From NCBI RefSeq assembly GCF_014197205.1, contig NZ_JACIFD010000008.1, positions 1 through 64,000 of the forward strand: a stretch of DNA of 64,000 bases, read 5' to 3'. A program made the translations under genes and the position numbers. Below, in pieces: positions 1-64,000 of the stretch (position 1 is the stretch's first letter; the number at the start of each line of letters is the position of its first letter). Source of the stretch: Canibacter oris. Lineage in GTDB: Bacteria; Actinomycetota; Actinomycetes; Actinomycetales; Microbacteriaceae. Under the pieces are notes generated by a model. That model was not told the origin of the DNA and did not search any database. It was given only the letters and a program-made list of their open reading frames with translations.

Positions 1-234
1 GAAAAGCTTAACGAATTTCTTCAAGAATACGATAACGAAGCGCTATCTGCTGAACTGCAGGAGCTGCAGGAACGCTATACGGATCTACGCCGCATTGAGC
101 GTGACACGGTGAAGTATTCTGCTTCTAAGCGTATGCTGTCGCAGATTCGCGCAGAGCTAGACACCGTTGCTGCTAGCTTGCAGCGTATCGAGCGCGAGCT
201 GGCGTTGCGTGAACGGCAGGCGGTGCTGGTATGA
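1..234 (+). CDS. Partial phage protein, coiled-coil C-terminus
   Basis: The reading frame is open from the first base and ends in TGA at 232-234, so only the last 77 codons are here. The peptide is rich in Glu, Leu, Gln and Arg with heptad-like spacing (for example QELQERY and QRIERELALRER), which predicts a long coiled coil. No family is recognised. The stop overlaps the next start (ATGA), so the two genes are translationally coupled within the early phage operon. Function unknown; the start lies outside the window. Confidence 0.75.
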   Translation, partial: EKLNEFLQEYDNEALSAELQELQERYTDLRRIERDTVKYSASKRMLSQIRAELDTVAASLQRIERELALRERQAVLV

Positions 235-788
235 GCACTTTCACTTCGCCTGTGTTTGATGTTTTCGCTGCGCCCGTGGATCCGCAGCCGCAGCCGCTGC
301 AGCCGGCACCAGTAGGAGCTGAGCTGCTGCCATACGCGTATGATGACGTGCATCATGTTTTGCCTGTGTTTTTCGGCGCCGCCGCGCGCCGTGTACGTGT
401 GGGCTACAGCCGCACCGTTGTCTCCTACAGCGTCGAAGACCTCACCGCCGCGCTGAGCTTACCTGCTGCGGCTCTCGAAGATTATCCTGCCGACTATTAC
501 AGGCACCGCGCTGATGGCACGATAGAGACCTTTTGGAGTTACGCGACTGCGGCTGGCGTTATTGGCGTTTACGCCGGCGCGGATGTGAAAAGCGCAGCTG
601 AAGCGTTTCTGCATGTGTGCCGCACTACTGCTGATAATTGGGCGCGGTTCATGCTTAGTTCAAAAATACCTGCGCTGATTCGCGCGTCAGTGGGTCTTAC
701 TGAGCTGCAGCGCGAGCTCGAACAACATGAGAACGCGTTACGTAGCCGTTTTGTCCGGTCCGATAACCACGTACTGTTAGGTCTTTAG
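231..788 (+). CDS. Hypothetical prophage protein (185 aa)
   Basis: No family is recognised. The first 30 residues are Pro/Gln rich (around PQPQPLQP) and look disordered; the rest is a soluble alpha/beta-like sequence with several Tyr and Asp. No signal peptide, membrane segment or metal-binding cluster is visible. The ATG overlaps the stop of the preceding coiled-coil gene, and the next gene begins two bases after the TAG at 786-788, so it sits inside a tightly packed early operon. A DNA-metabolism or regulatory role is possible from position only. Confidence 0.65.
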   Translation: MSTFTSPVFDVFAAPVDPQPQPLQPAPVGAELLPYAYDDVHHVLPVFFGAAARRVRVGYSRTVVSYSVEDLTAALSLPAAALEDYPADYYRHRADGTIETFWSYATAAGVIGVYAGADVKSAAEAFLHVCRTTADNWARFMLSSKIPALIRASVGLTELQRELEQHENALRSRFVRSDNHVLLGL

Positions 789-790
789 CC

Positions 791-1099
791 ATGCAGGTTA
801 TGCAGGTCGACATGAGCAATCCTGAGCAGCGGCGCGCGGTTCGAGATTTAGAGCTGCTAGCGGCGGCTGTCGAAGCATACGACGCTGCGGCGGTGCAGCG
901 CGTTGTGGACGCTTGTGACATTGCTGCGGTCGCGGTGATCGCTGCAAATGAGATAAACCGTTATCGCGGCTTGCAGTCGTTCCTTGACACGCCCGTGCAG
1001 CAGGTAAACGGCTGCCGGTGCGCATTTTTACGGTGTGCTTGGCAAGCTGCAGCAAAAGCAGACGAGTCAAAGCTAGGAGGTAGCCGTGCAAAACAGTGA
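791..1099 (+). CDS. Hypothetical prophage protein (102 aa)
   Basis: Small Ala-rich protein of unknown function. The N-terminal two thirds is predicted helical (DLELLAAAVEAYDAAA); a Cys pair (CRCAFLRC) lies near residues 80-87. The start is uncertain: ATG at 791 follows the previous stop directly, while ATG at 812 lies a few bases after a CAGGT Shine-Dalgarno-like sequence. Its 3' end overlaps the next gene by 14 bases. Confidence 0.55.
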   Translation: MQVMQVDMSNPEQRRAVRDLELLAAAVEAYDAAAVQRVVDACDIAAVAVIAANEINRYRGLQSFLDTPVQQVNGCRCAFLRCAWQAAAKADESKLGGSRAKQ

Positions 1100-3206
1100 G
1101 ATTCCTCTCATGGGCTGGGAATCCGCCCACCTTTACAAGAACATGAACAACGAGCCGCCGCTGCTGTTTGACTATCCAGGTCTACCGGAATGGAAGATAG
1201 GCACGTATGACGCCTGGGAGATTGAGATTTGTCAGAAAGAGCTAACTGCCCGCTGGCTTTTTGCACGTGACCATGGTGTGGAAACCAAGCGGGGTGTGTG
1301 GCCACGCCCCGTACCAGAACACGCGCGCCAGGCTTACTATGACTTGGTGGAAATGCCGGCGTGGAAGGTTTGTGCACCTATTTTGGCGGCGCGTAAGCCG
1401 GAGCCGGCGCGGCGGCGTCACCCGATTCTTGATTCGCCATTCGCCAGTGCAGATTATAAGGCGGGGCTTAAGGCGCAGCTGCTTGCCGCGGGCGAGATTG
1501 ACGACGACGGCTACTACATCGAGCCGACAGAGACCGGACCAGTCGTGCCGGCAGAATGGGGTGCACCAGCTGCACCAGTAGTGCCGGCTGTCTCGCCATG
1601 GCAGCAGCCTGCGCAACCGTCGGAGCAGATGCGGTCGCGCCTGGTGGTAGATCCACAGCCGCCCGCCGCCACTCCACCCGCTATGGCTGCAACGGTGCCG
1701 TTGCAAAACCTGGCACCAGTGGCGCCGGTGGCCACGCCTGCGCGTGAAAAAGTAGGCGGCACCATGCCAGCGGTCGCAATGACCTACATGGTGTATTTCG
1801 AGGAGCACGGCATTATTAAGGTTGGCCGCGCCTACAAAAATTCACGGTGGCGGTCGTTGGTGGCGCGCGGCGCGGAACTGATTTTCTTGGACCGCAACAC
1901 TATTGCGAAACAGGAACAGGCAGCGCTTGCCCTGTTGCGGCAAGTGTTTCCGCCCGCGTTCAATAGTGAGAATGACGAGCTGGCGCAGCAGCTGTTACCG
2001 CTTGGCCGCGGCTTCACTGAGTGCTTCAAGGTTTCCTCGGTGGAGGAGTTTAATTTAGCTTTTAATCTTTACATGCAAGGAGTTGACAGCCATGCAGCAG
2101 AGGCGGCAGAGGTCGCTGCCGAGTATCGACTTCACAGAAAAGCGGCTCGCAGCGCTGCCGCCAGCGGTGAGGTTCACAGCGGCAGGAATGAGGATGCATG
2201 TCGACGACGAGGGTCGGTGCAAACTCGACCTGCGGCTGATACTGTCGACGATCTACAGGCACGATCCGCAGATGAACGAGGACGAGCTACAGTCACACCT
2301 GCAGCAGCTGATACAGAGCGGCTGGCTACATGCGTATCAGGCGCCGGACGGGGAATGGCTGGCACAGGTGGTGCCGTGGCCAGCAGTGCAGCATGCGAAG
2401 CCGTCACAGTTAGCGCCACCGCAAAACCTACCGGCAGCGGCGGCACCAGTGACGCCAACATCCGAGCAGACAACAGCAGCGGCAGCACCGAAGCCGCAAC
2501 AAACGCCGCCACCACAGCCAGCCGTGCAGCAAACCTCGCAGACAGCAGAGCCGGAAATCCTACAGGCGGCCGAACCGGTGGCGGTAAACACTACACCGGT
2601 GGATCCGCAGCCGTCCGTAAACGGCGAGCTGACACCCGAACAGGTGCAAAAGCTGCAGGCAGAGTTCTACCTACAGCAGGCAAAGCGTACACCGGCGCGA
2701 GCTTCACTAAACCGCCAGGTGCTGGCGTCGCCGTTTTGTGCGAAGCATCAGCCTTACGGTACGGAGTCGGCGTGCGGTCCGTGTCGCACAGCGCGCTACA
2801 GCTACGAAATGCTACGGGAAGACCCGCACGCGGTGCGGGTGCCGCTCTCAACGCCGGACATGAACCGGGACGAGACGGACGAATCGGACGAGGAGTCGAG
2901 CGGCGAGCCGGAAACCACTACCACGCCGCGACAGGGCGCGGAGTACAGTCGCCGGCCGCAGTTCCCGGCGGAGCCGGAGACGGTAGCTCAGGACGGCTGG
3001 GAGCCGTTCTAAACAACCAGGCGCCAGAGTGCTTGAAGCCTGTTTTTAAGCGGGATTATCGCTTTCATGAAAGTTTCATGAAGGCTTCATGGCTGTGGCG
3101 CGAGTGCGCGCGTGCGCGTGGGAGCGGGCGTGCGAGTGCGCGCGTGAGGGCGCGAGGGCGTGTGGGTGGCCGGCAATTTTGTGGGAAGGAATTTCTAAGT
3201 GTCTGA
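1086..3206 (+). CDS. GIY-YIG / T5orf172-like phage protein with an anomalous out-of-frame C-terminal extension
   Basis: GTG start with a strong AGGAGGT ribosome site at 1075-1081. Residues 1-130 are an unrecognised acidic/aromatic region, 130-225 are Pro/Ala-rich linker, and about 230-335 resemble the T5orf172 branch of GIY-YIG nucleases: Y234 opens the core strand, followed by IIKVGRAY and an Arg-rich helix, then a GRGFTECF motif. After about residue 335 the frame runs in a different phase through the whole of the next gene (from 2092) and becomes Arg/Ala/Gly-rich low-complexity sequence that looks like shadow coding. The true protein probably ends near 2070-2100; in-frame alternatives there are full of TAA/TAG, so a single-base change would terminate it. 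The N-terminal two fifths is credible, the tail doubtful. Confidence 0.6.
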   Translation: MQNSEIPLMGWESAHLYKNMNNEPPLLFDYPGLPEWKIGTYDAWEIEICQKELTARWLFARDHGVETKRGVWPRPVPEHARQAYYDLVEMPAWKVCAPILAARKPEPARRRHPILDSPFASADYKAGLKAQLLAAGEIDDDGYYIEPTETGPVVPAEWGAPAAPVVPAVSPWQQPAQPSEQMRSRLVVDPQPPAATPPAMAATVPLQNLAPVAPVATPAREKVGGTMPAVAMTYMVYFEEHGIIKVGRAYKNSRWRSLVARGAELIFLDRNTIAKQEQAALALLRQVFPPAFNSENDELAQQLLPLGRGFTECFKVSSVEEFNLAFNLYMQGVDSHAAEAAEVAAEYRLHRKAARSAAASGEVHSGRNEDACRRRGSVQTRPAADTVDDLQARSADERGRATVTPAAADTERLATCVSGAGRGMAGTGGAVASSAACEAVTVSATAKPTGSGGTSDANIRADNSSGSTEAATNAATTASRAANLADSRAGNPTGGRTGGGKHYTGGSAAVRKRRADTRTGAKAAGRVLPTAGKAYTGASFTKPPGAGVAVLCEASALRYGVGVRSVSHSALQLRNATGRPARGAGAALNAGHEPGRDGRIGRGVERRAGNHYHAATGRGVQSPAAVPGGAGDGSSGRLGAVLNNQAPECLKPVFKRDYRFHESFMKASWLWRECARARGSGRASARVRARGRVGGRQFCGKEFLSV
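2092..3012 (+). CDS. Winged-helix replication-initiator-like phage protein
   Basis: ATG at 2092 lies nine bases after an AAGGAG site (2077-2082); an upstream TTG at 2083 is too close to that site. Residues 10-100 look like the helix-turn-helix module of actinophage replisome organisers: AVRFTAAGMRMHVDDEGR, a short helix, then a region with WLHAYQ and a beta wing. Residues 110-200 are a Gln/Pro/Ala linker. A Cys/His group follows (PFCAKHQ ... CGPCR), a likely zinc site, then an acidic tail ending DGWEPF. The tail resembles acidic C-terminal tips of DNA-binding replication proteins. 306 aa. An 11-bp phased repeat just downstream could be its target. Function inferred from fold. Confidence 0.65.
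   Translation: MQQRRQRSLPSIDFTEKRLAALPPAVRFTAAGMRMHVDDEGRCKLDLRLILSTIYRHDPQMNEDELQSHLQQLIQSGWLHAYQAPDGEWLAQVVPWPAVQHAKPSQLAPPQNLPAAAAPVTPTSEQTTAAAAPKPQQTPPPQPAVQQTSQTAEPEILQAAEPVAVNTTPVDPQPSVNGELTPEQVQKLQAEFYLQQAKRTPARASLNRQVLASPFCAKHQPYGTESACGPCRTARYSYEMLREDPHAVRVPLSTPDMNRDETDESDEESSGEPETTTTPRQGAEYSRRPQFPAEPETVAQDGWEPF
3062..3092. repeat. Three 11-bp phased TTTCATGAA repeats
   Basis: TTTCATGAA occurs at 3063-3071 and 3074-3082, with a degenerate CTTCATGG at 3085-3092, each offset by 11 bp, i.e. about one helical turn. The first copy sits in the perfect 12-bp palindrome CTTTCATGAAAG (3062-3073). Located directly after a winged-helix replication-like gene, it may be an iteron set or an operator. 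It is also the start of the non-coding stretch 3013-3198. Confidence 0.55.
3095..3170. other. Alternating G/C purine-pyrimidine tract
   Basis: About 75 bases are almost wholly G and C with many CGCG and TGCG steps and almost no A or T. Such alternating tracts can adopt Z-DNA or strong hairpins. It lies between the phased repeats and the next ribosome binding site (GGAAGGA at 3184-3190). No gene is seen here. Confidence 0.4.
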
Positions 3207-3801
3207 GGTTTTTCGGGTCTGTGGTTGTGAAACCTTGAACGAGCTGTGCCTGCCTTGTCGGCGGCGGCTTAGTTGGCGTCTCGTTGATTTGGAATTCAGG
3301 TATCAGGTTTTGGTGGCGTCGCGGGTGCCGTCATCGAATCATGGCGAGGTTGGTGGCTCGCAGCTGGTGTCTGGCGGTTGCCCGCCGGTGTCAGTAGTTT
3401 TACTTGACGCACTGAAATCCGTTGAAGAACTTATCCTCGGCTGGGGCGTCTGGGTCCGTAACAAGCTACGGTTGCCACAAAACCCGGGGCTGACAGTGCC
3501 AGCAGTTTTTGATTTGCTGCACGACAGGTTCGACACTTTGACTGGAGTCTTTGAGACCCACCAGCTGCTGCGCGACTTTGAACAAACCTGCATTGAGCTT
3601 GAGCGTTTGTTTCCGGTCGATGCCGCGAAGTCGTATCAGCGCAGGCATTGTCCGTTGTGTACCCGTGACGAGGTTGTGTGCCGCTGGCCGGCAGGTCACG
3701 CGCCGGAGGTTTCGTGCACTGGTTGTGGCTGGTTTTTTGAGGTTGATTGGAGTGAGTTTTATGCGCCTGATAGGTTTGCGTACCGCGGCGATACAGTTTA
3801 A
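3199..3801 (+). CDS. Double zinc-ribbon phage protein (200 aa)
   Basis: GTG start nine bases after GGAAGGA. Two cysteine clusters frame the protein: an N-terminal CGC ... CLPCRRR (residues 8-20) and a C-terminal CPLC ... CTGC ribbon (about residues 151-175), consistent with zinc binding. The middle is helical with Trp-rich stretches. Comparable zinc-ribbon proteins are common just before the packaging genes of actinophages, paired with a small HTH gene as here. Its last 41 bases overlap the HTH gene. Function unknown; nucleic-acid binding is likely. Confidence 0.65.
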   Translation: MSEVFRVCGCETLNELCLPCRRRLSWRLVDLEFRYQVLVASRVPSSNHGEVGGSQLVSGGCPPVSVVLLDALKSVEELILGWGVWVRNKLRLPQNPGLTVPAVFDLLHDRFDTLTGVFETHQLLRDFEQTCIELERLFPVDAAKSYQRRHCPLCTRDEVVCRWPAGHAPEVSCTGCGWFFEVDWSEFYAPDRFAYRGDTV

Positions 3802-4042
3802 CAAGGGCGAGCGGACGCTGCGCCGGTGGGTGGCTGAGGGTATGAAGCACCGCCGGGATAGCAAGAAATATATTTGGTTTGAACCTTGGGTCGTAGTGGC
3901 GTGGGTGCGCTACAAAGCCTTGGTTGATAACGGGCTGGAGCAGCGCCGTCGCGCTGCAGGGTTTGAGCTTACTGATGAAGAGAAGCAGCGGATTATTAAA
4001 ACGTGGATCCGTGCCGGCGGCAAATTGCCGGAAGAACAATAG
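3761..4042 (+). CDS. Small helix-turn-helix DNA-binding protein
   Basis: ATG at 3761 is preceded by GGAG at 3749-3752; a much longer frame upstream is overlap with the zinc-ribbon gene, so this internal start is preferred. The 93 aa contain an excisionase/MerR-like winged HTH: TAAIQF, then ERTLRRWVAEGM, then a wing with IWFEPWVVV. The C-terminal half is a basic helix. Role probably transcription or packaging-site recognition; the position two genes before terminase is typical. Confidence 0.65.
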   Translation: MRLIGLRTAAIQFNKGERTLRRWVAEGMKHRRDSKKYIWFEPWVVVAWVRYKALVDNGLEQRRRAAGFELTDEEKQRIIKTWIRAGGKLPEEQ

Positions 4043-4115
4043 CTAGGAGCCGTGAGAAATTATGCGTGTCGTATTGTCGAGTTGCCTTGCAAATCAAGGG
4101 TGGCAAGGTTACACT

Positions 4116-4121
4116 TATAAT
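4116..4121 (+). promoter_or_regulatory. Candidate -10 box (TATAAT) for a short leader RNA
   Basis: A perfect TATAAT lies in the gap after the HTH gene. No good -35 is found at 16-18 bp; TTGCAA at 4087-4092 is too far (23 bp). If used, transcription would begin near 4128 and meet the hairpin terminator at 4166-4190, giving an RNA of about 60 nt or an attenuated leader before the packaging genes. Confidence 0.4.
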
Positions 4122-4165
4122 AGCGCTACAGCTGCACCCCGGATAGAGGGGGTTGGCGGTGGCGC

Positions 4166-4190
4166 AGCCCACCAACTGTGTGGGCTTTTT
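4166..4190 (+). terminator. Rho-independent terminator before HNH gene
   Basis: Perfect 7-bp stem AGCCCAC / GTGGGCT with a 7-base loop and a T-run at 4186-4190. The T-run is followed by TTACCC (4193-4198), a motif that recurs after three other terminators in this prophage. Confidence 0.75.
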
Positions 4191-4225
4191 GTTTACCCAG
4201 GCAAAGCTGATTACGAGGTGGCAGT

Positions 4226-4531
4226 ATGGCTGGCTCCCGCACCGGCACCGCGGCATGGAAACAGCTACGCCGCCGGGCCCTGCACCACGCGAAACAAAAC
4301 GAGATAACTCACTGCCGCTATTGCCGTGTCGAACTTACCTACAAAAACGGTACCGCGCCTAACGCTGCAACACCTGACCACATCGTGCCGTACGCTAAAG
4401 GCGGCACCGACGCTCTCTCGAACATTCAGATTATCTGCCGCCGCTGCAACAGCAGTCTCGGAGACAAAACCTCAAGAGCGCCAAGGAACACACCTGCTAC
4501 ATATACGCCGAAAACCAGCATTAATTGGTGA
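4226..4531 (+). CDS. HNH endonuclease (packaging-associated)
   Basis: ATG follows a GAGGTGG site by five bases. The 101-aa protein has a compact HNH fold: CRYC zinc pair, then the PDHIVPY strand with the catalytic His, GGTDALSN with the central Asn, and the second zinc pair CRRC followed by NSSLGDK. The zinc pairs and DHxxP ... N ... CxxC order match the McrA-like HNH family found beside phage terminases, where the nuclease helps cos cleavage and head packaging. It precedes the terminase genes by about 150 bp, the usual place. Confidence 0.85.
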   Translation: MAGSRTGTAAWKQLRRRALHHAKQNEITHCRYCRVELTYKNGTAPNAATPDHIVPYAKGGTDALSNIQIICRRCNSSLGDKTSRAPRNTPATYTPKTSINW

Positions 4532-4581
4532 GATTATGAAACCAAAACCACTACCTGACCAGGGGTTTTATGGAACACCCC

Positions 4582-4604
4582 AGGGGGCTACCCCCTCCCT
4601 AGGG
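4582..4604. other. Candidate cos / packaging region
   Basis: In the 149-bp gap between the HNH gene and the small-terminase-like gene there is an inverted repeat AGGGGG-CTA-CCCCCT (4582-4596) followed by the palindrome CCCTAGGG (4597-4604). GC-rich short palindromes in this position are typical of cohesive-end sites of HNH-carrying siphoviruses. This is inferred from position and composition; cleavage points cannot be read. Confidence 0.35.
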
Positions 4605-4680
4605 TGACCTCGTGCCCCACCGGCTGGATAGTGAATCTCTCCCCGGGTTCCCTAGTTTGTCGGGGTTACAGGAGGGTTAA

Positions 4681-5091
4681 ATGAGTGAAAACCGTTGCCG
4701 AGTCTGTGCCACCAGTATAGCGCACCTGCGTGCAGACGCTCTCACCTGTTCCGGACGGTGCGCTAAAGCTTTTCAAAGGCAAAAACGCAAGGAAAAAGCC
4801 GCTAACGAAGTTTCTGAAATTGTCCGTACTATGTCGGATAAAACCGTGCTCGCCGCGGTACTTGACGGTGACGCGGAAGAACAGCTCAAGCAAATGCAGA
4901 TCATCATCGCCGCGGCTATCGACGGCGCTCGCGAACGCGCCACCCCGGTTAAAGACCTGCCCGCGCTCACCCGCCGTCTACAAGAGCTAACCGAAGCTTT
5001 GGAAGCTCGGCAGGAGAAACAAGACGATAAAGGAGTGACGTATGTCTCACCGCAGCCGCTCCTTAAACCGGTCGAACTTAAAGCTGTCTGA
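4681..5091 (+). CDS. Probable small terminase subunit with N-terminal zinc knuckle
   Basis: ATG after GGAGGG. Residues 1-30 contain CRVC ... CSGRC, a small zinc site followed by a basic helix (KAFQRQKRKEKA). Residues 45-115 are helical, and the stretch PALTRRLQELTEALEA resembles the C-terminal helices of actinophage small terminases. 136 aa. It overlaps the large terminase by 50 bases, supporting co-translation. Assignment rests mainly on position; an uncharacterised zinc protein is the alternative. Confidence 0.55.
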   Translation: MSENRCRVCATSIAHLRADALTCSGRCAKAFQRQKRKEKAANEVSEIVRTMSDKTVLAAVLDGDAEEQLKQMQIIIAAAIDGARERATPVKDLPALTRRLQELTEALEARQEKQDDKGVTYVSPQPLLKPVELKAV

Positions 5092-6514
5092 GACCGCTCG
5101 CCACCTGTGCATCCCCGAAGGGGTTTCAACGACCAGCTGGCCGATGATTGAAGCCCGCTGCGAAGAATTCGGCGTCTTATTCGACCGCTGGCAGCAAGGC
5201 ATCGGCACACTCGCCTTCTCCTACCGCGAAAACGGGTTCTACTCGTGCGGTATCGGCGGCGTGTGGATATCGATTCCCCGCCAAACCGGCAAAACCTATC
5301 TTTTCGGCTGGGCAGTATTTGCGCTCGCAAGCCTCGCCCCAGATCTAACAATCATCTGGACCGCACACCACCTGCGAACCAGTGATGAAACTTTTAACAA
5401 AATGGCGGCTATGGCAGAAAAAACAGCTGTCCGCCCCCATATTAAAAACATCCGCCGTGCTAACGGCCAACAGGAAATCCACTTCCACAACAACAGCCGC
5501 ATTAAATTCGGGTCCCGCGCCTACGGCTTCGGCCGCGGCTTCGACAAAGTCGACATCATGGTATTCGACGAATGCCAAATCCTCACCGAAGCCGCGCTCG
5601 CCGACATGCTGCCAGCAACTAACGCAGCACCAAACGGCCTGCCAGTTTTCATGGGCACCCCTCCACGCCCTAAAGACCCCGGCGAAGCGTTCACCAGCCG
5701 CAGACAGGAAGCACTAGAAAGCGGCGACCCAGACACTCTCTATGTCGAGTTCTCAGCAGATAAAGACGCAAAAATCATCGACTGGAAACAACTAGAGCTA
5801 GCCAACCCCTCATATCCCCACCGCACCAAACGGCAAGCTATCGAACGCATGCGCAAAAACATCGGCAGCGACGATAACTTCCGCCGCGAAGCCTACGGCA
5901 TCTGGGACGAGCTCGCAATCCGCAAAACAGTATTCACCCCAGACCAGTGGGACAACCTCAAAACCAGCACGCCGCCGCCCGCCGGCACAACCTGCTACGC
6001 GGTCAAGGTCACCCCAGACGGGTCGACCGTGGCGCTCGCGGCTGCTCGCCGTCCGGCTGACACTAGTGAGCCGGTGTTTATTGAAGCTATTCATGAAGCA
6101 CCAACGGGTGAAGGCATCGGGTGGGTGATTGAATGGCTCGCTGCACGGCGTGACCGTGCCGCACAGATTGTTATCGACAGCAACAGCATGAACGGCTATC
6201 TGCTCGACGGTTTGCGCCGGCTGGGTGTGCGCAATAAACGACAGGTGACTGTGCCGACAGTGCGAGAGGTCATCGCCGCGCACGGCATGTTCCTACAGGC
6301 TGTCGTGGAAGGCACACTCGCACATTCCGGGCAGGAACTTTTAACTCGCGAAGTGCTTAGCGCGACCACTCGTAAGATTGGCAACAACGGCGGTTTCGGG
6401 TGGCAAGCCCCCGACGGTGAAACAGTAGCGGCCATGGAAGCCGCAACGCTCGCGTTTCATGCCGCGCGCACAACTACACGCAGGCCAGGAAGGAAACAGG
6501 TAGTAACAACATGA
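5042..6514 (+). CDS. terL: Terminase large subunit
   Basis: 490-aa ATP-driven DNA packaging motor and head-end nuclease. The ATPase domain has a Walker A loop IPRQTGKT (around residues 79-86) with the R-x-T-GKT form of phage terminases, and Walker B IMVFDECQ (around 171-178). A Thr/Ser-rich coupling segment MGTPPRP follows. The C-terminal RNase H-like nuclease is marked by IDSNSMNG. ATG has AAAGGAG upstream at a normal distance. Its last four bases form ATGA with the portal gene, so packaging genes are coupled. Full family length. Confidence 0.95.
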   Translation: MSHRSRSLNRSNLKLSETARHLCIPEGVSTTSWPMIEARCEEFGVLFDRWQQGIGTLAFSYRENGFYSCGIGGVWISIPRQTGKTYLFGWAVFALASLAPDLTIIWTAHHLRTSDETFNKMAAMAEKTAVRPHIKNIRRANGQQEIHFHNNSRIKFGSRAYGFGRGFDKVDIMVFDECQILTEAALADMLPATNAAPNGLPVFMGTPPRPKDPGEAFTSRRQEALESGDPDTLYVEFSADKDAKIIDWKQLELANPSYPHRTKRQAIERMRKNIGSDDNFRREAYGIWDELAIRKTVFTPDQWDNLKTSTPPPAGTTCYAVKVTPDGSTVALAAARRPADTSEPVFIEAIHEAPTGEGIGWVIEWLAARRDRAAQIVIDSNSMNGYLLDGLRRLGVRNKRQVTVPTVREVIAAHGMFLQAVVEGTLAHSGQELLTREVLSATTRKIGNNGGFGWQAPDGETVAAMEAATLAFHAARTTTRRPGRKQVVTT

Positions 6515-7911
6515 CCCTGAACATTTCTACAAGCCTTGTTGCCGCGTCACAGGCGACTATCTCATACAGTGAGCTGGCGTTGCTGCGGAAACTCCTGGAC
6601 AAGTTGACCGCGAAACGAGCAGGCAACAAAACCAATCAAGCCTACTACGACCAGAAGGTGCTGATTAAAGACCTTGGCATCAGCCTGCCACCGAAGTTTC
6701 GCAGCATGGAGAGCGTACTCGGTTGGCCAGCCAAAGCCGTCGATGTGCTGGCTGACCGTATCCAACTGCAGGGCTTTCAGATTCCCGGCTCAGACGACGC
6801 TTTCGGACTTAACGGTATCGCGCTTGAGAACGACTTTTTTAACGAGTTCTCGCACGCGGTAACCAGCGCGCTCACTCACTCTGTAGCGTTTATCACAGTC
6901 AGCCGCGGCATAGATCCACACGAGCCAGAAGTGCTATGGCTGACACGCAGCGCGTTTAACGCGACCGGTATTTGGAACGCACGCCGCCGCGCGCTCGACG
7001 CTGGCCTAACAGTCAACAAAGAAAAAGACGGCCAACCGCAGGAAGTCACCTTGTATCTGCCGGATAAGGTCGCAACCGTAGAACTGCTAGCGAACGGCCG
7101 CGCCCGCGTAGACATCCAGCCAAACCCAACCGGCCGCGTACTAATGGAGCCCCTAGTATATGGGGCTGACCTTGGCCGACCGTTCGGCAGGTCACGAATC
7201 ACCCCGACAGTGAAAACCCTCACGGATTCCGCTATCCGCACTATCGTGCGCAGCGAGGTCGGCGCCGAATTCTATGCCACCCCGCAACGCTACGCTTTGG
7301 GCGCTGACGAAGAAGCGTTCGAGAACAAGTGGAGCGCGCTGCAGTCGAAGCTGTTGACTATCAGCAAAGATGAAGACGGCGATACTCCAACCATCGGGCA
7401 ATTCCCGCAAATGAACATGCAGCCCCATACTGACCAGCTGCGCCAGTGGGCAGCACTGTTAGCAGCAGAGTGCAGTATCCCGCTTGACGAGCTCGGTTTT
7501 CCGAGCGATAACCCTGCTAGTGATTCCGCTATCCAGTCGCAACGTGACCCGCTCCGGCTGCGTGCAGATAGCGCGATCCGCGGCTTTCAGCAAACGCTCC
7601 GCCGTCTCGCTATCTCAAGCGTCCAGCTGCGCGACGGCAGCGTGCCGGAGGAACTGTTACAGGTTAAGGGCTGGTTCGCGCCGACCGTGCACACCACGGA
7701 CGCGGCAGCAGCCGACGCAATCCTGAAACAAGTGACCGTTATCCCGTGGCTGGCTGAATCCCCTGTCGTGTTGGAAAAACTCGGCTACAGCGCAGACGCT
7801 ATCCAACGCCTACTCGCTGACAAACGCCGTAATGCTGGCACACTTGCGGCTCTAATCAACCAGCAACAAACTGAACCACAACAAGAGAGCACCAAAAACA
7901 CGGAAGGTTAA
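6511..7911 (+). CDS. Portal protein (SPP1 Gp6-like)
   Basis: 466-aa dodecameric vertex protein through which DNA enters the capsid. Recognised by an N-terminal YYDQKVLIKDLGIS region, the following GWPAKAVDVLADRIQLQGF segment, a stem-like helix rich in Asp/Gly (EDGDTPTIGQFPQMN) and AECSIPLDELGF, which are characteristic of actinophage SPP1-type portals. Glu/Gln-rich tail. Starts inside the ATGA of terL and is followed after three bases by the MuF gene. Confidence 0.92.
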   Translation: MTLNISTSLVAASQATISYSELALLRKLLDKLTAKRAGNKTNQAYYDQKVLIKDLGISLPPKFRSMESVLGWPAKAVDVLADRIQLQGFQIPGSDDAFGLNGIALENDFFNEFSHAVTSALTHSVAFITVSRGIDPHEPEVLWLTRSAFNATGIWNARRRALDAGLTVNKEKDGQPQEVTLYLPDKVATVELLANGRARVDIQPNPTGRVLMEPLVYGADLGRPFGRSRITPTVKTLTDSAIRTIVRSEVGAEFYATPQRYALGADEEAFENKWSALQSKLLTISKDEDGDTPTIGQFPQMNMQPHTDQLRQWAALLAAECSIPLDELGFPSDNPASDSAIQSQRDPLRLRADSAIRGFQQTLRRLAISSVQLRDGSVPEELLQVKGWFAPTVHTTDAAAADAILKQVTVIPWLAESPVVLEKLGYSADAIQRLLADKRRNAGTLAALINQQQTEPQQESTKNTEG

Positions 7912-7914
7912 CAT

Positions 7915-9135
7915 ATGCCAACCCGAGATGACATCGACGAATTGGCAGCGGCACGGAAAACTATCCTAGAAGCCGCCGCCGGGCAAGTTGATACTATCTG
8001 GGATAGCCGGCCTAAAAACATGACAAACGCGGAATTCGTTGCCGTCCTAGAGCGCGATATACCGCAGCTGCTACACGACTACGTTGACACTATCGCCACG
8101 GTAGCTGCCGACTGGTACGAACACCAAAGAGATGCTGAAGTTTCAGCCCGGGAAATAGAATACTTCCGTGCGGCGCTCGCTGACTATCCACACCCCAGAG
8201 CAGTAAAAGACAGCATCAGATCTAGTTGCCGGCATTTATTTTCGAAAAACCCCCAACCAGAGGTTGCTTTACAGGAGCTAAAAAGTAATATAGCTAAACA
8301 TCTGATACAGTCCGAAAGACAAACAATCACAAGAAACGTTGCCGCGGATAAACAAAAGCCTCGTTTTGCTTTAGTTCCCGTCCCGCCTATGACATGTGCC
8401 TGGTGCACGTTGTTAGCATCGCGTGGCTGGGTGTACCGTGACCATGACGACGCTTTCATGTCCACTCATGATGGCTGCGATTGCAGCATTGTGCCAGCAT
8501 GGGGTAACATTGCCCCGCGAATACCAGGATATGACCCAGATAGCTACTACGACATGTATCAAACCGCAGTCCGCAGGGTTAAAAACGGCACTGAGAAAGA
8601 AATAGCTGCGAAAATGCGTAGCTTATACCCTGGCGCTTTTACTGACGGGCACAAAGTAAAAACACCTGGTGCGTTCCGCGACACTGGCATCAGCAAGCAC
8701 GATTGGGCAAAAAACAGGCGTGCTATCGCAAAATACGCGAAACAGCTCGCTGCTAGTAGAGGTGAAACCGCAGCAAACTACCTACTGCCGCCTCTAGAAC
8801 CAACACCGCTACCCTTCCCATGGGACGAAAACAAATACTTCCATTTCAACGCCTGGAAGTTTAACCACATTCTTTACGGCGATATGAAAGGGGGCGGCCA
8901 CCTCCATAAGTACAACTGGCGCGAGGGCAAAACTGCTTTCCCCGAAGACTGGACACCAACTGATGTCGCACTAGCAATCCAGTCCGTTGTAGAACAGCAG
9001 AAAAAGGCAACTCCGCAAAATCTAAGATTCTTAGAAGGCAGTTACGAAGGGGTTAAAATCAAGGTAATATTGAATAAAAGTATTGACTCGGCAGATGCAG
9101 AGATTATCTCTGCGTATCGAATAACATTGGAGTAA
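7915..9135 (+). CDS. MuF-type minor head protein fused to an EndoU-like toxin domain
   Basis: 406 aa. Residues 1-300 are a MuF/minor-head module: helical N-terminus, then the conserved Cys/His region TCAWCTLLASRGWVY (near 160) and STHDGCDCSI (near 185). Residues about 309-406 differ in style and match the bacterial EndoU nuclease pattern: H318 in NHILYGD, GGGH329LH331, a PEDW motif, VKIKV with K381/K383, and a terminal ISAYR (S399, Y401). EndoU toxins use two His and a Lys to cut RNA. MuF-toxin fusions are a known class of phage-borne polymorphic toxin. The next gene, two bases away, is a candidate immunity gene. RNase activity is inferred, not shown. Confidence 0.8.
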   Translation: MPTRDDIDELAAARKTILEAAAGQVDTIWDSRPKNMTNAEFVAVLERDIPQLLHDYVDTIATVAADWYEHQRDAEVSAREIEYFRAALADYPHPRAVKDSIRSSCRHLFSKNPQPEVALQELKSNIAKHLIQSERQTITRNVAADKQKPRFALVPVPPMTCAWCTLLASRGWVYRDHDDAFMSTHDGCDCSIVPAWGNIAPRIPGYDPDSYYDMYQTAVRRVKNGTEKEIAAKMRSLYPGAFTDGHKVKTPGAFRDTGISKHDWAKNRRAIAKYAKQLAASRGETAANYLLPPLEPTPLPFPWDENKYFHFNAWKFNHILYGDMKGGGHLHKYNWREGKTAFPEDWTPTDVALAIQSVVEQQKKATPQNLRFLEGSYEGVKIKVILNKSIDSADAEIISAYRITLE

Positions 9136-9137
9136 CT

Positions 9138-9473
9138 ATGGATAAATTTAACTCTGAATCGCCAATGTTTTCTGCTGACTCAAATTTCAACTTCATTGAA
9201 AAATGGCTCGACCACATGTACAACGAGCATATTATTGACCGGCAGGCGGCAGAAACCACTCTGGATATCCTGCGCAACGACTTACTCGCGGGAATCATTG
9301 TCACAGCTTCTTACGCTATCGAGCACACCAAAAAAACCGGTCAGCTCATGCCAGCGTGGATTACAGACACTTATCGAGAATTGTACAATGCAGACTCATG
9401 GCTATTGGATAAAGACTACAACGAGTATATGCAGGTGCAGGAGGAAGCGAAGAAAGCGCTCGCTGCCGCCTAG
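9138..9473 (+). CDS. Putative immunity protein for the MuF-EndoU toxin
   Basis: 111-aa acidic, mainly helical soluble protein of no recognised family (NFIEKWLDHMY, then AETTLDILRNDL, then LLDKDYNEYMQ). It starts two bases after the toxin-fusion stop and its codon use is more AT-rich than the head genes around it. It has no counterpart in the standard head-gene order (MuF then scaffold). A small, fast-evolving gene directly behind a toxin tip is the usual layout of an immunity gene, so that role is inferred from context. A terminator follows at 9497. Confidence 0.6.
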   Translation: MDKFNSESPMFSADSNFNFIEKWLDHMYNEHIIDRQAAETTLDILRNDLLAGIIVTASYAIEHTKKTGQLMPAWITDTYRELYNADSWLLDKDYNEYMQVQEEAKKALAAA

Positions 9474-9496
9474 TATCGTAGGCTTTAACTGATTAA

Positions 9497-9521
9497 ACCC
9501 GCCCCTCGTGGCGGGTTTTTT
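9497..9521 (+). terminator. Rho-independent terminator after immunity gene
   Basis: 7-bp stem ACCCGCC / GGCGGGT, 6-base loop, six T residues (9516-9521), then ATACCC at 9523-9528. Separates the packaging/MuF block from the scaffold-capsid block. Confidence 0.85.
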
Positions 9522-9610
9522 CATACCCAATTTTGACCCGTCACAGCCGCGGGGTAAACACGGCTGCCCACAAAACATCACGCACACTGGTGCGGAAAGG
9601 AAACCCTATC

Positions 9611-10153
9611 ATGGCTGAAAACACCAACACAGCAACCACCAACACTGGCAGCACCAAAACCACCAACACTGCTGACACCAGCGACACTGATAACGCTGAG
9701 TTCACAGCGATTACAAGCCAGGAACAGTTAAATAAGATTCTTGGCGACCGGCTGGCGCGTGAACGCGCGAAATACGCTGACTACAGTGAGCTGCAGGAAA
9801 AAGCAGCAAAGTTTGATGCCGCGGAGGAAGCCGCGAAAACCGAGCTGGAAAAAGCCCTGTCTCGTGCAGAGAAAGCAGAAACCCTGGTGAAAGAGTACGA
9901 GACCCGCCAGCAGGTCGAAGAGTGGAAACAGCAGGTCGCTAAAGAAACCGGTGTGCCGGTAGAAGCTTTGCGTGGATCCACACTCGAAGACCTGCAAGCG
10001 CACGGTGAACAGCTTAAAACCATGATTGGCACACAGCAACAGCAGCAGGCTTCGAGCACTGTTTATCTCCCGCGTGAGGGTGAACCGGAGCGGGACGCAC
10101 ACGCGTTAAACGGTGATGGCCTGTTGGAAAGCCTGCTGAAACTCGTTAAATAA
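9611..10153 (+). CDS. Capsid scaffolding protein
   Basis: ATG at 9611 is chosen because GGAAAGGAAA lies just upstream; the frame is open further 5' but without a ribosome site. 180 aa: a Thr/Asn-rich disordered start, then ITSQEQLNKILGDRLARE, a long Glu/Lys/Ala coiled coil, and a short C-terminal helix. This is the usual architecture of DUF4355-type scaffolds, directly before the major capsid gene. It guides prohead assembly and is removed on maturation. Confidence 0.85.
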   Translation: MAENTNTATTNTGSTKTTNTADTSDTDNAEFTAITSQEQLNKILGDRLARERAKYADYSELQEKAAKFDAAEEAAKTELEKALSRAEKAETLVKEYETRQQVEEWKQQVAKETGVPVEALRGSTLEDLQAHGEQLKTMIGTQQQQQASSTVYLPREGEPERDAHALNGDGLLESLLKLVK

Positions 10154-10174
10154 CCAATTTTTTTTGAAAGGAAC

Positions 10175-11089
10175 ATGACTATGGCAATCACTGCCGCAAC
10201 CACGCTTGAGAACCTGAAAGGTTTCATTAAGCCAGACCTTGCCGAACCATATTTCGCTGCCGCGCGCCGCGCGTCTGTTGTGCAGCAGCTCGCCCGCCAA
10301 GTGCCGCTAGGAATCAACGGTATCGAAGTGCCTATTGTGACTTCTAAAACCAAGGCTCGCTGGGTAGCTGAGGGCGGGAAGAAGCAGACGACTGAAATGG
10401 GCATGGGAGTGAAGGCGATGAAGCCGCAGAAGCTTGCTGCAATCGCTGTCACCTCTGCAGAGGTAATCCGCGCAAACCCGGCAGGTTTTATGGAACTTTT
10501 GAAAGACGACCTCGGCGAAGCCTTCGCGACCGCGTTCGACCAAGCCGTGCTATTCGGCACCGAAAGCCCCTTCGGGTCCGACCAGCACCTAGCAGCCACT
10601 TCTAAGAGTGTCGCGCTTGGCACCGCTCAGCAGAACAAAGGCGGCTTGTACGCTGACGTTAACGGCGCGCTTAAAATCCTAAGCGTTGCGCGCAAAAAGC
10701 TCACTGGTTTCGCGTTCGACGAAACTGTCGAAGCTGATTTCAACAGCGCGGTGGACGCGAACGGCCGACCACTGTTTATCGAGACTCCTCTCGAAGACGC
10801 GGCCGCCCCGTTCCGTGCCGGTAAGCTGCTAGGCCGCCCTGCCTTTGTTGGTGAAGGTGTCGGTAACACCGAAATCGCTGGTTTCGCAGGTGACTGGTCC
10901 AAAATCATCTGGGGCACCACGGGCGGCATCACTTACGATGCCACAGACCAGGCGACTGTGACCATCAACAACGAGTTAGTGAGCCTATGGGAGCACAACC
11001 TCGTCGCGATCCGTGCGGAAGCTGAGTTCGGTTTCATGAATGCGGACAAGGACGCATTCGTGAAGTTCACCGGCGGACGGGAGCTCTAA
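10175..11089 (+). CDS. Major capsid protein (HK97 fold)
   Basis: 304 aa. An N-terminal arm (ITAATTLENLKGFIKPD) leads to QLARQVPLGINGIEVPI and KARWVAEGGKKQTTE, the E-loop region of actinophage HK97-type capsids, then the ADFNSAVDANGRPLF helix region and a C-terminal TGGREL. A GAAAGGAAC site precedes two ATG codons six bases apart (10175 and 10181); either could be used. Placed between scaffold and head-tail connector genes as expected. Confidence 0.92.
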   Translation: MTMAITAATTLENLKGFIKPDLAEPYFAAARRASVVQQLARQVPLGINGIEVPIVTSKTKARWVAEGGKKQTTEMGMGVKAMKPQKLAAIAVTSAEVIRANPAGFMELLKDDLGEAFATAFDQAVLFGTESPFGSDQHLAATSKSVALGTAQQNKGGLYADVNGALKILSVARKKLTGFAFDETVEADFNSAVDANGRPLFIETPLEDAAAPFRAGKLLGRPAFVGEGVGNTEIAGFAGDWSKIIWGTTGGITYDATDQATVTINNELVSLWEHNLVAIRAEAEFGFMNADKDAFVKFTGGREL

Positions 11090-11091
11090 AA

Positions 11092-11358
11092 ATGGCTATC
11101 AAGATGGAATCACCACAAGGAACAACCGTTGAAGTTGACGAAGCGCTCGCAGAGATTCTGAAAGCGCATAAATACAAGGTTGTGCAGCGCGACGCCGCTA
11201 CCTCTGATAAACACACAGGTGCGGCTGTTGTAGAGCCGCCAGTGGACTTACCAGAACCTCCGGCAGAGGACGCGGCGGAAACCTCAGACGACACTGTAGA
11301 ACCTCCGGCGGCGGAAACCGCGGCCGCGCCTACCGCTGCTAAGCGCGGCAAGAAATAA
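11092..11358 (+). CDS. Small acidic head-associated protein
   Basis: 88 aa, starts two bases after the capsid stop. Residues 1-45 form a compact domain (MAIKMESPQGTTVEVDEAL ... HKYKVV) like the short proteins that follow capsid genes in many actinophages; residues 45-80 are Pro/Glu/Ala-rich and disordered, ending in RGKK. Possibly a head decoration or joining factor; function not established. Confidence 0.7.
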   Translation: MAIKMESPQGTTVEVDEALAEILKAHKYKVVQRDAATSDKHTGAAVVEPPVDLPEPPAEDAAETSDDTVEPPAAETAAAPTAAKRGKK

Positions 11359-11382
11359 CTACAATAGGGAAGGGCGGGAGTG

Positions 11383-11811
11383 ATGACCGACACAGATTTT
11401 CAGCCTTGGGCAACACTAGACGATATAAAAAAACGTTGGCCAGAGCTCCCGCCCGACCGTGAACAGCAAGCAGAAGTGCTATTAGAGGACGCTACCCAGT
11501 ACGTGCTCGATATCGCACCGTTCACGGCAGCAAGCCCAGCAGCCACCCGCCGCAGGATTATCTGCAGCGTAGTCCAACGCGCACTGCAATCTAAACTCGC
11601 TGGCGCAGAAGACACCACCGGGGGTTTAGGCGGAGGTTTCGAGACGCTGCAAATGAGCGCAGGACCATATTCCTCCACATATAAGCCATTAAACCCCGCT
11701 GGGGATTTCTTCCTTACTCGGCAGGAAAAACTCGCGCTCGGTATCGGTAAACAACGCGCAGGCAGCATCGACCTACTAGAAGGAGCCAATCATGCAGGGC
11801 GAAACCGTTGA
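11383..11811 (+). CDS. Head-tail connector (Gp15/Gp19-like)
   Basis: ATG at 11383 follows an AAGGGCGG stretch; a GTG one codon earlier is also possible. 142 aa with WATLDDIKKRWPELP at the start and an Arg-rich helix ATRRRIICSVVQRAL, typical of the helical adaptor that extends the portal. The C-terminal half (SAGPYSSTY ... PAGDFFLTRQEK) matches the Gp19/Gp15/Gp42 family. Overlaps the next gene by 20 bases. Confidence 0.8.
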   Translation: MTDTDFQPWATLDDIKKRWPELPPDREQQAEVLLEDATQYVLDIAPFTAASPAATRRRIICSVVQRALQSKLAGAEDTTGGLGGGFETLQMSAGPYSSTYKPLNPAGDFFLTRQEKLALGIGKQRAGSIDLLEGANHAGRNR

Positions 11812-12127
11812 AGTGCTCTCCCGCACACCAGCAGGCGTTGACGAAGGCAACAACACCATTTGGCAAGAAACCTCCGAAACCGTCCACAACGTGCTCGTGG
11901 CACCTTCTTTAACCACGGATAAAGAGGGCTCAACCCGGGTAGACGGTATCGAGGTCATCTTAGAGCTTCATTTTCCAAAAACCTACATGAAATCGCTCAG
12001 GGGCGCGCGCGTGCGGATCCGCAACCTGCAACCCTTCACAGTCATCGGTGACCCGCAACCATACACTGATGCCAACACCCCAGGCCGCTGGAATCGACCT
12101 GTGAAAGTAGGGCGCGCCGATGGCTAA
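11792..12127 (+). CDS. Head closure / stopper protein
   Basis: 111-aa beta-rich protein (GETVEVLSRTPAGVDEGN, later VRIRNLQPFTVIGDP) in the slot after the connector adaptor. The RV-x-GxxYTV-like segment and size match head-completion stoppers of siphoviruses that keep DNA in the capsid. Overlaps its successor by eight bases. Confidence 0.75.
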   Translation: MQGETVEVLSRTPAGVDEGNNTIWQETSETVHNVLVAPSLTTDKEGSTRVDGIEVILELHFPKTYMKSLRGARVRIRNLQPFTVIGDPQPYTDANTPGRWNRPVKVGRADG

Positions 12128-12392
12128 AGACTTCATCCACGTGTACGTGAAACGCACTGGCGCCGCGGCAGTCCGCAACCTACCCGGTGTAACCCGTCTG
12201 CTTGAACAGCAAGCAAAGAAAATCGTTGCTGCCACCGGCAAAGATGGATACGCGATAACCGTGAAAAACGGCAAAACCCGTGCCCGCGCCCGCGTATCAA
12301 CAAAAACTTACGCCGCCCGCCGAGAGGAACACCAGAACAACACCCTCCTGAAAGCACTCAAACAAGCAGGCGGCAAAACCATCAAAAGATAA
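12120..12392 (+). CDS. Neck / tail-completion protein (HK97 gp10-like, short)
   Basis: 90 aa, strongly basic, ending in TIKR. Helix LTRLLEQQAKKI-like and a central beta pair (YAITVKNGKTRARARV) resemble short HK97 gp10-type neck proteins. The start ATG lies inside the upstream gene, typical of this operon. Function from position and size. Confidence 0.65.
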   Translation: MAKDFIHVYVKRTGAAAVRNLPGVTRLLEQQAKKIVAATGKDGYAITVKNGKTRARARVSTKTYAARREEHQNNTLLKALKQAGGKTIKR

Positions 12393-12407
12393 CAACAGGG
12401 AGACCCA

Positions 12408-12782
12408 ATGCATCCAAACCCTGAACTGTTACTAATCAAAACCATAAACACTAACACCACACTGCAAAACGCACAACTAGCCGCCTACCTCAACATTCCA
12501 GAAACCCGCCCCCAACAGTTCATCACAATCGAACAAGTAGGCTGGCTCACCCGCAACCAAGTAAGCTACGCGGCGCTCGCTGTTCAGGTGTGGGCGGAAA
12601 CTCGGCTGGTTGCGTCTAAGCTCGCGCATTTGCTGGCGCGGGTGTTGGAAGCTCAGGAGCTAGTTCATCCGCAAATCGCGGGGGTAGAAATTGAGAGCAT
12701 TTATAACTTTCCTGACCCTGTGAGCACACAGCCGCGCTATCAGTTGACTGTCACTGTGGCGTTGGTCGCTGCTGATTCGTAA
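12408..12782 (+). CDS. Tail terminator protein
   Basis: ATG after an AGGGAG site. 124 aa with alternating helices and strands; QVGWLTRNQVSYAALAVQVWAE and a final beta pair YQLTVTVALVAA fit the Gp17-like tail terminator that caps the tail tube and joins it to the head. It sits between the neck protein and major tail protein, the canonical place. Confidence 0.75.
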   Translation: MHPNPELLLIKTINTNTTLQNAQLAAYLNIPETRPQQFITIEQVGWLTRNQVSYAALAVQVWAETRLVASKLAHLLARVLEAQELVHPQIAGVEIESIYNFPDPVSTQPRYQLTVTVALVAADS

Positions 12783-12815
12783 AATTTTTGTCCCATTTTT
12801 TGAAAGGAACCTTTT

Positions 12816-13385
12816 ATGTCTACAACTACTACTAACAATGCTGCCAATGTTTCGGTTGGCAAGCCTAAAGCCGCTGGCGGTATCTATTTTGCGCCTGCAG
12901 GCACGACTTTGCCTAACGACGCGAAGACCGCGCTCAAATCACAGTTTCAGGGGCTCGGTCTCGTCTCAGAAGATGGTTTGACCAACTCTATCGAAAAAGA
13001 TAGCTCCGATATTAAAGATTGGAGTGGTCAGACGGTGCTGAAAATTGTTAGCGGCCGAACAGAAACTTTCGAGCACACATTCATCGAAACCAACGAGCAT
13101 GTGATGAAACAAGTTTACGGCCCCGCGAACGTCTCCGGGGATATCACCAACGGCCTAACTGTGCTGCACAATGACAAAGAGCTACCGACGGGCGTTTACG
13201 TTTATGAGATTCTACTCACCGGCGGACGGGTCAAACGCATCGTGATTCCTAATGGGCAAATCACCGAGATTGGTGAAGTTGTTTATCAGTCCGGCGAACC
13301 CATCGGCTACCGTGTGGTGATTACCGCATATCCTGACGCTGCAGGCAACGCCGCATACGAATACATCGCAAGCCTAGCAAGTTAA
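12816..13385 (+). CDS. Major tail protein
   Basis: 189-aa beta-sandwich tail-tube subunit. Features: GKPKAAGGIYFAPAGTTLP start, a central WSGQTVLKIVSGRTETFEHT strand set and VVITAYPDAAGNAAYEYI near the end, as in actinophage tail-tube proteins. Strong ribosome site (GAAAGGAA) about eight bases before the ATG agrees with high expression. A large hairpin at 13402-13435 follows. Confidence 0.9.
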   Translation: MSTTTTNNAANVSVGKPKAAGGIYFAPAGTTLPNDAKTALKSQFQGLGLVSEDGLTNSIEKDSSDIKDWSGQTVLKIVSGRTETFEHTFIETNEHVMKQVYGPANVSGDITNGLTVLHNDKELPTGVYVYEILLTGGRVKRIVIPNGQITEIGEVVYQSGEPIGYRVVITAYPDAAGNAAYEYIASLAS

Positions 13386-13401
13386 CAAAATCCCCCTGAC
13401 T

Positions 13402-13435
13402 GGTGGCCGCGCCGCGTGCTCCCGGCGCGCCCACC
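13402..13435 (+). terminator. Strong GC hairpin after major tail gene
   Basis: Stem GGTGG-C-CGCGCC pairs with GGCGCG-C-CCACC around one C/C mismatch, loop of ten bases. Only a weak T-rich stretch (TATTTTCT) follows, so it may be a partial terminator or mRNA-stability element that sets the tail-tube:chaperone ratio. Confidence 0.6.
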
Positions 13436-13475
13436 CCCTATTTTCTGGAGCACAAAACACTATTAGGAGCATAAA

Positions 13476-13805
13476 ATGGCCAACAAAAAGAACAAGAAAA
13501 AGCAAACCAAAAACACGCAGCAGCGTCAGCAAGTCGTCGTAGACGGCGTTCCACTATGGATTGACACTGCCGCGCTTGACGATATCGAGATTCTAGAACA
13601 GCTTGCTGCCGCGTCCGACGGATCCGACCCGTTCGCTATCGTAAAAGTGATGCAGTCAATGCTTGGCACGCGCGGCTACCAGCGCGCCAAAGAACACTGC
13701 CGCGACAAAACCACCGGCCGCACCTCAGCAAGCAAACTCGCCGATTTCTTCGCCCGAGCCATGCAGGCGGCCGTCCCAAACTCCAACAGCTCGCAGCACT
13801 CTTAA
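13476..13805 (+). CDS. Tail assembly chaperone, short form (G-like)
   Basis: 109 aa, Lys/Asn-rich start (MANKKNKKKQTKN), then VDGVPLWIDTAALDDIEILEQL and a helical region. It lies between the major tail protein and the tape measure gene, as chaperone gpG does. Near its 3' end is a perfect slippery heptamer at 13775-13781, so part of translation should shift -1 into the downstream frame to give the longer GT form. AGGAGC ribosome site precedes the ATG. Confidence 0.85.
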   Translation: MANKKNKKKQTKNTQQRQQVVVDGVPLWIDTAALDDIEILEQLAAASDGSDPFAIVKVMQSMLGTRGYQRAKEHCRDKTTGRTSASKLADFFARAMQAAVPNSNSSQHS

Positions 13806-14176
13806 CCCTAGAACCAACACTGCTGCGAGCCGACCTGCAACGTTTCTATAATCTCAACCTGGATGATTTAGGAACAAAATACAGTGTCCGACACCTAGCC
13901 GCTTGCGCCAGCAACCTCCCACCGGAATCCGCGGTTATGCGCAAAATCGCGCCCGACCAATCCCCCTGGGGACTCACAGAGCTACTGCTAGCCGAGCTAG
14001 TAGACGTGCAACGGTGGATCGCTTGGAGTAAAACAAAAGACGGTCAGAAAAACCGTAACCGGCCGGAACGCATCACCCGGCCAGGTGTCGAACCGCAAAA
14101 GCAGCGAGCAGCCGAAAACCTAACAGCGTTCGACATCGACACCGTGAAACAAAAACTCGCTGCACCTCGCGTCTAA
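13476..14176 (+). CDS. Tail assembly chaperone, frameshifted long form (GT-like)
   Basis: Joined product of 13476-13781 and, after a -1 slip, 13781-14176: about 102 residues from the first frame and 131 from the second, 233 aa in all. The second frame is open from upstream of the slip site to the TAA at 14174-14176 and has no good start of its own (its first ATG, 13937, lacks a ribosome site and would discard conserved-looking sequence). It contains LQRFYNLNLDDLGTKYS, then a Trp-rich helix VQRWIAWSKTK, typical of the T part that binds the tape measure protein. The frameshift itself is inferred. Confidence 0.8.
13775..13781 (+). promoter_or_regulatory. -1 ribosomal slippery heptamer CCCAAAC
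   Basis: Fits X-XXY-YYZ with zero-frame codons CCA AAC slipping to CCC AAA. It lies inside the overlap of the two chaperone frames, 22 bases before the zero-frame TAA at 13803-13805. Confidence 0.8.
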
Positions 14177-14177
14177 G

Positions 14178-14200
14178 CCGCCTAACATGGGCGGATTTTC
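14178..14200 (+). terminator. Weak hairpin terminator before tape measure gene
   Basis: 5-bp stem CCGCC / GGCGG with 7-base loop, followed by TTTTC and then ATACCC (14203-14208), the motif shared with three other prophage terminators. The short stem suggests only partial termination. Confidence 0.55.
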
Positions 14201-14225
14201 TTATACCCAAAAAGGAGAGCCGCCC

Positions 14226-16925
14226 ATGTCTCAACTAGGCATTGCCTATATCCAAATCATCCCGTCACTAAAAGGCGCTGCAGAACAAATCCGCAAAGCC
14301 CTAGGCGACGATGCCGCCGTGTTCAAAAAAACCGGTCAAGAGGTCGGCGGCGGCATGATGAACGGCCTACAAAACGCTGCAACAGCTGTCACCGGCGCGC
14401 TTGCGGCTGGTCTTGGCACCGCCCTAGTTAAAGGCTTTAGCCGGCTGAATTCTATTGACCAGGCGAAAGCGAAATTACAGGGTCTTGGCGCTAGCGCCGA
14501 GACTGTTGACCAGGTGATGAAAAACGCGCTCAGCAGCGTTAAAGGTACCGCGTTTGGGCTTGATAGCGCGGCTACCGCTGCCGCGGGCGCGCTGGCCGCT
14601 GGTATTAAACCAGGCAAAGAGTTAGAGCGCAACCTTAAGCTTGTTGCTGACGCGGCGACTATTGCCGGCACGGACATGGGCAGCATGGGCGCGATTTTCA
14701 ATAAGGTTGCCGCCAGCAACAAAGTGCAGATGGATGTGATCAATCAGCTGCATGACGCTGGTGTGCCAATTCTGTCGCTGCTTGCTAAGCAAATGGGTGT
14801 GACCGCTGAGGAAGCCGCAAAGATGGCTTCCAGCGGTGCTATTGATTTTGCTACTTTCCAAGCCGCCATGGAGCAGGGGCTCGGCGGCGCAGCCCTGTCA
14901 TCAGGTAACACTTTCGCTGGCGCGATGGCTAACGTTGCGGCTGCGCTCGGTCGTATCGGTGCTGGGCTGCTTGGCGGTATTTTCCCGAAGCTCGCGCCGC
15001 TATTCCAGGCGGCGCAGGCTGCTTTGGCGCCGTTGGAAGAAAAAGCTAAGCAGCTTGGTGACGCAATCGGCAATCATATCAATCCGTATATTGAAAAGCT
15101 CACGACTTTCCTGTCTGCAGCGGAAATTGAATTCGGTCAGTTCACTACTGTCATCGGTCCCTTAGCTGCAGCTTTTGCTGCGCTTGGAGCAGGTGGCTTC
15201 GCGCCGCTGATCTCGTCTATTCCAGGCCTTAGCGGCGTCGCGGGCGTCTTAACCCGTATCTCGTCACCAATCGGTCTTGTTATCGCTGGAATTCTAGGGC
15301 TTATTGCTACTTCGCCAGAGCTGCAGTCAGCTTTCGGCACGGCGCTTGCGACAGTGTTAGATGCCGTGTTGTCTTTGGCGGCGACTTTTGAGCCTTTCTT
15401 GAACGCGCTTATTGCGGCGTTGCCTGCGGCTGCGGCTGCGGCAACGGTTGTGTTGTCTGGGCTGGCAGCCGTGTTGGTTGAGGTCGGTCATTTTATTAAA
15501 GACAACAAGGAAGTGCTGGGTGTGCTGGTTGCTGCCCTTGTTGCAGCTACGGCGGCGTGGAAAACGTACATGTTTGTGAAGAAAGCACACATGGCGTTAA
15601 CAAAAGCTTGGACTGCGGTACAAAAAGCCGCGGCTGCAGCACAGTTAGCGTTAAACACGGCAATGCGCGCTAACCCAATCGGCGTGATTATTACCGCGGT
15701 AACCGCGCTAGTTGGCGCACTGGTGTATTTCTTCACCCAGACCGAGCTAGGTCAGGAAATCTGGCAGAACCTGATGACGTTCTTGTCCGAAGCGTGGACA
15801 AACATCAGCAGCTTCTTAACCGACCTGTGGAATAACCTCAGCCAGGTTTTTATTGACGCTTGGAACGCGGTTAGCCAGTTCTTCACTGACCTGTGGACTG
15901 GCATCCAAACGTTCCTGCAGGGCGCGCTGCAGTTCATTATGGATCTATTCCTAAATTGGACTGTACCGGGCCTGATTATCTCAAACTGGGAAACCATTTC
16001 TCAGTTTTTCCAGGACGTATGGAACAACATTGTTAGTTTCTTCGAGACTGCTTTGCAGTTTGTGCTGGACCTGTTTTTGAACTGGACTGTCCCTGGCCTG
16101 ATTATCAAGCATTGGGATGACATCCGGAACTTTTTCCAGGACGTGTGGAACAACATTGTTAGTTTCTTCACTACTGCTACAACGAATATCGGCACTGCTG
16201 TACTTAACTTCCTAAACGGTATCAAAACCGTTTGGGAAACCGTCTGGAACGCGGTAAGCAGCTTCTTTAAAGATGTATGGAACAACATCGTTAACAGTGC
16301 TATCGGCTTCGGCAACATGCTTCGCAACAAGTTCGACGAGGTCGTATCGTTCGTGCGATCCGTGCCGGAAAAAATCATCGGCTTCTTTACCGGTCTTGGC
16401 AACCGACTTTACGAGTCAGGCCGCGCCCTGATTCAAGGTTTCTTGAACGGTATCAAGTCTGCCTTTGAATCAGCGAAGAGCTTTGTTGCTAACGGCCTGC
16501 AGAGTATCCGCAACTTGTTTCCTTTCTCGCCAGCGAAAGAGGGGCCATTTTCTGGCCGCGGCTGGGTTGCTTATTCGGGTAAATCGGTTGGTGAAACTTT
16601 CACACAGTCGATTGCTGAAAGTATCAAGCGCGGCCGTAAAAGCATTAGCGGTCAGCTGGATAAGGTGCAGCATGATTTTGCTGATTTTCAGAACCAAAAC
16701 TATAGCCTGTCAAGCAGTGTCACTAGCTCGGCTTTCAATCCGGGCGAGTTCGCGGCGCCTGGCTTGTTTGGATCCACCGAAAAATCTAGCGAGATTGTGT
16801 TAGCCATTGCGGGTGATGACGCGGCGCGGTTCCGTGCTTGGGTCGAAGCGCGCGGCGCAGAGGTTGTGGAGCGTTTCGCAGCACCGCTTAGCGGCAACCG
16901 GCTAGCTGCACAGTTAGGAGTATAA
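14226..16925 (+). CDS. Tape measure protein
   Basis: 899-aa protein that sets tail length and is injected with DNA. ATG at 14226 has AAAGGAGA nine bases upstream; the frame is open a little further 5' without support. Residues 1-250 are a helical Ala/Gly-rich region with the tape-measure core (GTDMGSMGAIFNKVAASNKV and LHDAGVPILSLLAKQMGV). Residues about 360-530 contain hydrophobic segments likely to cross membranes. Residues about 530-720 hold Trp/Asn/Phe-rich repeats including two 42-residue units. The C-terminal region has NLFPFSPAKEGPFSGRG, a typical tape-measure tail motif. Confidence 0.95.
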   Translation: MSQLGIAYIQIIPSLKGAAEQIRKALGDDAAVFKKTGQEVGGGMMNGLQNAATAVTGALAAGLGTALVKGFSRLNSIDQAKAKLQGLGASAETVDQVMKNALSSVKGTAFGLDSAATAAAGALAAGIKPGKELERNLKLVADAATIAGTDMGSMGAIFNKVAASNKVQMDVINQLHDAGVPILSLLAKQMGVTAEEAAKMASSGAIDFATFQAAMEQGLGGAALSSGNTFAGAMANVAAALGRIGAGLLGGIFPKLAPLFQAAQAALAPLEEKAKQLGDAIGNHINPYIEKLTTFLSAAEIEFGQFTTVIGPLAAAFAALGAGGFAPLISSIPGLSGVAGVLTRISSPIGLVIAGILGLIATSPELQSAFGTALATVLDAVLSLAATFEPFLNALIAALPAAAAAATVVLSGLAAVLVEVGHFIKDNKEVLGVLVAALVAATAAWKTYMFVKKAHMALTKAWTAVQKAAAAAQLALNTAMRANPIGVIITAVTALVGALVYFFTQTELGQEIWQNLMTFLSEAWTNISSFLTDLWNNLSQVFIDAWNAVSQFFTDLWTGIQTFLQGALQFIMDLFLNWTVPGLIISNWETISQFFQDVWNNIVSFFETALQFVLDLFLNWTVPGLIIKHWDDIRNFFQDVWNNIVSFFTTATTNIGTAVLNFLNGIKTVWETVWNAVSSFFKDVWNNIVNSAIGFGNMLRNKFDEVVSFVRSVPEKIIGFFTGLGNRLYESGRALIQGFLNGIKSAFESAKSFVANGLQSIRNLFPFSPAKEGPFSGRGWVAYSGKSVGETFTQSIAESIKRGRKSISGQLDKVQHDFADFQNQNYSLSSSVTSSAFNPGEFAAPGLFGSTEKSSEIVLAIAGDDAARFRAWVEARGAEVVERFAAPLSGNRLAAQLGV
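15927..16178 (+). repeat. Tandem 126-bp (42-residue) duplication in tape measure gene
   Basis: Units 15927-16052 and 16053-16178 encode near-identical 42-residue blocks containing DLFLNWTVPGLII and FFQDVWNNIVSFF. Shorter WNN/FF repeats flank them. Repeat-number change here would alter tail length in fixed steps. Confidence 0.85.
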
Positions 16926-16928
16926 ACT

Positions 16929-19013
16929 ATGGCTATCACTTGGGGCCCCTGGGCATCACATTATCGTATGGGTATCGATATTCAGGTGCACGGCACAACC
17001 GCGACCATTATTGTTTACGGCCAGAACGAGCACAATTATGCGCACGCTTGGAACTCGACGCTAGTTTTAGAGCGTGGCTGGCGCGGATCTAAACCTGTGC
17101 GTATTGAGGTCTGGTCAGGGTCACCTATCGTGGAACTGTATCGTGCCACTCAGTCGTTTACTGGACGGCGCGAATTCGGTGCGGTTATGCGCTCTGGCCT
17201 GTTTGATAACGGTCAGCAGATTTGGGCTTACAAAGATGTCACGATTCAGGCGCCGCCGCCACCGCGGCCGACCCCGCCACAGTTCAACGCGGTCTCGTAT
17301 CAGGGCAGCAACACTGTACTGTCGTGGACTAACCGCGGCAGCTACAGTGCCGTTATCGTGGAGCGCAGCACCGATAACAGTACGTGGCAGCAGGTCGGCC
17401 GCCCGGCAGGCAATGCAACCTCGTTCACTGACACCACGGTGCCCGCGAATAGCCGATTCTATTACCGTATCGCCGCTGTCAACGCGGGTGGTGTAAGCGA
17501 CTACCAGCAGTCGCAACCTGTTTATAGCCTACCTGCGGCTCCAAGTAACGTTGTTGCTGAACGTTCAGGCAGCAACATCATCGTAAATGCTGCAGCACCT
17601 AATGATTGGGTGACCGGCTACGATGTGCGAAACGCACAAAATCAGATTGTTGCTACGAACACGCAGCTGCCGTTCACTCATGTGAACGTGTCTGCCCTGC
17701 AACAGCATTCCTATACGGTGCGTGCGCGAATCGCATCGCACCATGGCACACAATACTCGGACTGGTCTACCGCTAGCAACACGGTTAGTCTATTGGCTAA
17801 ACCCGGTGTGCCGGTGCCGCGCGCACCTTTAGGCGGCGTACTCCTTAAGGGCAACGTCACTTTTGCATGGCAGCATACGTCCGTTGACACGTCTTTGCAG
17901 CAGCAATATCAGCTGGAATACCGGCGTATCGGCGGCAGCGCCTACACGGACAACGGCACAACCGCGCAGACCAAAACCTTAAATCTCGCCGCTGGCGTTT
18001 ATGAGTGGCGTGTGCGCACGAAAGGTGCACACAATGCTTGGTCTGATTGGAGTCGCCACACCCGCATCGAACTAATCAGCGAACCGACAGTAGACGTGCA
18101 GGTGCCAGCTAACTATCCCAGCGCTACCTTGCAAGCCAACTGGTCTTTCGGCCAACTGGAAGGCAAACCACAGCAGGGGTTCGAAGCGCAACTGCTAGCG
18201 CCTGGCGGTACTTTAGTTGAAACTAAAATCGGCACCGGCACTGCAAACACCGTCACATTCAACACGAAACTCGTCAACAACCAAACCTATTCGCTGCGCG
18301 TCAGAGTACAGACCGAGGGGTATTGGAGCCCGCCGCGGCAAGTAACGTTCCGGACTCAATTCCCGACGCCTGCTCTGCCAGTTGTTACCGCTGCTTGGGA
18401 CGAATCCCTGGGCGGCGTAAACCTCACCGTGACGGGCAGCAGCGGCAACCCTGCCGCGGCACGCAACACTATCGAACGGTCTATCGACGGCGGGGAAACC
18501 TGGCAACACGTGACCGAGACCGAACGAACTGGCGTGCTTGCTGACCTTGAAGCAAAATCCTACGGTGTCAACAAATACCGGGTGACAAGCTTCACGGCAG
18601 ACGGCGGCCTATCTGTACGTATTGTCGACGTGTCAGCCGACAGCTCTGCTGTATGGATCTCCGGCGGCCCCGGCTTCGCTACAATCGTACGGCTACCATA
18701 CAACATTCAGGTGCAAATGAGACAAGGCCGCGACCGCACTAGTCACCGGTTCGCCGGCCGCCCCTACCCGGTGCCGTACGCATCGCACCAGCTCGCCCAC
18801 GTTGTAGAGGTCTCCGGCACACTCGTGCTGGACGAAAACCACACGGACACGAAAACCGCGCTGCAACAGGTAGTAAACGCGGCCGACCCAGTACACCTCT
18901 ACCGTGACCCGGACGGCAACCACATCTACGGCATGCTGTCACACGCCGACATCAGCCGCACGTCTAACAAACTGTGGAATTTCAAACTCGCGCTCGAAAA
19001 AACCAGCGAATAA
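16929..19013 (+). CDS. Minor tail protein with fibronectin III-like domains
   Basis: 694 aa, starts three bases after the tape measure stop. The first 110 residues form a distal-tail-like domain (WGPWASHYRMGIDIQVHG). A Pro-rich hinge (PPPPRPTPPQ) precedes at least three Ig/FN3-like beta domains (for example SYQGSNTVLSWTNRG ... FYYRIAAVNAGG). The last 100 residues, with YNIQVQMRQGRDRTSHRF and YRDPDGNHIYG, resemble a distal-tail C-terminal domain. Placed where distal tail genes lie; FN3 modules are often used for weak binding to cell-surface sugars. Confidence 0.8.
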   Translation: MAITWGPWASHYRMGIDIQVHGTTATIIVYGQNEHNYAHAWNSTLVLERGWRGSKPVRIEVWSGSPIVELYRATQSFTGRREFGAVMRSGLFDNGQQIWAYKDVTIQAPPPPRPTPPQFNAVSYQGSNTVLSWTNRGSYSAVIVERSTDNSTWQQVGRPAGNATSFTDTTVPANSRFYYRIAAVNAGGVSDYQQSQPVYSLPAAPSNVVAERSGSNIIVNAAAPNDWVTGYDVRNAQNQIVATNTQLPFTHVNVSALQQHSYTVRARIASHHGTQYSDWSTASNTVSLLAKPGVPVPRAPLGGVLLKGNVTFAWQHTSVDTSLQQQYQLEYRRIGGSAYTDNGTTAQTKTLNLAAGVYEWRVRTKGAHNAWSDWSRHTRIELISEPTVDVQVPANYPSATLQANWSFGQLEGKPQQGFEAQLLAPGGTLVETKIGTGTANTVTFNTKLVNNQTYSLRVRVQTEGYWSPPRQVTFRTQFPTPALPVVTAAWDESLGGVNLTVTGSSGNPAAARNTIERSIDGGETWQHVTETERTGVLADLEAKSYGVNKYRVTSFTADGGLSVRIVDVSADSSAVWISGGPGFATIVRLPYNIQVQMRQGRDRTSHRFAGRPYPVPYASHQLAHVVEVSGTLVLDENHTDTKTALQQVVNAADPVHLYRDPDGNHIYGMLSHADISRTSNKLWNFKLALEKTSE

Positions 19014-19034
19014 CCAACAGGAAGGTGAACTGTC

Positions 19035-20090
19035 ATGTGGCAAAAACTAACCGGCGCTCGCCGCCCTGCTTGGCAGTTCACACTCCTAGATTCGCTGGGG
19101 CAACCGGTGCGGGAACTTACCACGGTCAAAGGCGGCAGCATCGAGGTCGCGGCGCAGTCTCGGCTTTGTGTGACCGGCAACCTCACTCTCGTAGACCCAC
19201 AGGACATCAACTGGCTGAAACACCGCGTCCGCGTTACCTATGACCCGGGAGTGCCGGGTGTGGATTCGTGGCCAGTAGCCACTATGCTTTTCACGTCACC
19301 TAAACAAACGGTGACAGAAACCGGCAGCAGCTACGAAGTAGCTTTGCTGTCGCTGCTAGCGATTCTTGACGAAGACACCGTTGAAACAACCTATTCACTA
19401 CCGGCAGACACCAACATTATTAACACGGTCCGTGCTCTCGTAGCGGAAACCGGCGAACCAGTAGATGCCACACCTAGCGACCTTGCTCTGCGCAACCCGT
19501 TGGTGTGGGACGCAGGTACTCCGAAACTGACAATCATTAACGAACTGCTTGCTGCTGCAGGCTACTGGGCGCTCCATGTAAACGGTGCCGGGGTATTCCA
19601 AATCACCCCCTACACCAGTCCGCAACACCGCCAACCAGTGTTCACATTCAAACCCGGCGCCGCCGCAATCCACACGCCAGAATACGAACGCGAGCAAAAC
19701 CTCACCGCCGTCCCCAACAAATACCTAGTCGTATCAGACGGCAACGATCAGACCCCAGCAATCGTAGGTATCGCTGAAAACCAAGACCCCGCGTCGCCCT
19801 ACAGCTATCAGAATCGCGGACGGTGGATAACCGCAGTGGAAACAACCGAGGTAGCATCACAAGACGCTGCAAACCAACTAGCACAGCGCCGCCTGCTCGC
19901 CCGCATGACACCAACAGCAAAAATCACCGCCAGCCACGCAATCCTACCTCTAAACCCGAACGACGCTATCGGGTTTGAAACCGGCGGCAAAACCATCAAA
20001 GCCACAATTCGCAGCCTCACATACGGTCTCACCTACGACAGCCTGTGCGAAGCCGAATGGAGGGAGACACCCGATGTCAATCTGGGATAA
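19035..20090 (+). CDS. Tail hub / baseplate protein
   Basis: 351 aa, GGAAGGTG site before the ATG. N-terminal WQKLTGARRPAWQFTLLDS and a GSIEVAAQSRLCVTGNLTL strand set match the actinophage family that follows the distal tail gene and acts as the hub (Gp37/siphovirus-endopeptidase-like). No protease motif is obvious. The C-terminal domain (IKATIRSLTYGLTYDS) is beta-rich. Last 17 bases overlap the next gene. Confidence 0.75.
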   Translation: MWQKLTGARRPAWQFTLLDSLGQPVRELTTVKGGSIEVAAQSRLCVTGNLTLVDPQDINWLKHRVRVTYDPGVPGVDSWPVATMLFTSPKQTVTETGSSYEVALLSLLAILDEDTVETTYSLPADTNIINTVRALVAETGEPVDATPSDLALRNPLVWDAGTPKLTIINELLAAAGYWALHVNGAGVFQITPYTSPQHRQPVFTFKPGAAAIHTPEYEREQNLTAVPNKYLVVSDGNDQTPAIVGIAENQDPASPYSYQNRGRWITAVETTEVASQDAANQLAQRRLLARMTPTAKITASHAILPLNPNDAIGFETGGKTIKATIRSLTYGLTYDSLCEAEWRETPDVNLG

Positions 20091-20739
20091 CCTAATAGGC
20101 CGCATCAACAATATGCAGGAAGCGCTCGCGGCTAAACCGGAGTTTCGCTGGGGCGTTGTCGTGTCGGCCAGCCCGCTTGCGGTGCAGCTGGATGGTGATT
20201 CGCAGCCGCTGGCGGGCGTACCAGCGAACACTGCAGGCACGTTGTCTGTTGGGGTCCGCGTGCTCTGTTTGTTGCAGCATCGGAAGGTCACTGTTGTGTC
20301 TAAAGCCGGTGGGCTGGTCGCTGCTTCTCCAGCGGAAATCGCCGCCGGAACAGCATCGGACAAGTATGTTTCTCCTGCGGGTTTTGCTGCTGGGGTTAGA
20401 CAGCAGCCGAATAGTCTGCTTTGGTCAGGCGCACTAATGATGTCGGCAGGTCACCGCGCCCAGTTGTCACAACCAGTCTCGGCACAGGCTAACGGCATCG
20501 TACTGATTTGGGGACGTATAGATGGCGGCCGCACCTACGAATTCGATTTTCAGACACACTTCATTCCTAAAGGTTTCCTAGCCGGAGTTGCTTCGCGCGA
20601 ATTCACGTTCCCTGTTATCGTCGGTGACGCGCTCGGCCGCAAAGTGTTCTACGTCTATAACGACCGTATCGAGGGGCACCAGCTCAGTGGCCAGCCCGGC
20701 AACAACTACTGGGTACTGAGATATGTTTACGGGATTTAG
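20074..20739 (+). CDS. Minor tail / tail-tip protein
   Basis: ATG at 20074 has GGAGGGAG upstream; the frame extends further 5' but only by overlapping the hub gene. 221 aa. Residues 1-95 look like a small OB/beta domain (FRWGVVVSASPLAVQLDGD ... VGVRVLCLLQHRKVTVV), then a linker DKYVSPAGFAAGVRQQ, and a C-terminal beta domain that may be receptor-binding (residues 125-221, with VLIWGRIDGGRTYEF). Such two-part tail-tip proteins often decide host range; that role is inferred. Confidence 0.65.
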   Translation: MSIWDNLIGRINNMQEALAAKPEFRWGVVVSASPLAVQLDGDSQPLAGVPANTAGTLSVGVRVLCLLQHRKVTVVSKAGGLVAASPAEIAAGTASDKYVSPAGFAAGVRQQPNSLLWSGALMMSAGHRAQLSQPVSAQANGIVLIWGRIDGGRTYEFDFQTHFIPKGFLAGVASREFTFPVIVGDALGRKVFYVYNDRIEGHQLSGQPGNNYWVLRYVYGI

Positions 20740-20755
20740 AAATGAGGTAAAAGCT

Positions 20756-21100
20756 TTGTCTTACTTAACAATCTCTGAAATGTCATGCGACCCATGGCTT
20801 ATAGAACGTATCGCCGCCTGCGCGGCGTCGCTGCGCGTGCCTGACCCACGCGCATGGGCCGCAAATAACGCTCTGTATTTGGTGTCTGACCCAGCGTGGG
20901 CAGAAAAGTATCGAGAGTGGGCGCCCCCGCCAGCTGCCGTGACTACTGCAGATAACTCGGACACTGTCGCCGATACAGTCGAACATCAGCCGCACTATAC
21001 TGCTGGGTTTGACGAAGGCCTTATAACTGACGAGATGATTAAAGCCGCCGTGCAGAATCTTTTAACCCCAGTGCCGCACGAAGTCATCATCGAAGAATAA
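20756..21100 (+). CDS. Small conserved-type phage protein near tail tip genes
   Basis: TTG at 20756 is chosen because GAGGT (20744-20748) lies at a proper distance; an ATG at 20723 lacks a site. 114 aa: YLTISEMSCDPWLIERIAACAA followed by AWAANNALYLVSDPAWAEKY and a C-terminal GLITDEMIKAAVQNLL. Short acidic proteins of this pattern are common after tail genes in actinophages; function unknown. Confidence 0.6.
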   Translation: MSYLTISEMSCDPWLIERIAACAASLRVPDPRAWAANNALYLVSDPAWAEKYREWAPPPAAVTTADNSDTVADTVEHQPHYTAGFDEGLITDEMIKAAVQNLLTPVPHEVIIEE

Positions 21101-21119
21101 ACTACACCACCACCATCCA

Positions 21120-21153
21120 ATGCCTTGCACTAACTCGGTGCAGGGCATTTTTT
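21120..21153 (+). terminator. Rho-independent terminator before endolysin
   Basis: An 11-bp stem ATGCCTTGCAC / GTGCAGGGCAT (one G-T pair), 7-base loop, T-run 21148-21153, then ATACCC at 21154-21159. Divides tail from lysis genes. Confidence 0.88.
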
Positions 21154-21176
21154 ATACCCGAATCAGGGAGGAACCA

Positions 21177-22232
21177 ATGTTTAAACGCGATTTCAGCAAA
21201 CTAGTCACCCGCGCTGTACAGCATCACAGTAAATTCCACAGCCGCGGCAATCTCACTCCCCAGCGGCTTATCGTCCACCATTGGGGCGGCACCACCGGTG
21301 GCGACCAGCGGCTGATGAATCCTAACGCCGAAGTATCAGCAACCTACATCCTATATAGCGACGGGACGCTTATTGGTCAGATTCCAGAATTTCTCTGCCC
21401 GTGGACAAGCAACAACTGGCAGGGACGACATGACCAGAACGCTATCACTGTTGAGATTCAAAACAGTGCGACCGGCGGCGACTGGCCAATCACCGACGCG
21501 GCTTTTAACAAGCTAGTAGAACTGCTAGCAGACCTCGCAAAATACTACGGCTGGAACCTACAAAACCCCGCCACAGTCATCGGGCACCGCGACGTCAACC
21601 CCACAACCTGCCCTGGCAACTACCTCTACAGCCGCCTAGGACTCCTGCGTGAGCGGGCGCTCGCTGTTATGGGGCGGCCTGGCGTGCCGGTGCAGCCTGC
21701 GCGGCATGATTTCACCGCCATCGTGCGCGGGGTTCGTCTCGGTAACTACGGTGTCGGCGTGGATCGTACGCGCGCACTCGAGGAGCGCTACCCAGGTTAC
21801 GGTGCTGCGATTCAGCAGGAGGTGAACCGGCAAATCCGTGAGGGTGAGCCTATCGGCGCCGCAGCCCGCATCACCCACACCCCACCCACGCCGACAACAC
21901 CGCCCGCGCCAACCGCGCCGGCCGCTAAAAAGGTTGACGTGTCGCATGCTGCGGTGCGGGTGCGCGCTGGCCGCTACGGGAACGGCGCGGAACGCAAACA
22001 ACGGTTAGAGCGCGACTTCCCTGGCCGCCGTGAGGAAATCGAGCAAGAGGTGGAAGAGCAGAAACGCATCAACACTGCGGCGGGGTTCGATATCTGTCTG
22101 TTGGCGTCTGAAATTCGCGGTGGCCGGTATGGCAACGGCGCAGAACGCCAGCGGCGCCTGAAACCAGAACACCGTGCCCGTTATCAGGAAATAGATGCCG
22201 AAGTACAGCGGCAGAAAAACCTAGTGAGGTAG
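21177..22232 (+). CDS. Endolysin: N-acetylmuramoyl-L-alanine amidase with three CW_7 repeats
   Basis: ATG at 21177 after AGGGAGGA. 351 aa. Residues 25-170 are an Amidase_2/PGRP zinc amidase: IVHHWGG with the first zinc His pair, an NAITVEIQN strand, and IGHRDV ... TTCPG with the last zinc ligands. It cuts the MurNAc-L-Ala bond at the end of the phage cycle. A linker leads to three CW_7 (Cpl-7-type) wall-binding repeats at about 183-222, 258-297 and 310-348, each with a G-x-YG-x-G core (GNYGVGVDR, GRYGNGAER twice). The second and third are split by a Pro/Thr/Ala linker from the first. No signal peptide, so release needs the holin. Confidence 0.92.
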   Translation: MFKRDFSKLVTRAVQHHSKFHSRGNLTPQRLIVHHWGGTTGGDQRLMNPNAEVSATYILYSDGTLIGQIPEFLCPWTSNNWQGRHDQNAITVEIQNSATGGDWPITDAAFNKLVELLADLAKYYGWNLQNPATVIGHRDVNPTTCPGNYLYSRLGLLRERALAVMGRPGVPVQPARHDFTAIVRGVRLGNYGVGVDRTRALEERYPGYGAAIQQEVNRQIREGEPIGAAARITHTPPTPTTPPAPTAPAAKKVDVSHAAVRVRAGRYGNGAERKQRLERDFPGRREEIEQEVEEQKRINTAAGFDICLLASEIRGGRYGNGAERQRRLKPEHRARYQEIDAEVQRQKNLVR

Positions 22233-22237
22233 CTAGC

Positions 22238-22699
22238 ATGTTTCAGAAAATCAAAAATCGGATCTATATCCGAGACGCCAATAAACGCTCGCTAGTCAAA
22301 CGCGCTGACTTCCTATTCACTATCGGCCTGCTGCTAATCGTAATCGGCACCGACTACGCATTAAACGGCTGGCAACTAATCGACGCCGCCGGCGTGCTGC
22401 CCGCCGCCGAAGTCCACCGCAACCTAGTAACCGGCGTTGCAAACACTATTGGATTCTTCACACTAGGCGTATCCCTCTCCAAAACCACAAACCTGACCGC
22501 GCCAGCTTTCGGACTCGCCGCAGTCCCCTTCGCGCTAGCCATGTCGCTGTATGCGCTCGCTGCAGTGATTGATACTAGCCTGCAGGCTGGTTTCCGCGCT
22601 GTTCTGATTTTCGTGCTGCTACGGCTGATTTGGTTATCGGCGGCGGTGGTGGATCTACCGGACCGAAAAGACGGAGGTGCAGAATGTCAGAAACCTTAA
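22238..22699 (+). CDS. Multi-pass membrane protein of the lysis module
   Basis: 153 aa with about four hydrophobic segments (around residues 25-43, 65-82, 88-108, 115-137) and a basic start (KNRIYIRDANKRSLVKR). It begins five bases after the endolysin stop. A holin-associated role is plausible; no named family is recognised. Confidence 0.65.
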   Translation: MFQKIKNRIYIRDANKRSLVKRADFLFTIGLLLIVIGTDYALNGWQLIDAAGVLPAAEVHRNLVTGVANTIGFFTLGVSLSKTTNLTAPAFGLAAVPFALAMSLYALAAVIDTSLQAGFRAVLIFVLLRLIWLSAAVVDLPDRKDGGAECQKP

Positions 22700-23067
22700 T
22701 TCTAGGACTTATCAGCCTAGCGTCGGCGTTCTTTACCGTCGTGTTCCCGTGGCTGTCTTCCCGCCGTGTGGCGGAGAATGAGACTCGCAAGAATGACGCT
22801 GCAGCCGAAGTGTCACTCGCTGGCGCATGGCGGGAGCTCGTAGATCCGTTGCGGGAGGAAATCGCGCAGCTGCGCGACCGTACCGCCACCCTGCAAGAAA
22901 AGGTTGACAAGCAAGAGCAGCAGCTGCTCGCGCAACGCTCACAACTACAGCAACAGGAACAGCATGAAGCGCTGCTGCGTCACGAATTATCGAAGGTGTT
23001 TGACTGGGTCGACCGCGGCGCGCTACCGCCGCCGCCAGCCCGCCCAGCCTGGCTAAAACCCCAATAG
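22684..23067 (+). CDS. Membrane-anchored coiled-coil protein of the lysis module
   Basis: ATG at 22684 follows CGGAGGTG; it overlaps the upstream gene by 16 bases. 127 aa: one N-terminal membrane segment (ILGLISLASAFFTVVFPWL), then a long Gln/Glu/Arg coiled coil (LQEKVDKQEQQLLAQRSQ) and a Pro-rich end. The topology resembles phage spanin- or antiholin-like accessory proteins, but no firm family is recognised. Confidence 0.6.
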   Translation: MSETLILGLISLASAFFTVVFPWLSSRRVAENETRKNDAAAEVSLAGAWRELVDPLREEIAQLRDRTATLQEKVDKQEQQLLAQRSQLQQQEQHEALLRHELSKVFDWVDRGALPPPPARPAWLKPQ

Positions 23068-23080
23068 AAAGGAACAAAAA

Positions 23081-23374
23081 ATGAACATGAACATCGCACC
23101 AAACTTCGACAATGTCGACCTCGGCAAATACGTTACGGATCCGCGCGCTCGCAAGGTGCTGTACACTCTCGGTGGTCTGCTGTCAGTTGCTGCAGCTTTG
23201 ACTGTTGCTGGGTTTGTGGCGGCGCAGGTTGTGCCGCCGATGCCGCTAGCTGTAGCGTTTGCTGTTATCTTCCTGTTTAGCAGCATGACTAATCGGCTGG
23301 CGCAGGCGAACACTCCGGCAGGTAAGCATGCCGCGGCGGAGCCTGAGCATGAAGTGATTCTAGAAGATGATTAA
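23081..23374 (+). CDS. Holin (two-TM)
   Basis: 97 aa, GAAAGGAAC ribosome site. Two hydrophobic helices (about 27-50 and 52-68) separated by a short turn with PPMP, a charged N-terminus (DLGKYVTDPRARKV) and an acidic tail. This size and layout are those of class II holins, which form inner-membrane holes and free the amidase. Last gene before the strong terminator at 23413. Confidence 0.7.
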   Translation: MNMNIAPNFDNVDLGKYVTDPRARKVLYTLGGLLSVAAALTVAGFVAAQVVPPMPLAVAFAVIFLFSSMTNRLAQANTPAGKHAAAEPEHEVILEDD

Positions 23375-23412
23375 GCTGCTGGTATAAAGCTGGTATAAAA
23401 TAACAAAAAATT

Positions 23413-23461
23413 GCCCCTCCCGGGTGCCCTGTAGATGGGTTCTCGGGAGGGGCTCTTTTTT
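23413..23461 (+). terminator. Late-operon terminator
   Basis: Perfect 10-bp stem GCCCCTCCCG / CGGGAGGGGC with a 21-base loop, then a run of six T at 23456-23461. It closes the lysis operon and isolates the moron genes. It lacks the ATACCC tail seen at the internal terminators. Confidence 0.88.
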
Positions 23462-23477
23462 GTTGCGGTAAAGCAAT

Positions 23478-23523
23478 GACCAGCCCTGGACTATCTAACT
23501 TGTGCTAGGTAGCGGAACTGGTC
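23478..23523. other. Nested inverted repeat, possible structured RNA or site
   Basis: Outer arms GACCAG (23478-23483) / CTGGTC (23518-23523) enclose inner arms CTATCTA (23491-23497) / TAGGTAG (23506-23512, with a G-T pair). It lies between the late terminator and the moron promoter, in the otherwise empty 23462-23570. Function unknown. Confidence 0.4.
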
Positions 23524-23570
23524 TTGTGGCGCTAGTTTATCATGCGCGACACGCCGACACTGCGCACCAC

Positions 23571-23600
23571 TTGCAATGTCCGCACACGGAAACATATAAT
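23571..23600 (+). promoter_or_regulatory. Sigma-70-like promoter for the moron genes
   Basis: TTGCAA (23571-23576), 18-bp spacer, perfect TATAAT (23595-23600). It gives a leader of about 65 bases before the ATG at 23673 and is the best promoter match seen in the prophage. Confidence 0.7.
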
Positions 23601-23672
23601 TGAATTGTCAGGCGGCAAAGGCCACTGAAAAGAGTCAAAAGAGAAAGACCTCGAAAGAGAAGGACCTGAAAA

Positions 23673-24188
23673 ATGAAAACTCGCTACGGTGTTTTAACCA
23701 AGTCAGATCGCGCTATCACAGCAGAAGAAGACGGACTGCTAACCTACAGTCGGCTAGATGCATGGCAGAAACGCGCCGTGAAAGCAGGAGCTGTACTTCC
23801 TTGCGAGTGGCACCACACTGGCGCTGCAGCCAACAAAACCAACTATTATGATCCAGAAGATTTCGCAGAACTCAATCCGGCTGACTTCCCTGCGGTTAAG
23901 GTCGCGCCGGTGGTTAATGGTGATTTGAACCGTCTGCGTATTAGCATCAGCTACAAAACAATGGTGGGTGGCTTCACTCGCCACGCGACCTCGAAATGGG
24001 AAACAATTGAGATTGTGATGGCCGAGCCCCAGACTCGTAAAGACGGCTATATTACTGGTGCTGACGGCCGCCGGCTGCGGTCAAACAACGAAAGCGTGAC
24101 CTTTCACTATAAGGCGCCGCGTGCTCGCAAATTCCGCAAGATTACGCTGGCAGAAGCCGAGCAGCTGGGCTACAGGTTCGCTAAATAA
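23673..24188 (+). CDS. Hypothetical moron protein (171 aa)
   Basis: ATG after GAGAAGGA. Soluble alpha/beta protein with EWHHTGAAANKTNYYD near residue 45 and a C-terminal basic region (RARKFRKITLAEAEQL). No family is recognised with confidence. It is separated from phage structural genes by a strong terminator and has its own promoter, so it may be expressed in the lysogen. It is followed after 16 bases by an HTH gene. An accessory role (superinfection exclusion, anti-defence or host fitness) is possible but unproven. Confidence 0.65.
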   Translation: MKTRYGVLTKSDRAITAEEDGLLTYSRLDAWQKRAVKAGAVLPCEWHHTGAAANKTNYYDPEDFAELNPADFPAVKVAPVVNGDLNRLRISISYKTMVGGFTRHATSKWETIEIVMAEPQTRKDGYITGADGRRLRSNNESVTFHYKAPRARKFRKITLAEAEQLGYRFAK

Positions 24189-24204
24189 AAAACGAGGTGA
24201 TTTT

Positions 24205-24612
24205 GTGAATAGTGCTACGTTTAAAACCTTCATGGCTGGCTGCGGTCTCGATTCTACGAGTTTCGCTGAGTTTGCCGGCTACAACCCGCGCACGGTACGC
24301 AGGTGGTGCTTAACAATAGATCCACCAGAGCACGCTGTAGCAGCGTTGGAAGAGCTAGCCTACCGCATTATTGAGATGCAGCAGGTGATTCTTGACACTG
24401 CCGATGATACAGCCGAGCTCGCGGGCGGCGACCCTGAAACTGTTACAGTGGCGCGCTACCGCGACGCCGAAGAATATGCGCTTCTACAGCCGGACACCGG
24501 TATCCCGTTTGAAGTACATTGCGCGCTGGTCAATTTTGTGACTATGAGCCTAGTCGCTGAAGGCTACGAGGTCGAAGTGCAATACCCACCTTTAGAGCAT
24601 GAGCGAGCCTAA
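24205..24612 (+). CDS. HTH protein paired with the moron gene
   Basis: GTG at 24205 after GAGGTGA; an upstream open frame only overlaps the previous gene. 135 aa. Residues 13-35 form an HTH (TSFAEFAGYNPRTVRRWCL) of the Cro/YdiL type, followed by a helical bundle and an acidic C-terminal region. It may repress the promoter at 23571, the arrangement seen for anti-CRISPR-associated regulators and other moron regulators. Confidence 0.65.
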   Translation: MNSATFKTFMAGCGLDSTSFAEFAGYNPRTVRRWCLTIDPPEHAVAALEELAYRIIEMQQVILDTADDTAELAGGDPETVTVARYRDAEEYALLQPDTGIPFEVHCALVNFVTMSLVAEGYEVEVQYPPLEHERA

Positions 24613-24630
24613 TCAGGTCGTGAGAGAAAA

Positions 24631-24669
24631 AATTTAGCGCCCTGGCCGTGAACGGTGGGGCGCTAAATT
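24631..24669. terminator. Bidirectional terminator at the prophage edge
   Basis: Perfect 12-bp inverted repeat AATTTAGCGCCC / GGGCGCTAAATT with a 15-base loop. On the minus strand it is followed by a T-run (the AAAAAA at 24627-24632), so it should stop leftward host transcription well; rightward there is only a weak T-rich tract. Confidence 0.8.
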
Positions 24670-24691
24670 CCTCAATCCCAACATTTTTCTT

Positions 24692-24703
24692 ACCAATATT
24701 GGT
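24692..24703. promoter_or_regulatory. 12-bp palindrome ACCAATATTGGT, possible operator
   Basis: A perfect palindrome in AT-rich DNA after the terminator; a candidate binding site for a dimeric regulator. No gene lies in 24613-24975. Confidence 0.4.
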
Positions 24704-24811
24704 GAAACAATTATAAGCATGCGGCTTTAATGTTTGTCAAGGCCTAATCTCAAGAGCGGAATGAAAGCTCTTCGGCGCGGCGCGTTTATCCTGTTGCGTA
24801 CCTCGCCGACC

Positions 24812-24977
24812 AGTAAACATTCAGTAAACATTGCCATTTGCAATTGACTACCTGCCAGTGCATTTCAATGCAATCTAAAATTGCGCGTGAAGCGCGAAAA
24901 CTCCCGGTCAGAAAGCCGAAAATGCATTTCAATGCAATCGAATACCTATCAGTGCAATCGCGACTCAAGTAAACATT
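24812..24977. repeat. Repeat-rich non-coding stretch, candidate attR / integrase arm region
   Basis: AGTAAACATT occurs at 24812-24821, 24823-24832 and 24968-24977. A 17-bp repeat beginning TGCATT-TC-AATGCA (itself an inverted repeat) occurs at 24859-24875 and 24923-24939. TACCT(GC/AT)CAGTGCA occurs at 24849 and 24943. The mix of direct and inverted repeats lies exactly between the last phage gene and the first host gene. It suits an attachment region with arm sites or a regulator array; which one cannot be told without the left end. Confidence 0.5.
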
Positions 24978-25515
24978 ATATATCCTGGCTCTTCGCCAAC
25001 TTAATTGCATTGTTTATAGCTTTACGCGCGGCCGCGTTTTCACCCGCCGCCCGTAGCACAATTCCAAGGCGCTGCTGTGCTTGCCAACTTTCAGGCTGCG
25101 CCTGTGCGAAGGCGGTCACCTCAGGTAGCACCTGACGCGCCGCAGCACGCTGCGGCCGCCCTGATGGATCAGTTGGAATTTCCAAATCCAAAAGCCCACC
25201 TGCCTCATTAAGCTTTCTCGTCAGCCTGGTTGCGGCAATCCCAAAGCGCACCTCGCGCCACACCGCCCAAATCGCAACCAAGCTCAAAACCAGCATGCCG
25301 AGAGCTAGGAGCGCCCCGGTAACACTGCCAGTTTGCAGCATCACCACGACGCGATATAGCACCGCACCAACATAGAGCAGCAGCAGCGCCGCCATCACCA
25401 GCGCCGCAAGCATCACCGCTGGTTTCGGCCCCGCCGGCTTAGCGGCTGCGGAGCGCTGCTTCACCCGCGGCGCACTGTCAGCAGAAAACTCGTTAAAATC
25501 CGGCACGGCGCACAT
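24976..25515 (-). CDS. Two-TM membrane protein, host chromosome
   Basis: 179 aa. A basic N-terminal segment leads to two membrane helices (about 34-57 and 66-86), then a cytoplasmic helical domain with FAQAQPESWQAQQRLGIVLRAAGENAAARKAI, which looks like a TPR-type pair. Its start lies within the end of the M16 peptidase gene (23-base overlap), so they form an operon. The third AGTAAACATT repeat touches its stop codon, so the prophage may have inserted next to or into its 3' end. Function unknown. Confidence 0.7.
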   Translation of the reverse strand: MCAVPDFNEFSADSAPRVKQRSAAAKPAGPKPAVMLAALVMAALLLLYVGAVLYRVVVMLQTGSVTGALLALGMLVLSLVAIWAVWREVRFGIAATRLTRKLNEAGGLLDLEIPTDPSGRPQRAAARQVLPEVTAFAQAQPESWQAQQRLGIVLRAAGENAAARKAINNAIKLAKSQDI

Positions 25516-26842
25516 CCCCCACTAGCACGGTCGTTTGTAACTGCTGCAGCAACTCGGCAGCCAGCTCTTGCACCTGCAGCTTAGTAACCGCGGCGATGCG
25601 CTGTTGGCTGGCATCAACATCCCACAGCTCCCCGGAACCGAGCTCAGCCCGCGCCAAACGGCCCATCCGCGCCTCCGAGTTTTCAAGCGCTAAAGCCGCG
25701 CTGCCACCAAGCTGCCCCACCGCTCGCGCCAACTCACTGTCAGTAATCTCGCTGCTCGCCAGCTGCTCCAGCTCACCGCGGGCAATCGCAATGACCTCTT
25801 TAGTTTTTTCTGGTGCACAGCCGGCGTACATTCCGAAAACGCCCGCGCTTGAGTAGCTCGCTCCAAAAGAGTAAGTTGTGTATGCCAGACCGCGTTTCTC
25901 ACGAATCTCCTGAAACAACCTGCTCGCCATCCCGCCGCCGAGCACAGAATTCAAAATCGCAAACGCGAAGCGTTCCTTGGCGCCGTTGATTAGACCCGGC
26001 CCCCCGAGCAACACATGCACCTGCTCACTATCTTTCTCAAAAACATCAGTTGCAACCGGCACTGCCAGCGCATCATGCTGCCGCGCCCGCCGCGCCACCG
26101 GCTGCCGCACCGCATCCAGGTCGGCCCAGGTACCGCCGGCTTCCTGCATACTACGCGCCACCAGCTCCACGAACTGGTCGTGATCGACCGCGCCCGCCGC
26201 GGTGATCACTAGACTGTGCGGCGCGTAGTGATTGCGGTAGTGGTTCCAGACGCTGTCACGGGTGGCGGCCTTAATCTCTTCTGGGCTGCCCCCAATCGGG
26301 CGACCAAGCGCATGCTCCGGCAACACCGCAGAGAACAGTCGCTCATGCGCCACATCAACCAAATCATCAGCCGCCATGGCGAGCTCTTCCAGAATCACAC
26401 CCCGCTCAATCTCAAACTCCGCGTTGTCAATCACGCTCGCGCACACCATATCGGTTAGCAACGTCACCGCAACCGGCAGGTCTTTATCACGCACCTTCGC
26501 GTGATAAGCGGTAAACTCCTTCGCGGTCATCGCATTGTGGTCAGCTCCGATGCGGTCGAAAGCGTCGGCAATATCGTAGGCTGAGCGAGTTTTAGTGCCC
26601 TTAAACAGCAAGTGCTCCAAAAAGTGCGTAGACCCCAGACTTGCTGGGGCCGCTGGGTTAGCGCTTTGCTCGTCGCGCGACCCGACCCCGACCCAGTAGC
26701 CGACCGCAACGCTGCGAGTACCCGGCAGCCGTTCGGTTAAGATTCGCAGTCCGTTTGGTAACAGGGTGCGGCGAATCAGCGCGCCCTGTAACTCGTGCGA
26801 AAACTCTTTCTCCAGCAGCGGAATCTTCACGGCTTCAGTCAT
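25493..26842 (-). CDS. M16 family zinc metallopeptidase
   Basis: 449 aa from ATG 26842 (a GTG three codons earlier is possible). The inverted zinc motif HFLEH is at residues 73-77 with the downstream Glu in the following helix (IERGVILEEL). The C-terminal half is the inactive M16 lobe with a GGGMASRLFQEIREKRGLAY segment. Actinobacterial members (Rv2782c/PepR type) process peptides; many lie beside pnp, which here is separated by pabB-pabC. Cytoplasmic, no signal peptide. Confidence 0.92.
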   Translation of the reverse strand: MTEAVKIPLLEKEFSHELQGALIRRTLLPNGLRILTERLPGTRSVAVGYWVGVGSRDEQSANPAAPASLGSTHFLEHLLFKGTKTRSAYDIADAFDRIGADHNAMTAKEFTAYHAKVRDKDLPVAVTLLTDMVCASVIDNAEFEIERGVILEELAMAADDLVDVAHERLFSAVLPEHALGRPIGGSPEEIKAATRDSVWNHYRNHYAPHSLVITAAGAVDHDQFVELVARSMQEAGGTWADLDAVRQPVARRARQHDALAVPVATDVFEKDSEQVHVLLGGPGLINGAKERFAFAILNSVLGGGMASRLFQEIREKRGLAYTTYSFGASYSSAGVFGMYAGCAPEKTKEVIAIARGELEQLASSEITDSELARAVGQLGGSAALALENSEARMGRLARAELGSGELWDVDASQQRIAAVTKLQVQELAAELLQQLQTTVLVGDVRRAGF

Positions 26843-26904
26843 AAATTCCACTCTACCGACTGCAAACTTAGAAAACCTTGCGCCGCGTCCGGTAATTTAT
26901 AAGG

Positions 26905-28020
26905 GTGGATCAAAATAACCTGCCGAGCGTAGTTTTCGGCTCCTATAGCGGCTCCGAACTGCTTGATTTTGCCTCCGACGCAGAGCTTTTTACGCGCCTG
27001 GACGCGGATTCTGGCAGATGGTTTGTAGTGGCAGATTTTGAAGGGCGGATCCGCGGGTGGAAGTTTAAAACCGCTCCGATTACCACCGCGACGAGCATGA
27101 TCCACACCCCAACTCTCGCGGCGCAGTGGCGCGGTCCAACCTTGACTGCCTGGCACAGCAGTCTTGATGCTGCCAGCTATCAGGCTGCGGTGCAGCACAC
27201 CCGAGAATGCATCGCAAAAGGCGAGGTTTATCAGGCCAATATCTGCCGTGTGCTGAGTGCCCAACTGCCTGCTGCGCCGCATCCGGCAACCTTGGCTGCG
27301 GTGTTTGCGGGCGGTAACCCAGCCCCGTTTCTAGGGTACATCCATGTTGCTGCTGCGGAGCAACCGGATGCAGACATCTGGCTGACCAGTGCTTCACCGG
27401 AACTCTTCTTGGAAATTAGCCGTGACGATGCGGGCAAACTGACCGCGAAATCAAGCCCCATCAAAGGCACTGCGCGGGAGGCTTCCGGCATCACCTCGAA
27501 AGACGCCGCGGAAAACACCATGATTACCGATCTGATGCGCAACGATCTGTCGCGACTAGCGGTGCCGGGCACCGTCGCAGTATCGGACTTTCTGCAGTTG
27601 GAGGAGCATCCGGGGTTGGTGCATCTGGTATCGACTGTGACTGCCGAGCTACCAGCAAGTGCGGTACAGCATCCGGGCTACTGGCACAATATTTTTGCCC
27701 TCACATTTCCACCTGGATCGGTATCTGGGGCACCGAAAGCAGCCGCATTGGATTTAATTACGAAGCTCGAAACCCATCACCGTGGCCCTTACTGCGGTGC
27801 TCTGGGCTGGGTTGATGCTGCTACCGGCGAGGCTCAGCTCGCGGTGGGTATTCGTTCCTTCTGGTGGGAACAAGAATGTCAGCAGTGCGGCTCTGACATT
27901 TTACATTTCGGCACCGGAGCCGGCATCACCTGGGGGTCTGACCCGGTGCGCGAATGGCAGGAGACTGAGCTTAAAGCGCACCGTCTCATCGCCCTTGCGG
28001 CTTCAGGAGGCACCGCATGA
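26905..28020 (+). CDS. pabB: Aminodeoxychorismate synthase component I
   Basis: 371 aa chorismate-binding enzyme of folate synthesis: chorismate plus ammonia to 4-amino-4-deoxychorismate. The conserved C-terminal domain contains SSPIKGTAR (the Lys separates PabB from anthranilate synthase, which has Ala), ENTMITDLMRNDL, FPPGSVSGAPK and FGTGAGITWGSDP. It is short at the N-terminus compared with TrpE. GTG start, preceded by TAATTT six bases upstream, hinting at leaderless or near-leaderless transcription. Overlaps pabC by four bases. No pabA glutaminase is adjacent. Confidence 0.9.
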   Translation: MDQNNLPSVVFGSYSGSELLDFASDAELFTRLDADSGRWFVVADFEGRIRGWKFKTAPITTATSMIHTPTLAAQWRGPTLTAWHSSLDAASYQAAVQHTRECIAKGEVYQANICRVLSAQLPAAPHPATLAAVFAGGNPAPFLGYIHVAAAEQPDADIWLTSASPELFLEISRDDAGKLTAKSSPIKGTAREASGITSKDAAENTMITDLMRNDLSRLAVPGTVAVSDFLQLEEHPGLVHLVSTVTAELPASAVQHPGYWHNIFALTFPPGSVSGAPKAAALDLITKLETHHRGPYCGALGWVDAATGEAQLAVGIRSFWWEQECQQCGSDILHFGTGAGITWGSDPVREWQETELKAHRLIALAASGGTA

Positions 28021-28910
28021 CGGTGCGTAATTTTATGCCGCTAGTGTGGTTTAACAACACCGTAACCGCTGTCGACGCGGCTGCCGCATCCGGATCTGGT
28101 GTCTCGCTTGCCGATTACCAGACGCTAACAGCTGCGGGGTTGCTGACTGGTGAAGGTTTTTTTGAAACCGTGGCAGTGTATCGTGGCAAGCCCTTCGCGC
28201 TCGCACAACATCTGCGGCGACTGAACGTTAGTTTGCAACGATTTACAATGCGGCCGGTGGCTGCAGAGTTGGTGGATCGCGCCGTCGCAGCCCTGCTTCA
28301 GGCGGTGCCACAACCGGTGCCTGCTGTGTTACGACTGCGGTTAACTGTGTGGCGCTCTGGCACAAACTCTGAGCTACTCAGTGCATTATTGTTGCCGGGA
28401 ACCGGCCCTGAGCTGGGGCAAGTTAACCCCACTTTTGCTACGGTTGTCACCGCTGCCGGGCGTCGCAACGAGCACAGCATTTTAACCGGGCACAAGAGCA
28501 CTTCGTACGCGGAAAACAGTTACACGCTGCGCGCAGCGCAAACGGCAGGTGCGTCTGAAGCGGTGTTTTATAACACCGCGGGCGAGCTTGCCGAAGGAAC
28601 CTGCAGTAATCTCTTGCTGGAGCGAAACGGTGAACTCGTCACTCCAGCCCTCAGCACCGGCTGCCTGCCTGGCATCACTCGGGGTTTGGTGCTGCGGTGG
28701 GCAGCTACGGCGGGCTTACCGATTCGGGAGGCAGCACCCGGTGAGCTGACACTGTCTGTTTTAAGCTCCGGTGATTTCAGTGCTGCGCTCTTGGGCACCC
28801 TGCGCAATGTGCAACACATCACCAGCTGGGATCAGCGACCACTACCGCGTGGCACCCTGCTCACCGCGGTTGCAGAGCTTTTCGCTGCGCAGATGCACAC
28901 AGCACTTTAG
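28017..28910 (+). CDS. pabC: Aminodeoxychorismate lyase (class IV PLP enzyme)
   Basis: 297 aa. The PLP-binding Lys lies in TGHKSTSYAENSY (near residue 160) and the phosphate-binding region in AEGTCSNLLLE, both of class IV aminotransferases. It releases pyruvate from aminodeoxychorismate to give p-aminobenzoate. Fused start/stop ATGA with pabB supports the lyase role over branched-chain aminotransferase. Followed by a bidirectional terminator facing pnp. Confidence 0.85.
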   Translation: MTVRNFMPLVWFNNTVTAVDAAAASGSGVSLADYQTLTAAGLLTGEGFFETVAVYRGKPFALAQHLRRLNVSLQRFTMRPVAAELVDRAVAALLQAVPQPVPAVLRLRLTVWRSGTNSELLSALLLPGTGPELGQVNPTFATVVTAAGRRNEHSILTGHKSTSYAENSYTLRAAQTAGASEAVFYNTAGELAEGTCSNLLLERNGELVTPALSTGCLPGITRGLVLRWAATAGLPIREAAPGELTLSVLSSGDFSAALLGTLRNVQHITSWDQRPLPRGTLLTAVAELFAAQMHTAL

Positions 28911-28932
28911 TTTGCAACCTCTTTTAAACCGC

Positions 28933-28964
28933 TGAAGGGGCCACCATACTTGGTAGCCCCTTCA
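28933..28964. terminator. Bidirectional terminator between pabC and pnp
   Basis: TGAAGGGGC (28933-28941) pairs with GCCCCTTCA (28956-28964), with extra pairing inside. It lies between the convergent 3' ends of pabC and pnp. Confidence 0.8.
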
Positions 28965-28981
28965 ACTAAACGGTGCGATGT

Positions 28982-31249
28982 TTACTCCGCAGTCTCAGCT
29001 TCTGTGGCGGTTTCACCACCTGCTGCATCTGAGTTTTCCGGCATTACCGGCACCAGCGAAACCTTGCCGCGATCATCGATGCGGCTGATTTCTACCAGTA
29101 GTTTCTGCCCTACACTGAGCACGTCTTCAAGATCGTTGACGCGCTTGCCGTCGTTCAGCTTGCGCACCTCAGAGATGTGCAGCAGGCCGTCTTTGCCAGG
29201 CAGCAGTGACACGAAGGCACCCAGACCCTCGCGCAGATTAACCACGGTGCCGAGGTACTGCTCCCCAACCTCTGGGTTGTGCGGGTTAGCAATGGCATTA
29301 ACCTGAGCGCGCGCAGCCTCTGCCGCTGCGCCGTTGTCAGCTCCGATGTAAACGGTGCCGTCTTCATCGATAGAGATTTCAGCGCCGGTTTCATCCTGAA
29401 TACCGTTGATGGTTTTACCCTTTGGCCCAATAACCTCGCCGATCTTATCAACCGGAATTTTCACGGTGATAATGCGTGGCGCGGTTGGAGCCATCTCGTC
29501 AGGCTCTGAAATTGCGTCATTAATCAGCGACAGGATTGCCTCACGCGCTTCTTTCGCCTGGCTCAGCGCGCCCGCAAGCACGTCTGATGGAATACCGTCG
29601 AGTTTGGTGTCAAGCTGAATCGCGGTTACAAAATCGCTGGTGCCAGCAACCTTGAAGTCCATGTCACCCAGAGCGTCTTCAGCGCCGAGAATATCGGTGA
29701 GCGCAGCGTAACGAGTCTCGCCGTCAACTTCGTCGCTAACCAAGCCCATCGCAATGCCGGCAACTGGCGCGCGCAGTGGCACGCCGGCGTTAAGCAGTGA
29801 CAGTGTTGAGGCGCACACAGAACCCATAGAGGTTGAACCGTTTGAACCCAGCGCCTCAGAGACCTGGCGGATTGCATACGGGAACTCTTCGCGGCTAGGC
29901 AGCACCGGCACGAGGGCCCGCTCTGCTAGGAAGCCGTGCCCGATTTCACGACGCTTCGGGCTGCCCACACGACCGGTTTCACCGGTTGAATATGGCGGGA
30001 AGTTGTAGTGGTGCATGTAGCGTTTTGCAGTTGCTGGTGACAGCGAGTCAATCTGCTGCTCCATCTTCAGCATGTTCAGCGTGGTAACCCCAAGAATCTG
30101 GGTTTCGCCGCGCTGGAAGATTGCAGAACCGTGTACCCGCGGGATTACCTGCACCTCAGCGTCAAGGGTACGCAGGTCACGCAAGCCACGCCCGTCAATG
30201 CGGGCACCCTCGGTGAGGATCCGCCCCCGCACGATCTTTTTGGTAACTGACTTGTACGCGGCCGATACCTGATCAAGCGCGCTCTCTTCAAACTGCTCAT
30301 TCTCTACCGCAGCTGTAACCGCGGCAACAACGCGCTCTTTCAGCTCGTCATCGGCGTTCTGGCGCTCCTGCTTATCAGCAATCTGGTAAATGCTGCTGAG
30401 CTCTGCCTCCGCCGTCGCTGCCACGAAATCGTAGAGTTCCGGGCTGTATGGTGGGAACAGCGGGTACTCCTGCTGCTCTTTCGCTGACTGCGCAGCCAGC
30501 TCCTGCTGTGCCCGCACCAGCTCGGCGATAAATGGTTTCGCAGCCTCAAGACCGGCAGCAACAACTGCCTCGTCTGGCTTCTTGGCACCGGCTTTAATGA
30601 GATCCCAGCTGACCTCGGTAGCCTCAGCCTCAACCATCATAATTGCGACATCGCTAGAGCCGTCAGCGTTGGTAACCACGCGACCAGCTACAACCAGGTC
30701 AAAAACAGCCTGCTCCAGCTGTGCAGCGGTTGGGAACGCCACCCACTGCCCGTCAATTAGCGCCATGCGCACACCGCCGATTGGGCCTGAGAATGGCAGA
30801 CCTGAAATCTGGGTTGAAGCAGAAGCAGCGTTAATCGCCAGCGCGTCGTAGAACTCACCCGGAGCGATAGACAGCACCGTGACAACAATCTGCACCTCGT
30901 TACGCAAACCGTCAACGAATGACGGGCGCAGCGGCCGGTCAATCAGACGGCACACCAAGATAGCCTCGGTTGATGGGCGACCTTCACGACGGAAGAACGA
31001 CCCTGGGATCTTACCCGCAGCGTATGCACGCTCTTCCACATCAACGGTCAGCGGGAAGAAATCGAAGTGTTCACGCGGCTGCTTCGACACGCTGGTAGCG
31101 CTCAAAAGCATGGTTTCTTCATCAAGGTAAGCAGCAACAGCACCCTGTGCCTGCTGCGCAAGACGCCCAGTCTCAAAACGAATGGTACGAGTGCCGTATT
31201 TGCCGTTATCAATAACAGCCTCAGCAAATTTAATTTCTGGCCCTTCCAA
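28982..31249 (-). CDS. pnp: Polyribonucleotide nucleotidyltransferase (PNPase)
   Basis: 755-aa exoribonuclease that degrades RNA with phosphate and can add nucleotides in reverse. Two RNase PH-like domains are visible: the first contains [25 protein letters not shown], the second [13 protein letters not shown] and the catalytic-region [22 protein letters not shown] domain ([12 protein letters not shown]) and S1 domain ([23 protein letters not shown]) follow. An acidic tail closes it. rpsO, its frequent upstream partner, is not next to it; two leader hairpins at 31291-31372 may serve autoregulation. Confidence 0.97.
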
Positions 31250-31290
31250 GCCTGCTCCTTTTCCTCAGAAGCACCTGGGGCTGATCGTCA

Positions 31291-31372
31291 GTTGTACAGC
31301 ACCCGCACCGCGGGGACTGTACAACCGATGACCAGTGCCGGTGCTCAGTTAACTGTGTCCTGTACGGACACA
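31291..31372 (-). promoter_or_regulatory. Two hairpins in the pnp leader
   Basis: GTTGTACAG (31291-31299) / CTGTACAAC (31317-31325) and TGTGTCC (31354-31360) / GGACACA (31366-31372) are perfect inverted repeats upstream of pnp. A stem in the pnp leader is the RNase III and PNPase control point in E. coli; the analogy here is inference. Confidence 0.5.
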
Positions 31373-31477
31373 CTGTACTTCAACTGTAACAGATAGACCC
31401 GCTTAAACACTGTAACTACAGGCATATCCACAGACAGCACACGCCTTACCAGAACATGGCTAGCACTTTATGCGAGA

Positions 31478-31521
31478 GGGTGCTGACCCCGGCAGGTGAA
31501 ACCTGCCGACCATCAGCACCC
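31478..31521. terminator. Two-part hairpin after serA
   Basis: GGGTGCTGA (31478-31486) pairs with TCAGCACCC (31513-31521), enclosing GGCAGGT / ACCTGCC around GAA. It follows serA on the minus strand. No T-run, so it may be a Rho-assisted terminator or RNA-end stabiliser. Confidence 0.65.
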
Positions 31522-31553
31522 ACGTACGGCACTATCGCACTCAGTGCGCTCGG

Positions 31554-33143
31554 TTACGCCGTAATATCAACTGCGCGGACGAGATCCGCCTCAATTACCT
31601 CACCGACGGTCTGCACCTGCTGAGCAGCCAGAGCTTGGTCGATAGCCAGCACCGACAGCGCCTTGCCGGTTTTCTGGTTGCGCGCAATCTGCATCCCGGC
31701 GATATTAACCCCGGCATCACCCAGAATTGCACCGTATTTCGCGACGATACCCGGGCGATCCCAATACTCGAAGACCAGCAAGTGTTCGGTCAGCGGCAGC
31801 TCCAGATCGTAACCGTTGATGTTCACAATCTTCTCTACCTGCTGCGGCCCGGTGAGGGTGCCAGCAACTGACACCTGCTCCCCCGTCTCAGTGCTGCCGC
31901 GCAGCACAATCACGTTACGATAGCTTGCGGTTTTCTCAGTGGTGCTAAAGCGCACCTCAACCCCGCGCTGTTCCGCCAGCAGCGGCGCATTCACGTAAGA
32001 CACCGGCTCGCTCACAACATTGGTAAACACGCCCTTAAGCGCCGCCAAACGCAGCACCTCAACCTGGTACCCGGCAAGCTCACCCTGCACCTCGATATCA
32101 AGCGATGCCAGCGGCCCGTCAGCGAGTGCCGCAAACACCTGACCCAGCTTCTCGGTGAGTGGCAGCCCCGGACGCACATACTCGGCGATAGCGCCGCCAG
32201 CAACGTTCACCGCATCCGGCACCAACTCGCCTGCCAGCGCCAAACGCACGCTGCGAGCCACGGACACGCCAGCTTTCTCCTGCGCTTCCGCGGTGGAAGC
32301 TCCCAGGTGCGGAGTCAGATGCACCTGTGGGTGCCCCACCAGCGGGTTATCAACCGGCGGCTCAGAAACAAAAACATCGAGCGCCGCGCCAGCAATCTCG
32401 CCAGCCTCTAACGCCGCATACAGCGCCTGCTCATCAATCAGCCCACCGCGCGCAACGTTCACAACATACGCGCTCTGCTTCATCGCTTGCAGCTGCGGCG
32501 CACCAATCATCCCCAGAGTTTCCGGAGTTTTGGGCATGTGGATCGTAATGAAGTCAGATTTCGCCACCAGCTCGTCGAGAGTCACAAGTCGCGCCCCGAG
32601 CTGCTGTGCGCGCGCCGCACTGACATACGGGTCATAAGCCAAAATCTCCACCCCGAAAGGCTGCAGCCGCTCGGCGACCAAGCCTCCGATGCGCCCCAGC
32701 CCAATAATCCCGACGGTTTTTTCGTACATCTCAACGCCGGTAAAAGCACTGCGCTGCCATTTGCCCGCGGTCATTGAAGCGTGCGCCGGCTGCAGGTTAC
32801 GCGCCAAGCCCAAAATGTGCGCCACCGTAAGCTCGGCCGCACTGATCACGTTCGATGTCGGGGCATTAACGACCATCACACCTGCCTGGGTCGCCGCAGG
32901 AATATCGACGTTGTCAAGGCCGACACCGGCGCGCGCAATCACCTTCAGCTGCGGCGCCCACGAAATGGCCTCCGCGTCGATGTTGGTTGCCGATCGCACC
33001 AGCACCGCTGCCGCGTCTGCAAGCGCTGCGCGCAGCGCGTCTCGATCAGTGCCGTCAACGTTCACAATTTCGAAGTCAGGGCCAAGCGCTTCGACTGTGG
33101 CAGGTGACAGCTGTTCAGCTAAAACCACTTTCGGTGTTGTCAC
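31554..33143 (-). CDS. serA: D-3-phosphoglycerate dehydrogenase
   Basis: 529 aa, long form of the first serine-synthesis enzyme. NAD-binding domain with GLGRIGGLV (GxGxxG), catalytic region with VARGGLIDEQAL and HLTPHLGAST (active-site His). A following ASB domain (residues about 320-450) and a C-terminal ACT domain (YWDRPGIVAKYGAIL) match the M. tuberculosis type, which is inhibited by serine. Lies downstream of ilvC and two membrane-protein genes in the same direction. Confidence 0.96.
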   Translation of the reverse strand: MTTPKVVLAEQLSPATVEALGPDFEIVNVDGTDRDALRAALADAAAVLVRSATNIDAEAISWAPQLKVIARAGVGLDNVDIPAATQAGVMVVNAPTSNVISAAELTVAHILGLARNLQPAHASMTAGKWQRSAFTGVEMYEKTVGIIGLGRIGGLVAERLQPFGVEILAYDPYVSAARAQQLGARLVTLDELVAKSDFITIHMPKTPETLGMIGAPQLQAMKQSAYVVNVARGGLIDEQALYAALEAGEIAGAALDVFVSEPPVDNPLVGHPQVHLTPHLGASTAEAQEKAGVSVARSVRLALAGELVPDAVNVAGGAIAEYVRPGLPLTEKLGQVFAALADGPLASLDIEVQGELAGYQVEVLRLAALKGVFTNVVSEPVSYVNAPLLAEQRGVEVRFSTTEKTASYRNVIVLRGSTETGEQVSVAGTLTGPQQVEKIVNINGYDLELPLTEHLLVFEYWDRPGIVAKYGAILGDAGVNIAGMQIARNQKTGKALSVLAIDQALAAQQVQTVGEVIEADLVRAVDITA

Positions 33144-33242
33144 TTTTGTTCTTTCTGTTTGGGGTTTCGCTATAAATTTACGTTTGGGGCTGCGGCGGCG
33201 GGTTGATCCACCCCCACAAGATTTTCAGGCAGCACCGTTTTG

Positions 33243-33557
33243 TTATTGGAAATATGTGCCCGGCGGAATCAGATACAGAATCTCCAGCTGCCACAGCGCG
33301 GTTAGCGCCACCGCGAGCAGCAATAAGAGCGGACGCAAACCGGGTCGTTTACGACTCCCTACCAGCGCCGCGGCACCGAGCAGCAGCGGCAAAAGCACCG
33401 GCGTAACCAGCCAGAACCAGCCGATCGCTGAAACCGCGCTGCCCAGGCTCGCAATCTGCTGCGGCAAACCAATCATGTTGCCGAGCGCACTGAGCGCCGC
33501 AAACACCAGTAGCAACAGCAGCAGAATGTTAATAATCCAACGAACTGCGGCAAACAC
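33243..33557 (-). CDS. Small membrane protein in the ilv-serA cluster
   Basis: GTG at 33557 overlaps the upstream stop (TAGTG) and has GGAGGTG just before it, so the pair is coupled. A longer upstream frame is only shadow of the neighbouring gene. 104 aa with three hydrophobic stretches (about 8-24, 44-64, 74-95) and a short polar tail. No family recognised. Confidence 0.65.
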   Translation of the reverse strand: MFAAVRWIINILLLLLLVFAALSALGNMIGLPQQIASLGSAVSAIGWFWLVTPVLLPLLLGAAALVGSRKRPGLRPLLLLLAVALTALWQLEILYLIPPGTYFQ

Positions 33558-34102
33558 TAGACACCTCCGGTGGTGATAAACAGCGGCAGTGGCAAGAGCA
33601 GAATGATGCCCAACACCAGCAGCGCGATAAGATTTGCTGCGCGTTGCCGGGAGATGCGGGCAGCAACCGCAAACCAAGCAGCCGGAGCCAAAACTGCTGC
33701 CCAGAAGAGTACAGTCTGCAGAAACACCCAGATGCTGCCGCCAGCGGTCGCGGAGAGCGTGTGCAGATAGCTGTACTGCTGCGCTACAATCCCCCACCCG
33801 AAAGTGTAAAGCACGTAAATACCGCCGAAAATGCCGTACAGCATCAGCATGAGACTGCTGATCTGCGGCGCGGCCTCACTATCGCTAGCACCGCCTGCAG
33901 TGATAGCTTCATTTTGCGTAGCCGCAGCTTCACGCGCAGCAGCGCCATTTAAAGAGTCGGCTGGCGCAGTCGCTGGTCTCGCTATGTTGCCTTCCGGAAC
34001 AGGGTTTAAAACACGATGTGAGTCGTGTTGTGGATCCGCATCCGCACGTGCTTCCCAGCCAGCCTGCTGCAGCAGCCCGAGTTTCTTTTCTGAGTCAGTC
34101 AT
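33557..34102 (-). CDS. Membrane protein with soluble N-terminus
   Basis: 181 aa. Residues 1-80 are polar (Ala, Asp, Glu) and probably cytoplasmic; the last 100 residues carry three membrane helices (about 83-105, 121-145, 157-176). A LGLLQQAGWEAR motif near the start is reminiscent of a short DNA-binding-like or actinobacterial peptide but is not diagnostic. It lies after ilvC and before serA in the same direction. Confidence 0.65.
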   Translation of the reverse strand: MTDSEKKLGLLQQAGWEARADADPQHDSHRVLNPVPEGNIARPATAPADSLNGAAAREAAATQNEAITAGGASDSEAAPQISSLMLMLYGIFGGIYVLYTFGWGIVAQQYSYLHTLSATAGGSIWVFLQTVLFWAAVLAPAAWFAVAARISRQRAANLIALLVLGIILLLPLPLFITTGGV

Positions 34103-34135
34103 AGCTTCCGTGGGTCTAAGAGTGAAATAAAGCGG

Positions 34136-34167
34136 GAGGCGAGCCTGGCAAATCCCAGACTCGCCTC
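34136..34167 (-). terminator. Terminator after ilvC
   Basis: GAGGCGAG (34136-34143) pairs with CTCGCCTC (34160-34167), with an inner CTGG/CCAG. On the minus strand it is followed by CCCGCTTTATTTC. It ends the ilvDBNC operon. Confidence 0.75.
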
Positions 34168-34176
34168 GCTCATAGT

Positions 34177-35217
<1,041 letters not shown>

Positions 35218-35257
35218 TTATGAGGTTAGTTTCTTGCTATTAGCAAATCGTAAACAA

Positions 35258-35764
35258 TTATTTAAACGCGCGTTCGGTGATTGATTTTGGTCCGCGGCCA
35301 ATCGCGATAAGACCAGACTGCGCAAGCTCTTTAATACCGTAGGGCTCCAGCACCCGCAGCAGGGCGTTTACTTTGCCGCTGTCACCGGTGACTTCGATCA
35401 CCAGCGCATCGTTCGCAACGTCAACGACGCGCGCACGAAACAGATTAACGGCTTCCAGCACCTGTGACCGGGTATTGTTATCAACCCGCACTTTAATCAG
35501 CATGTGCTCGCGTTGCACCGAGGTTGCCTGTTCCAGCTCCACAATTTTCAACACGTTTACAAGTTTGTTGAGCTGTTTGGTGAGCTGTTCCAAAAGCAGT
35601 TCGTCTTCATCTGCCACAACTGTGATGCGACTAAAGCCCTTCACCTCTGTTGGCCCCACTGCCAGTGATTCGATGTTAAAGCCGCGCCGTGAAAAGAGCC
35701 CCGCTACGCGCGACAGAATACCCGGCTTGTCTTCTACCAAAAGACTCAGTACTCGCCTTGTCAT
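35258..35764 (-). CDS. ilvN: Acetolactate synthase small (regulatory) subunit
   Basis: 168 aa. N-terminal ACT domain RRVLSLLVEDKPGILSRVAG and a C-terminal ALS small-subunit domain (DVANDALVIEVTGDSGKVNALL). It activates IlvB and gives valine feedback inhibition. The ATG overlaps the ilvB stop by one base, so the subunits are coupled in translation. Confidence 0.95.
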   Translation of the reverse strand: MTRRVLSLLVEDKPGILSRVAGLFSRRGFNIESLAVGPTEVKGFSRITVVADEDELLLEQLTKQLNKLVNVLKIVELEQATSVQREHMLIKVRVDNNTRSQVLEAVNLFRARVVDVANDALVIEVTGDSGKVNALLRVLEPYGIKELAQSGLIAIGRGPKSITERAFK

Positions 35765-37554
35765 TATTCTTCATCCCATTCTGGGCTGTTCACCCGCGCA
35801 TACTGCACTTCACTGTTGGAGACCCCCTGTGGCACCATCGGCCACACCATAGCGTCTGAGCTGACAACGAAATCAATCACCACCGGGCGATCATTGGTTG
35901 CCAGCGCGGTTTGAATTGCAGCATCAACCTCTTCGGCTTTGGTAACCCGTAGCGCCAAGGCACCATAGGCCTCGCCCAGTTTCACAAAATCTGGAATGTG
36001 GATCCGGTTGTGCCCGGTTTCCAGCTCGGTGTGTGAGTAACGCTCATCGTAGAACAGGGTCTGCCACTGCCGTACCATCCCCAGTGAGGAGTTGTTAATC
36101 ACCGCGACCTTGATTGGAATGTTATTAAGGGCGCAGGTTGCCAGCTCTTGGTTGGTCATTTGGAAGCAACCATCACCGTCGATCGCCCACACCACGCGTT
36201 CGGGCTGTGCAACCTTAGCACCCATGGCAGCCGGCACGGAGTATCCCATGGTGCCAGCGCCGCCAGAGTTGAGGAAAGCGTTGGGGCGCTCATGCGGCAG
36301 GAACTGCGCAGACCACATCTGGTGCTGTCCCACACCAACTGCGTAAACTGCTTCGGGGCCGGTTAGCTCGCCGATCCGCTGAATTACGTGCTGCGGCGAT
36401 AGCAAGCCGTCGCTGGTTGGCTGGTAGCCGAGCGGATAGGTTTCGCGCAGCGAGTTCAGGCGCGCCCACCATTCGCTAAGGTCTGGTTTGCCGTGGATCC
36501 GCTGCTGCGCTGCTACCGCCCCGAAAAGATCACGCATCACCTCTTTTGCGTCGCCCACGATTGGCACGTCAGCGAAGCGAATCTTGGAAATTTCTGCGGG
36601 GTCGATGTCAGCGTGAATAACCTTCGCATCGGGTGCGAAAAATTCTGCTTTACCGGTAACCCGATCGTCGAAGCGGGCTCCGATGGCGATTAGCAGATCC
36701 GCTTCTTGTAGCGCCAGCACAGCTGGCACAGTGCCGTGCATGCCGGGCATGCCGAGGCACAGTTCATGCGAGTCAGGAAATATCCCACGAGCCATCAGAG
36801 TGTTCACAACCGGGGCTCCCGTGAGTTCCGCCAGCGCCAGCAGCTCCGCCGCGGCACCGGCACGACCAACACCGCCGCCGATGTAGAAAACCGGCTTCTG
36901 AGCTTCGCTGATGAGCTCCGCAGCGGCCGCAATCTGCTTATTGTTTGGTTTGGTGCTTGGACGGTAACCAGCCAGTTCCACATCGGGGTTCCAAACGAAA
37001 TCAAATTCTCCCTGCTGTGCGTCTTTGGTGATGTCTACCAAAACCGGTCCGGGCCGCCCGGTGGTTGCAAGGTGATACGCTGCTGCGATTGCCCCCGGCA
37101 CATCCTCTGGCCGCTTTACCAGGAAACTGTGTTTCGTAATCGGCATCGTAATACCAACGATATCGGCTTCCTGGAAAGCATCAGTACCCATCAAAGAAGA
37201 GAAAACCTGCCCAGTGATGGCAATCAGCGGAACTGAGTCCATATAGGCGTCAGCAATCGCTGTGACAAGGTTGGTTGCACCAGGGCCACTGGTCGCAACA
37301 CACACACCAACTTTGCCACTAGCAGAAGCGTATCCCTCAGCAGCATGCCCGGCTCCCTGCTCATGTCGTACCAAAATATGGCGGATGCCCAAATCACTTG
37401 TCGCCATCGCGTCGTAAAGCGGCAGCAGGGCTCCGCCTGGTAACCCAAAAATGTCAGTAACGCCAAGCTTGTGTAAACTATGCAGCACCGCTTCGGCGCC
37501 GTTCATCCACTGCCCACGAGTGGTTTTCCCCGATACAGAGGTAGTAACGCTCAT
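35764..37554 (-). CDS. ilvB: Acetolactate synthase large subunit
   Basis: 596-aa thiamine-diphosphate enzyme making 2-acetolactate or 2-aceto-2-hydroxybutyrate. [15 protein letters not shown] with the catalytic-side loop, [13 protein letters not shown] with the activating Glu, and the TPP-binding [15 protein letters not shown] ... [11 protein letters not shown]. The C-terminal lid [15 protein letters not shown] is typical of biosynthetic acetolactate synthases. Starts 32 bases after ilvD. Confidence 0.97.
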
Positions 37555-37586
37555 CAGATTCTTTCTTTTGTCTAGACTAAATACGC

Positions 37587-39281
37587 TTACCCCGTTACAG
37601 CACCCTCTGACGCTGAACGCACAAGTTTTGCATACTTAGCGAGAACACCCTTTGTATACCGCGGCGGCAATGGCTCCCAATTGTTTTTCCGGGATTCTAG
37701 CTCAGCGGGATCTACCAGCAGATCGAGCGTTTTATTGGTGATATCAACTTTAATCAAATCACCATCACGCACCAGAGCGATAGGGCCACCATCAACTGCT
37801 TCTGGCGCAACATGGCCGATGCACAGGCCGGTTGTGCCGCCTGAGAAACGTCCATCAGTTAATAATAGTACATCTTTGCCAAGACCCGCACCTTTAATCG
37901 CGCCGGTGATGGCGAGCATCTCACGCATCCCTGGGCCGCCCTTCGGACCTTCATAGCGAATCACGACAACGTCGCCGTGCCCAATCTTGCCCTCCGTCAG
38001 GGCGTCCATCGCTGCCCGCTCGCGGTCGAAAACCCGCGCCGGGCCGGTGAAAGTGTCAAGCGTAAAGCCGGCGGTCTTCACAACCGCACCCTCCGGAGCC
38101 AGCGTGCCACCCAGAATAGTGAGGCCACCGTTGGCATGCAGTGGGTTGTCAAGCGTACGCACAACCTCGCCGTCAAGCGGTGCAGGATCAAGCTCTGCCA
38201 GGTTTTCGGCCACGGTTTTACCGGTTACAGTCAGCGCATCACCGTGCAGCAAGCCGGCATCCAGCAGCGCCTTCATAATCACCGGCATCCCGCCGACGCG
38301 GTCGAAATCTTGCGCCACATACTGCCCAAACGGTTTCATATCCGCCAGGTGCGGCACCTTACTGCCAATGCGGTTGAAGTCTTCCAGGGTGAGATCAACC
38401 TCAGCCTCGCGCGCAATTGCCAGCAGGTGCAGCACGGCGTTGGTTGATCCTCCAAGCACCATTGCAACCGCGATAGCGTTCTCGAAGGCTTTCTTGGTGA
38501 GAATGTCACGCGCGGTGATGCCCCGACGCAGCAGCTCTACAACGGCTTCACCTGACCGATGCGCAAAGTAGTCCCGGCGACGGTCAGCACTTGGCGGCGC
38601 AGCAGAACCCGGCAGGCTCATGCCGAGCGCTTCTGCAACGCAGGCCATAGTGTTTGCGGTGTACATGCCACCGCAGGCACCCTCGCCCGGTGCGATAGCG
38701 CACTCAACGCGCTTCAGATCTTCTTCGCTTAAGGTGCCAGCTTTACAAGCACCCACGGCTTCAAAAGCGTCAATGATGGTGACGGTTTTTTCGGTGCCAT
38801 CGCTGAGCTTGACCCAGCCGGGAGCGATTGATCCGGCATACAAAAACACAGACGCTAGATCCAGGCGCGCCGCTGCCATTAGCATCCCCGGCAGTGATTT
38901 ATCGCAGCCCGCTAGCACAACTGTGCCGTCGAGCCGCTCCGCCATCACCACGGTCTCAACTGAATCAGCAATAACCTCGCGGGACACCAGCGAGAAGTGC
39001 ATCCCCTCGTGGCCCATAGATATACCGTCAGAAACAGAAATCGTGCCGAACTGCAACGGGTAGCCTCCGCCCGCATGTACACCCTCTTTTGCACCCTGCG
39101 CTAAACGGTCAAGGCTCAGGTTACAGGGAGTAATTTCGTTCCAGGAACTGGCAATACCAATTTGCGGCTTTTCCCAGTCAGCATCACCCATGCCAACTGC
39201 GCGCAACATGCCGCGCGCTGCGGCTTTTTCGATGCCGTCGGTGACGTCACGACTACGAGGTTTGATATCGATTTCTGCCAT
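37587..39281 (-). CDS. ilvD: Dihydroxy-acid dehydratase
   Basis: 564-aa iron-sulfur dehydratase of branched-chain amino acid synthesis. Cluster ligands are visible in GCDKSLPG and [15 protein letters not shown], and the first region [20 protein letters not shown]. The C-terminal [11 protein letters not shown] and [13 protein letters not shown] segments are also characteristic. First gene of the operon; TACAAT six bases upstream of the ATG suggests a leaderless mRNA. Confidence 0.97.
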
Positions 39282-39287
39282 AGCAAT

Positions 39288-39293
39288 ATTGTA
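39288..39293 (-). promoter_or_regulatory. -10 box giving a likely leaderless ilvD transcript
   Basis: TACAAT on the minus strand ends six bases before the ilvD ATG, so initiation would fall at or next to the start codon. No Shine-Dalgarno sequence is present. A clear -35 is not seen. Confidence 0.5.
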
Positions 39294-39481
39294 GCGCCAG
39301 GCATATTTAAGTTGCGGCAGTTACAGTGATAGTTAGCGTTTTGTTGCCCTATATCACACACCCTGTTTGTTACCACTGCGGGAAAACTCATAAAAAACCG
39401 CTAGGCTTGACTCAGACTGTGCTGCAGCAAAGTGTTTTCTCACGCAGTACGCTAAGCGGTTCTACGCAGAAAAGAGGAAAA

Positions 39482-39736
39482 ATGGGTATTGGACGTTACG
39501 TGCTTAACAGTGGCATTATCAGCTCCGCTGTTGGAGCTTTGGGCGTTGCGAAGCAAACCAAGAAAATGCCGCGCGATTGGCGTCGTTTTCTAGTGTGGGC
39601 GACCTGGGGCATCAGTTTCGTGCTGGCGGTGGCTTCTGTGCGCAAATCCGACAGCGATGCAGCGCACGTTAAGCACCAAAAAAAGCAGGCCGAGTTTGCT
39701 AAAGCAGCTAAGCGCAGCCGTAACCAACACCGCTAG
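39482..39736 (+). CDS. Small basic single-TM protein
   Basis: ATG at 39482 with AGAGGAAA before it; the frame is open further upstream but without a ribosome site. 84 aa: one hydrophobic helix (WATWGISFVLAVASV, about 40-55) and a Lys/Arg/His-rich C-terminal tail. No family recognised. It lies alone between ilvD (opposite strand) and nhaA. Confidence 0.6.
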   Translation: MGIGRYVLNSGIISSAVGALGVAKQTKKMPRDWRRFLVWATWGISFVLAVASVRKSDSDAAHVKHQKKQAEFAKAAKRSRNQHR

Positions 39737-39873
39737 ATAGCTAGTTGCCGACGGTCACCCCTCACCGCTGGTACGGTAAAATTAGGTCTTGTGGCAGGTT
39801 TGCCGCGCCCACCGCGGAATGCTCAACAGTGCTTCTGCCGCGTGATTAGATGCTGAATTAAAGAACCCGAGAG

Positions 39874-41178
39874 ATGATGTCACAAACCTATTCGCACGCT
39901 CCCAAAGCCCCGAGCCAAAAAGGTCAAAAACGGCGAATCTTCAGACTCGCTAGAAGGCGCGAGGTTGTCCGTGTCGGACGGCTGCTGCGGGCCGAAATGG
40001 TGGGGGGCGCGATTATCATCGTTGCAGCTCTCTTGGGTTTTATTTTCGCCAATTCGCCTGCCGCAGAGACCTTCTTTAACCTGCGTGGCACCTATGTCGG
40101 CTTGGAGAATATTTTTGGCTTCGAGCAACTCGATCTGAAACTCAGCATCGGGCACTGGGCTGCTGACGGGCTACTCGCAATCTTTTTCTTCCTCGTCGGC
40201 TTGGAGCTGAAACACGAGTTTGTGCACGGCGAGCTCAGTAAATTTCAAACCGCGATTGTGCCTGTTGCTGCTGCCTTCGGCGGTGCTCTGGTGCCAGCTG
40301 TAATCTTCTTAACTTTTAACGCACAAACTGGTTTCGCGCACGGGTGGGCTATTCCAACCGCAACCGATATTGCTTTCGCGGTTGCTATTCTGGGAGTAAT
40401 CGCTCCCGGGGTGCCCACCGCGCTGCGCATGTTCCTGTTAACTCTTGCGGTTGTTGATGATCTGCTGGCAATTTTGATTATTGCGGTGTTTTACACCAGC
40501 CAGGTGCAGTTCTGGGCGCTCGGCCTAGCGCTGATTCCGCTGGCGCTTTACGGTTTCTTAACACAGAAATTCTCGCGATTCTTTGCAGAGCAGGCTTGGA
40601 GCGCTTGGGTTATTCTACTGCCACTGGGTGTTATCACTTGGGCGTTTTTCCTCATCAGCGGGGTGCACGCTACCATCGCCGGGGTGCTGCTGGCATTTAC
40701 CGTGCCTGTGATTGCCAAGGATGGATCGCACCTGGCAGAAAAATTAGCGTTCCGCTTCCAGCCGCTCTCTACTGGCATTGCCGTGCCGATTTTTGCTTTC
40801 TTCTCTGCCGGCGTTTCGCTGTCAGGCGAAGCCCGTTTCCCATTTGACCCGATTGTCTACGGTATCGTGCTGGGTCTTGTCATCGGTAAGCCGCTGGGCA
40901 TTATGCTCACCACCTGGGCTGTCACGAAGTTCACTCAGGCAGAGCTTGATCCGGCGATTAAGTGGCGTCAGGTGCTGGGCGTGGCTACCCTCGCGGGTAT
41001 CGGCTTCACAGTGTCCCTGCTAATTGCCGAGCTGAGTTTTGTGAGCGCAGCTGACCAAGACACCGCCCGTCTCGCGGTGATGGCTGGTTCTATCCTGGCT
41101 ATCGTGGTTGCGGCTGCCGTGTTCCTGACCCAAAATCGCAGCCAGTCGCGCAACCACAAACAGCAGTTGCAACGCTAA
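39874..41178 (+). CDS. nhaA: Na+/H+ antiporter NhaA
   Basis: 434 aa with about 12 membrane helices. Key ion-site motifs are present: PTATDIAFAVAIL (Asp equivalent to E. coli D133) and VVDDLLAILI (D163/D164). The first helix region GLELKHEFVHGEL is the usual pH-sensor part. A basic cytoplasmic N-terminus (KGQKRRIFRLARRREVVR) and tail are longer than in E. coli. It exports Na+ in exchange for H+ for pH and salt balance. Confidence 0.95.
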   Translation: MMSQTYSHAPKAPSQKGQKRRIFRLARRREVVRVGRLLRAEMVGGAIIIVAALLGFIFANSPAAETFFNLRGTYVGLENIFGFEQLDLKLSIGHWAADGLLAIFFFLVGLELKHEFVHGELSKFQTAIVPVAAAFGGALVPAVIFLTFNAQTGFAHGWAIPTATDIAFAVAILGVIAPGVPTALRMFLLTLAVVDDLLAILIIAVFYTSQVQFWALGLALIPLALYGFLTQKFSRFFAEQAWSAWVILLPLGVITWAFFLISGVHATIAGVLLAFTVPVIAKDGSHLAEKLAFRFQPLSTGIAVPIFAFFSAGVSLSGEARFPFDPIVYGIVLGLVIGKPLGIMLTTWAVTKFTQAELDPAIKWRQVLGVATLAGIGFTVSLLIAELSFVSAADQDTARLAVMAGSILAIVVAAAVFLTQNRSQSRNHKQQLQR

Positions 41179-41263
41179 CCCAAAACTGCGAAACACGGCG
41201 CTACCCAACATTTTATGGGAGGTGGATCAGCATTGCGCGCAGCCGCCTGCCTTGTGAGAGGCT

Positions 41264-41686
41264 TTAAGCAAATTTCACAAAACTGCGCAACTGAAAATCC
41301 GTGAAGTCACGTATCTCGGTGAACCCGCAAGACTCATAAAAGTTACGCTGTGCTGTTTCGGCATCAGTTAATAAAACTGTTTGTCGCACCCGCAGGTCAC
41401 TCAAGGCACACTCTAGCAGCCGCGTTGCGATGCCCTGTCGCCGCTGCGCTGGATCCACCAAAATATCCTGCACGTAAGCTATCGTGTGAAAATCAGTTAG
41501 CACCCTGCACAAACCCACCAAACGCTCAGCATTAAATGCCGCTACTACCACGTCACTGGAAACAATGCCGGCCAGTAGTGCTGCCAAATCATTTGTGTAG
41601 GAAGTCCATCCCACAGCGGTGTAAAGATCGTTAATAGCTGCCGCTGTTAAGCATTCGGGATCTGAGACTTTCACAATTTCTACCAT
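41264..41686 (-). CDS. GNAT family N-acetyltransferase
   Basis: 140 aa from ATG 41686; a GTG ten codons earlier lacks a ribosome site. The acetyl-CoA loop is seen in DPAQRRQGIATRLLE (Q/R-x-x-G-x-A) with a following helix, and the C-terminal ESCGFTEIRDF strand pair closes the fold. Substrate not predictable. TACAAT seven bases before the ATG suggests leaderless expression. Confidence 0.85.
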   Translation of the reverse strand: MVEIVKVSDPECLTAAAINDLYTAVGWTSYTNDLAALLAGIVSSDVVVAAFNAERLVGLCRVLTDFHTIAYVQDILVDPAQRRQGIATRLLECALSDLRVRQTVLLTDAETAQRNFYESCGFTEIRDFTDFQLRSFVKFA

Positions 41687-41693
41687 GCTGATT

Positions 41694-41699
41694 ATTGTA
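41694..41699 (-). promoter_or_regulatory. -10 box giving a likely leaderless GNAT transcript
   Basis: TACAAT on the minus strand, seven bases before the ATG at 41686, same layout as ilvD. The larger match is TATACAAT. Confidence 0.45.
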
Positions 41700-41780
41700 T
41701 AACCCCACTGCCTCACTTAGTTAGCACCCAACTTGCTTTGTGTGCCCAGCTCATTGCCTCTCACGAGCGCGTGCACAGCA

Positions 41781-41812
41781 AAAGCCCCGGCTCGATTACG
41801 AACCGGGGCTTT
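41781..41812 (-). terminator. rpsD terminator
   Basis: AAAGCCCCGG (41781-41790) / CCGGGGCTTT (41803-41812), 10-bp stem with 12-base loop. The minus strand ends in CTTTTGC after the stem. Confidence 0.85.
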
Positions 41813-41824
41813 AAGCTCAAGCTA

Positions 41825-42454
41825 TTAGCGACCTGAGTAGTACTCAACAACCAGCTGCTCTTCGCAGATGATTGGAACTTCTTTACGCTCTGGGCGACGA
41901 ACCAACTTAGCCTGCAGCTTGTCGAGCTCAACCTCGAGGTAAGCAGGAACCGGAGGCAGAACCTCTGCGTGGCCGCCTGCTGCAGCTACCTGGAATGGCT
42001 CCAGGCCCTCTGAACGCTCTTTCACGTTAATCTGCTGACCTGGCTTCACGCGGAATGATGGGCGGTCAACAATCTTGCCGTCAACAAGGATATGACGATG
42101 CACAACGATCTGACGAGCCTGTGCCTGGGTGCGAGCAAAACCTGCGCGCAGCACCAGTGCATCAAGCCGCATCTCCAGCAGCTCAACCAGGTTTTCACCG
42201 GTCAGACCTGACTGACGGCGTGCCTCGTTGAAGACAATGCGCAGCTGCTTCTCGCGAATGCCGTACTGTGCGCGAAGACGCTGCTTCTCGCGCAGACGAA
42301 CTGCGTAGTCGCTGTCGCTCTTACGCTTGGTGCGGCCGTGCTGACCTGGTGCATATGGGCGCTTCTCGAGGTAACGAGCAGCTTTCGGGGTGAGCGCAAT
42401 GCCAAGGGCACGTGACTGACGTACCTTAGCGCGAGTGCGTGTAGTCTTTGACAC
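41825..42454 (-). CDS. rpsD: 30S ribosomal protein S4
   Basis: 209 aa from GTG 42454, which has GAAAGGC upstream; a longer frame to 42544 would add a non-family leader. Core S4 features: PYAPGQHGRTKRKSDSDYAVRLREKQRLRAQYG and the S4 RNA-binding domain MRLDALVLRAGFARTQAQARQ ... HRHILVDG. It binds 16S rRNA early in 30S assembly. It stands alone, as rpsD often does in Actinomycetales, with its own terminator; in many bacteria S4 also regulates its operon. Confidence 0.96.
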   Translation of the reverse strand: MSKTTRTRAKVRQSRALGIALTPKAARYLEKRPYAPGQHGRTKRKSDSDYAVRLREKQRLRAQYGIREKQLRIVFNEARRQSGLTGENLVELLEMRLDALVLRAGFARTQAQARQIVVHRHILVDGKIVDRPSFRVKPGQQINVKERSEGLEPFQVAAAGGHAEVLPPVPAYLEVELDKLQAKLVRRPERKEVPIICEEQLVVEYYSGR

Positions 42455-42698
42455 TTCACTGCCTTTCTTTAATTGATTTCTGCGATGCCATAAATAGGCG
42501 TTGTTTTCTCGGCCTGCGCAGCGCCCGCACGTAGGAACGTGCACGCGACGCCGCTAACCGGCGAACCGGTAAGAAAACGACCAGCGCAGAAACCGCAAGG
42601 CTCTGCCCTGTGAGCAAAAGCTCATTACTTCAGCTTTTAAAGCTAAAAATGGCCATTAGCAATACTAACACAAAACAGGCGCAGGGTGCTGCCAGCCG

Positions 42699-43934
42699 CT
42701 ATTTCAGTCGCGTTATTTTTTTAGTGACTACGCTCCAGATGGCAGCTATGAAAGCTGCTGCGGGAACGGCAAACATTACAAACTGTAGTGACTGCAGCGC
42801 CAATAGCGCAGCTACCGTCCCCGGACCAAAGACCGCCGCAGCGCCTGAAAACATCGCCCACAACCCTAAAAATTTTGCTTTGCCACGCGCGGGACTTAAA
42901 TCAGCTCCGATTGTCATGTTGATTCCGGCACCAAAACCATTGCCCACTGATATCACCAAAACTCCCAACAGCATCCCCGTGAATGTGTTGGAAAAGGCGA
43001 GAATGATGTATCCCCCTCCGAACGAAACCAGACACAAAAACAGAGTTGCGATTCGCCCTACGTGATCTTTAAACCAGCCTCCCGGCACCATAAACAGCAG
43101 TTCAACAGCTGCTCCAATTGCCAACAGCAAAGCTATTTGTGAGGGCGCTAACTGCAATGCGACGCCTAATAGGGTGAGCAGTACCGGCAGCAAAACCCGC
43201 ATGGCGCTGAGGATCATAATACTGCAACCAATTATTAGCACTGCTGACCATCGAACTTTGTCGTTTGCAGACTCTGTATCGGCACTGCGTGCTGCACTGT
43301 TTGCGGCAGACTGGCCGACAGGCTCTCCCGCAAAACGGTTTTTATCGGAGACCGGGGCGCGGGTGGCGCAGAGGTAGGCCACAGCTACACAAGCTGCCGC
43401 GAAAAAGTAAACACTCCACAGCGGCAGGATGAGCAGCAGGCCCGCAGCGCAAAGCGGGCCAAGCAAGGCCCCAGCTCGCTGCGATCCACCCAACCCGGTC
43501 ATGGCGCGACCGCGCAGCGCAGCGGGAATTGCTGTCGCGACTAAAACTTGCCGCGCCAGGTTCCACACCGCCATCGCAGGCACCCGCAGCAGCATCGCAG
43601 CCACAAAAATCCCAAAGCTCACTGTGCTGCTGTTGAGCATCAGAGCAACCCCGGAGAGTGTCAAAAATAGCGCAACAATCACAGTGGAGTAGGCAATCGC
43701 TCGCGGCTCTCCAACACGGTCAATCAGCACACCGGCCGGCATCGAAAAACTTACAGCTAGAATGCCGACCAGAGCGATCAGAGCTGTCGCGGTAGCTGCG
43801 GGAGCACCAAATTGCAAGAGCGCTAACACCTGCACACTAAAAACTGCGGCAGCCGCCATCCCAAACAGCACTGTCGGAGCATAAACCGGCCAAAATAGCT
43901 GCCGTAAAACCCCGTTATCGGTCGGTGATGTCAC
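42699..43934 (-). CDS. MFS transporter
   Basis: 411 aa with 12 predicted membrane helices and a central cytoplasmic loop (about residues 190-225, polar, [13 protein letters not shown]). The loop between helices 2 and 3 carries [17 protein letters not shown], the MFS motif A-like stretch. Substrate unknown; drug efflux-like is possible. Its start overlaps rarA by 20 bases, so it is probably co-transcribed. Confidence 0.85.
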
Positions 43935-45261
43935 GAATCGCCTGTAATCTTTCTGCTATCACTGCCTCTTTGCCGTGCCGCGCCGGCACATAGTACTTTG
44001 TGCCCTGTAAAGTGTCGGGCAGATACTGCTGTGGCAGCACACCGCGCGGGTCATTGTGCGGATACTGATACCCCACCCCGTGCCCGAGTTTTTTAGCACC
44101 GGGATAGTGTGCATCACGCAGATGCAGCGGCACCACTCCGCATTTGCCAGCCTGCACATCCGCAAGCGCCGCATCAATGCCTCGAATCACCGCGTTCGAT
44201 TTCGGCGCGGTTGCCAAATAAATAGTGGCCTCCGCCAGTGGCAATCGAGCCTCCGGCAAACCAATCAGCTGGGTTGCCTGCGCTGCCGCGGTGGCAACCA
44301 CCAGGGCTTGCGGATCCGCCATTCCAATATCTTCCGCAGCGTGCACCATCAGGCGTCGCGCAATAAAACGCGGATCCTCACCCGCGGCAATCATCCGCGC
44401 CAGGTAGTGCAGCGCCGCATCGGGATTAGAGCCGCGAATAGACTTAATAAAAGCGCTGGTGACATCGTAGTGCTGATCGCCATTCTTGTCGTACCGTAAC
44501 AGCGCCCGATCTGCGATTTTCGCAACCACCTCCGCAGTGATTTCGGGCGTCTCGGGGCCTTCTTCAGGGAGTGTGGATCCGCCCTCCCCTGCCAGCACCG
44601 CAGCGGCCACAGCTTCCAACGTGGTTAATGCCCGCCGCGCGTCTCCCGCGGCAAACTGCACCAGTGCTTGCAGCGCCTCCGGAGTGCAAGTAACCGCTCC
44701 CGCGAGCCCCTGCGGCGCAGCTATTGCACGCTCCAGCAGTGTCTGCAGGTCGGGATCTCGCAGCGGTTGCAGCGTTACCTGCAACGAGCGTGAAAGCAGC
44801 GGCGAGATTACGGAGAAAGAAGGATTTTCAGTGGTCGCCGCGACCAGCGTCACCCAGCCATTTTCTACCCCGGGCAGCAGCGCGTCCTGCTGCGCTTTTG
44901 AGAAGCGATGGATTTCGTCGAGGAACAACACCGTCTGCGTGTTGAACAGGTCGCGACCGCGAAGTGCTTCTTCCATCACCTGCCGCACGTCTTTAATGCC
45001 CGCGGTAACAGCGGAGAGCTCAACAAATTTTTTGCCACTGCTGCGAGCCAGCGCCTGCGCAATGGTGGTTTTCCCGGTGCCTGGCGGGCCCCAAAGAATC
45101 ACCGAAACGCCAGATGTGTCAGACTCTGCCAGCTGCATCAACGGTGAACCCGGATACAGAATATGCTGCTGCCCCACCACCTCAGTGAGGGTGCTTGGGC
45201 GCATCCTAACCGCCAGTGGCTGGCGCACAGCTCGCCCCGCAAATGTCTGCCCTGATTCCAT
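43915..45261 (-). CDS. rarA: Replication-associated recombination protein A (AAA+ ATPase)
   Basis: 448 aa from ATG 45261; another ATG at 45270 overlaps a TAAAAT box that sits seven bases upstream of 45261, so the later start fits a leaderless transcript. Walker [14 protein letters not shown], Walker [16 protein letters not shown], sensor 2 and the C-terminal tetramerisation domain ([17 protein letters not shown]) of the MgsA/WRNIP1 family. Acts at stalled replication forks. Confidence 0.93.
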
Positions 45262-45395
45262 AAGTCTCATTTTATAACTAGTGAGGGTGCCGAAACTGTG
45301 CTGCGCTGTATAAACACAGATTAACCGGGTATAGTTAGAAGCGTCCTATTCAGCGGTGCATGGCACCGTTCACTCGCTAGCGAAAGAGACTGACC

Positions 45396-46616
45396 GTGAC
45401 CGAAGAAACTATCCAGAACGAATTTGGCCGTGTCGACGCAGATGGCACTGTCTACGTGAAAGACGGCGATACCGAACGAGCAGTGGGTCAATTCTCTGAC
45501 GGCAGCCCAGCCGAAGCGATGGCCTTCTACACCCGCCGTTTTGAAGATTTGATGGGTCAGGTGACGCTGGCTGAGGCTCGTATCTCGCAGGGCACCGCTG
45601 GAGTGCAGGTTGTACAGACTGTCGCGAAGCTGGCTGAGCAGGTGAAAGAACCGGCTGCGGTTGGTAACCTGGCGGCACTGCGTGACCGTGTTGCCGCACT
45701 GGAAACCCGCGCCGCAGAATTTGCAGCCGCGCAGAAAGCCCAGAAGGAAGCAGCTAAAGCGCAAGCTGCGGCAGAGCGAGAGGCGATTGTGGTGGCAGCA
45801 GAAGAGCTGGCCGCACAGCCGCACGACAAGATTCGCTGGAAAGACACCGGCAAAGCTTTCGAAGATTTGTTTGCGCAGTGGCAGCACCACCAGCGCACTA
45901 CCGTACAGCTGCCGAAAACTCAGGCTGATGCGCTGTGGAAACGGTTCCGCAACGCGCGGCAGGGTTTCGAGCAGGCTCGCCGCCGTTACTTTGCACAGAT
46001 TGACGCCACCAATAAAGAGGTGAAGGCAGGCAAGGAGCGCATCATCGCACGCGCTGAAGAGCTCGCCGCGCAGGGCGCTGCCGCGATTCCAAGCTACCGG
46101 CAGCTGCTTGACGAGTGGAAAGCGATGCCACGCGCAAACCGCAAGATTGAAGACTCCCTGTGGGAACGGTTTAAAGCAGCAGGCGATGTGCTCTACAGCG
46201 CTCGCGCAGCTGAAATGGCTGTTGTTGACGGTGAGCAGAGCGAGAACCTGGTGCGTAAGCAGGAGCTGCTGGGCGAAGGCGAAGCGCTGCTGCAGCTGAC
46301 TGATCACAAAGCCGCACGACAGCAGCTGACTGCGCTGCAGCTACGTTGGGATGAAATTGGCCGTGTCCCAAAGCAGAATGTGCGTGAGGTAGAGTCACGC
46401 ATGCGCAAGCTTGAGGATCACGTAAAGCAGCTTGAAGAAGACTACTGGAAGGCCACCGACCCAGAGCCAGAGGCTCGCAGCGCTGGACTGCGCGGGCAGC
46501 TAGAGACTTCTATCGCTGAGATTCAGGCGGAGCTGCAAGAAGCTACCGGCGCACGAAAAACCGCGCTGGAAGAAAAGCTCAAGACGCAGCAGGAATGGCT
46601 AGCAGCGCTCAGCTAA
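45396..46616 (+). CDS. DUF349 domain protein
   Basis: 406 aa from GTG 45396 with GAAAGAGA before it. Long charged helices contain repeated DUF349 units built around the pattern W/R-x-F-x-x-A (KDTGKAFEDLFAQWQHHQR and SLWERFKAAGDVLYSARAA). Cytoplasmic coiled coil; function is unknown but the family is conserved in Actinobacteria near rel, as here. Divergent from rarA. Confidence 0.85.
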   Translation: MTEETIQNEFGRVDADGTVYVKDGDTERAVGQFSDGSPAEAMAFYTRRFEDLMGQVTLAEARISQGTAGVQVVQTVAKLAEQVKEPAAVGNLAALRDRVAALETRAAEFAAAQKAQKEAAKAQAAAEREAIVVAAEELAAQPHDKIRWKDTGKAFEDLFAQWQHHQRTTVQLPKTQADALWKRFRNARQGFEQARRRYFAQIDATNKEVKAGKERIIARAEELAAQGAAAIPSYRQLLDEWKAMPRANRKIEDSLWERFKAAGDVLYSARAAEMAVVDGEQSENLVRKQELLGEGEALLQLTDHKAARQQLTALQLRWDEIGRVPKQNVREVESRMRKLEDHVKQLEEDYWKATDPEPEARSAGLRGQLETSIAEIQAELQEATGARKTALEEKLKTQQEWLAALS

Positions 46617-46727
46617 CCTGCATGAAGGTTAGCTGTTGAGCGTGTTGCCACGCTCTCACCTGGCTGAGTTTTCAACAGATTCTGAGTTTGGGTCGCATAC
46701 GTAACGTACGCGGCCCAAACTTTATTT

Positions 46728-47438
46728 ATGAGTATTTCTGTCGCACAATTCAACCCGTATCCCCTCACGGTTCAAGCTTTGCCGATGCTGCACACCCTGC
46801 CTGCACCCGTGCTGCAGCGGCACCTCAGCCGTGGCGAAGTGATGAGGCTCGGCGCCGGCTTTTGCCTGCCGCACACAGCAGAGGTTCCGCTCGCCCGACT
46901 TTATAGTTTAGCTCCGCTGCTGCCGCACCCACAGCGGGTGGCGCTGTGTCGCAGCACCGCAGCATGGGTGTGGAATGCGCTGCAGGGCTTGCCACCTTGT
47001 CTTGAGGTAAATACGTTACCACCGTACAGCCGGGTCAGCACTCAGCTGCCGGACAGCACCACCCCGGCGCTGCATGTTGTCGCGCACTACAGCAGATACC
47101 GCCCGGAAGATCTAGTCACCTATCAGGGGCTAACTGTGACCAGCCGACTACGCACCCTGTTAGATCTGCTGTATCACCCTGGCAAAGACCCGCACACCAC
47201 GCTGCTAACCTGCCACCGGTTACGGCTGAGCCTCGGCCTGAAGCTGCCTGCACTCACCGCGGTTGTGACTGAGCGGCGGCATCCGCAAAAACGCACAGCG
47301 CTGCACCAGCTGGCAGTGCTAGCAGCAGATGAAGCGGCAACACCCGAAGCGCTGGCAAACACAACCGAAAGCCAGCGGGCACCCACCATGGCTGTCAAAA
47401 GCTCCGAGACAAAGTCTCACACGGTATTGACGCGGTAA
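46728..47438 (+). CDS. AbiEi-like transcriptional regulator (putative)
   Basis: 236 aa. An N-terminal winged-helix-like region (LPAPVLQRHLSRGEVMRLGAGF) is followed by HYSRYRPEDLVTYQGLTVT and SRLRTLLDLL, the pattern of AbiEi/type IV antitoxin-like proteins common in Actinobacteria. The usual DUF559 nuclease-like part is reduced and no toxin gene is adjacent. It converges on rel with a 22-base overlap of coding ends. ATG lacks a clear ribosome site. Confidence 0.6.
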   Translation: MSISVAQFNPYPLTVQALPMLHTLPAPVLQRHLSRGEVMRLGAGFCLPHTAEVPLARLYSLAPLLPHPQRVALCRSTAAWVWNALQGLPPCLEVNTLPPYSRVSTQLPDSTTPALHVVAHYSRYRPEDLVTYQGLTVTSRLRTLLDLLYHPGKDPHTTLLTCHRLRLSLGLKLPALTAVVTERRHPQKRTALHQLAVLAADEAATPEALANTTESQRAPTMAVKSSETKSHTVLTR

Positions 47439-49669
47439 ACGTCATAGACACCGTCAATGCGCCGCACCGCGTTCAAAACCCGCTCTAAATGGGTTGCGTT
47501 TGCCATTTCGAAAGTGAAGCGGCTCGTTGCCACGCGCGAGCTAGAGGTTTGCACCGATGCTGACAGAATATTTACATGGTGCTCAGCCAAAACTCTCGTC
47601 ACATCAGACAGCAGGCGGGAACGATCCAGCGCTTCCACCTGAATATTGACGAGGAAAGCATTGTGTTGATTCTCAGCCCAGGTGACCTCGATTAACCGTT
47701 CAGCCTGATCCTGCAGCGCAATATAGTTCAGGCACTCTGTGCGATGCACCGAAACGCCCTGGCCCCGAGTCACAAACCCGCCGATGTCATCGCCAGGAAC
47801 TGGGGTGCAGCACTTCGCGAGCTTCACCAACAGGTCAGCTTCGCCGCGCACCACCACGCCGCAATCGTTCGTCTGCTTCGTGTAGAGCCGTTTCGCGGCA
47901 GGCAGTGAGTGATCAACACTCTCGGCTTCGCTGTTGTCATCCCCTGCTAGGGTTTGCTGTAGCCGCTCCACAGTTTTCTGCGCTGAAATACGCCCCTCAC
48001 CAATCGCAATATAGAGCGAATCGATGTCGGCGTAGTGCAGCTCCAATGCAACCTGTTTAATCGCGTCAGCCTGCATCAAACGCTGCAGCGGCAGATTTTG
48101 TTTACGTAGCTCCTTGAACAGCTGTTCTTTACCGCTCTCTGCAGCATCCGCGCGGCGTTCTTTAGTGAACCACTGCCGAATTTTGTTTTGCGCGCGCTTG
48201 CTCTTGACAAAATTCAGCCAGTCTTTGCTTGGCCCGGCATTCGGATCGTTAGAGGTCAAAACCTCCACCACGTCACCGGTTTTGAGCACAGTCTCAAGAC
48301 CGACAAGCCGGCTATTAACACGCGCACCCATGGTTTTGTAACCAACAGTTGTGTGCACCGCGAAGGCAAAATCTACCGGCGTTGCCCCCGCAGGCAAGCC
48401 GATTGCCTTGCCCTGTGGGGTGAAAACATAAACCTCTTTGGCCCCGATCTCAAAGCGCAACGCCTCCAAGAATTCGCCCGGATCAGCAGTCTCTGCTTGC
48501 CAATCGTTAATGTGCGACAGCCACGCCATTTCGGTGGCGTGAATATTTTTATCGCCCCCGCCATCACGCTGATTCTGCTTGTATTTCCAGTGCGCCGCAA
48601 CACCGTACTCTGCGCGCTGATGCATTTCATAAGTGCGCACCTGAATCTCTACTGCGCGCCCATCAGGGCCAATCACCGAGGTGTGCAGCGATTGATAGAG
48701 ATTAAATTTTGGGCTCGCAATATAGTCTTTAAACCGCCCCGGGATTGGAATCCACCGCGCGTGCACCGCGCCAAGCACGGCATAGCAGTCGCGGATCGAC
48801 TCCACCAAAACCCTAATTCCCACCAGGTCATAGATTTCGTCAAAGTCTTTGCCGCGCACCACCATCTTCTGATAAATCGAGTACAGCTCTTTCGGGCGAC
48901 CCGTAACAGTGCCGCGCAACTTGTGGGTGCGCAAATCAGACTCTAGCGCATCGGTCACCTTCTGCACCAGCTCCTCACGCTGCGGATTACGCTGAGCTAC
49001 CAGATTTTCAATCTCACTGTAGAGCTTCGGTTTCAGCACCGCGAAAGACAGATCCTCAAGCTCAGTCTTAATCGACTGAATACCCAGGCGGTGCGCCAGA
49101 GGAGCATAAATTTCGAGGGTTTCCTTAGCCTTAGAACGTGCTTTCTCTGCCGGCATAAAACCCCAGGTGCGAGCATTATGCAAACGATCAGCCAGTTTAA
49201 TAACCAAAACCCGAATGTCTTTGGTCATCGCAACAATCATCTTGCGCACGGTCTCCGCCTGCGCGGCCTCACCGTACTGCAGCTTGTCAAGCTTGGTAAC
49301 TCCGTCTACCAGCAGCGCAATCTCAGCCCCAAAGTCGGCGGTCAGCTGCTCCACTGTGTAGTCTGTGTCTTCCACGGTGTCATGCAACAGCGCGCCCGCC
49401 ACAACAGTTGCCGTAACTCCCAAGTCTGCGAGAATCTGTGCCACCGCAACCGGATGCGTAATATACGGCTCGCCGCTTTTACGCACCTGCGTGCGGTGGT
49501 ACTCCGCAGCAACCGCGTATGCTCTCCGGATTAGATCCAGATCAGAGCGTGGGTGATTAGCCTTCACCGTGCGGATCAGCTGCTCAATTCCCTCCGGATT
49601 CTGGCCGCGGCCGAAAACACGAGGCACAAACCTTCTAATTGAACTTGGTGCACCGTTACTAGCCATCAC
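47417..49669 (-). CDS. rel: Bifunctional (p)ppGpp synthetase/hydrolase
   Basis: 750 aa of the actinobacterial Rel type. HD hydrolase domain near residues 55-180 with ITHPVAVAQIL and ALLHDTVEDTDYT; synthetase domain with ELYSIYQKMVVRGKDF and NLYQSLHTSVIGPDG; TGS domain (VYVFTPQGKAIGLPAGATP) and a C-terminal ACT domain. It makes and degrades the stringent alarmone. Downstream of secD-secF, in the conserved order of Actinobacteria, but without apt. Confidence 0.97.
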   Translation of the reverse strand: MMASNGAPSSIRRFVPRVFGRGQNPEGIEQLIRTVKANHPRSDLDLIRRAYAVAAEYHRTQVRKSGEPYITHPVAVAQILADLGVTATVVAGALLHDTVEDTDYTVEQLTADFGAEIALLVDGVTKLDKLQYGEAAQAETVRKMIVAMTKDIRVLVIKLADRLHNARTWGFMPAEKARSKAKETLEIYAPLAHRLGIQSIKTELEDLSFAVLKPKLYSEIENLVAQRNPQREELVQKVTDALESDLRTHKLRGTVTGRPKELYSIYQKMVVRGKDFDEIYDLVGIRVLVESIRDCYAVLGAVHARWIPIPGRFKDYIASPKFNLYQSLHTSVIGPDGRAVEIQVRTYEMHQRAEYGVAAHWKYKQNQRDGGGDKNIHATEMAWLSHINDWQAETADPGEFLEALRFEIGAKEVYVFTPQGKAIGLPAGATPVDFAFAVHTTVGYKTMGARVNSRLVGLETVLKTGDVVEVLTSNDPNAGPSKDWLNFVKSKRAQNKIRQWFTKERRADAAESGKEQLFKELRKQNLPLQRLMQADAIKQVALELHYADIDSLYIAIGEGRISAQKTVERLQQTLAGDDNSEAESVDHSLPAAKRLYTKQTNDCGVVVRGEADLLVKLAKCCTPVPGDDIGGFVTRGQGVSVHRTECLNYIALQDQAERLIEVTWAENQHNAFLVNIQVEALDRSRLLSDVTRVLAEHHVNILSASVQTSSSRVATSRFTFEMANATHLERVLNAVRRIDGVYDVYRVNTV

Positions 49670-49684
49670 AGCCTCCCTAGAGTT

Positions 49685-49709
49685 CAGGAATTAAAATTTA
49701 TAATTCCTG
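49685..49709. terminator. Hairpin between secF and rel
   Basis: CAGGAATTA / TAATTCCTG, 9-bp stem with 7-base loop, AT-rich. May be a weak terminator for secDF or a structured rel leader. Confidence 0.55.
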
Positions 49710-49734
49710 ATTGTAACGCGTCAGCAGAGCAAAA

Positions 49735-50763
49735 TTATTTTTTCACGCTCTTACGCGCCGCTTTTTTCTTAACCTCGCCGTTCTTAACCGCGATAATTTC
49801 AGCGTCAAGCTCCTGCAGCGCACTCTCCTTTTCCCGCATGTGCACATAAACCGGTGCGGCGATGAAAATAGTTGAGTATGCGCCAACAAGAATACCGATG
49901 AACAGCGCCAGAGCGATGTCACGCAGTGTTCCAGCCCCGAGCACATATGCGCCGATAAAGAGAATCGAGCCAACCGGCAGCAACCCTACAACAGAGGTGT
50001 TAATCGAGCGCACCAGGGTTTGGTTAACCGCGAGATTTACAGCCTCCGCAAAAGTCTGCTGCTTCTCACGCATCACATCAGGAATCGTGTTCTCACGAAT
50101 TTTATCGAAAACCACCACGGTGTCGTACAGGGAGTACCCGAGAATCGTAAGGAACCCGATAACCGCTGCAGGAGTGATTTCAAAGCCTGCAAGCCCATAC
50201 ACACCAGCGGTCACAATCATGTCGTGTGCGAGAGCGATCATCGCCGCCAGCGACATTTTCCAGGTGCGGAAGTAAATCGCCATGGTGACAGTTGCGAACA
50301 ACAGGAACACCACCAGTGCAATCACCGCAGAGCGTGTCACATCTTTGCCCCAAACCGCACCAATAAATGACGAGGTCACTTCACTCTGGTCGACGTTGTA
50401 AGCAGCAGCAAGCAGTTCAGCAACGCGCTGCGAATCAGCTTTTTCGAGCTGCGCAGTCTGCACCTGTACATCACTTGTGCCCACAAGGGTAACCCGCGGC
50501 TCAGAATCACCAACAACCTCTTTAACCGCCGCAATTGCCGGCGCAGTATCGCGTTCCTGCTCCCCGACATGCACCTGGAACTGGCTGCCACCGGTGAACT
50601 CAATGCCCAGTGCATAGCCGCCACGCACCAGCGGGCCGAGCACCGCAATCACCACAAAAACGAGCGCTAGCAAATACCACAGCTTCCGCTTGGCAACAAA
50701 GCCAAACGATTTTTTACCGGTGTAAAGATCGTTACCAAACTGCGCGAATGAGAACTTAGCCAT
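49735..50763 (-). CDS. secF: Protein translocase subunit SecF
   Basis: 342 aa, six membrane helices and a periplasmic P1-like domain. GIEFTGGSQFQV near residue 75 and GYSLYDTVVVFDKIRENT are family signatures. With SecD it uses proton-motive force to help Sec export. Lys-rich tail (KKKAARKSVKK) is typical of actinobacterial SecF. Starts two bases after secD. Confidence 0.96.
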   Translation of the reverse strand: MAKFSFAQFGNDLYTGKKSFGFVAKRKLWYLLALVFVVIAVLGPLVRGGYALGIEFTGGSQFQVHVGEQERDTAPAIAAVKEVVGDSEPRVTLVGTSDVQVQTAQLEKADSQRVAELLAAAYNVDQSEVTSSFIGAVWGKDVTRSAVIALVVFLLFATVTMAIYFRTWKMSLAAMIALAHDMIVTAGVYGLAGFEITPAAVIGFLTILGYSLYDTVVVFDKIRENTIPDVMREKQQTFAEAVNLAVNQTLVRSINTSVVGLLPVGSILFIGAYVLGAGTLRDIALALFIGILVGAYSTIFIAAPVYVHMREKESALQELDAEIIAVKNGEVKKKAARKSVKK

Positions 50764-50765
50764 TT

Positions 50766-52466
50766 TTAGCCTTCCTGATTTTCTCGCGCGGCAGCTGCCT
50801 TGCGTTCTGCAATTGTCTGATTAGTCTGTCCGGCTTTCGCCTTGCGTGACGCCTTATTTGCACGAGGCGCCCCGGAGCTCACTTTGCCGCGGCCCTGATA
50901 CTTAGCTGGCACGCCGAGGGCGCGCGGATCCAACCCCGATGCAGGATGGCCCTGACCCCAGAATCGGGTGCGTGCCATCAAGGTCAGCATCGGATGCGTA
51001 AACAGCGCCACCACAATCAAGTCAACCAGTGTGGTGAGCCCAAGCGTGAACGCGAAACCACGCACGTTACCAACCGCTAAGAGGAACAGAATAATCGCCG
51101 CGAGGAAGAAGATAGTATCGGAGGCGAGGATCGTGCGGAAGGCTTGCTTCCACCCCTGCTGCACGGCGTCTACCAAGCCCAGCCCATCACGCAGCGAATC
51201 ACGCACGCGCTCAAAGTACACGATGAAGCTGTCGGCGGTGAAGCCAATCGCCACGATAATACCGGTCACGCCGGCCAGCGATAGGCGGTAACCGTAACGC
51301 CAGCTAAAGAGGGTCAGCAGCAAGTATGTCAGCAATGCCGCCACCAGCAGCGAGGTCACAGTCAGAATCGCGAGCCCGCGGTATTGGAAGATGGAGTAAA
51401 TTACCACGATCAGCAGACCGATAACGCCGGCGATCAAACCTGCCTGCAGCTGGCTGACACCGAGAGTTGCAGAGATATCCTCCTGGCTCTGCACCTGGAA
51501 GCTAATCGGCAACGCACCGTGCTTCAGCTGGTCTCCCAGCAGCGCTGAGCTCTGCTCGTCGAAGTTACCGGTAATCTGCGCGTTGCCGTCGAGGATTGCG
51601 GCGTTCATGCTCGGCGCTGAAATTACGCGCCCGTCAACCACGAAGGAAAACTGATTGTACGGGCTTTGCTGCGCCAAAAGCCGCTGGCTAATTGCCGCAA
51701 ACTGCTTGGTGCCTTCCGCGTCAAAAGAAATATTTACGGCCCACTGCCCGGTTGCCGCGCCGGTCTGGGTAGTTACCAGCCCGCTGCCGGCATCAGCGAT
51801 GGTGTCACCTGTCATCTCGACCGGCGCCAGAATGTATTTTACCTGACCGGTGGTGTCGCAGGTAATCAGTGGGAGGGCTGGATCGGCCTCCCCAAGATCC
51901 GCCAAAGCCTCGTCAGAACACACAAAGTTGTCAAACTTGTCGATTAACGCCGGGGTCAGCCATTCCAGGCTACCGGCTTCACTCGGGCGCGGCTCTGGAT
52001 AGAGCTTAGCGTCAGCTGCTGCGGTGTCAAGCCCGGCCGCCTGCTTTTGCTCCGCAGTGACCGCGTTAGCTCCAGCGCCCACAGCCAAAACCGCACGCAA
52101 ATCTAGCCGTGCGGAGGCTTCAATCCGCTCCAGTGTGGCCTGATCGGCTTTACCCGGGATGGAAATCAGAATGTTGGAACCGCCCATGGTGCCAACCTCA
52201 GCTTCGGCAACACCGGAAGAATCAACACGCTGACGAATAATCGCCACAGCCTGTTCCACCTGCTCCGCGGTTACTTCTGCGCCGTCAGTGTTTTTGGGTG
52301 CCAACAGAATCTGTGTACCGCCCTGCAAGTCAAGTGCTAGTTTCGGCACCAGAGTTGCCTCGCCGCGATTAAAACCCACCCCGATCAACGCAGCAATCGC
52401 CGCGATGATCACAATTAGCCAGACTAGCGCACGTCTGGCGCTTTTAACAGCCGGTGCTGCAGCCAC
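50766..52466 (-). CDS. secD: Protein translocase subunit SecD
   Basis: 566 aa. LDLQGGTQILL near residue 45, IRQRVDSSGVAEAEV, and a five-helix C-terminal half with GFTADSFIVYFERVRDSLR. A long Ala/Lys/Arg-rich tail follows. Coupled with secF. Its gene is separated from yajC by a hairpin at 52523. Confidence 0.96.
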   Translation of the reverse strand: MAAAPAVKSARRALVWLIVIIAAIAALIGVGFNRGEATLVPKLALDLQGGTQILLAPKNTDGAEVTAEQVEQAVAIIRQRVDSSGVAEAEVGTMGGSNILISIPGKADQATLERIEASARLDLRAVLAVGAGANAVTAEQKQAAGLDTAAADAKLYPEPRPSEAGSLEWLTPALIDKFDNFVCSDEALADLGEADPALPLITCDTTGQVKYILAPVEMTGDTIADAGSGLVTTQTGAATGQWAVNISFDAEGTKQFAAISQRLLAQQSPYNQFSFVVDGRVISAPSMNAAILDGNAQITGNFDEQSSALLGDQLKHGALPISFQVQSQEDISATLGVSQLQAGLIAGVIGLLIVVIYSIFQYRGLAILTVTSLLVAALLTYLLLTLFSWRYGYRLSLAGVTGIIVAIGFTADSFIVYFERVRDSLRDGLGLVDAVQQGWKQAFRTILASDTIFFLAAIILFLLAVGNVRGFAFTLGLTTLVDLIVVALFTHPMLTLMARTRFWGQGHPASGLDPRALGVPAKYQGRGKVSSGAPRANKASRKAKAGQTNQTIAERKAAAARENQEG

Positions 52467-52522
52467 TGTTTTTACCTCACCTTGATAAATGCGAAAGAAT
52501 CATGCCGTGTGACATGAAAAGC

Positions 52523-52540
52523 GCACCGCCTAAGCGGTGC
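52523..52540. terminator. Hairpin between yajC and secD
   Basis: GCACCGC / GCGGTGC with a 4-base loop; on the minus strand only AT-rich sequence follows, so partial read-through into secD is likely. Confidence 0.55.
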
Positions 52541-52554
52541 ACTTAACTTGGAAT

Positions 52555-52869
52555 CTAGTTTTCGTCGAGCGGTGCTGCCTGCTCAGCGGTTTCTTCCTGC
52601 TTCACAGTCTGCGCAATTGCCTGGGTGTGCACCTCAATAGCTGCGTCTCCGGAAGCGATTACCGCGCGGTTGGCTTCGTTATCGATAGAGATAATTCGAC
52701 CGAAAATGCCGCTGGTCAGCATCACTTCGACGCCTGGGCGCAGGCTGTTCTGCAGCTGTTCCTGCATTTCCTTACGCTTCTTGTTGTTACGGAACATAAA
52801 GAAAATCAGCACGGCCAGCAGACCGAACATTACTAGCGACATTGGATCGATCACAACAACCTCTTTCAA
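52555..52869 (-). CDS. yajC: Preprotein translocase subunit YajC
   Basis: 104 aa. One N-terminal membrane helix (MSLVMFGLLAVLIFFMF) followed by the RNNKKRKEMQEQL basic helix and MLTSGIFGRIISID, both conserved in YajC. A Glu/Ala/Gln tail is variable. YajC associates with SecDF at the Sec channel. Confidence 0.93.
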   Translation of the reverse strand: MKEVVVIDPMSLVMFGLLAVLIFFMFRNNKKRKEMQEQLQNSLRPGVEVMLTSGIFGRIISIDNEANRAVIASGDAAIEVHTQAIAQTVKQEETAEQAAPLDEN

Positions 52870-52888
52870 TATTGTCTTAACTATTTGA

Positions 52889-53890
52889 CTATACGCTATT
52901 TGGCTGCGATATTCCTAAAACTTTATAGGCTTTAGCTGTAGCAATGCGCCCTCGCGGAGTGCGAGATAGCAGCCCGGCGCGCACCAAGAATGGCTCCACA
53001 ACCGCTTCAATGGTTTCTGCTTCTTCTCCGACAGTGACGGCGAGAGTGGTGACGCCAACCGGGCCACCGTTAAAGCGCTCGATAAGTGCCCGGAGCACCT
53101 CGCGATCGAGCCGATCCAACCCCAGTGCATCAACGTCATATAGGGCAAGCGCCTGCTGCACGGCAGTCACATCGACGGCGACTCCGTGCACCAGGGCGTA
53201 GTCCCTTACACGCCGGAGTAAGCGGTTGGCGATGCGCGGAGTGCCACGGGAGCGCCTAGCAATCTCCGCGATAGCGTCTTGTTGCAGTGGGAAATCGAGC
53301 AGTTTCGCGGCGCGGGTTAAAACCCCGCTGAGCTCTTGCTCATCATAAAACTCAAGGTGCGCGGTAAACCCGAAGCGATCACGCAGCGGATTGGGCAGTA
53401 GTCCTGCACGAGTGGTGGCGCCTACTAGGGTAAAGGGGGCAATCTCGAGTGGAATCGAAGTAGCTCCAGCGCCTTTGCCGACCATAATGTCGATTTTGAA
53501 GTCTTCCATGGCCAGGTATAGCATTTCTTCCGCTGCTCGCGCCATCCGATGAATCTCGTCAATAAATAGCACCTCGCCCGGACTTAAGGCGCTCAAAACC
53601 GCAGCCAGGTCTCCCGCGTGCTGAATCGCGGGGCCGCTGGTTTGGTGCAGGGGTTTATCTAGCTCCGCAGCCACAATCATTGAAAGTGTAGTTTTACCCA
53701 GACCGGGTGGGCCAGCAAGCAAAATATGATCTGGGGAACGTTGCTGCAAGCCTGCCGCTGTTAGCAGCAATCGCAGCTGCTCTCGCACCTTTGTTTGGCC
53801 CACGAACTCGTCAAGATTCTGCGGCCGTAGTGCCCCCTCATAACTGAGTTCACTGGTGTTTGCGTGGGCTGATAGCTCGGTCATCATCAT
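52889..53890 (-). CDS. ruvB: Holliday junction helicase RuvB
   Basis: 333 aa AAA+ motor for branch migration. Walker [16 protein letters not shown], Walker [12 protein letters not shown], sensor/arginine-finger region [19 protein letters not shown], and the C-terminal winged helix ([17 protein letters not shown]). Three ATG codons lie at the start; the second or third is equally possible. Follows ruvA after two bases. Confidence 0.96.
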
Positions 53891-53892
53891 TC

Positions 53893-54498
53893 CTAACGGT
53901 TATGCAGCAACAGCAGGGCTGCCTTGAGCAGCGCAGCGTTGTCTTCACCGGCACCTGCAGCCTGCGCATCCGCCACCGCAGCTACCGCATCTTTCTCCTG
54001 CCAGCCGAGACCCGCTAGAGCCGCCACCACCTGCGCCGGAATATCAGCTGCAGCGGAACTCGCACTTATCGCTTCTGCACCCCCCTGCGCCGCTGCGAAG
54101 CGATCGAGTTTGCCAGCCAAAGAGACCAGAATCATTTTTGCTGACTTCGGGCCGATCCCCGAAACTCTAGTGAACGGTTTTGGGTCCTCCGCGGCAACCG
54201 CGGCGGCAATCTCTTGCGGCTCCAGCAGCGACAGCACGCCGAGCGCACTGCGCGGACCAACACCGTTTACCTGCAGCAGCACGTTAAACATCTCCAGCGC
54301 TTCAGTGCTGCCGAAGCCATACAGGGTGTGACTGTCTTCGCGCACAACCAATTGTGTGTGCAGCTTCACACTCTCCCCCACATGACAGCTCGCCGCAACC
54401 CCGCTCGGGGTTTCTATCCGGTAGCCAACACCGCTGGTCTCCACAACCACCCAGTCAGCGCTACGGGCAGCGACAATACCTGAAACTGATGCAATCAC
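53893..54498 (-). CDS. ruvA: Holliday junction binding protein RuvA
   Basis: 201 aa. OB-fold N-terminus ([28 protein letters not shown]), HhH domains with [16 protein letters not shown] and [16 protein letters not shown], and a C-terminal RuvB-binding three-helix domain. GTG start. ruvC, normally immediately upstream, is not in the window; leuA lies there. Confidence 0.95.
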
Positions 54499-54580
54499 AG
54501 ATACAAAATTACCGCGCGGCTCTGATTCACACCACAGCCACGCGGCAATTTATCGAACTTATTTGCGAAAGCTTTGCCTG

Positions 54581-56329
<1,749 letters not shown>

Positions 56330-56444
56330 TCAATTATTTAAAAATTGACCAACGCAAGAACTCCGCGACGAGGACGGTCAACACTCGCCGCGGCTAGGAA
56401 GGAGCAGCATAGCACGCATACCCATAGTTTATATTAGCTAGCAG

Positions 56445-57341
56445 CTAAAAACCAAGCTTTCCAAGCGATTTCGGGTCGTTTTGCCACTCTTTCAGCACCT
56501 TTACCTGCAGGTGCAGTGACACACTGCGACCCAGGGCGCGGCTAATTTCCTTCCGCGCGAACTGTCGAATAGTACTGAGGCGTGATCCCCCTTTACCGAT
56601 TACAATACCTTTTTGACTGTCGCGCTCCACAATTAGGCTGGCGTAAATGTGCAGCCGGCCCTCATCATCAGTTTCGGTGTCATTCACAACCGCAGCGAGA
56701 GAGTGCGGCAGCTCATCGCGGGCTCCGGCAAGCGCTGACTCGCGGATCAGTTCCGCGATTAAATCGTCCGGGGTTTCATCGGTGACGTGCGTTGCCTCGT
56801 AGAGCGGCTCCGAAACCGGCAGCAACGACACCAGCACCTGCTGCAGCACGTCGAGCTGTTCGCCGCTGACCGCAGAAACCGGCACCACCGCGTCCCACTC
56901 GCCGAGCTGATCCACCTCTACCAGCCGCTCAAACACCTCTGCTTTGTGATTCACATCAAGCTTGGTGATAATCGCAACCTTTTTGGCAGTCGGGAATTTC
57001 TGCAGCTGGTCAAAAATGAACCTGTCGCCCGGGCCAATTTTTTCACCCGCGGCAAAACACATTCCGATTACGTCAACGTCACCGAGGGTGCTGGTCACAA
57101 CCGCGTTCAGTCGCTCCCCAAGCAGCTTTCGCGGGCGGTGCATGCCCGGGGTGTCAACGATAATAATTTGCCCGTCCGGGCGATGCGCAACCGCCCGGAT
57201 CGCGCGCCGCGTGGTTTGCGGCTTCGGACTGGTGATAGCAATCTTCTCACCGACAAGCGCGTTAGTGAGCGTCGATTTACCGACGTTGGGGCGCCCCACA
57301 AAGCTCACAAAGCCGGCACGAAACTCTTTAGCTTCCGTCAT
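56445..57341 (-). CDS. era: GTPase Era
   Basis: 298 aa. ATG 57341 has GGTGAGGAAAA before it; a codon five positions earlier is less supported. G1 VGRPNVGKSTLTNALVG, G3 DTPGMH, G4 TKLD, then the KH domain with VERDSQKGIVIGKGGSRLSTI. Binds the 3' end of 16S rRNA during 30S maturation. Its start overlaps the CNNM gene by 14 bases. Confidence 0.96.
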   Translation of the reverse strand: MTEAKEFRAGFVSFVGRPNVGKSTLTNALVGEKIAITSPKPQTTRRAIRAVAHRPDGQIIIVDTPGMHRPRKLLGERLNAVVTSTLGDVDVIGMCFAAGEKIGPGDRFIFDQLQKFPTAKKVAIITKLDVNHKAEVFERLVEVDQLGEWDAVVPVSAVSGEQLDVLQQVLVSLLPVSEPLYEATHVTDETPDDLIAELIRESALAGARDELPHSLAAVVNDTETDDEGRLHIYASLIVERDSQKGIVIGKGGSRLSTIRQFARKEISRALGRSVSLHLQVKVLKEWQNDPKSLGKLGF

Positions 57342-58620
57342 GTTTGTTTTCCTCACCGACCCACTCCGCGCGAATCATATTAATGTTTTGGCGCCTATCA
57401 ACATCTGTTGTCACCAGTTTAATGCCGGCAACCACAACCTGGTCGCCGGTGTCCGCGAGACGACCTAGCTCTTTCACGAACAGCCCGCCAACGGTGTTGG
57501 CATCAGAATCTTCAAGCTCAATCTCAAACAGTTCGCCAAGCTCCGCAACCGCCAGCCGCGGACTGACCTCAAAACTGCCGTCAGCCTGGGCGGCGGCTTC
57601 CTGATCCTCCCGATCATGCTCATCGTAAATGTCACCGATGAGCTCCTCCAGCAGATCCTCAAGCGTCACCAGGCCGGATATTCCGCCATACTCGTCAACC
57701 GCCAGGGCGAGGTGGTTATTCTCCGCCTGCATCTGGGTCAGCAGATCATTAGCGGTCATCAAGTCCGGCACAAAAAGCGCCTGCTTCATCATTCGCGTGA
57801 CGCTCGCGGTGTCGGCTTCTTCCGGGTAGCGCAGCACAAAACCAGCAGCATCACGCAGGTGGATCACCCCGAGCACGTCATCAGCTTCCGCCGCGATTAC
57901 GGGCATCCGGGAGTGGCGGCTTGCCAGCAGCGCCTCCAGGGCTTCGCGCATCGTAGCCTGCGCCGGCACGGTGTGCATATCCGGCCGCGGCACCATGGTT
58001 TCGTGCACCCTGGTGTCGCCAAGTTTCAGAATGGAGTGAATATACTCGCGGTCGATCTCTTCTAACACCTCGGCTTCGGCGGCGCGATCCACAATACTCA
58101 AAAGCGGATTTTCAGCTTCTTCGTCATCGTGCCTGGTGGCGCTGCGCAAAGCAACCGAGCTGCTAAAGCGCTGCAGCGCGCCCGCGGCGGGGCCAAGCAC
58201 CACGCGGTTAAAACTGAGCAGACCCGCCAGCATTTTGATTGTTGCGGTAGGGTGCGCGATACCGAGCTTACGTGGGCTGGCACCGACGAGCAAAAAGGTT
58301 GAGATAATCAGCAGCAGCGCCGAACACAGCAGCGCCAACCAGAGATTCGCGATGGTTTGCAGCAGCACCGCAGTGATTAGGGTTGCCGCCAGGCTTTCGG
58401 CGATAACGCGAGAAAAACTTGCCGCGGCCAGGTGCAGTGCCTCTTCGTCAGCAATTGCCCTAATCGCGCGGTCCTGTCGGCTGTTGCCCTCCGCTAAGCG
58501 GTAAAGGTCAGCGCGGCTACGCAGGCTGAGGGCGGCTTCTGCCGCCGCAAAACAGCCGCCGAGCACCAGCAACAGCGCCGCGGCCAAAACAAACATCACA
58601 GCCAGCCCGGCAGACATCAC
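57328..58620 (-). CDS. CNNM/CorC-type membrane protein with CBS pair
   Basis: 430 aa. Three or four N-terminal helices form the DUF21 domain (GCFAAAEAALSLRSRADL), then two CBS domains with ETMVPRPDMHTVPAQ and DEYGGISGLVTLEDLLEELIGDI, and a C-terminal CorC_HlyC domain. Family members handle Mg2+ or cobalt; often annotated as hemolysin without evidence. Overlaps ybeY by four bases. Confidence 0.9.
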   Translation of the reverse strand: MMSAGLAVMFVLAAALLLVLGGCFAAAEAALSLRSRADLYRLAEGNSRQDRAIRAIADEEALHLAAASFSRVIAESLAATLITAVLLQTIANLWLALLCSALLLIISTFLLVGASPRKLGIAHPTATIKMLAGLLSFNRVVLGPAAGALQRFSSSVALRSATRHDDEEAENPLLSIVDRAAEAEVLEEIDREYIHSILKLGDTRVHETMVPRPDMHTVPAQATMREALEALLASRHSRMPVIAAEADDVLGVIHLRDAAGFVLRYPEEADTASVTRMMKQALFVPDLMTANDLLTQMQAENNHLALAVDEYGGISGLVTLEDLLEELIGDIYDEHDREDQEAAAQADGSFEVSPRLAVAELGELFEIELEDSDANTVGGLFVKELGRLADTGDQVVVAGIKLVTTDVDRRQNINMIRAEWVGEENKHDGS

Positions 58621-59081
58621 ATTCCCTCCGCTGCATAATCAGCCAGCAGCTGTCGTTGCAGCCCAAACATTTCAGCTTCGGCAAGCGGGTTGTCGTGGTC
58701 ATAGCCGAGCAGGTGCAGCAGGCTGTGCGTCACCAGCAGCTGCACCTCTGCCTGCAGCGGGTGCCCCGCGGCTTCTGCCTGCGCGGCGGCAACCGGCAGA
58801 CACACCACCACATCGCCGAGCATGCCCGGGCCTGCAAGATGCTCAGCAGTGCCGGGACGCAGCTCATCCATCGGGAAGCTCATCACATCGGTGGCGCCCG
58901 GCAGCTGCATCCAATCCAGGTGCAGCTGCTCCATCTCGGCCTCATCAACGAAAGTGATAGCGACCTCACTCAGCGGGTCAACGTACAATTGACGCAGCAC
59001 GAACGCGGTGAGCGCGCAAAGCGCTTCTGCTTGCAGCTCACCGCGGTAGTTTTCTGGCACTTCGGCAACAGCTATGGTCAT
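58617..59081 (-). CDS. ybeY: Endoribonuclease YbeY
   Basis: 154 aa. The zinc motif HSLLHLLGYDH (H-x3-H-x5-H) is intact near residue 115. EAEMEQLHLDWM and PTDVMSFP-like GATDVMSFPMDEL are conserved. Acts in 16S rRNA 3' maturation and ribosome quality control, matching its neighbour era. Shares a base with the phoH stop. Confidence 0.95.
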   Translation of the reverse strand: MTIAVAEVPENYRGELQAEALCALTAFVLRQLYVDPLSEVAITFVDEAEMEQLHLDWMQLPGATDVMSFPMDELRPGTAEHLAGPGMLGDVVVCLPVAAAQAEAAGHPLQAEVQLLVTHSLLHLLGYDHDNPLAEAEMFGLQRQLLADYAAEGM

Positions 59082-60064
59082 TAGTTTTGCGCCTCCGCAT
59101 AGGCGTCAACAATACGGCTGACCAGATCATTACGCACAATATCATCGCTGGTTAGCTCAGCAAAGCCAATGCCTGGCACGTCTGTGAGAATCCCCAGCGC
59201 GTCCTTTAAGCCACTGCGCCCGCCGGCGAGATCCACCTGAGTGACATCGCCGGTGATAACCATGCGCGAATCGTAACCGAGGCGGGTCAGAAACATTTTC
59301 ATTTGTTCCGGGGTGGTGTTTTGCGCCTCGTCGAGAATCACAAACGCTTCGTTGAGGGTGCGACCACGCATGTACGCTAGCGGCGCCACCTCGACGGTGC
59401 CAGATTCGAGCAGCTTCGGCACTGTTTCCGCGTCGAGCATACTGCTAAGCGCATCAAACAGTGGTCGCAGATACGGGTCGATTTTTTCCTCCAGGGAGCC
59501 CGGCAGATAGCCGAGCCGCTCACCGGCTTCAACAGCTGGCCGGGTTAGCACGATTTTCGCAACCTCGCGCCGCTTCAGCGCCTGCACTGCGAGAGCAATC
59601 GCCAAAAAGGTTTTGCCGCTGCCGGCAGGACCGGTGCAAAACACCACGGGGTTTTCCTGCATCGCGGCGACGTATTCGCGCTGCCCAGGAGTCTGGGGGC
59701 GGATCGCTCTGCCGCGCACCTCCACAATCGGGGCTGCAAGCTCTTTACCTTTGCCGGTCACCTCTGTGCCAAACTTAGAAAGCTGTGCCAAATCTCTTTT
59801 ACTAGGGTTGCCTTTAAGGCGCGCTACCTCCAGCATCTCCAACACCACTTTTTCGGCAAAATCAACTGCTGCCGCTTCCCCGCTCAGGGTTAGCAGGTGA
59901 TCGCGCAGATGAAAATGCACCTCCGGGTGCGCTGTGGCGAGGTCTTCGAGCAGCTGCTCGTTTACCCCCACAAAACTCGGCAGGTGCACTCCGGTGAGCA
60001 GCAGCGATCGCCGGATCTGGTGCGCCGACACTTCACCATCGGTGCTGTGTTTTACGTTATCCAA
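59081..60064 (-). CDS. phoH: PhoH-like ATPase
   Basis: 327 aa. N-terminal KH-like region, then the ATPase core with FCTGPAGSGKTFLAIALAV (Walker A), RPAVEAGERLGYLPG, and FVILDEAQNTTPEQMKMFL (Walker B). Standard partner of ybeY. Its role in Actinobacteria is RNA-related (helicase or nuclease) but uncertain here. Overlaps the HIT gene by eight bases. Confidence 0.94.
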   Translation of the reverse strand: MDNVKHSTDGEVSAHQIRRSLLLTGVHLPSFVGVNEQLLEDLATAHPEVHFHLRDHLLTLSGEAAAVDFAEKVVLEMLEVARLKGNPSKRDLAQLSKFGTEVTGKGKELAAPIVEVRGRAIRPQTPGQREYVAAMQENPVVFCTGPAGSGKTFLAIALAVQALKRREVAKIVLTRPAVEAGERLGYLPGSLEEKIDPYLRPLFDALSSMLDAETVPKLLESGTVEVAPLAYMRGRTLNEAFVILDEAQNTTPEQMKMFLTRLGYDSRMVITGDVTQVDLAGGRSGLKDALGILTDVPGIGFAELTSDDIVRNDLVSRIVDAYAEAQN

Positions 60065-60404
60065 CCATCCTCCGCTCCGCGAGGTCGCCAGCTAAAACAT
60101 GCGCGTGCACATGGAATACAGTCTGCCCAGCAGCAGCGCCGTTGTTAAAAATTAAGCGATAGTCACCATCTGCGTGTTCAGCAGCAAGCTGCTTCGCAAC
60201 CGCAACCATCTCCGCCAACAACTGCGGATCGCCCGCAGCTAGCTCAGTGACGTTAGCATAGGCTGTGGTTTTGGGGATCACCAGGATATGCACCTGCGCC
60301 TGCGGATGCATATCTGCGAAAGCCACAACCCGCTCAGTTTCGGCGAGAAATTCGACCTGAATCTCACCCTTCACAATTTTCCCGAAAACAGTTTCTTCAG
60401 CCAT
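60057..60404 (-). CDS. HIT family hydrolase
   Basis: 115 aa from ATG 60404; another ATG at 60416, four bases after the rdgB stop, is possible. The histidine triad HVHAHV is near residue 105, with FADMHPQAQVHILVIPK before it. Acts on nucleoside phosphoramidates or similar (Hint-like). Lies between rdgB and phoH. Confidence 0.92.
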   Translation of the reverse strand: MAEETVFGKIVKGEIQVEFLAETERVVAFADMHPQAQVHILVIPKTTAYANVTELAAGDPQLLAEMVAVAKQLAAEHADGDYRLIFNNGAAAGQTVFHVHAHVLAGDLAERRMVG

Positions 60405-60420
60405 ATTTAAGAGCATACCG

Positions 60421-61029
60421 TCACGCGCTGGGAAGCAGCGCAGCGAGTTTCGGCGCTAGCTCACTAAATGCCCGGAAGCGATGGCTGATGCTGTCTTTTA
60501 CCGCCGGCTCCAGCTGCGCCGCCGACACCTGAAAGCCTGCGGGGCGGAAAATTGGATCATATCCGAACCCGTGTTCTCCACTACGCTCCCGGAGAATCTC
60601 CCCTGGCCATTCAGCTACCACCGTAAGCTCGGTAAATTCTCCGTTTGGCTCCGGCAATACCGCAGCCGCGGCGCACACGAAAGCAGCACCGCGCGCCGTG
60701 TCAGGTACATCCTGCAACTGCCACAGCAGCAGTTCGAGGTTGTCGTTGTCACTGCGCTGCGGCCCCGCCCACCGCGCGGAAAAAATGCCCGGTGATCCAC
60801 CTAAGATATCAACCGCAATGCCGCTATCGTCTGCCAGCACAACCTGCCCGGTGCGCTGCGCCGCCGCGCGGGCTTTCAGCAGCGCATTCTGCGCAAACGA
60901 AGTGCCGTTTTCAACCGGCTCCGGGCCGTCATCAGCAACGAACTGATAACCGGGCAGCGCCGGGCCCAAAACCCGCTCAAGCTCCGCTAGTTTATGCGCG
61001 TTCCGACTGGCCAGCACAATCTGTGACAT
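60421..61029 (-). CDS. rdgB: Non-canonical purine NTP pyrophosphatase (RdgB/HAM1)
   Basis: 202 aa. VLASRNAHKLAELERVL, VLADDSGIAVDILGGSPGIFSARWAG and GHGFGYDPIF identify the family, which hydrolyses dITP/XTP to protect DNA. In many Actinobacteria rdgB follows rph and murI; here the neighbouring cell-wall genes are murL-murD2. Confidence 0.95.
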   Translation of the reverse strand: MSQIVLASRNAHKLAELERVLGPALPGYQFVADDGPEPVENGTSFAQNALLKARAAAQRTGQVVLADDSGIAVDILGGSPGIFSARWAGPQRSDNDNLELLLWQLQDVPDTARGAAFVCAAAAVLPEPNGEFTELTVVAEWPGEILRERSGEHGFGYDPIFRPAGFQVSAAQLEPAVKDSISHRFRAFSELAPKLAALLPSA

Positions 61030-61138
61030 TTTTCTTTCACCCCGTAATAGCTATATTTCGCCGCGCACGCAGCTGCGCAGCATGACACTATCAGTGTAAA
61101 TCAATTAAAAGCGCAAATCGCTGTAATAGGCTTGAAGC

Positions 61139-62527
61139 ATGCAGGCTGAATTTACGTTCCTCCCTCCGCATTACGCTGACAAGCAGGTGTTACTGCCCTA
61201 CCGGGCGCTTGCCGCAGATGGCAGCACCCACGAATTCACCGAGCGCATTACATTCAGCCGCGACCTTGATCGCATCCCGGCCCAGCAGCTTGCGGCCACC
61301 CTGCGCCTACTGTCACTGGCTGCGGGGCTGAGCTACTACAAGGCTTTTGCCCCGGCTCCAATCAGTGTTGCCGCTGGCTTAAACGTGCAAGAACACCGCT
61401 TTTTGCGGGCGATTTTGCGTGGCGGCTTGGGCGAGTTTGCCTTTGTGAATAACATTCCCGAGGCGCTAAACCCGCAGATTTTAGCGCTGCCTACCGGCCG
61501 CGCGGATGCAGCAACCACAGCCGAGGGCGCCGCCAGCGCCGAGGTTGCGGAGGCAGAAAGCCCCGATGCGGGAAACTTTGCAGCAACGCAGGCCACCCCG
61601 CCAGCAATCAGCACGGCACTGTGCGCCATCGGCGGCGGCAAAGACTCTATTGTGTCGCTTCTAGCGTTGCAGCGCGCGGGTGTTACAGTCCACGGTTTCG
61701 CAATCAACCCGAAGCGCCCGATGCTTGACACGGCGGACACCGCTCAGGTGCCACTCATGACCGCGTCACGCCAGCTTGATCCACACCTTTTTGAACTCAA
61801 CAAGCAGGGGTACCCGAACGGCCACGTGCCAGTGACCGCAATTAACTCCCTCATCGCGGTGCTCACAGCGTGGGCGCACGGCCTTGACGCAGTTATTTTC
61901 AGCAACGAAGCAGGCGCCTCCTACGGCAACGTGTCGTGGCACGGCTACGATATCAACCACCAGTGGTCAAAGAGCAGCGCATTTGAGGCGCTTTTGCGCG
62001 AGAGCTTGCCATCAGGCGCACCGCAGTACTGCTCCCTGCTGCGCCCCCTAAACGAGATTCGCATCGCCCGCAACTTTGCTAAGCAGCGGCCGTTCCATCG
62101 GGTTTTTACCAGCTGCAACCGTGCCTTCACAATGGCTGCCGGGGCCGACACTTCCTGGTGCGGCGAGTGCCCGAAATGCCAGTTTATTTTCTTAATGCTT
62201 GCTCCGTTTCTGCCACCGGAAGAGCTCACCGCAATTTTTGGCGGCCGCAACCTTTTTGATGAGGCGCAGCAAGTCGGTGGCTTCCTTGACCTGATGGGCG
62301 AAGCCGCGCGGCAAAAGCCGTTCGAGTGCGTCGGCGAACCGCTGGAATGCCGGGTCGCTTTAACACTCGCTGCAGCGAACCCTGCCTGGCAGCAGACTGC
62401 ACTGTTGCAGCATCCGGCGGTTGCGGCCCTGTACGCTACCGAGGCTGAGGTGGCCGAGGTGTTTGCACCGCAGCAGGAGCGGAATTTTATCCCGGCTAAC
62501 CTCTTGGAGACTGTGCGTGAAATCTAG
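61139..62527 (+). CDS. murL: UDP-MurNAc-L-Ala-L-Glu epimerase MurL
   Basis: 462 aa. Recognised by an opening YRALAADGSTHEFTERI, a central ATP-pyrophosphatase-like loop AIGGGKDSIVSLLAL (about residues 161-175), HGYDINHQWSKSSAFE, then SWCGECPKCQFIFLMLAPF with a Cys triplet. This combination defines MurL, which converts the terminal L-Glu of the nucleotide dipeptide to D-Glu using ATP. The middle 120-150 is a variable Ala/Glu linker. Overlap of 11 bases with a dedicated ligase gene supports the assignment. Divergent from rdgB. Confidence 0.85.
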   Translation: MQAEFTFLPPHYADKQVLLPYRALAADGSTHEFTERITFSRDLDRIPAQQLAATLRLLSLAAGLSYYKAFAPAPISVAAGLNVQEHRFLRAILRGGLGEFAFVNNIPEALNPQILALPTGRADAATTAEGAASAEVAEAESPDAGNFAATQATPPAISTALCAIGGGKDSIVSLLALQRAGVTVHGFAINPKRPMLDTADTAQVPLMTASRQLDPHLFELNKQGYPNGHVPVTAINSLIAVLTAWAHGLDAVIFSNEAGASYGNVSWHGYDINHQWSKSSAFEALLRESLPSGAPQYCSLLRPLNEIRIARNFAKQRPFHRVFTSCNRAFTMAAGADTSWCGECPKCQFIFLMLAPFLPPEELTAIFGGRNLFDEAQQVGGFLDLMGEAARQKPFECVGEPLECRVALTLAAANPAWQQTALLQHPAVAALYATEAEVAEVFAPQQERNFIPANLLETVREI

Positions 62528-63833
62528 AGATCTTATCGGCAAAGACGTGGTTATTTGGGGTGCGGGGCGTGAGGGTCTCGCCGCCCAAGAAATGCTGCGA
62601 CAGCTTGGCATCGTCGCCGACACCGTTATCACAGGGGGTGCGGATCACGCCGCCGCAATGGCTGCCCTGCAACGCGCTGAGGTGATTGTGAAGTCTCCGG
62701 GCATCCCGCACACGGCGCCGGAATATCAAGCATTGCGGCAAAGCGGCGTGGTTTTCACCTCGCTGATGGATCTGTGGTTGAGCGACTACGGTGATCGTAC
62801 GGTAGCGGTGACCGGCACCAAGGGCAAAAGCACCACCTCCAGCATGGTGAACCATATTTTTAACACTGTTGGCGTGCACGCGGTGATTGGCGGCAACCTC
62901 GGGGTGCCCTTAACCACTCAGTTGGGCGCAGCTGCCGCTGTGGTTGTTGCTGAGGTTTCCAGCTACCAGGCGGCGGAGGTGACCGCTTCCCCGCGGTTCG
63001 GCGTCTTCACTTCGCTGTATCCGGAGCATTTACCGTGGCACGGCGATTTTGCCACCTATGTCAGCGATAAAACCAACCTGTTTGCGCACGGTTGTGCCCA
63101 TCTGGTAACCGCCACGGCTGAGCTACGCGACACTCTGCGTGACGCGCTCGGCGCAGCAGCTGCAAACACTGTGGTAACCCTGCCCAGCGAGCTGGGACTG
63201 CACGCCAGCGCTGCCGGCATCAGCTGGGATGGGGTCGGGTCGCTTGCTGCAGCCGAGCTGCAGTTCCTGGGCTTACACAATTTCCACAACGCCACTCTGG
63301 CTTTGACGGTGTGCGCACTGCACCCGCTGCTGCAACAGGTACCGCGCGCAGCACTGCTGACAGCACTTACCAGCTTCAAACCTTTGGCAACCCGCTTGGA
63401 GCGAGTGCCCACCAGCGATGGCCGCCGCTGGATAGACGACGGTCTGGCAACAGCTCCGGAGGCAGTAATTGCGGCATTACAAAGCTGTGGTGGATCCGGC
63501 AAAACGGCGCTGCTGTTTGGCGGTGCTGAGCGGAACCTCGATTTTGGGGTGCTGCGTGATTATCTACGGGAGACACGCGATACTGCTAGCGCTGATCTGA
63601 CGGTGATTGCGATGGGCCCGGCAGGACAGCGTTTTGCCGAGCTGGTCGGCACTGATTTTCCGCGGCTACAGGTAGCTGATAGTTTTGCCGCTGCGGTTAC
63701 CGCTGCACGCAGCCTCACCGCCGCCGGAGATACAATCTTGCTCTCCCCTGGCGCCCCGAGCTTTAACGAGTTTAAAGACTACGAGGAGCGGTCGGCAGCT
63801 TTCAAAGCTGAGGCACGGGCGAGCAGCCAGTAG
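62517..63833 (+). CDS. murD2: UDP-MurNAc-L-Ala--L-Glu ligase MurD2
   Basis: 438 aa from GTG 62517 with GGAGA at 62506-62510; the frame continues upstream only in overlap with murL. Mur ligase: ATP loop VTGTKGKSTTSS, VVAEVSSYQAAEV, then a C-terminal domain with TRLERVPTSDGRRWIDDGLATAPEAV. Sequence is MurD-like but the gene is coupled to murL, so L-Glu rather than D-Glu is the expected substrate. A standard murD would be expected elsewhere only if D-Glu is also used. Confidence 0.82.
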   Translation: MKSRDLIGKDVVIWGAGREGLAAQEMLRQLGIVADTVITGGADHAAAMAALQRAEVIVKSPGIPHTAPEYQALRQSGVVFTSLMDLWLSDYGDRTVAVTGTKGKSTTSSMVNHIFNTVGVHAVIGGNLGVPLTTQLGAAAAVVVAEVSSYQAAEVTASPRFGVFTSLYPEHLPWHGDFATYVSDKTNLFAHGCAHLVTATAELRDTLRDALGAAAANTVVTLPSELGLHASAAGISWDGVGSLAAAELQFLGLHNFHNATLALTVCALHPLLQQVPRAALLTALTSFKPLATRLERVPTSDGRRWIDDGLATAPEAVIAALQSCGGSGKTALLFGGAERNLDFGVLRDYLRETRDTASADLTVIAMGPAGQRFAELVGTDFPRLQVADSFAAAVTAARSLTAAGDTILLSPGAPSFNEFKDYEERSAAFKAEARASSQ

Positions 63834-63930
63834 CTGCCGGCCCAGTCACGGCAGATGTCACCACGGCCTAGCCGGCAGCCCGGTTACACCGTGACCGCCA
63901 TCCCAGCCAAAACCACCATGCAGCACACGG

Positions 63931-63999
63931 TTACAGTGTCGTGGATAGCGCCTCGCGCTGTTTCTCAAAGAGCTGCTGAGCGGCATCGCCCGCAAGCTG
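63931..63999 (-). CDS. Partial C-terminus of a minus-strand gene
   Basis: On the minus strand, reading into the window from its right edge, 22 codons end in TAA at 63931-63933. The peptide (QLAGDAAQQLFEKQ, then REALSTTL) is a helical Gln/Ala/Glu tail. Too short to identify; convergent with murD2. The gap 63834-63930 holds nothing recognisable. Confidence 0.4.
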   Translation of the reverse strand, partial: QLAGDAAQQLFEKQREALSTTL

Positions 64000-64000
64000 C

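Follow-up and report, generated by a model that had tools for sequence, protein, structure and literature searches.

The closest described counterparts of the locus analysed here are the MurL-MurD2 systems of Xanthomonas oryzae, Micromonospora and Salinispora (PMC8788868). The reactions of MurD2 and MurL, together with the AMP product, have been published for other species, and in the available portions of that report the adenylate intermediate is likewise hypothetical. Glu, Arg, Pro and Phe are reported at four positions of MurD2, of which the first two set the specificity for L-Glu. The taxa covered in these portions are Gamma- and Alphaproteobacteria and Micromonosporaceae, whereas the pair considered here comes from Canibacter oris (Microbacteriaceae) and recurs in further families of Actinomycetota. 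As far as the same portions go, the systems agree in the joint presence of MurL and MurD2, in the lack of glutamate racemase (MurI) and of a D-amino-acid transaminase over cut-off, and in the four MurD2 residues; they differ in that the pair is here often found at the place where congeners keep murI, and in that a truncated MurD stays in the dcw cluster.

The murL-murD2 locus

In the window (the whole stretch of 64,000 nucleotides that was analysed), murL (61139..62527, plus strand) starts with ATG, ends with the last base of its stop codon at 62527 and encodes 462 aa. It is followed by murD2 (62517..63833, plus strand), which starts with GTG and encodes a MurD-type ligase of 438 aa. The open reading frame list places the start of murD2 at TTG 62421; GTG 62517 is preferred because a GGAG, the likely ribosome-binding site (62506..62509, plus strand), lies 7 bases upstream and the resulting N-terminus is near that of E. 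coli MurD. With this start the genes overlap by 11 bases (62517-62527), which probably couples their translation. The preliminary description of a MurL-type protein with GGGKDS and CGECPKC, overlapping a MurD-like ligase by 11 bases, is thus confirmed by coordinates and profile matches. The pair is flanked by rdgB (60421..61029, minus strand; XTP/dITP diphosphatase of the Ham1 family, assigned by PF01725 at E 7e-54 and by synteny) and by the 3' end of rph (RNase PH; 63931..64000, minus strand; RNase_PH domains), which continues past the window to contig position 64665.

MurL matches NCBIfam NF041275 over residues 29-461 (E 4.6e-100, 335 bits). It is not filed in this family, the MurL_Xanthomonadales equivalog, because its score lies below the curated cut-off of 700. 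The Salinispora (407 bits) and Micromonospora (411 bits) proteins also fall below this value and that of Pseudoxanthomonas (726 bits) exceeds it; since the MurL of Salinispora, a genus with an assayed member according to the available part of PMC8788868, scores only 407, the cut-off marks the Xanthomonadales group. The window protein is 36-56% identical to MurLs of other bacteria, 40-45% to those of Salinispora, Micromonospora and Pseudoxanthomonas, and falls inside the MurL tree. Its homology, over the full length, to MurLs from genera in which a member has been assayed argues for membership in the MurL functional family. An alignment of 18 Microbacteriaceae MurLs contains 69 invariant columns. 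The GGGKDS motif (61631..61648, plus strand; residues 165-170) and four cysteines are invariant in all 41 MurLs compared, i.e., that of the window and those of 40 named loci. Cys326 is in an SCNR sequence (62111..62122, plus strand), and Cys341, Cys344 and Cys347 are in CGECPKC (62159..62179, plus strand; residues 341-347). The four cysteines may form a metal site.

MurL has no Pfam match at E values up to 1, and thus is not placed in the QueC family (PF06508) by sequence. The structure model of MurL (pLDDT 91.3, pTM 0.91) resembles QatC most closely (Z 18.7, 4.5 Å over 318 residues), followed by QueC (Z 13.8 and 13.6) and Cap9 (Z 13.5); the next rows, at Z 11.1 and lower, are PP-loop proteins too. 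Overall, Foldseek matches MurL to QatC weakly (E 5e-4, TM 0.41). This predicted model, the Z-scores and the GGGKDS motif lead us to predict for MurL the fold of a PP-loop ATP pyrophosphatase akin to QueC and QatC, which fits the published ATP-to-AMP chemistry. Likeness to QueC, QatC and Cap9 consists of the predicted fold, a loop of the GGxDS type and clustered Cys residues, also a feature of QueC. MurL differs from them in being an epimerase of a UDP-sugar peptide with its own N-terminal domain (about residues 1-120), in sharing 12-18% identity with them and in lacking a Pfam match. Among the literature matches listed, none links MurL with QueC.

MurD2 scores 265.8 bits with TIGR01087 (cut-off 211.95) and contains the Pfam domains Mur_ligase_M and Mur_ligase_C. 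It shares with canonical MurD, the enzyme of the murI-dependent route, the Mur ligase fold, the P-loop Lys and the carbamylated-Lys position, whereas Asp182, Lys319 and Lys348 (E. coli numbering) are replaced. Its signature is Glu170, Leu310, Arg339 and Pro414, and Glu, Arg, Pro and Phe stand where E. coli MurD has Asp182, Lys348, Ala414 and Leu416. Thus, the protein has the Glu and Arg that define MurD2 (Glu197 and Arg358 in X. oryzae). Across 40 MurD2s, Lys348 is replaced by Arg and Lys319 by Leu or Ile in every case, Asp182 by Glu in 33 and Ala414 by Pro in 36; all 13 canonical Microbacteriaceae MurDs keep Lys348, Lys319 and Asp182. These residues suggest that the window ligase adds L-glutamate.

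D-glutamate supply in the genome and the family

The window genome comprises 1.65 Mb in 24 contigs and is 99.3% complete. Whole-genome profile searches gave no match to PF01177 or TIGR00067, and thus no glutamate racemase. Two class-IV PLP enzymes turned up, IlvE (357 bits, cut-off 307) and a PabC-like protein (28017..28910, plus strand). With the D-aminotransferase model, which requires 277 bits, they score 24-40, so that no D-amino-acid transaminase of the genome passes this cut-off. The PabC-like protein was considered as a candidate transaminase and rejected: its D_amino_aminoT score is 39.8 of 277, its best model is aminodeoxychorismate lyase (91.5 bits), and a chorismate-binding ORF adjoins it. 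MurD2 is the sole match over the MurD cut-off. The genome-wide checks for murI, a D-amino acid aminotransferase and a second murD, proposed in the preliminary description, thus all favor its suggestion that this actinobacterium uses or can use the MurL-MurD2 pathway, a suggestion that gene content and the MurD2 residues support. Because no MurI and no D-amino acid aminotransferase over cut-off was found and the sole MurD over cut-off is a MurD2 with residues of the L-Glu type, the organism very probably depends on the murL-murD2 route.

Among 398 Microbacteriaceae genomes, murL is present in 21 and PF01177 in 374 (Fisher p 2.6e-23). In all 21 murL-positive genomes murD2 lies together with murL. 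PF01177 matches occur in three of them (G132, G208 and G316), and their identification as MurI was ruled out by TIGR00067, which gave no match for two of them and left the third at 23.8 bits, below the cut-off of 146.65; PF01177 alone overcounts, and a racemase of MurI grade is found in none of the 21. Neither G348 nor G400, both murL-positive, is listed among the 374 genomes with PF01177, which is the basis for scoring the domain as lacking there.

The pair usually adjoins rph-rdgB, where murL-negative congeners keep murI. The gene order signal peptidase-RNase HII-murI-rph-rdgB is found in all three murL-negative congeners, and in G003 murL-murD2 occupies the place of murI. In the window genome the pair is inverted and lies between rph and rdgB, with murI absent from its place beside rph; the window rph shares 69-77% identity with the ORF that murI and rdgB flank in the three murL-negative congeners. 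The murL-murD2 pair has been acquired more than once, twice in the genus of the window organism. An AU test on the Microbacteriaceae rows (the set without Nocardioides) gave p 2e-6.

The truncated MurD of the dcw cluster

The dcw MurD of the window genome is a 356-aa remnant that covers only model positions 1-317 of 464 and scores 62 bits with TIGR01087 (cut-off 211.95). The C-terminal ligase domain, the P-loop Lys and the carbamylated Lys of canonical MurD are missing, and the P-loop and the 182-198 region are eroded. In 18 of the 21 murL-positive genomes the dcw MurD is an intact ORF that stops just where the C-terminal domain would begin, in one (G219) the same truncation is frameshifted, and in two the protein is full length with changed catalytic residues. 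None of the 21 has an unaltered canonical MurD, and in all of them the protein looks dead as an enzyme. The nine dcw control loci are among the 13 genes used to build the MurD HMM, so that their high HMM scores arise by construction; TIGR01087 provides the independent controls.

The truncated gene might be a decaying pseudogene, or a spacer that keeps ftsW coupled to mraY. This is unlikely, although it would explain the frameshift in G219, and it agrees with the genomes that have no MurD between mraY and ftsW (Micromonospora, Salinispora, three mycobacteria, a Pseudoxanthomonas and a Geminicoccaceae MAG) and with Longispora, where only a central-domain piece remains at the dcw position. Stops are also gained slowly in high-GC genomes. 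However, 29 of 30 truncated genes are a single open frame, and in every one of the 30 the HMM match stops between model positions 312 and 325 of 464, although they do not form one clade (AU p 0.0005). The HMM end was used because the last aligned residue, which is 297-306 in 23 of 29 rows, is inflated by stray tail alignment in the other six (G000, G003, G168, M. sorbitolivorans, M. nanhaiense and a Propionibacteriaceae MAG). Of 12 truncated-truncated pairs, eight are at least 65% identical; seven of these have finite dS with dN/dS of 0.08-0.25, and the eighth has infinite dS. Third codon positions change most in all 12. Some distant pairs give higher ratios (Nocardioidaceae 0.58 and 0.48, G303-G168 0.33); these, like G000-G003 (0.16), were not counted either way, and ftsW itself reaches 0.48 and 0.66 in the pairs from Nocardioidaceae. 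Constraint has moved away from residues 94-200, the half with the ATP site, and towards residues 201-298. By these measures the gene looks like a retained pseudoenzyme rather than a product of decay.

A retained protein could still bind UDP-MurNAc-peptide or nucleotide and thereby regulate MurD2/MurL or MraY. The N-terminal UDP-binding-type domain is kept, with its glycines at 13 and 29 (numbering one above that of the literature) in 29 of 29, but most of the 29 truncated ORFs compared lack the ATP-site residues, and few of the known ligand residues survive (Asn138 in 3, His183 in 1, Lys115 in 5 and Lys198 in 2 of the 29), which makes this role equally doubtful.

Our tentative reading, which may well prove wrong, is that after takeover by MurL-MurD2 the dcw MurD of many Actinomycetota repeatedly loses the C-terminal amino-acid-binding domain and the ATP site, while domains 1-2, between mraY and ftsW, are held under purifying selection for a second, non-catalytic job residing mainly in residues 201-298, which would constitute a new class of cell-wall pseudoenzyme. 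As a guess, this job would be to act as a docking partner within the precursor complex of MraY, MurG and FtsW. In the available portions of the respective reports, binding data are used to argue whether Mur ligases are also structural parts of a precursor-making complex (PMC6420597, PMC4929429), and in Acinetobacter MurD the contact with a partner protein lies in the central part of the enzyme (PMC12208494). The repeated loss of the domain amounts to a natural experiment on which part of a Mur ligase stays when catalysis goes; if the reading is true, the truncated MurD separates the second job from ligase activity, and a MurD that looks dead but is kept puts the question of a structural role within reach of tests in Microbacterium.

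In the open literature searched, no description of the truncated MurD came to light; one matching phrase refers, in the accessible text of its source, to a two-hybrid construct. A GACAC-type element upstream of ftsW, presumably WhiA-like, was considered as a reason for retention and dropped, as it is absent from many loci.

Probable replacement of the canonical route

Gene content, residues, predicted fold, synteny and the remnant MurD together make it highly probable that murL-murD2 replaces canonical D-Glu supply and use, with both window proteins carrying out the reactions published for their homologs. MurD2 would add L-Glu to the precursor. MurL would bind ATP through its QueC/QatC-type PP-loop, adenylate the alpha-carboxylate of the terminal L-Glu (ATP to AMP), invert C-alpha and hydrolyze the adenylate, giving the D-Glu product used by MurE. 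The cell could then dispense with free D-Glu, with MurI and with a MurD that uses D-Glu. The absence of murI and a dcw MurD without C-terminal domain and ATP site fit such a loss of need.

That the pair is instead a dispensable accessory, with D-Glu coming from uptake or an unrecognised racemase and MurD2 acting as an ordinary MurD, is very improbable: a racemase could sit in a gap of the 24-contig assembly or have a fold outside PF01177, and in Parafrankia EUN1f murL-murD2 is accompanied by a MurI that narrowly misses the cut-off (141.4 of 146.65 bits) and by a complete dcw MurD, but the residues of the window ligase are of the MurD2 type and the 21 murL-positive family genomes lack both MurI-grade racemase and unaltered canonical MurD. 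Parafrankia EUN1f implies that two D-Glu routes can coexist.

Replacement by murL-murD2 would widen the range of bacteria whose wall seems to have no need for MurI. Because such walls seem independent of MurI, drugs against MurI or canonical MurD may fail on these bacteria, and inhibitors of MurL or MurD2 might act. Outside the Microbacteriaceae, the pair was found in Propionibacteriaceae, Nocardioidaceae, Mycobacteriaceae, Frankiaceae and MAGs labelled Bifidobacteriaceae and Intrasporangiaceae.

The murL-murD2 Pair and the Gene Content of Its Host

By ORF and sequence inspection, murL and murD2, which the preliminary description had reported as overlapping by 11 bases, are both real, do share that overlap, and lie where it placed them: murL at 61139-62527 (NF041275 match, E 4.6e-100) and murD2 at 62517-63833 (match to the MurD model TIGR01087 over its cut-off). 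The best solved-structure match of MurD2 by sequence is the MurD structure 2jff (E 1.7e-32), presumably the E. coli enzyme; the same search with MurL found nothing at E up to 0.001.

The further proposal that Canibacter oris can do without glutamate racemase (MurI) agrees with its gene content. The assembly (1,652,031 bases, 24 contigs, 99.3% complete), with the window on its contig C8, contains no TIGR00067 glutamate racemase, and a profile search found no PF01177 protein; three murL-negative congeners match TIGR00067 at 211-232 bits. The check for a D-amino acid aminotransferase led to two class-IV PLP enzymes, IlvE and a PabC-like protein whose gene adjoins a chorismate-binding ORF. MurD2 is the sole gene over the MurD profile cut-off, accompanied by one remnant, and as a protein query it gave no further match in this genome.

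Among 398 Microbacteriaceae genomes, evenly sampled from a larger group, murL is present in 21 and a PF01177 match in 374; three of the 21 murL-positive genomes have PF01177 matches, none of MurI grade. Of the 24 genomes lacking PF01177, 18 carry murL, and four of the other six (G018, G088, G200, G234) also lack TIGR00067. Outside this survey, none of 30 murL-positive genomes searched (from 80 named loci) exceeds the TIGR00067 cut-off of 146.65 bits. Parafrankia sp. EUN1f, at 141.4 bits, probably has a true MurI, and the remaining matches score at most 27.9 bits. The murL-murD2 finding is correct, and adds a new case, over a wider range of taxa, of an already known pathway.

Parafrankia sp. 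EUN1f (loci L220, L094) has both routes, with the near-cut-off MurI and a full dcw MurD beside murL-murD2. G018, G088, and G234 have no PF01177, TIGR00067, or MurL, yet a full-length MurD, with weak candidates resembling D-amino acid aminotransferase; such candidates score 108 bits in G088, 65 in G018, and 29 in C. oris, all below the cut-off of 277.

Residues of MurD2 and the Fold of MurL

Glu197, Arg358, Pro433, and Phe435 of Xanthomonas oryzae MurD2 correspond to Asp182, Lys348, Ala414, and Leu416 of E. coli MurD, and the first two are described as setting the chirality (PMC8788868, in the text available). In the alignment, the window MurD2 has Glu, Arg, Pro, and Phe at these four positions. 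Across 40 MurD2s (that of the window, those of the 20 remaining murL-positive family genomes, and 19 from the 80 named loci), position 348 is Arg in 40/40, position 182 Glu in 33/40, and position 414 Pro in 36/40, and the Lys319 position is occupied by Leu or Ile in all; canonical MurDs keep Lys348, Lys319, and Asp182 in 13/13. The replacement of Lys319 is notable because an E. coli MurD with Lys319 changed to Thr accepts L-Glu, according to the same portion of that paper (PMC8788868).

MurL is reported, in the parts of the sources available, to require ATP and Mg, to form AMP, and to have no known domain (PMC8788868, PMC5808125). The window MurL likewise has no Pfam domain at E up to 1. A structure model (pLDDT 91.3), built from an alignment in which the window and public loci supply 41 rows, best matches QatC (Foldseek E 5.1e-4 over 439 columns, with a TM of only 0.41; Z 18.7, 4.5 A over 318 residues), followed by QueC and Cap9 (Z 13.5-13.8) and, lower, by argininosuccinate synthase, TtuA, and LarE. 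On this likeness to QatC/QueC the GGGKDS motif would be the PP-loop, and the model suggests that MurL probably works as a PP-loop enzyme. ATP would be cleaved between alpha and beta and an acyl-adenylate made; the C-alpha proton would be lost and then regained, and the adenylate finally hydrolysed. The cysteines of QueC hold a metal, and the four invariant Cys residues of MurL may do so in the same manner. This reading gives concrete chemistry to the already published idea of adenylation by MurL; a term search found no mention of MurL in the two QueC-family papers covered.

A MurD without Its C-Terminal Domain

The part of the finding that a specialist would not expect is the amputated MurD of the dcw cluster, of which we found no report in the open-access literature. 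In C. oris it is a 356-aa ORF on the minus strand of another contig (C5:8442-9512). It shares 14 bases with the end of mraY, and 3 bases separate it from the following ftsW; Pfam confirms both neighbors. Of the 21 murL-positive family genomes, 18 have a single intact ORF between mraY and ftsW that covers model positions 1 to 312-322 of 464. In G219 a frameshift splits this span, and G208 and G068 have full-length genes with Arg302 and Lys348 changed (in G068 also Lys198 and Lys319). The dcw region was obtained for 20 of the 30 named genomes: the truncation recurs in 11, with ends at 314-325 (Microbacterium, Arachnia, Nocardioides, Pontimonas, MAGs), seven have no MurD at this place, Longispora retains a piece of the central domain that stops at the same point, and Parafrankia is full length. 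Genomes without murL match the profile at full length in 13/13 and 71/72 of two sets, the one miss being a 78% complete genome. In 23 of 29 aligned truncated rows the cut corresponds to residues 296-305 of E. coli MurD in literature numbering, which we take to be the border of the C-terminal domain. A CGACACGCG element, presumably WhiA-like, stands upstream of ftsW in many loci (e.g., L072, L073, L063, L205) and is absent from many others.

The losses fall on the catalytic residues, of which the truncated MurDs keep the P-loop Lys115 in 5/29 (G003, a congener of C. oris, being among the few still with a P-loop), Glu157 in 7/29, His183 in 1/29, Lys198 in 2/29, and Asn138 in 3/29, against 13/13 each in canonical MurDs. 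Conservation lies elsewhere, for example at an Asp and an Arg close to residue 246 (29/29). Mean pairwise identity is 0.40, 0.37, and 0.48 over residues 2-93, 94-200, and 201-298, versus 0.46, 0.66, and 0.51 in canonical MurDs. The ATP-site half is thus no longer the most conserved, and the least change is now found in the second half of the central domain. For domains 1-2, dN/dS is 0.14 (G106-G264), 0.08 (G278-G186), 0.12 (G348-G236), 0.08 (G400-G316), 0.21 (G168-G106), 0.20 (M. sorbitolivorans-M. nanhaiense), and 0.25 (M. stercoravium-M. gubbeenense), dS being only rough in the two of these seven pairs where it exceeds 2. Third positions vary more than the other two, and ftsW gives 0.04-0.20 in the same pairs, so that the truncated MurD is slightly more relaxed than ftsW in 6/7, yet far from neutral. 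Other truncated pairs gave one infinite dS and, for distant pairs, 0.58, 0.48, 0.33, and 0.16.

A single clade is rejected for the 29 truncated MurDs (AU p 0.0005) and for the 23 from Microbacteriaceae (p 4.5e-7). G003 is nested with three congeners whose genes are full length (100/99), and G078 with full-length genes from its own genus and from another (100/99); well-supported branches force at least three state changes, and parsimony gives five. Truncation thus seems to have arisen repeatedly, each time cut at the same domain border. These comparisons argue that the truncated MurD is not simply a pseudogene, and show by sequence, with constraint measured on the dN/dS pairs compared, a MurD gene that lacks the C-terminal domain yet is under protein-level constraint in 18/21 murL-positive Microbacteriaceae of the survey and 11/20 named murL-positive genomes.

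In the portions available, the literature describes binding of Thermotoga MurD, MurE, and MurF to MurG and MreB, with a precursor complex argued (PMC6420597, PMC4929429), and, for Acinetobacter MurD, places the binding of a partner protein at residues 53-103, residues 55-354 being able to bind (PMC12208494). A docking role for the truncated MurD would fit. It is not needed by all murL users, because the gene is lost in the Micromonospora, Salinispora, mycobacteria, and Proteobacteria examined.

Genomic Place and Arrival of the Pair

The congeners G001, G002, and G004 share the gene order signal peptidase-RNase HII-murI-rph-rdgB, all on one strand, with names taken from Pfam matches of the C. 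oris copies. In G003, murL-murD2 occupies the place of murI on the same strand, with four extra genes ahead; in C. oris murI is missing, and the pair sits in inverted orientation with rph on one side and rdgB on the other. A former murI at the site is thereby shown for this genus only. More widely, rph lies directly behind murD2 on the same strand in 17 of 20 Microbacteriaceae loci with sufficient flank. Three loci differ: the window, L084, where the pair follows rdgB, and G208, whose 17 kb of available sequence contains neither rph nor rdgB.

The MurL tree, in which the long branches of the window and of G003 call for caution, places the window beside Microbacterium, Arachnia, and two MAGs (100/96). 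G003 clusters first with four mycobacteria (97/87) and next with Parafrankia (99/83); another 18 Microbacteriaceae rows adjoin Micromonosporaceae (100/98). A single clade is rejected both for the window plus G003 (AU p 0.002) and for all 25 Microbacteriaceae rows (AU p 2e-6), and the pair was therefore acquired more than once.

The pair is also present in Mycolicibacterium frederiksbergense, M. bacteremicum, and Mycobacterium yunnanensis (loci L216, L217, and L218, with L112, L137, and L111); these three lack a TIGR00067 match, and no MurD separates their mraY from ftsW. Mycobacteria are not among the MurL taxa named in the available text of PMC8788868. A MAG contig labelled Candidatus Saccharibacteria (L092) carries the pair with murD2 ahead of murL, through either transfer or binning error. 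Although their murL origins differ, G003 and C. oris share a related set of four genes, encoding a response regulator, a histidine kinase, an ABC-2 permease, and an ABC ATPase (L059:14627-18001 and L224:13317-17017), situated directly before murL in G003 and ~9 kb from murD2 in C. oris.
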